A stretch of DNA of 12,714 bases from Planctomycetota bacterium (GTDB lineage Bacteria > Planctomycetota > UBA8108 > UBA1146 > JAJFFE01). Location: positions 1 to 12,714 of the forward strand of contig JAGQRC010000037.1 in the NCBI GenBank assembly GCA_020425835.1. The letters run 5' to 3'. Shown here piece after piece: positions 1 through 12,714 of this stretch (its first letter is position 1; each line of letters opens with the position of its first letter). A program made the translations under genes and the position numbers. The notes beneath the pieces were generated by a model. That model ran no database searches, was not told the origin of the DNA, and worked only from the letters and a program-made list of their open reading frames with translations.

Positions 1-569
1 ACCTGGTCGGTCGGCGAAACGCCGAGGTTCTTCGCGATCGATCCGGCGAGGTCGATGGCCCGGTCGAGATCGGTCGGCGCGGGAACCACCTCGAGCGCGT
101 CGATCGCGCGCGTGAGGATCCCGCGATCCGCCGTGACCGGGGTCAGCGCCTCGGCGCGTCGCGCGAAGCGGATCAGAACGGCGCGCTCGTCGTCGCCCAT
201 CGCCTCGACGTACTCTCGGAGGAGTCGCTGCGCCTGCTCCAACCGCGTCCGCCCGTCTTCGCGAACCGCCATGCTCGCGGAGACGTCGACGAGGAGCAGG
301 TTCACTCGGCCCGGCACACTCTCGGTCTCCATCTGGGGTTCCGCCAGCGCCCCGACCAGAGTGATGATCGCGAGGATCTGCATCAGGAGGAGGAGGCTCT
401 TCTTGAACCGCTGGAACGGCGAGTTGACCCGCTGGTCATCCAGCACGCGGGCCCAGAGCAGCGTGCTCGACACGAGGACGCTGCGCCGCTTGAGCTTCAA
501 GAAGTAGAGCAGGATCACGGCCGGCACGAGCAGCAGGCCGAAGAGCGCCGCGGGATTCGCGAAGGTCAT
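1..569 (-). CDS. BatA-like vWA membrane protein (3' end cut off by window edge)
   Basis: Last visible gene of the minus-strand MoxR operon; 189 codons are seen and the gene continues past the left edge. It starts MTFANPAALFGLLLVPAVIL. A first membrane segment lies at about residues 7-24 and a second at about 59-76, separated by a basic cytoplasmic loop; this is the layout of the BatA/aerotolerance-regulator N-terminal domain. A von Willebrand A domain follows from about residue 88, with the metal-ion (MIDAS) motif D95-V-S97-A-S99 and a later PTDLDRAI segment that probably supplies the MIDAS threonine. The vWA domain should face the periplasm. The start codon overlaps the stop of the DUF58 gene (ATGA, 566-569), which implies translational coupling. 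In the family, such proteins work with MoxR and DUF58 partners; the exact role here is not known. The missing C-terminus could hold a third membrane segment or extra domains. Confidence 0.9.
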   Translation of the reverse strand, partial: MTFANPAALFGLLLVPAVILLYFLKLKRRSVLVSSTLLWARVLDDQRVNSPFQRFKKSLLLLMQILAIITLVGALAEPQMETESVPGRVNLLLVDVSASMAVREDGRTRLEQAQRLLREYVEAMGDDERAVLIRFARRAEALTPVTADRGILTRAIDALEVVPAPTDLDRAIDLAGSIAKNLGVSPTDQ

Positions 570-1534
570 CCCAACAGACCTCGCTTCCGCAGGTAGCCGA
601 GCACGAGGTGGTCGAACGGGACATCGGTCGTCGCGAACAGCGGGCTCACGCCGCGCTGACTCGCGCGATGCTGGACCGCCGAGCGGAAGCCGGCCACGCT
701 CTCGCGGTACGCCTCGAGAAGGCGCCGGTTCAGGGACACCTCGACGATGCTGTCGTCCTCGCAGTCGACGAGGCGCAGATCACCGACGAGCTCCGGATCG
801 ACCTCCTCCGGCGAGAGCACGTGGATCAAGTGGGTCTCGACGCTCCTCGCGGTGATGTGTCGCAACGGCCCCTCGAATCCCGATGGATCGAGGAGATCGG
901 AGATCAGGATGACCAGACCGCGACGGACGAACGCGTGCGCGAACGCGCGCAACGAGCGCTCGAGATCGGTGTGTTGGCCGACGGGGACCGACTGCAGGAA
1001 TCGGAACAGGCGCGGCGCGTTACGCTTCCCTCGCACCGGCCGAAACGGCGCGTGCAACTCGTTGGAGAAGGGATACACGCCGACCCGGTCCTCGGCGACG
1101 AGTCCGATGTACGAGAGCGCCGCCGCCACCTGCAAGGCGTAGAACAGCTTCTCCGGCCTACCCGTCGCCATCGACTTCGAGACGTCGACCAGGATGCTGA
1201 CGGTCAGATCCTCCTCTTCGTGGAAGAGCTTCACGAAGAGCCGGTCCAGACGACCGTAGATGTTCCAGTCGAGGTAGCGCAGATCATCACCCGCGACGTA
1301 GTCGCGGTAGTCGGCGAACTCGGTGGAGAAGCCGCGCCGGCGGGAGCGACGCTCCCCGCGCACGCTCCCCGAGACGGTCTTCCGCGAGACCAGCGAGAGG
1401 CGCTGGATCTTCGCGAGGAAGCCGTCATCCAGGAGTGGAGGTCGTTCCGTCGTCGATCCCGACTTCCGCGAGTCCATCGCGCCGGAGGCGCCCGTCGACG
1501 TCGAGCCGGCTGTTCGAGGTTCTTCGGACAACAT
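566..1534 (-). CDS. DUF58 domain protein (MoxR partner, vWA-like)
   Basis: Middle gene of the operon, 322 residues. The DUF58 core is clear: EFADYRDYVAGDDLRYLDW at about 72-90, followed by GRLDRLFVK, then a vWA-like segment with D117-V-S119-K-S121. The first 36 residues are low-complexity and rich in Ser, Thr and Gly. No transmembrane segment is seen, so this is probably a soluble or peripheral cytoplasmic member. The ATG lies 9 nt after the MoxR stop, with a G-rich stretch (GGGGG) only 2 nt from it; the next codon TTG or the internal ATG at residue 20 could instead be the start, since the conserved part begins only near residue 37. The 3' end overlaps the BatA-like gene by ATGA. Known family context: DUF58 proteins are almost always encoded beside MoxR ATPases and are presumed substrates or adaptors. 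Function here is inferred from that pairing. Confidence 0.93.
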   Translation of the reverse strand: MLSEEPRTAGSTSTGASGAMDSRKSGSTTERPPLLDDGFLAKIQRLSLVSRKTVSGSVRGERRSRRRGFSTEFADYRDYVAGDDLRYLDWNIYGRLDRLFVKLFHEEEDLTVSILVDVSKSMATGRPEKLFYALQVAAALSYIGLVAEDRVGVYPFSNELHAPFRPVRGKRNAPRLFRFLQSVPVGQHTDLERSLRAFAHAFVRRGLVILISDLLDPSGFEGPLRHITARSVETHLIHVLSPEEVDPELVGDLRLVDCEDDSIVEVSLNRRLLEAYRESVAGFRSAVQHRASQRGVSPLFATTDVPFDHLVLGYLRKRGLLG

Positions 1535-1543
1535 CGCCCCCGA

Positions 1544-2608
1544 TCAGGAAGCGAGCGAGTCGGGGAGCACTTCGGGCACGCGCTCGAGGATTTCGTCGAG
1601 GATCGTGTCGGCCTTCTTCCCCTCTGCTTCCCCCTCGAAGTTCAGGATCAGTCGATGGCGGAGCGCGGCGTGCGCGGTGGCTCGCACGTCGTCGAAGCTC
1701 ACGTTGTAGCGCGAGTCGAGCGCCGCGCGTACCTTCCCGCCGAGCATCAGCGCCTGGGCTCCGCGCGGGCTCGCTCCGTAGTGCACGAAGCGGTTCACCG
1801 ATTCGGAGGCCGACGTGTCTCCGGGATGCGTCGCGAGGACGAGGCGAATGGCGTAGTCGCGCACGTGCGGCGCGACGATCAGCTCTCGGATCAGGCGTTG
1901 GTTGGCGAGGATCGTGGGGCCGTCGAGGACCTTCTCCGGCTGGGCCTCGTAGATGTCGGTGGTCCGTCCCATCACCTCGGAGAGCTCCTCGCGAGTGGGG
2001 AACGGGACATCGACCTTGAAGATGAAACGGTCGAGCTGCGCCTCCGGGAGCGGGTAGGTGCCGTCCATCTCGAGCGGATTCTGTGTCGCCATCACCAGGA
2101 ACGGCTCCTCGAGCTGGTGGCGCTCGCGACCCACGGTGACCGTGTGCTCCTGCATCGCCTCGAGAAGCGCGGACTGGGTCTTGGGTGTGGCGCGATTGAC
2201 CTCGTCGGCCAGGATGATCTGACCGAAGATCGGGCCTCGCTGGAACTCGAAACGCCGCGATCCGTCGTCCGACTCCATCACGATGCGGGTGCCGATGATG
2301 TCCGCCGGCATCAGATCGGGCGTGAACTGGATCCGGGAGTACTTGAGGTCGAGGACCTCTCCGAGGGTCCGGACGAGCAGCGTCTTCCCGAGCCCGGGTA
2401 CGCCCTCGAGTAGACAGTGCCCTCCCGCGAAGAGCGCGATCAGCGCGCTCCGGACGACCTCGTCCTGCCCGACGACCTTCTTCGCGACCTCTTCCCGGAC
2501 GCGCGCGAACGCTGCGCGGAACTCCGCCAGCCGCCCTTCGAGCTCCTGACGCGATTGCGGATTTCCGCCCGCGGAGCCCCCACCCGTCGAGTCACCGATA
2601 CTGTTCAT
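1544..2608 (-). CDS. MoxR-family AAA+ ATPase
   Basis: First gene of the minus-strand operon, 354 residues, a normal length for MoxR. Seen in order: VVGQ at 45-48; Walker A GVPGLGKT at 69-76; Walker B IILADE at 131-136; sensor 1 in ATQNP at 174-178; the MoxR segment GTYPLPEAQLDRF at 183-195; and the sensor-2 region YGASPRGAQAL near 277-287. All ATPase residues look intact. The first 25 residues are a Gly/Ser-rich leader. The ATG is supported by GAGGAG (plus-strand positions 2619-2624), 10 nt upstream. MoxR proteins are chaperone-like ATPases that act with vWA proteins in maturation of complexes or in envelope stress. The two genes directly downstream, DUF58 and BatA-like, are the expected partners. 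The gene is divergent from the lipoprotein at 2934, and the shared control region carries the repeat cluster described separately. Confidence 0.97.
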   Translation of the reverse strand: MNSIGDSTGGGSAGGNPQSRQELEGRLAEFRAAFARVREEVAKKVVGQDEVVRSALIALFAGGHCLLEGVPGLGKTLLVRTLGEVLDLKYSRIQFTPDLMPADIIGTRIVMESDDGSRRFEFQRGPIFGQIILADEVNRATPKTQSALLEAMQEHTVTVGRERHQLEEPFLVMATQNPLEMDGTYPLPEAQLDRFIFKVDVPFPTREELSEVMGRTTDIYEAQPEKVLDGPTILANQRLIRELIVAPHVRDYAIRLVLATHPGDTSASESVNRFVHYGASPRGAQALMLGGKVRAALDSRYNVSFDDVRATAHAALRHRLILNFEGEAEGKKADTILDEILERVPEVLPDSLAS

Positions 2609-2699
2609 CTGCGAAACGCTCCTCGGACCCGACCGCGTTCGGGGTATGCTCCCGAACCGACGGTCGCGGTGTCAGTTGGACCTACCGTTCCGGGGTCGG

Positions 2700-2705
2700 A
2701 TTCTA
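2700..2705 (-). promoter_or_regulatory. Possible -10 box for the MoxR operon
   Basis: The minus strand reads TAGAAT (5 of 6 matches to TATAAT), about 92 nt upstream of the MoxR ATG. Seventeen nt further upstream is CTGTCG, a poor -35. It abuts one composite repeat copy, so a bound regulator could block it. Weak evidence, position-based only. Confidence 0.22.
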
Positions 2706-2829
2706 AGTGGTCGGGTCCGAAACGACAGCGACGTTTCGGGATCGACGGGTTCTCGACGGCCCGGGCCCGACCACTCCCGGAGACGAGTGTGGACTCCTCG
2801 GACGTTTCGCGGATCCGACCACCGAAACG
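2706..2829. repeat. Inverted and direct copies of a ~20-nt composite repeat
   Basis: The composite unit is CGTTTCG, then 0-2 nt, then GAYCCGACCAC. One copy reads on the minus strand (2724 to 2706) and one on the plus strand (2803 to 2822). A third, degenerate copy starts at 2732 on plus (CGTTTCGGGATCGAC). Two smaller inverted repeats are nested here: CCGAAACG-N7-CGTTTCGG (2717-2739, perfect 8-nt arms) and CGTTTCG-N13-CGAAACG (2803-2829, perfect 7-nt arms). The two full copies could also pair with each other as a long hairpin if the region were transcribed. Confidence 0.6.
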
Positions 2830-2880
2830 AAGAAGGCGGTGCGTCTTCGAGAACGAGTGCCGTCGCCGTCGCGGTCCGCT

Positions 2881-2886
2881 TATACT
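2881..2886 (+). promoter_or_regulatory. Possible -10 box for the lipoprotein/EboE-like unit
   Basis: TATACT (5 of 6 to TATAAT) stands out in very GC-rich sequence, 48 nt upstream of the ATG at 2934. No convincing -35 is seen at the usual spacing (TGCCGT at 2858-2863). It lies just downstream of the last heptamer copy (2823-2829), which would place the repeats over or upstream of the polymerase site. Confidence 0.33.
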
Positions 2887-2933
2887 GCCGCGTTGCCCGA
2901 ACTCTCGCGGATCGAAGGAAGGTCCCCTCACCG

Positions 2934-3863
2934 ATGATGTCGCACCGCACCCGGAAGCTCTGCCTCTCGACCGCGCTCCTCGGCCTCGTCCTCGGCGCGA
3001 GCGCCTGTATCCAGAATCCTCCGAAGAGCGATGAGCCTTCCTCGGCGGCGCACACCGGCTCGAGCGACTCCACGCCATCGACCATGGATCGCACCGATCC
3101 GCCGACCGCGATCGATCCCGGCTCGCGTCGACTGTCGCGCGCCGAGCTCTCCGGGTTCGGAACCGACGCCTCGGACGAGATCAACTCGACGTCGATCACC
3201 TCTCTCGATGTCCGTACCGGCCGCGGCACGGTGACCATCACCGGGGACCCGATGGCGCGGTCGATCCGAGCCTCGGCGAAGATCCGCAGCTGGGCGGAGA
3301 CCTACCCCGAGGCGGAACGTATCGTCCGGGAGATCGCGATCCGGTTCATCGCGCGGGACACCGAGAACCCCTCCCTCATCGTTCCCGAGCCCGACCTGAC
3401 GACAGCGAACCAGGACTACGAGTGCGATCTGACCATCGTGCTCCCACCCAGCGTCCGCGTCTCCCTCGACAACAATGGCGGCGATGCGGCGATCACCGGA
3501 TTGCTGTCCGGTCTCAAGGTCGTCCACAACGGCGGTGAGCTCACGATCCAGCGGGTCCAGGGCGGAGTCGAAGTCGACAACCGCGGAACCGCCGCGCACC
3601 TCACGGAGCTCACCGGGCTGGTCCAGGTACGCGACCGCTCCGGCGACCTGACGATCGGGTTCGTGACCGGCGAGGTCCTCGTGGAGGACAACGAGGGCGA
3701 TCTGACGATCCACTCGGTCACCGGCAATGTCACCGCGCGCAACAACACGGGCACGCCTCGGTTCCAGAACATCGACGGCGACCTCACACTCGTCGGGATC
3801 GCGCACAACCGAGCGGTCGTCGAAGGCGTCTCGGGCTCGGTCGTCTACCCGTCGAGCCACTGA
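2934..3863 (+). CDS. DUF4097-like beta-repeat lipoprotein
   Basis: 309 residues. The start is the first of two adjacent ATGs; GGAAGG at 2917-2922 lies 11 nt upstream. The N-terminus is a lipoprotein signal: basic MMSHRTRK, a hydrophobic stretch, then GASAC with the lipid cysteine at C25. Residues 26-70 form a Ser/Thr/Pro-rich linker. From about 85 to 110 there is a short beta segment (TSLDVRTGRGTVTITG), then a helical stretch, then from about 175 to 305 six or so repeats of roughly 20 residues with the pattern (V/L)x(V/A)xNxxGDLTIxxVxG. This is the right-handed beta-solenoid style of DUF4097/adhesin-like proteins. It probably sits in the periplasm or at the outer membrane and binds an unknown partner. 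It is divergent from the MoxR operon and directly upstream of the EboE-like gene, so probably cotranscribed with it. No catalytic motif is seen. Confidence 0.88.
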   Translation: MMSHRTRKLCLSTALLGLVLGASACIQNPPKSDEPSSAAHTGSSDSTPSTMDRTDPPTAIDPGSRRLSRAELSGFGTDASDEINSTSITSLDVRTGRGTVTITGDPMARSIRASAKIRSWAETYPEAERIVREIAIRFIARDTENPSLIVPEPDLTTANQDYECDLTIVLPPSVRVSLDNNGGDAAITGLLSGLKVVHNGGELTIQRVQGGVEVDNRGTAAHLTELTGLVQVRDRSGDLTIGFVTGEVLVEDNEGDLTIHSVTGNVTARNNTGTPRFQNIDGDLTLVGIAHNRAVVEGVSGSVVYPSSH

Positions 3864-3878
3864 CCGAGGCCTCGCCCG

Positions 3879-5099
3879 TTGCTGGTTCCCGTTGCGCCGC
3901 GCCGGCCTCCGCTCCTCCTCTCGTACGAGATGAACGTGCACCCGGCACGGACCGCCACCGATCTCCTCACCGCGATCGATGACTTCGTCGTTCCGATTCG
4001 TCGAAGCCTCGCTCCCGGTGCGCCCTTCGGGATCGTTCCGCACATCGGCCGCACGTTGGTGAACGATCTCGCTCCGGGCGAACACCGCGAAGCGCTCCGC
4101 GAAGCGCTGGCGCGACACGATCTCTTCATCTTCTCGATCAATGCGTTCCCGCTCGAGGACTTCCACCAAGAGCGGGTGAAGGCGTCGGTCTACGACCCAC
4201 CCTGGACCGATCCCGAGCGGGCTCGGATCACGCATGCGATCGCGGATCTCGTCGCCGATCTCGTCCCCGACCGACCGAGCACGATCTCCACGCTCGGCGG
4301 CACCTATCGGGCCTGGGGTGACGACGCACCGACGCATCGAGCGATCGCCCACCACTACGCGAGCACCGTCGTGCACCTCGCGGAGATCGAGCGCCGTACG
4401 GGTCGGACCATCACCTTGACCGTCGAGCCCGAGCCCGACACGACGTTCGAGACGGCGGAGGATGTCGTCCGACTCCTGCGAGGTCACCTCCTCCCCCATG
4501 CTCGGGAGTGGGTCGGCGATCCTCTGGGCGTCTCACGATCCGAGGCCGAAGCGCTCATCCACCGGTTCTTCGAGGTGAACCTGGATGTCTGCCACCAGTC
4601 GGTCCTGTTCCGCGACCCGATCGTGGAGTGGCGTGCTCTCGAGGATGCGGGGCTGCGCGTCGGGAAGCTGCACGCCACGAATGCGATCGCCATGCGCCAC
4701 CCCGGTCGATCGCCCCGAGCGCGACAGGAGCTCGATCGCTTCGACGAGCCGCGCTACCTCCACCAGTTCGCCGCACGCCGGCGCGACGGCGTACTCCTCC
4801 GCGGCGCGGACCTCGACCGGCTCGACGAGGTCGACCTGGACGAGTGCGACGAGCTTCGCGTCCACTACCACGTGCCGCTCTCCCGGGCGCGGCTCGGCCG
4901 CCTGACGACCACGCGGGACGACACGGCGCGCGCTCTCGCGTTCGCGGCAGGTCACGACGCCCCACCACACGTCGTCGTGGAGACCTACACCTGGCCCCTC
5001 CTCCTGGCCGATGGGGAGTTCGCCGCGCGCCACCGCGCGCTGGTGGACGGGCTCCGCCGGGAGCTCCGCTGGACGCGGCGCGCCCTGGCCGCTCGTTGA
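3879..5099 (+). CDS. eboE: EboE-like TIM-barrel protein (xylose-isomerase-like fold)
   Basis: 406 residues, cytoplasmic by sequence (no signal peptide). It resembles the metabolite traffic protein EboE, a sugar phosphate isomerase/epimerase-like TIM barrel: LSYEMNVHP at 14-22 (first strand), FSINAFPLEDFHQERVK at 85-101, VYDPPWTDPER at 104-114, TVEPEPDT at 181-188, NLDVCHQSVLF at 234-244, GKLHATNAI at 262-270, HYHVP at 329-333 and VVVETYTW at 365-372. Candidate metal or catalytic residues are E183, D236, H239, H265 and E368 (inference). The start must lie before the first strand; the frame offers only TTG 3879 or CTG 3882 after the upstream stop, and GAGG at 3866-3869 lies 9 nt before the TTG. 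It follows the lipoprotein by 15 nt in the same frame. In ebo clusters EboE occurs with EboA-D and EboF and is tied to export of a metabolite precursor; none of those genes is seen here, so the substrate is unknown. Confidence 0.8.
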   Translation: MLVPVAPRRPPLLLSYEMNVHPARTATDLLTAIDDFVVPIRRSLAPGAPFGIVPHIGRTLVNDLAPGEHREALREALARHDLFIFSINAFPLEDFHQERVKASVYDPPWTDPERARITHAIADLVADLVPDRPSTISTLGGTYRAWGDDAPTHRAIAHHYASTVVHLAEIERRTGRTITLTVEPEPDTTFETAEDVVRLLRGHLLPHAREWVGDPLGVSRSEAEALIHRFFEVNLDVCHQSVLFRDPIVEWRALEDAGLRVGKLHATNAIAMRHPGRSPRARQELDRFDEPRYLHQFAARRRDGVLLRGADLDRLDEVDLDECDELRVHYHVPLSRARLGRLTTTRDDTARALAFAAGHDAPPHVVVETYTWPLLLADGEFAARHRALVDGLRRELRWTRRALAAR

Positions 5100-5208
5100 A
5101 AGACCGGTCCGGCCGAGGGACCGAGCTTCCGGCGGCCCGGGTACCCGGCGAAACTCGGAGCACGAGCCAGAAGCGGTCGGCGGCGGGGTGTTCGACCCCC
5201 GATGAGCC

Positions 5209-5247
5209 GCGGCGCGCAGCGCGCCGCCGACCCGTCCCGCACTTTTT
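5209..5247 (+). terminator. Probable terminator hairpin after the EboE-like gene
   Basis: GCGGCGCGC (5209-5217) and GCGCGCCGC (5219-5227) are exact reverse complements, giving a very stable GC stem once the centre opens into a small loop. A run of five T follows at 5243-5247, 15 nt after the stem, which is farther than in a standard intrinsic terminator. An alternative 11-bp pairing (5175-5185 with 5222-5232) uses part of the same sequence. Confidence 0.4.
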
Positions 5248-5316
5248 CGAGGTGCTCGCCGGCGCTTTCCGTTATCACCTGAGAACGGCGAACTCTGGAC
5301 GTTGGGACGCCCACCC

Positions 5317-5343
5317 GGGGCATTGGGCCCTGCGCCCCTCTTT
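5317..5343 (+). terminator. Weak hairpin plus T-rich tract upstream of the barrel gene
   Basis: GGGGC (5317-5321) pairs with GCCCC (5334-5338) around a GGGCCC centre, followed by TCTTT. It may be a second terminator, an attenuator of the 5397 unit, or chance in GC-rich sequence. Confidence 0.2.
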
Positions 5344-5396
5344 CCGTGGAGTCTCGCCACCCACCCGAAAATCGTTCTGGATCGAGGTCTCCTCTG

Positions 5397-6224
5397 ATGT
5401 CTGTCCGTCTCCGTGTCGCGCACGACACGTGTGCACCGCACCGCTGGCTCTCCCTCGTCGCGGTCATCGCGTTGTCCGGGTGCATTCTTCCCGATGAAGC
5501 CAGTCCTCGCGTCGCGGCCACACTCCAAGGGGCGTCTCAGTACAACCATCGCGGGATGGTCCAGAACGAGCACGAAGTCGTGCAGGCGGAGCTCCGCGTG
5601 GACCTCCCCACCGTCGACGACGGCAACATCCGCATCGCGTCGTTCGGCAACATGGACCTGCGCAACGACACCGGAGACGCCTGGTTTCCCAACGGTCACG
5701 GCGGGAAGTTCAGCGAGGTGGATCTGATGGCGGCGTACGGCCGTCGCATCGGCGCCCTGTCCGCCACCGTCGGAGCGACCAGCTACATCCTTCCCAACGG
5801 CACCGAGTTCCCCAACGGGGAGCGCGGGACGACGACCGAGTTCTTCCTGAACCTCACCGGAGAAGTGCTCGGGATCACGACCGAGGCCGAGCTCCACTAC
5901 GACTGGGACGAGGTCGACGGCTACTACGCGAAGCTCGGCGCTCGGAAGATCTTCCGCCGGAACCGCCTCGCGTTCGAGCTCGGCGCCCACGTCGGCTACT
6001 CCGACGACAACCACTCCGAGTGGACCTACGGACTCAAGGAGGCGGGCCTGGCCGATCTGCGCGGGACGGCGAAGGTGAACTTCGCGTTCGACGATCGCAC
6101 CGACCTCTTCGCCCGGCTCGGCGCCTCGACGATCCTCGACTCGGACCTGCGCGACTGGTTCGACCTGATCGGCATCAACGAGAACAACATCTGGCTCGAG
6201 CTCGGCGTCGACTGGAGCTTCTGA
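5397..6224 (+). CDS. Putative outer-membrane beta-barrel lipoprotein, TorF-like
   Basis: 275 residues from ATG 5397, preceded by GAGG at 5384-5387 (9-nt spacing); an ATG-free upstream extension of the frame is not supported. The signal is basic, hydrophobic WLSLVAVIA, then the textbook lipobox LSGC with C29. The mature protein alternates polar and hydrophobic residues in strand-like stretches (AELRVDL, NIRIASFG, AKLGARKIF, LAFELGAHVGYS, TAKVNFAF, IWLELGVDWSF). It ends in W-S-F, matching the terminal aromatic signal of outer-membrane barrels. Its order, with SQYNHRGMVQNEHEVVQAEL near 48-67, recalls putative porins of the TorF type (low certainty). A lipobox plus a barrel-type C-terminus is unusual. 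The next gene starts 3 nt after its stop, so the two are surely cotranscribed; a joint job at the outer membrane is inferred. Confidence 0.72.
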   Translation: MSVRLRVAHDTCAPHRWLSLVAVIALSGCILPDEASPRVAATLQGASQYNHRGMVQNEHEVVQAELRVDLPTVDDGNIRIASFGNMDLRNDTGDAWFPNGHGGKFSEVDLMAAYGRRIGALSATVGATSYILPNGTEFPNGERGTTTEFFLNLTGEVLGITTEAELHYDWDEVDGYYAKLGARKIFRRNRLAFELGAHVGYSDDNHSEWTYGLKEAGLADLRGTAKVNFAFDDRTDLFARLGASTILDSDLRDWFDLIGINENNIWLELGVDWSF

Positions 6225-6227
6225 GAC

Positions 6228-9200
6228 ATGCACCGACGAACGAGCACCGAAAGAGAATCCAGAGTCATGCGCAGAGTTCGAACCGCGCCGCGGTCTTCCG
6301 CCGCCACTTCGTGTCTGCTGCTCGGCTGCGCGCTCGCGACCGCGATCGGCTGCACGAGCGGCCTCGGCCACTTGATCGGGCGCAACACCGTCATCACGAT
6401 CCAGAGCGCCAACGTCCTCCAAGGCTTCGATCTCGGGGGAACCGCGGCGCTGACCGATCCGGTCACCGACACTTCGGTCGCCGGCGCGACGATCCCGTCG
6501 CGCGGCTCGAATGGTGACCTCCAGGTCGTCTTCACCGCCTTCACCACCGCGACCGATGCCTCGGCTCTGACCTCGATCTCGGGGGCGGGATCGTTCCAGA
6601 TCGCCTCGACGACCGACGGCAACGGCACGAGAGACGTGTTCCTCGCGGTGTCCAGCAAGGCGGTCGTCGGGGGACAGCCGACCGCATTCAACCAGGCGCT
6701 GATCGACACCTTCCATCACCCGCGTTGCGTTCGCTGTCACAGCTTCATCTCGCCGACCCAGCCGACCTTCACGTCGTTCGGGAGTTCGGGAGCGGGCCAA
6801 CACATCGGCACTCCGACGTCGAACTGCCTGAACTGTCACAATCCGTCGACGACCGGTACGCACACGAATGGCATGGCCGTCGATTGGGAGGCGCCGACCG
6901 ACCTCGAGTTCAAGCGGGCGGACGGCACGCTGAAGAGCGCCGAGGAGCTCGTCCAACAGCTCCTCGACTTCGAGACGTCGACGAGCGAGCCGATCGCCGA
7001 TCACCTGAAGAACGATGACAAGATCCGCTGGGCGATCGATCGCGCCACGCTGCCGCAGGACGGTCGCGTCGCCTCGGGCGGCGACGTACCGATCGACTCG
7101 ACCACGTGGGCCGCGCAGATCGACGCGTGGGAAGCGGGCGGCCGACAGGTCACGACGTCCGATGCGACTCAGGACATCGCCCTCGTGAGTCTCGCCACCG
7201 GCTCCGCCGCGGCGGGCACGGCGGGAGAACCGTCGATCACCTATGTGCCCAATCCGAGTTTCGACGAGGCGAGCCCCGCCGCGACCTACGCCGGCCGCGT
7301 CTACGTCGCCTACGTCAGCAGCTCCACGTCGATCTCCGGGGCCTCCGTCGCGGGAGGGAATGCGAACGTGTTCCGCGCGGAGATCGAGGTCCATGTCGAT
7401 GCCAGTGACAACGTCACGCTGGTCCACAACGGTTCGATCCTGATCAGCGCCGTCGACAGCACGACGACGACGCCGGGGAACGCCGACTCCGCGGCGCCGA
7501 GCATCTCGCGAGACGGGACCGGCGTCGCCTTCGAGAGCCTCGCGACCAACCTCGCGACCTTCACGGAGCGCAATGCCGCCGATGAGCCCGACATCTTCGT
7601 CCGTCTGGTCTCGGGCAACGACACCATCCTCGCGAGCCATCGCCACGACGATCTGACGCTCGGAGGGAACTCCGGATCGTACGCGCCGTCGCTCGGGCCG
7701 GACGGTGGACGCGTCGCGTTCGAGTCGGACGCCACCGATCTGATCGGCGCCGACGGCAACGCGCTCCGCGACGTCTTCCTCGCCACGCAGGTCTCCACCG
7801 GCCCCGCCGTGCGACGCGTGAGCCAGAGGATCGATGGCACCGAGTCGTCGGGCGGCGCCTCACGGCGCGCGTCGCTCTTCGCCGACACCGACGGGATCCT
7901 CGTCGCGTTCGAGTCGTCGAAGACGAACCTCACCTTCGACGCCCGCAGCGCGTCGACCAACATCTTCCTCTTCGACGCCCCGACCGGCGAGGATGAGACG
8001 CTCACCCTCATCAGCCGTCGGCTCGCCCCCGGCGTCAACGCGCCGGGGAACGGGAGCTCGACGCGACCGGTCGTCTCGCCCAACGGCACCGCCATCTACT
8101 TCCAGACGACGGCGACCAATCTCGACGGCACACGCACCACGGACGCCAACGGATCGCTCGACATCATCCGCGCCGACATCTCGGGGCTCCCCCAACGCAT
8201 CGATGTCGAGCGTGTGAGCATCACCCAGGGTGGATTCGACGGCGACGGCGATTCCCAGGAGGTGCGCGTCGGCCGCTTCGAGCGTCCCGATGGCGACAGC
8301 ACTCAGGAGATCGCGCTGTTCCGAACGGCGGCGACGAACCTCGGGACACCGATCGACACGGGTCTGGTGATCTCCCTGATCACGCCGAACTCGAACCCCG
8401 CGCCGTCGTTCACCCACGTCCCGGACCGTCCGGTCGGACTCACGTTCGAGACCTTCACCTTCGACGCGTCCGCCACCTCGGATCCCGATGGGGACACGAT
8501 CGTCTCCTACGCGTGGGACTTCGGCGACGGCAACACCGCGACCGGGATCACGACGAGTCACTCCTACTCGTTGCCGGCCGCGCGAACGATTCGCCTCACC
8601 ACGACCGACAGCGAGGGGGGCCGGGCGTCGTCGACGTTCGTCCTCCAGACCATCCCGGTGAAGACCGATCCGTTCAGCGTGCCGGGCAGTTACTCCCCCA
8701 TTCCCGCACTGGAGACGATCTCCTTCGACGGCAGCGGATCGTTCGACAACGACCTCGGCGACGACGTCATCGCCTGGAGCTGGGACTTCGGGGACGGGAT
8801 GACCGGCTCGGGCGAGATGGTCGACCACCAGTACCTCGCCGAGGGCACCTACACCGTCACCCTGACCGTGTCCGACTACTTCGGGGACACCGGAACCAAC
8901 ACGACGACGGTCACCGTCATCGAAGCGGACCCGACGTTCTCGGGGATCTTCCCGGACATCATCCAGGCGCGGTGCGGCGGGGGCGGTTGTCACAACGCTT
9001 CGAGCCCCGGCTTTCCCTACTTCAACGCCGACGAGACCGACGCGATGACGGCGTACACCGAGATCACCGGCATCACCAGCAGCTCGGTCTGCTACTCGGG
9101 GATCGACTACGTCGCCGCCGGGGATCCCGACAACAGCCTGTTGTTGATCAAGGTCGACTCGACCCTGCTCAGCAGCTTCGGCGGCGCCTGCGGAACCGGC

Positions 9201-9287
9201 TCCCTGATGCCCGGCCCCGGCAGCCCGTTGACCGCAGCGGAGATCCTCCGAATCCGCCTCTGGATCCAACAGGGCGCACCGTTCTGA
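6228..9287 (+). CDS. Large lipoprotein: diheme domain, PD40 propeller, two PKD domains, C-terminal cytochrome c
   Basis: 1019 residues if started at ATG 6228 (GGAG at 6214-6217, 10 nt upstream). The ATG at 6267 gives a more normal 27-residue lipoprotein signal ending in ATAIGC, so it may be the true start. Numbering from 6228: lipid cysteine C41; a diheme domain at about 155-305 with CVRCH (C167-H171) and CLNCH (C200-H204). That domain's layout (HPRC..CH, later C..CH, then a tail with IADHL, IRWA and IDAWEAGG) recalls the diheme domain annotated in isoquinoline 1-oxidoreductase-like subunits. Beta-propeller PD40/TolB-like repeats (PSxSxDGxxVAFES.ATNL) follow at about 420, 482, 541 and 607. 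PKD domains with WDFGDG lie near W763 and W852. A last cytochrome domain has CGGGGCH (C916-H922), a probable axial Met in LMPG (M994) and the tail LWIQQGAPF. It should be exported and heme-loaded, on the outer membrane or cell surface. Redox partner and substrate are unknown. Confidence 0.88.
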   Translation: MHRRTSTERESRVMRRVRTAPRSSAATSCLLLGCALATAIGCTSGLGHLIGRNTVITIQSANVLQGFDLGGTAALTDPVTDTSVAGATIPSRGSNGDLQVVFTAFTTATDASALTSISGAGSFQIASTTDGNGTRDVFLAVSSKAVVGGQPTAFNQALIDTFHHPRCVRCHSFISPTQPTFTSFGSSGAGQHIGTPTSNCLNCHNPSTTGTHTNGMAVDWEAPTDLEFKRADGTLKSAEELVQQLLDFETSTSEPIADHLKNDDKIRWAIDRATLPQDGRVASGGDVPIDSTTWAAQIDAWEAGGRQVTTSDATQDIALVSLATGSAAAGTAGEPSITYVPNPSFDEASPAATYAGRVYVAYVSSSTSISGASVAGGNANVFRAEIEVHVDASDNVTLVHNGSILISAVDSTTTTPGNADSAAPSISRDGTGVAFESLATNLATFTERNAADEPDIFVRLVSGNDTILASHRHDDLTLGGNSGSYAPSLGPDGGRVAFESDATDLIGADGNALRDVFLATQVSTGPAVRRVSQRIDGTESSGGASRRASLFADTDGILVAFESSKTNLTFDARSASTNIFLFDAPTGEDETLTLISRRLAPGVNAPGNGSSTRPVVSPNGTAIYFQTTATNLDGTRTTDANGSLDIIRADISGLPQRIDVERVSITQGGFDGDGDSQEVRVGRFERPDGDSTQEIALFRTAATNLGTPIDTGLVISLITPNSNPAPSFTHVPDRPVGLTFETFTFDASATSDPDGDTIVSYAWDFGDGNTATGITTSHSYSLPAARTIRLTTTDSEGGRASSTFVLQTIPVKTDPFSVPGSYSPIPALETISFDGSGSFDNDLGDDVIAWSWDFGDGMTGSGEMVDHQYLAEGTYTVTLTVSDYFGDTGTNTTTVTVIEADPTFSGIFPDIIQARCGGGGCHNASSPGFPYFNADETDAMTAYTEITGITSSSVCYSGIDYVAAGDPDNSLLLIKVDSTLLSSFGGACGTGSLMPGPGSPLTAAEILRIRLWIQQGAPF

Positions 9288-9333
9288 TCTCACGACGACG
9301 TCGGGGCCGACCGAGCTCGGCTCGCCGTCGCGG

Positions 9334-9357
9334 CAGCGATCGCCTCCGCGATCGTTG
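9334..9357 (+). terminator. Hairpin after the cytochrome lipoprotein gene
   Basis: CAGCGATCGC, loop CTCC, GCGATCGTTG: a 10-bp stem with one G-T pair, 47 nt after the stop at 9287. No T tract follows, so intrinsic termination is doubtful; it may protect the 3' end or be incidental. Confidence 0.3.
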
Positions 9358-9410
9358 GCGATGACACTCCGCTCGTGGGTGCTCTCGACGCGCGACCTCG
9401 GAAGGAAGGC

Positions 9411-9959
9411 ATGATGCCCTCTAGGTTGAAACAACCCGACGCCGTCCCGTGGCCGGACGGCGAGCCGCTGGACCTCCCGTGGGGAGACTACCTCGACACG
9501 TTGTACAGCGGCGTCTGCTTGGGGTGGACTCCCCAGGGGGAGATGCGATACGGGAGAGCCGTTCCCTTCGTTCCGAGCTTCATGTTCCCGTTCGGCGGGG
9601 TCTTGATTCGAGACGATGTGAGGGAGCGGCTCGCGAGCGCCGGTCTCGGAGGGTGGGCTGTCCGTGCCGTGTCGCTGGAGCGAGCGGTTCGTATCGACTG
9701 GCAGCGTTGGCGTCAGCTGAAGGCTCCCAGGGGCGGCGAGCCCATCGCGTACATCACCGCGCGCAAGGACGCACCGATCGAACGGTCTCGAGTCGGACGA
9801 CTGTGGCAGCTCATCCCGGAGTGCACGATGGAGCCGGGAGAGGGCATCGACTTCTTCGGGCCGCGGGAGTGCGTGATCTTCTGCTCTCCCAGGGCAGCCG
9901 AGTGGCTGACCGCGAACTACCGAGGCGAGGTCTCGCTGCGGGAGGGACAGTGGCGCTGA
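9411..9959 (+). CDS. Unassigned protein, faintly like Imm11/SitI-type immunity proteins
   Basis: 182 residues from ATG 9411; a second ATG follows at once (9414), and the purine run GGAAGGAAGG at 9400-9409 supports either better than a GTG at 9375. Soluble: no signal peptide or membrane segment. I do not recognise the family with confidence. The middle (SFMFPFGGVLIRDDVRERL, about 56-74, then GLGGWAVRAV) and the end (CVIFCSPRAAEWL, about 154-166) give two 'LVxxxxxxxL..aGltG'-type units, as in DUF1629/Imm11 and myxobacterial SitI-type immunity proteins. The double CxxCG motif of the latter is absent. Codons such as AGG, TTG, AAA and CAA at the 5' end differ from its neighbours and could mean transfer. 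No toxin gene is seen beside it. It lies 123 nt after the cytochrome gene and converges on the patatin gene. Confidence 0.7.
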   Translation: MMPSRLKQPDAVPWPDGEPLDLPWGDYLDTLYSGVCLGWTPQGEMRYGRAVPFVPSFMFPFGGVLIRDDVRERLASAGLGGWAVRAVSLERAVRIDWQRWRQLKAPRGGEPIAYITARKDAPIERSRVGRLWQLIPECTMEPGEGIDFFGPRECVIFCSPRAAEWLTANYRGEVSLREGQWR

Positions 9960-10133
9960 ACAGGCGGGGCGGAAGCCACTGAGCAGGTGACCCCCACGAG
10001 TGCGGACCACTGGCCAAGTGAGCGCGATGACACTGACAACCAAGATCGGTGCGAGTCGCCACGGACTGGGTGGTCGTGCGTGCGGGACCGGTCACGAAGT
10101 CCCTTCGAGCGAGAGCACCCGCTGGGAACTCCA
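9960..10133. other. Convergent intergenic spacer
   Basis: 174 bases between the ends of two convergent genes. I see no coding frame and no clear bidirectional terminator (no strong stem followed by T on either strand). GACCGGTC at 10087-10094 is a palindrome also present at 5102-5109, probably by chance. Confidence 0.4.
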
Positions 10134-12350
10134 TCAGAGAGCCGGTCCGAGCGCCACGAACACGATGCTCTCGCCGCCTTCCGTGAAGCCGAGTCCGAGG
10201 TAGCCGGGTCCGAGCACCGTCTTCGCGCCGAGGAAGACGCTTCCGGCGAACAGGGAGTTCGGAACGGTGATGTCACTGCGGTCGGCGTAGACGTTCCCGA
10301 ACTCGAGCGATCCACCGAGAAAGACCTCGTTCTCGATCGGAAGAGCGGCGCGCTCGCCCAGACAGACGTACGACGTGAGACTGGAGAAGAACAGGTATCG
10401 CCCGGATCGCGAACGTCTCGGCTCCCCCGAGAGGTTCAAGAACCCGCCGAGCGAGAACGTCGACGTCAGCGAGCCCGCGCCCTCGATCGACGCGCCGTAG
10501 TCGACGGATGGCGCAAGGGTCCACCGCCCGATCGAGTATGCCGCGTCCGCAGATCCCTCGTAGGTCGCGAAGTCCTCGTCGCTCCCGAGGGACTTGCGAA
10601 CGAATCCGAGCTCGTGGGCGCTCGACAACCCGGAGCGCGGGAAGCTCGGGTCGTCCAAAGTGTCGATGGCTGCACGAACCCGATAGCGACCTTGACGGAT
10701 CGACACTCTCGGAAGCGGAGAGACGAGTGTCGCGGACCGAGGCGCGGCTCGAGCGTCCAAGAACTCGATCCCCGCGCGGAGCTCGCCCCAGTTGGAGATC
10801 TGTGCGCCCGCGTCGAGTCCGACGTACGAGCCCTCGACGCGGTACTCTGCGAGGGCCCTCCCATCCTGGAAGATCCGGAGGTTGTTCTCGACGTACCCGA
10901 TCCGCGGCTCGACGAAGGTGAACCCGTACTTGTCGAGGGGTTGCCAGATCTCGGTGTCGAAGCGGACCTCTTGACCGATCTGAGCGCGGCTCCGCCACTC
11001 CCCACCCCACCCGTTCAGGGGCATCCACGTGAACTGCGTTGCGAAGTCGAGCTCGTTCTCCCCATCGAGGTCATCCTCGTACCGTGCGCCGATCCGCAGG
11101 AATCCACGCCCCAGCTCGCGAGCGTGCGTCGAAACCGTGAGGTCCGCGACATCTCCGGGACCCAAGTCGTGCTCCACACTCTCGAACACCGAGAGGCCAT
11201 GCAGACGACGAAGTCCTTCGTCCAGCGCATCGGCGTCGAAGGGATCCCCGGGCGCGATGCCTGCGCGGGCCCGGACGGCCTCTTCCGCGAGCACCTCATC
11301 CCCCTCGATCCGTATCTCGCCGAACCTACGGGGAGGACTGCTCGGTCGGCGCTGCCGCAAGAGATAGCGCTGCCACTCGCCGGGGCCGACCGAGAGGTGC
11401 TTCAATCGGTCCGCCGCGGCTCGCGCCCCTTTCTCGCCGAGAGCGATAGCCTCACCGACGTGGGAGAAGTCGGCCGGCGAGAAGTCCCCCAGCTCGGGAA
11501 CGATCAACACGTCCGTTGCCGCCAGCTGCCGTCGCTGGGCTCGATTGTTCTGGTGTACGGTGAGACCGATGAGCTGCCCCGAGACCGCGAACACCGAGAG
11601 AAGACCCTCGCGCGACCGGAGCGGCGTGCCGATGTCGACGGCGATGATCACGTCCACGTCCATCTCGCGACACGCCGCCACCGGCAGGTTCTGGACCAGG
11701 CCACCGTCCACGAGGGGTCGTCCGTCGATCTCCACCGGATTGAACGCGCCAGGCACCGACATGCTCGCACGAATCGACGTGGCGAGGTCTCCACCTCGGA
11801 GGACCACGACCTCACCGTTCTCGAGGTCTGTCGTCACGCAGCGAAAGGGAAGGGGCAGGGCGTCGAACGACGCCGGCCCGCGCAGGCGATCGTTCACGAG
11901 CCGCTCGAGAATCTGGAGCAAGGCCTGGCCGGTGATAAAGCCCCGAGGGAATGCGAGTGAGCCGTTTCGCCACCCGAGCTCGAGCCGGGCGAAGAAGTCT
12001 CGGTCCTCCTCCTTGCGTCGAAACGCGAGAGCGCGACGCGGCGGCCGATCGCTGAACGCCGCGTTCCACTCGACACTTCCGATCGCGTCGATGAGCTCGT
12101 CCGGAGCGTAGCCGATCGCGTAGAGCCCGCCGACGACGGATCCCATGCTGGTACCGCTGATCGCGTGGATCGGAATGTGGAGCTCCTCGAGAACTCGAAG
12201 CACACCGATGTGAGCGGCACCTCGGGCGCCTCCTCCCGAGAGCACGAGGCCCACGCGTGGCCCGCGAGGAGCGAGCGGCGACGTCGTCGAACCGGTCTGG
12301 CCGGAACAGATGGTGCACATCAGCCACGCGAACACGAGTCCTCGAGCCAC
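10134..12350 (-). CDS. PlpD-like patatin phospholipase-POTRA-beta-barrel protein (type Vd autotransporter)
   Basis: 738 residues from GTG 12350. This start is preferred because AGGGGG lies 6 nt upstream and it gives a direct signal peptide (ARGLVFAWLMCTICSG); the frame is open further upstream, but that part is low-complexity and has only a TTG start. The patatin domain runs from about 32 to 330: oxyanion hole GGGARG at 39-44, nucleophile elbow GTSMG at 66-70 (S68) and DGG at 215-217 (D215), so the Ser-Asp dyad is complete. A POTRA-like domain lies at about 353-425 (FGEIRIEGDEVLAEEAV, then GLSVFESVEHDL), followed by a long 16-strand-type barrel to the end. Length and order match PlpD, in which the lipase is moved across the outer membrane by its own barrel. 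The last residues are VALGPAL, ending in Leu instead of Phe or Trp. It would hydrolyse phospholipid acyl chains at the surface or after release. Confidence 0.9.
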   Translation of the reverse strand: MARGLVFAWLMCTICSGQTGSTTSPLAPRGPRVGLVLSGGGARGAAHIGVLRVLEELHIPIHAISGTSMGSVVGGLYAIGYAPDELIDAIGSVEWNAAFSDRPPRRALAFRRKEEDRDFFARLELGWRNGSLAFPRGFITGQALLQILERLVNDRLRGPASFDALPLPFRCVTTDLENGEVVVLRGGDLATSIRASMSVPGAFNPVEIDGRPLVDGGLVQNLPVAACREMDVDVIIAVDIGTPLRSREGLLSVFAVSGQLIGLTVHQNNRAQRRQLAATDVLIVPELGDFSPADFSHVGEAIALGEKGARAAADRLKHLSVGPGEWQRYLLRQRRPSSPPRRFGEIRIEGDEVLAEEAVRARAGIAPGDPFDADALDEGLRRLHGLSVFESVEHDLGPGDVADLTVSTHARELGRGFLRIGARYEDDLDGENELDFATQFTWMPLNGWGGEWRSRAQIGQEVRFDTEIWQPLDKYGFTFVEPRIGYVENNLRIFQDGRALAEYRVEGSYVGLDAGAQISNWGELRAGIEFLDARAAPRSATLVSPLPRVSIRQGRYRVRAAIDTLDDPSFPRSGLSSAHELGFVRKSLGSDEDFATYEGSADAAYSIGRWTLAPSVDYGASIEGAGSLTSTFSLGGFLNLSGEPRRSRSGRYLFFSSLTSYVCLGERAALPIENEVFLGGSLEFGNVYADRSDITVPNSLFAGSVFLGAKTVLGPGYLGLGFTEGGESIVFVALGPAL

Positions 12351-12563
12351 GGGATGCCCCCTGCCTTGCTCATCCGACCGCTCGCTCGCGGCTTCACGCG
12401 CACTCGGTGCGCTTCGCGTAGAGGACACCGCTCGACGTCCCGGGCGCCCCCTTGACGCTGATGAACTCGAGGCGCAGCCCGCCAAGTTCGAACACGCTAC
12501 TTCAGTCTTGACGCCGAGGGTAGCGCGATCCTGCCGACCCGCAGCCGCCCCCTCACGCCGCCG
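12351..12563. other. Divergent spacer upstream of the patatin gene
   Basis: 213 bases between the GTG of the patatin gene and the first ATG of the right-edge gene. Any promoters for both should lie here. CGCTAC (12495-12500) and GTAGCG (12520-12525) form an inverted repeat with a 19-nt spacer, and TTGACG at 12508-12513 resembles a -35 box but has no matching -10. Part of this stretch (from 12465) is open in the frame of the right-edge gene, so the real gene start could be farther left. Confidence 0.35.
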
Positions 12564-12714
12564 ATGTCGTCCGGCCTGGGATCTGGAGTGAACTCCGCCG
12601 ATGCGGCCGCGGTGGCCGGGAGCGTGATCGGTCGACTCCTCGATGGTGAGTCGGCCGACTCCGTCGCAGACGACATGGAGCGGGCACTCACCCTCGAGAG
12701 GAACGACCCCGTGG
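12564..12714 (+). CDS. Start of a probable gene cut off by the right edge
   Basis: From ATG 12564 the plus frame stays open for 50 codons to the window end. The peptide begins MSSGLGSGVNSADAAAVAG and continues with an acidic, helix-like stretch (ESADSVADDMERALTLER). About 80% of third positions are G or C, as in the sure genes, and the composition is not the Arg-rich type of antisense shadows. No clear ribosome site precedes this ATG. The frame is open back to 12465 with only CTG 12531 (GAGG 11 nt upstream) as an alternative start, or GTG 12588 inside. Family unknown. Confidence 0.42.
   Translation, partial: MSSGLGSGVNSADAAAVAGSVIGRLLDGESADSVADDMERALTLERNDPV

Follow-up and report, generated by a model that had tools for sequence, protein, structure and literature searches.

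Across the genomes compared, the gene order batA-DUF58-moxR facing a lipoprotein gene and eboE is conserved in one planctomycete class, while the dense short repeats that lie between the two operons in the DNA analyzed here (the window, the whole stretch of 12,714 nucleotides) are not. These repeats are probably a local oddity and not a conserved control switch. The explanation that we prefer, with a probability of about one half, is a lineage-specific palindromic expansion between the divergent promoters of a conserved block, arisen by duplication or insertion. Taken alone, the repeats would be of little consequence. Of greater use is the finding that, in 15 of the 29 genomes of one Planctomycetota class, a MoxR-vWA operon is paired divergently with the same two genes, those for a beta-repeat lipoprotein and EboE. 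If the link is true, this pairing would supply a set of candidate clients or partners for a MoxR system whose function is unknown.

Gene order and its conservation

Three genes on the minus strand form the left part of the window. The batA/vWA gene (3–569), which runs off the window, encodes a BatA N-terminal domain (PF07584, E = 9.8e-17) and a VWA_2 domain (PF13519, E = 4.6e-14). It is adjoined by a DUF58 gene (566–1534, minus strand; PF01882, E = 4e-38) and by moxR (1544–2608, minus strand; PF07726 AAA_3, E = 2e-62), whose product combines the AAA_3 and lid profiles with the DUF58 and vWA neighbors expected of a MoxR AAA+ ATPase. Across a spacer of 325 bp, the plus strand encodes a beta-repeat lipoprotein with a DUF4097/Toastrack-like match below cut-off (2934–3863) and EboE (TIM_EboE; 3879–5099). 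The eboE frame is open from a putative TTG start at 3879, and its product clears the equivalog cut-off of NCBIfam NF035939 (303.7 versus 250 bits).

The nearest MoxR orthologues, as recovered by a scan of 392 genomes of what we take to be Planctomycetota, are those of G287 (75% identity, partial), G278 (74%), and G200 (70%). The class of G278 comprises 29 genomes, and all counts refer to these genomes as assembled. Close MoxR orthologues (63–75% identity, >450 bits) were present in 18 of the 29; in the remaining 11, the MoxR matches listed had about 50% identity or less. The lipoprotein gene was found in 15 class genomes, all of them among the 18 with a close MoxR. It is adjacent and divergent to moxR in 14 of the 15 and directly followed by eboE in every one (15/15). 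In the fifteenth genome (G236), moxR and the lipoprotein gene each lie at the start of a separate contig, the arrangement that a break of the assembly between the two genes would produce. EboE itself is present in 27 of the 29 class genomes. On the other side of the block, batA lies beside DUF58 and moxR in seven of eight relatives' regions searched, and in the eighth (G287) the contig ends in moxR. G360, which has MoxR and no lipoprotein match, is represented by a contig that stops 665 bases beyond where the moxR match begins, and G328 and G089 carry batA-DUF58-moxR without the lipoprotein gene or eboE in the 12–14 kb examined. The 15 represent fewer independent lineages than their number, because several are closely related to one another. 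In a collection of genome contigs, 25 loci from the best 80 of 590 MoxR relatives were searched for the lipoprotein, and none of the 25 genomes gave a match.

Conserved divergent (bidirectional) gene pairs in bacteria are predictors of co-regulation. Like such pairs, moxR and lipoprotein-eboE keep the same divergent neighbors in distant relatives (14/15) and have conserved -10 boxes; unlike them, neither gene here is a transcription regulator, and a shared operator would be hypothetical. A link between the two operons is probable: the divergent order has persisted although the lipoprotein has diverged strongly (23–50% identity to the window copy across the alignment), and the predicted lipoprotein promoter is conserved. 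The original prediction had connected the MoxR operon to the lipoprotein through the repeats; the connection itself is supported by the divergent order and the -10 boxes and not by the repeats.

Predicted promoters and the repeats of the spacer

The spacer would hold two divergent promoters, each with its own -10 box: TAGAAT at 2705–2700 (minus strand) for moxR and TATACT at 2881–2886 (plus strand), followed by GCC, for the lipoprotein gene. A sigma-70 and terminator scan gave no prediction, and both boxes come from comparison with relatives. TATACT or TACACT is located 37–63 nt upstream of the lipoprotein ATG in all 12 spacers (window and 11 relatives), and shuffling places TAYACT at that distance in at most 0.9% of cases per sequence. 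For moxR, TANGAT or TAGAAT was found upstream of the gene in the window and in the three relatives nearest to it (4/4; G287, G278, G200), with a chance of 1.6–3.7% each for a pattern that was chosen post hoc, and in 5 of all 12 regions. This footprint left out G213, G269, and G125, in which the lipoprotein start is unclear, and G236, with its genes on two contigs; G213, G269, and G125 have TACACT 124–149 nt upstream of the moxR match. Both boxes are sequence predictions that we take to be in use. A search of the available literature for a Planctomycetota promoter motif together with transcription start sites found none. In 9 of the 12 spacers (all but those of G278, G200, and G186), GCC or CCC comes immediately after TAYACT, and this extended motif is perhaps a feature of promoters in the class.

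The window's spacer is long: 325 bp compared with 151–237 bp in the 11 relatives, and 175 bp between the -10 boxes compared with 90 (G287), 116 (G278), and 73 bp (G200). By arithmetic, a 70-bp palindrome described below makes up most of the extra length. The dense CGAAACG cluster that had been predicted here was recovered, with five copies in 2612–2829 (2612–2618, plus; 2718–2724, plus; 2732–2738, minus; 2803–2809, minus; 2823–2829, plus) and exactly five in the other ~12.5 kb, all within coding DNA. Ten copies in the whole window compare with a mean of 3.17 after shuffling and were reached in 1 of 200 shuffles. The plus-strand copies at 2612, 2718, and 2823 are spaced by 106 and 105 bp, or about ten helical turns, an observation made post hoc.

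Other features of the predicted architecture were found in modified form. A second element, GAYCCGACCAC, was said to occur four times; two copies are exact (2707–2717, minus; 2812–2822, plus) and the other two (2626–2636 and 2764–2774, both plus) carry one mismatch each. CGGAYCCGACC with at most one mismatch has four occurrences in the region and a single further one in the window, at 8926; with at most two, the 26 occurrences in the whole window compare with 33.8 expected, that is, no over-representation. The two elements are indeed joined twice in opposite orientation, in units of 18 nt (CGTTTCG + GACCCGACCAC; 2707–2724, minus) and 20 nt (CGTTTCG + CG + GATCCGACCAC; 2803–2822, plus) that differ by a 2-nt indel and a substitution, where a near-identical ~20-nt unit had been described. 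The 18-nt unit sits one base upstream of the moxR -10 box. Both inverted repeats, with arms of 8 and 7 nt, are real, and they lie side by side and not nested in each other as had been stated: CCGAAACG-N7-CGTTTCGG at 2717–2739 (arms 2717–2724 and 2732–2739) and CGTTTCG-N13-CGAAACG at 2803–2829 (arms 2803–2809 and 2823–2829). The 8-nt dyad is itself nested in 14-nt arms (2706–2719 and 2762–2775, 93% complementary), which gives a Y-shaped imperfect palindrome of 70 bp (2706–2775) with 14-nt outer arms and two inner hairpins. The cluster was placed between both -10 boxes, which holds for four of the five CGAAACG copies; the copy at 2612–2618 lies outside, between the moxR ATG and its likely ribosome binding site, GAGGAG (2619–2624, minus strand; read from the sequence). 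Since the moxR -10 box lies inside the repeat cluster, the moxR leader includes one copy each of CGAAACG and CCGACC. The decamer CTCCTCGGAC, which contains the ribosome binding site, recurs at 2794–2803 and is also present upstream of moxR in G278.

Dinucleotide shuffles of 2609–2933 served as the null for repeat counts. The region repeats itself beyond what composition explains, because the shuffles do not reach its pair and self-similarity totals. Repeated 7-mer pairs amount to 62 compared with a mean of 25.6 (0/2000 shuffles), and the ungapped self-similarity total is 79.0 (0/150). For the spacer including the start codons, the pair totals at k = 6, 7, and 8 were each reached in 0/500 shuffles (at k = 8, 27 pairs versus 7.3 shuffled). 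Five copies of one 7-mer were reached in 45/2000 shuffles. Taken singly, the longest repeats are unremarkable, the best ungapped pair being reached in 51/150 shuffles and the 12-nt exact repeat in 179/2000. Nor is the excess unique: 65 and 63 pairs were counted in the 325-nt stretches at 7676 and 7701, five others of the 39 contig tiles exceed the region's 79.0 (127, 107.5, 86, 81.5, and 81.5), and some coding stretches score as high as the spacer in self-repetition. The relatives' spacers are repeat-rich to a lesser degree than that of the window. The strongest excess among the 11 is that of G200 at k = 8 (9 versus 2.3 pairs, 7/500 shuffles), followed by G200 at k = 7 (24/500) and G278 at k = 6 (26/500).

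Origin and role of the repeats

Conserved copies near the same genes in relatives would have spoken for the proposed operators. CGAAACG, CCGACCAC, and CCGACC, which occur five, three, and five times in the window's spacer, are each absent from the spacers of all 11 relatives, and the 400 nt preceding the moxR match in G213, G269, and G125 contain none of them. The composite pattern, searched in slightly different forms in class and phylum, is present in 0 of the 29 class genomes and in 1 of the 392 phylum genomes (G109). The G109 match is probably coding, as it is overlapped by open frames of 518 and 257 codons. When the spacer DNA was compared with the 29 genomes, at least 27 gave some short and weak match at E up to 1, the best E among the matches listed being 0.0047, and many of these matches fell in a GTCGCC-rich stretch at query positions 250–271. 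The spacer had no match in a plasmid collection at E 0.01. In a viral collection of 2.9 million contigs, the composite pattern occurred in 15 stretches with one match each, which we took as chance, and a search of the available literature for the motif returned, judged by title, nothing beyond Pichia papers. Within the contig, the best second match to the 20-nt composite unit lies in coding DNA inside the BatA/vWA gene (4–21, minus strand) and scores 13.0, compared with 10.5 for the region's own second copy; no second ungapped copy within three mismatches was found in the window. At the distance reached by these genomes, the repeats are not a conserved operator, a result that counts against the proposed operators for a shared regulator by the refutation test of the original prediction itself. 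Local repeat density in a promoter is by itself no evidence of an operator: the promoters are conserved here, the repeats are not.

Operators turn over quickly, and the nearest MoxR is only ~75% identical, so that the repeats may yet be a lineage-specific operator; with the nearest relatives this distant, the fact that they lack the repeats says little against a function. A regulator dimer might bind the CGTTTCG/CCGACCAC units as an operator array private to this lineage and set both operons together, one unit lying just upstream of the moxR -10 box and the other ~64–90 bp upstream of the expected lipoprotein transcript start (~2893). This is the main rival explanation, and we consider it less likely than not. 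It accords with the excess of repeats over shuffles, the presence of two dyads and of two oppositely oriented composite units, the four CGAAACG copies between the -10 boxes, the roughly ten-turn spacing noted post hoc, and the conserved divergent order. It is at odds with the empty spacers of the 11 relatives, the rarity of the composite in class and phylum, the better match in coding DNA at 4–21, the copy between the moxR ribosome binding site and ATG, and the dyads themselves, which are opposite in polarity and differ in spacer length (7 versus 13 nt). It is unlikely, in our judgment, that BatA-DUF58-MoxR and the Toastrack-like lipoprotein with EboE form a single co-regulated envelope module, in which a MoxR-vWA chaperone set and a lipoprotein-EboE pair would share a substrate under a private CGTTTCG/CCGACCAC multi-site operator in this lineage.

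Under the preferred palindromic expansion, the long stretch between the -10 boxes in this lineage would be filled by an imperfectly palindromic mosaic of short repeats, which probably originated by local duplication or by insertion of a small palindromic element. We infer that no dedicated regulator is involved, and the repeats would act at most locally, for example through changed spacing or a hairpin. Several points weigh against this explanation. Insertion would be expected to have left copies elsewhere in the genome, and by direct reading no target-site duplication was seen at 2706/2775. Two-part units in both orientations between two promoters also have the look of an operator array, and the stable spacer hairpins of two of the three nearest relatives, described below, are a further point against it.

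The insertion branch of the preferred explanation overlaps with another, that the cluster is one mosaic member of a dispersed family of small palindromic repeats (REP/BIME- or MITE-like). PMC3733652 reports REP families from Planctomycetes and describes many REP families whose units lie close together in opposite orientation. As in those REP/BIME elements, the units here are short and palindromic, several of them are in opposite orientation, and they are intergenic. The 70-bp Y-shaped palindrome, the extra spacer length, and the dyad sizes of 23 and 27 bp, which are within the 20–40 bp of a palindromic unit, also agree with such a family. Unlike the elements defined in PMC3733652, neither dyad is flanked by an unpaired GTAG/CGTC tag on direct reading, and the composite is absent from the 29 related genomes. 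With the 20-nt unit present just once in the window (up to three mismatches, ungapped) and, among the matches listed, only short weak ones in the 29 relatives' genomes, we consider membership in a dispersed family improbable.

Least probable of all, and by our estimate very unlikely, is a structured-RNA role for the palindrome, in which an unrecognized promoter further upstream would drive its transcription as part of a leader or as a small RNA. The stretch 2704–2777 does fold at -39.8 kcal/mol (z = -3.61, with 1 of 200 shuffles as good). The palindrome is, however, upstream of both -10 boxes and would thus fall outside both predicted transcripts; it has no Rfam match, longer stretches are unremarkable (z = -1.65 and -1.92), and several genes of this contig contain stronger folds. 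The best spacer folds of the nearest relatives have z = -3.2 in G278 and G200 and -1.8 in G287. With a stable spacer hairpin in two of the three, the hairpins of the window may not be mere accident; the relatives' hairpins share no architecture, and those of G278 and G200 differ from the window's in sequence and place. Stable folds in genes include 1366–1435 in the DUF58 gene (z = -5.9, 30 shuffles) and 7911–8050 in a PKD-domain gene (z = -5.1 and -3.5, 30 shuffles each).

The lipoprotein, EboE, and other window genes

The Cys that follows the signal peptide is invariant in all 11 aligned lipoprotein sequences. The closest relative (P0002) is 58% identical over 76% of the query, and a search of the viral collection yielded no relative. 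DUF4097/Toastrack is the sole Pfam profile listed for the lipoprotein, at 12.4 bits compared with a gathering threshold of 22.9, and P0002 scores 13.8 bits, also below this threshold. An AlphaFold model built from two sequences had a pLDDT of 66.8, and Foldseek found no PDB match to it at E 0.001; the weak matches were led by the putative adhesin 3pet (E = 0.037, TM 0.26–0.34), with 4opw and 4qrk lower. In the paper that defines the Toastrack domain (PMC11237479), 4QRK and 4OPW serve as examples, the domain is assigned to the cell interior, and Toastrack (DUF4097/DUF2154/DUF2807) proteins are described as belonging to the Lia/PSP envelope-stress systems. The lipoprotein resembles these proteins in its weak DUF4097 match, its weak matches to 3pet, 4opw, and 4qrk, and its beta-repeats; it differs in its sub-cut-off score and in being a signal-peptide lipoprotein, whereas the domain is placed intracellularly there. 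Because of the sub-cut-off profile, the weak structure matches, and this difference in placement, assignment to the Toastrack/DUF4097 family is merely suggestive.

The gene behind the lipoprotein gene resembles a member of an ebo cluster in that its product clears the EboE model cut-off. Unlike in an ebo cluster, no other ebo gene was detected among the nine window proteins scanned, and eboE is paired with the moxR operon. A search of the available literature yielded no paper with both MoxR and EboE, or with both MoxR and Toastrack.

Further downstream in the window, 6228–9287 encodes the PKD-domain protein, whose translation contains CxxCH-type heme motifs (CVRCH and CLNCH) and later CGGGGCH. 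In the product of 10134–12485, a patatin domain precedes POTRA and an Omp85 match that is below cut-off, a layout that we take to be that of patatin-type self-secreting outer-membrane phospholipases.
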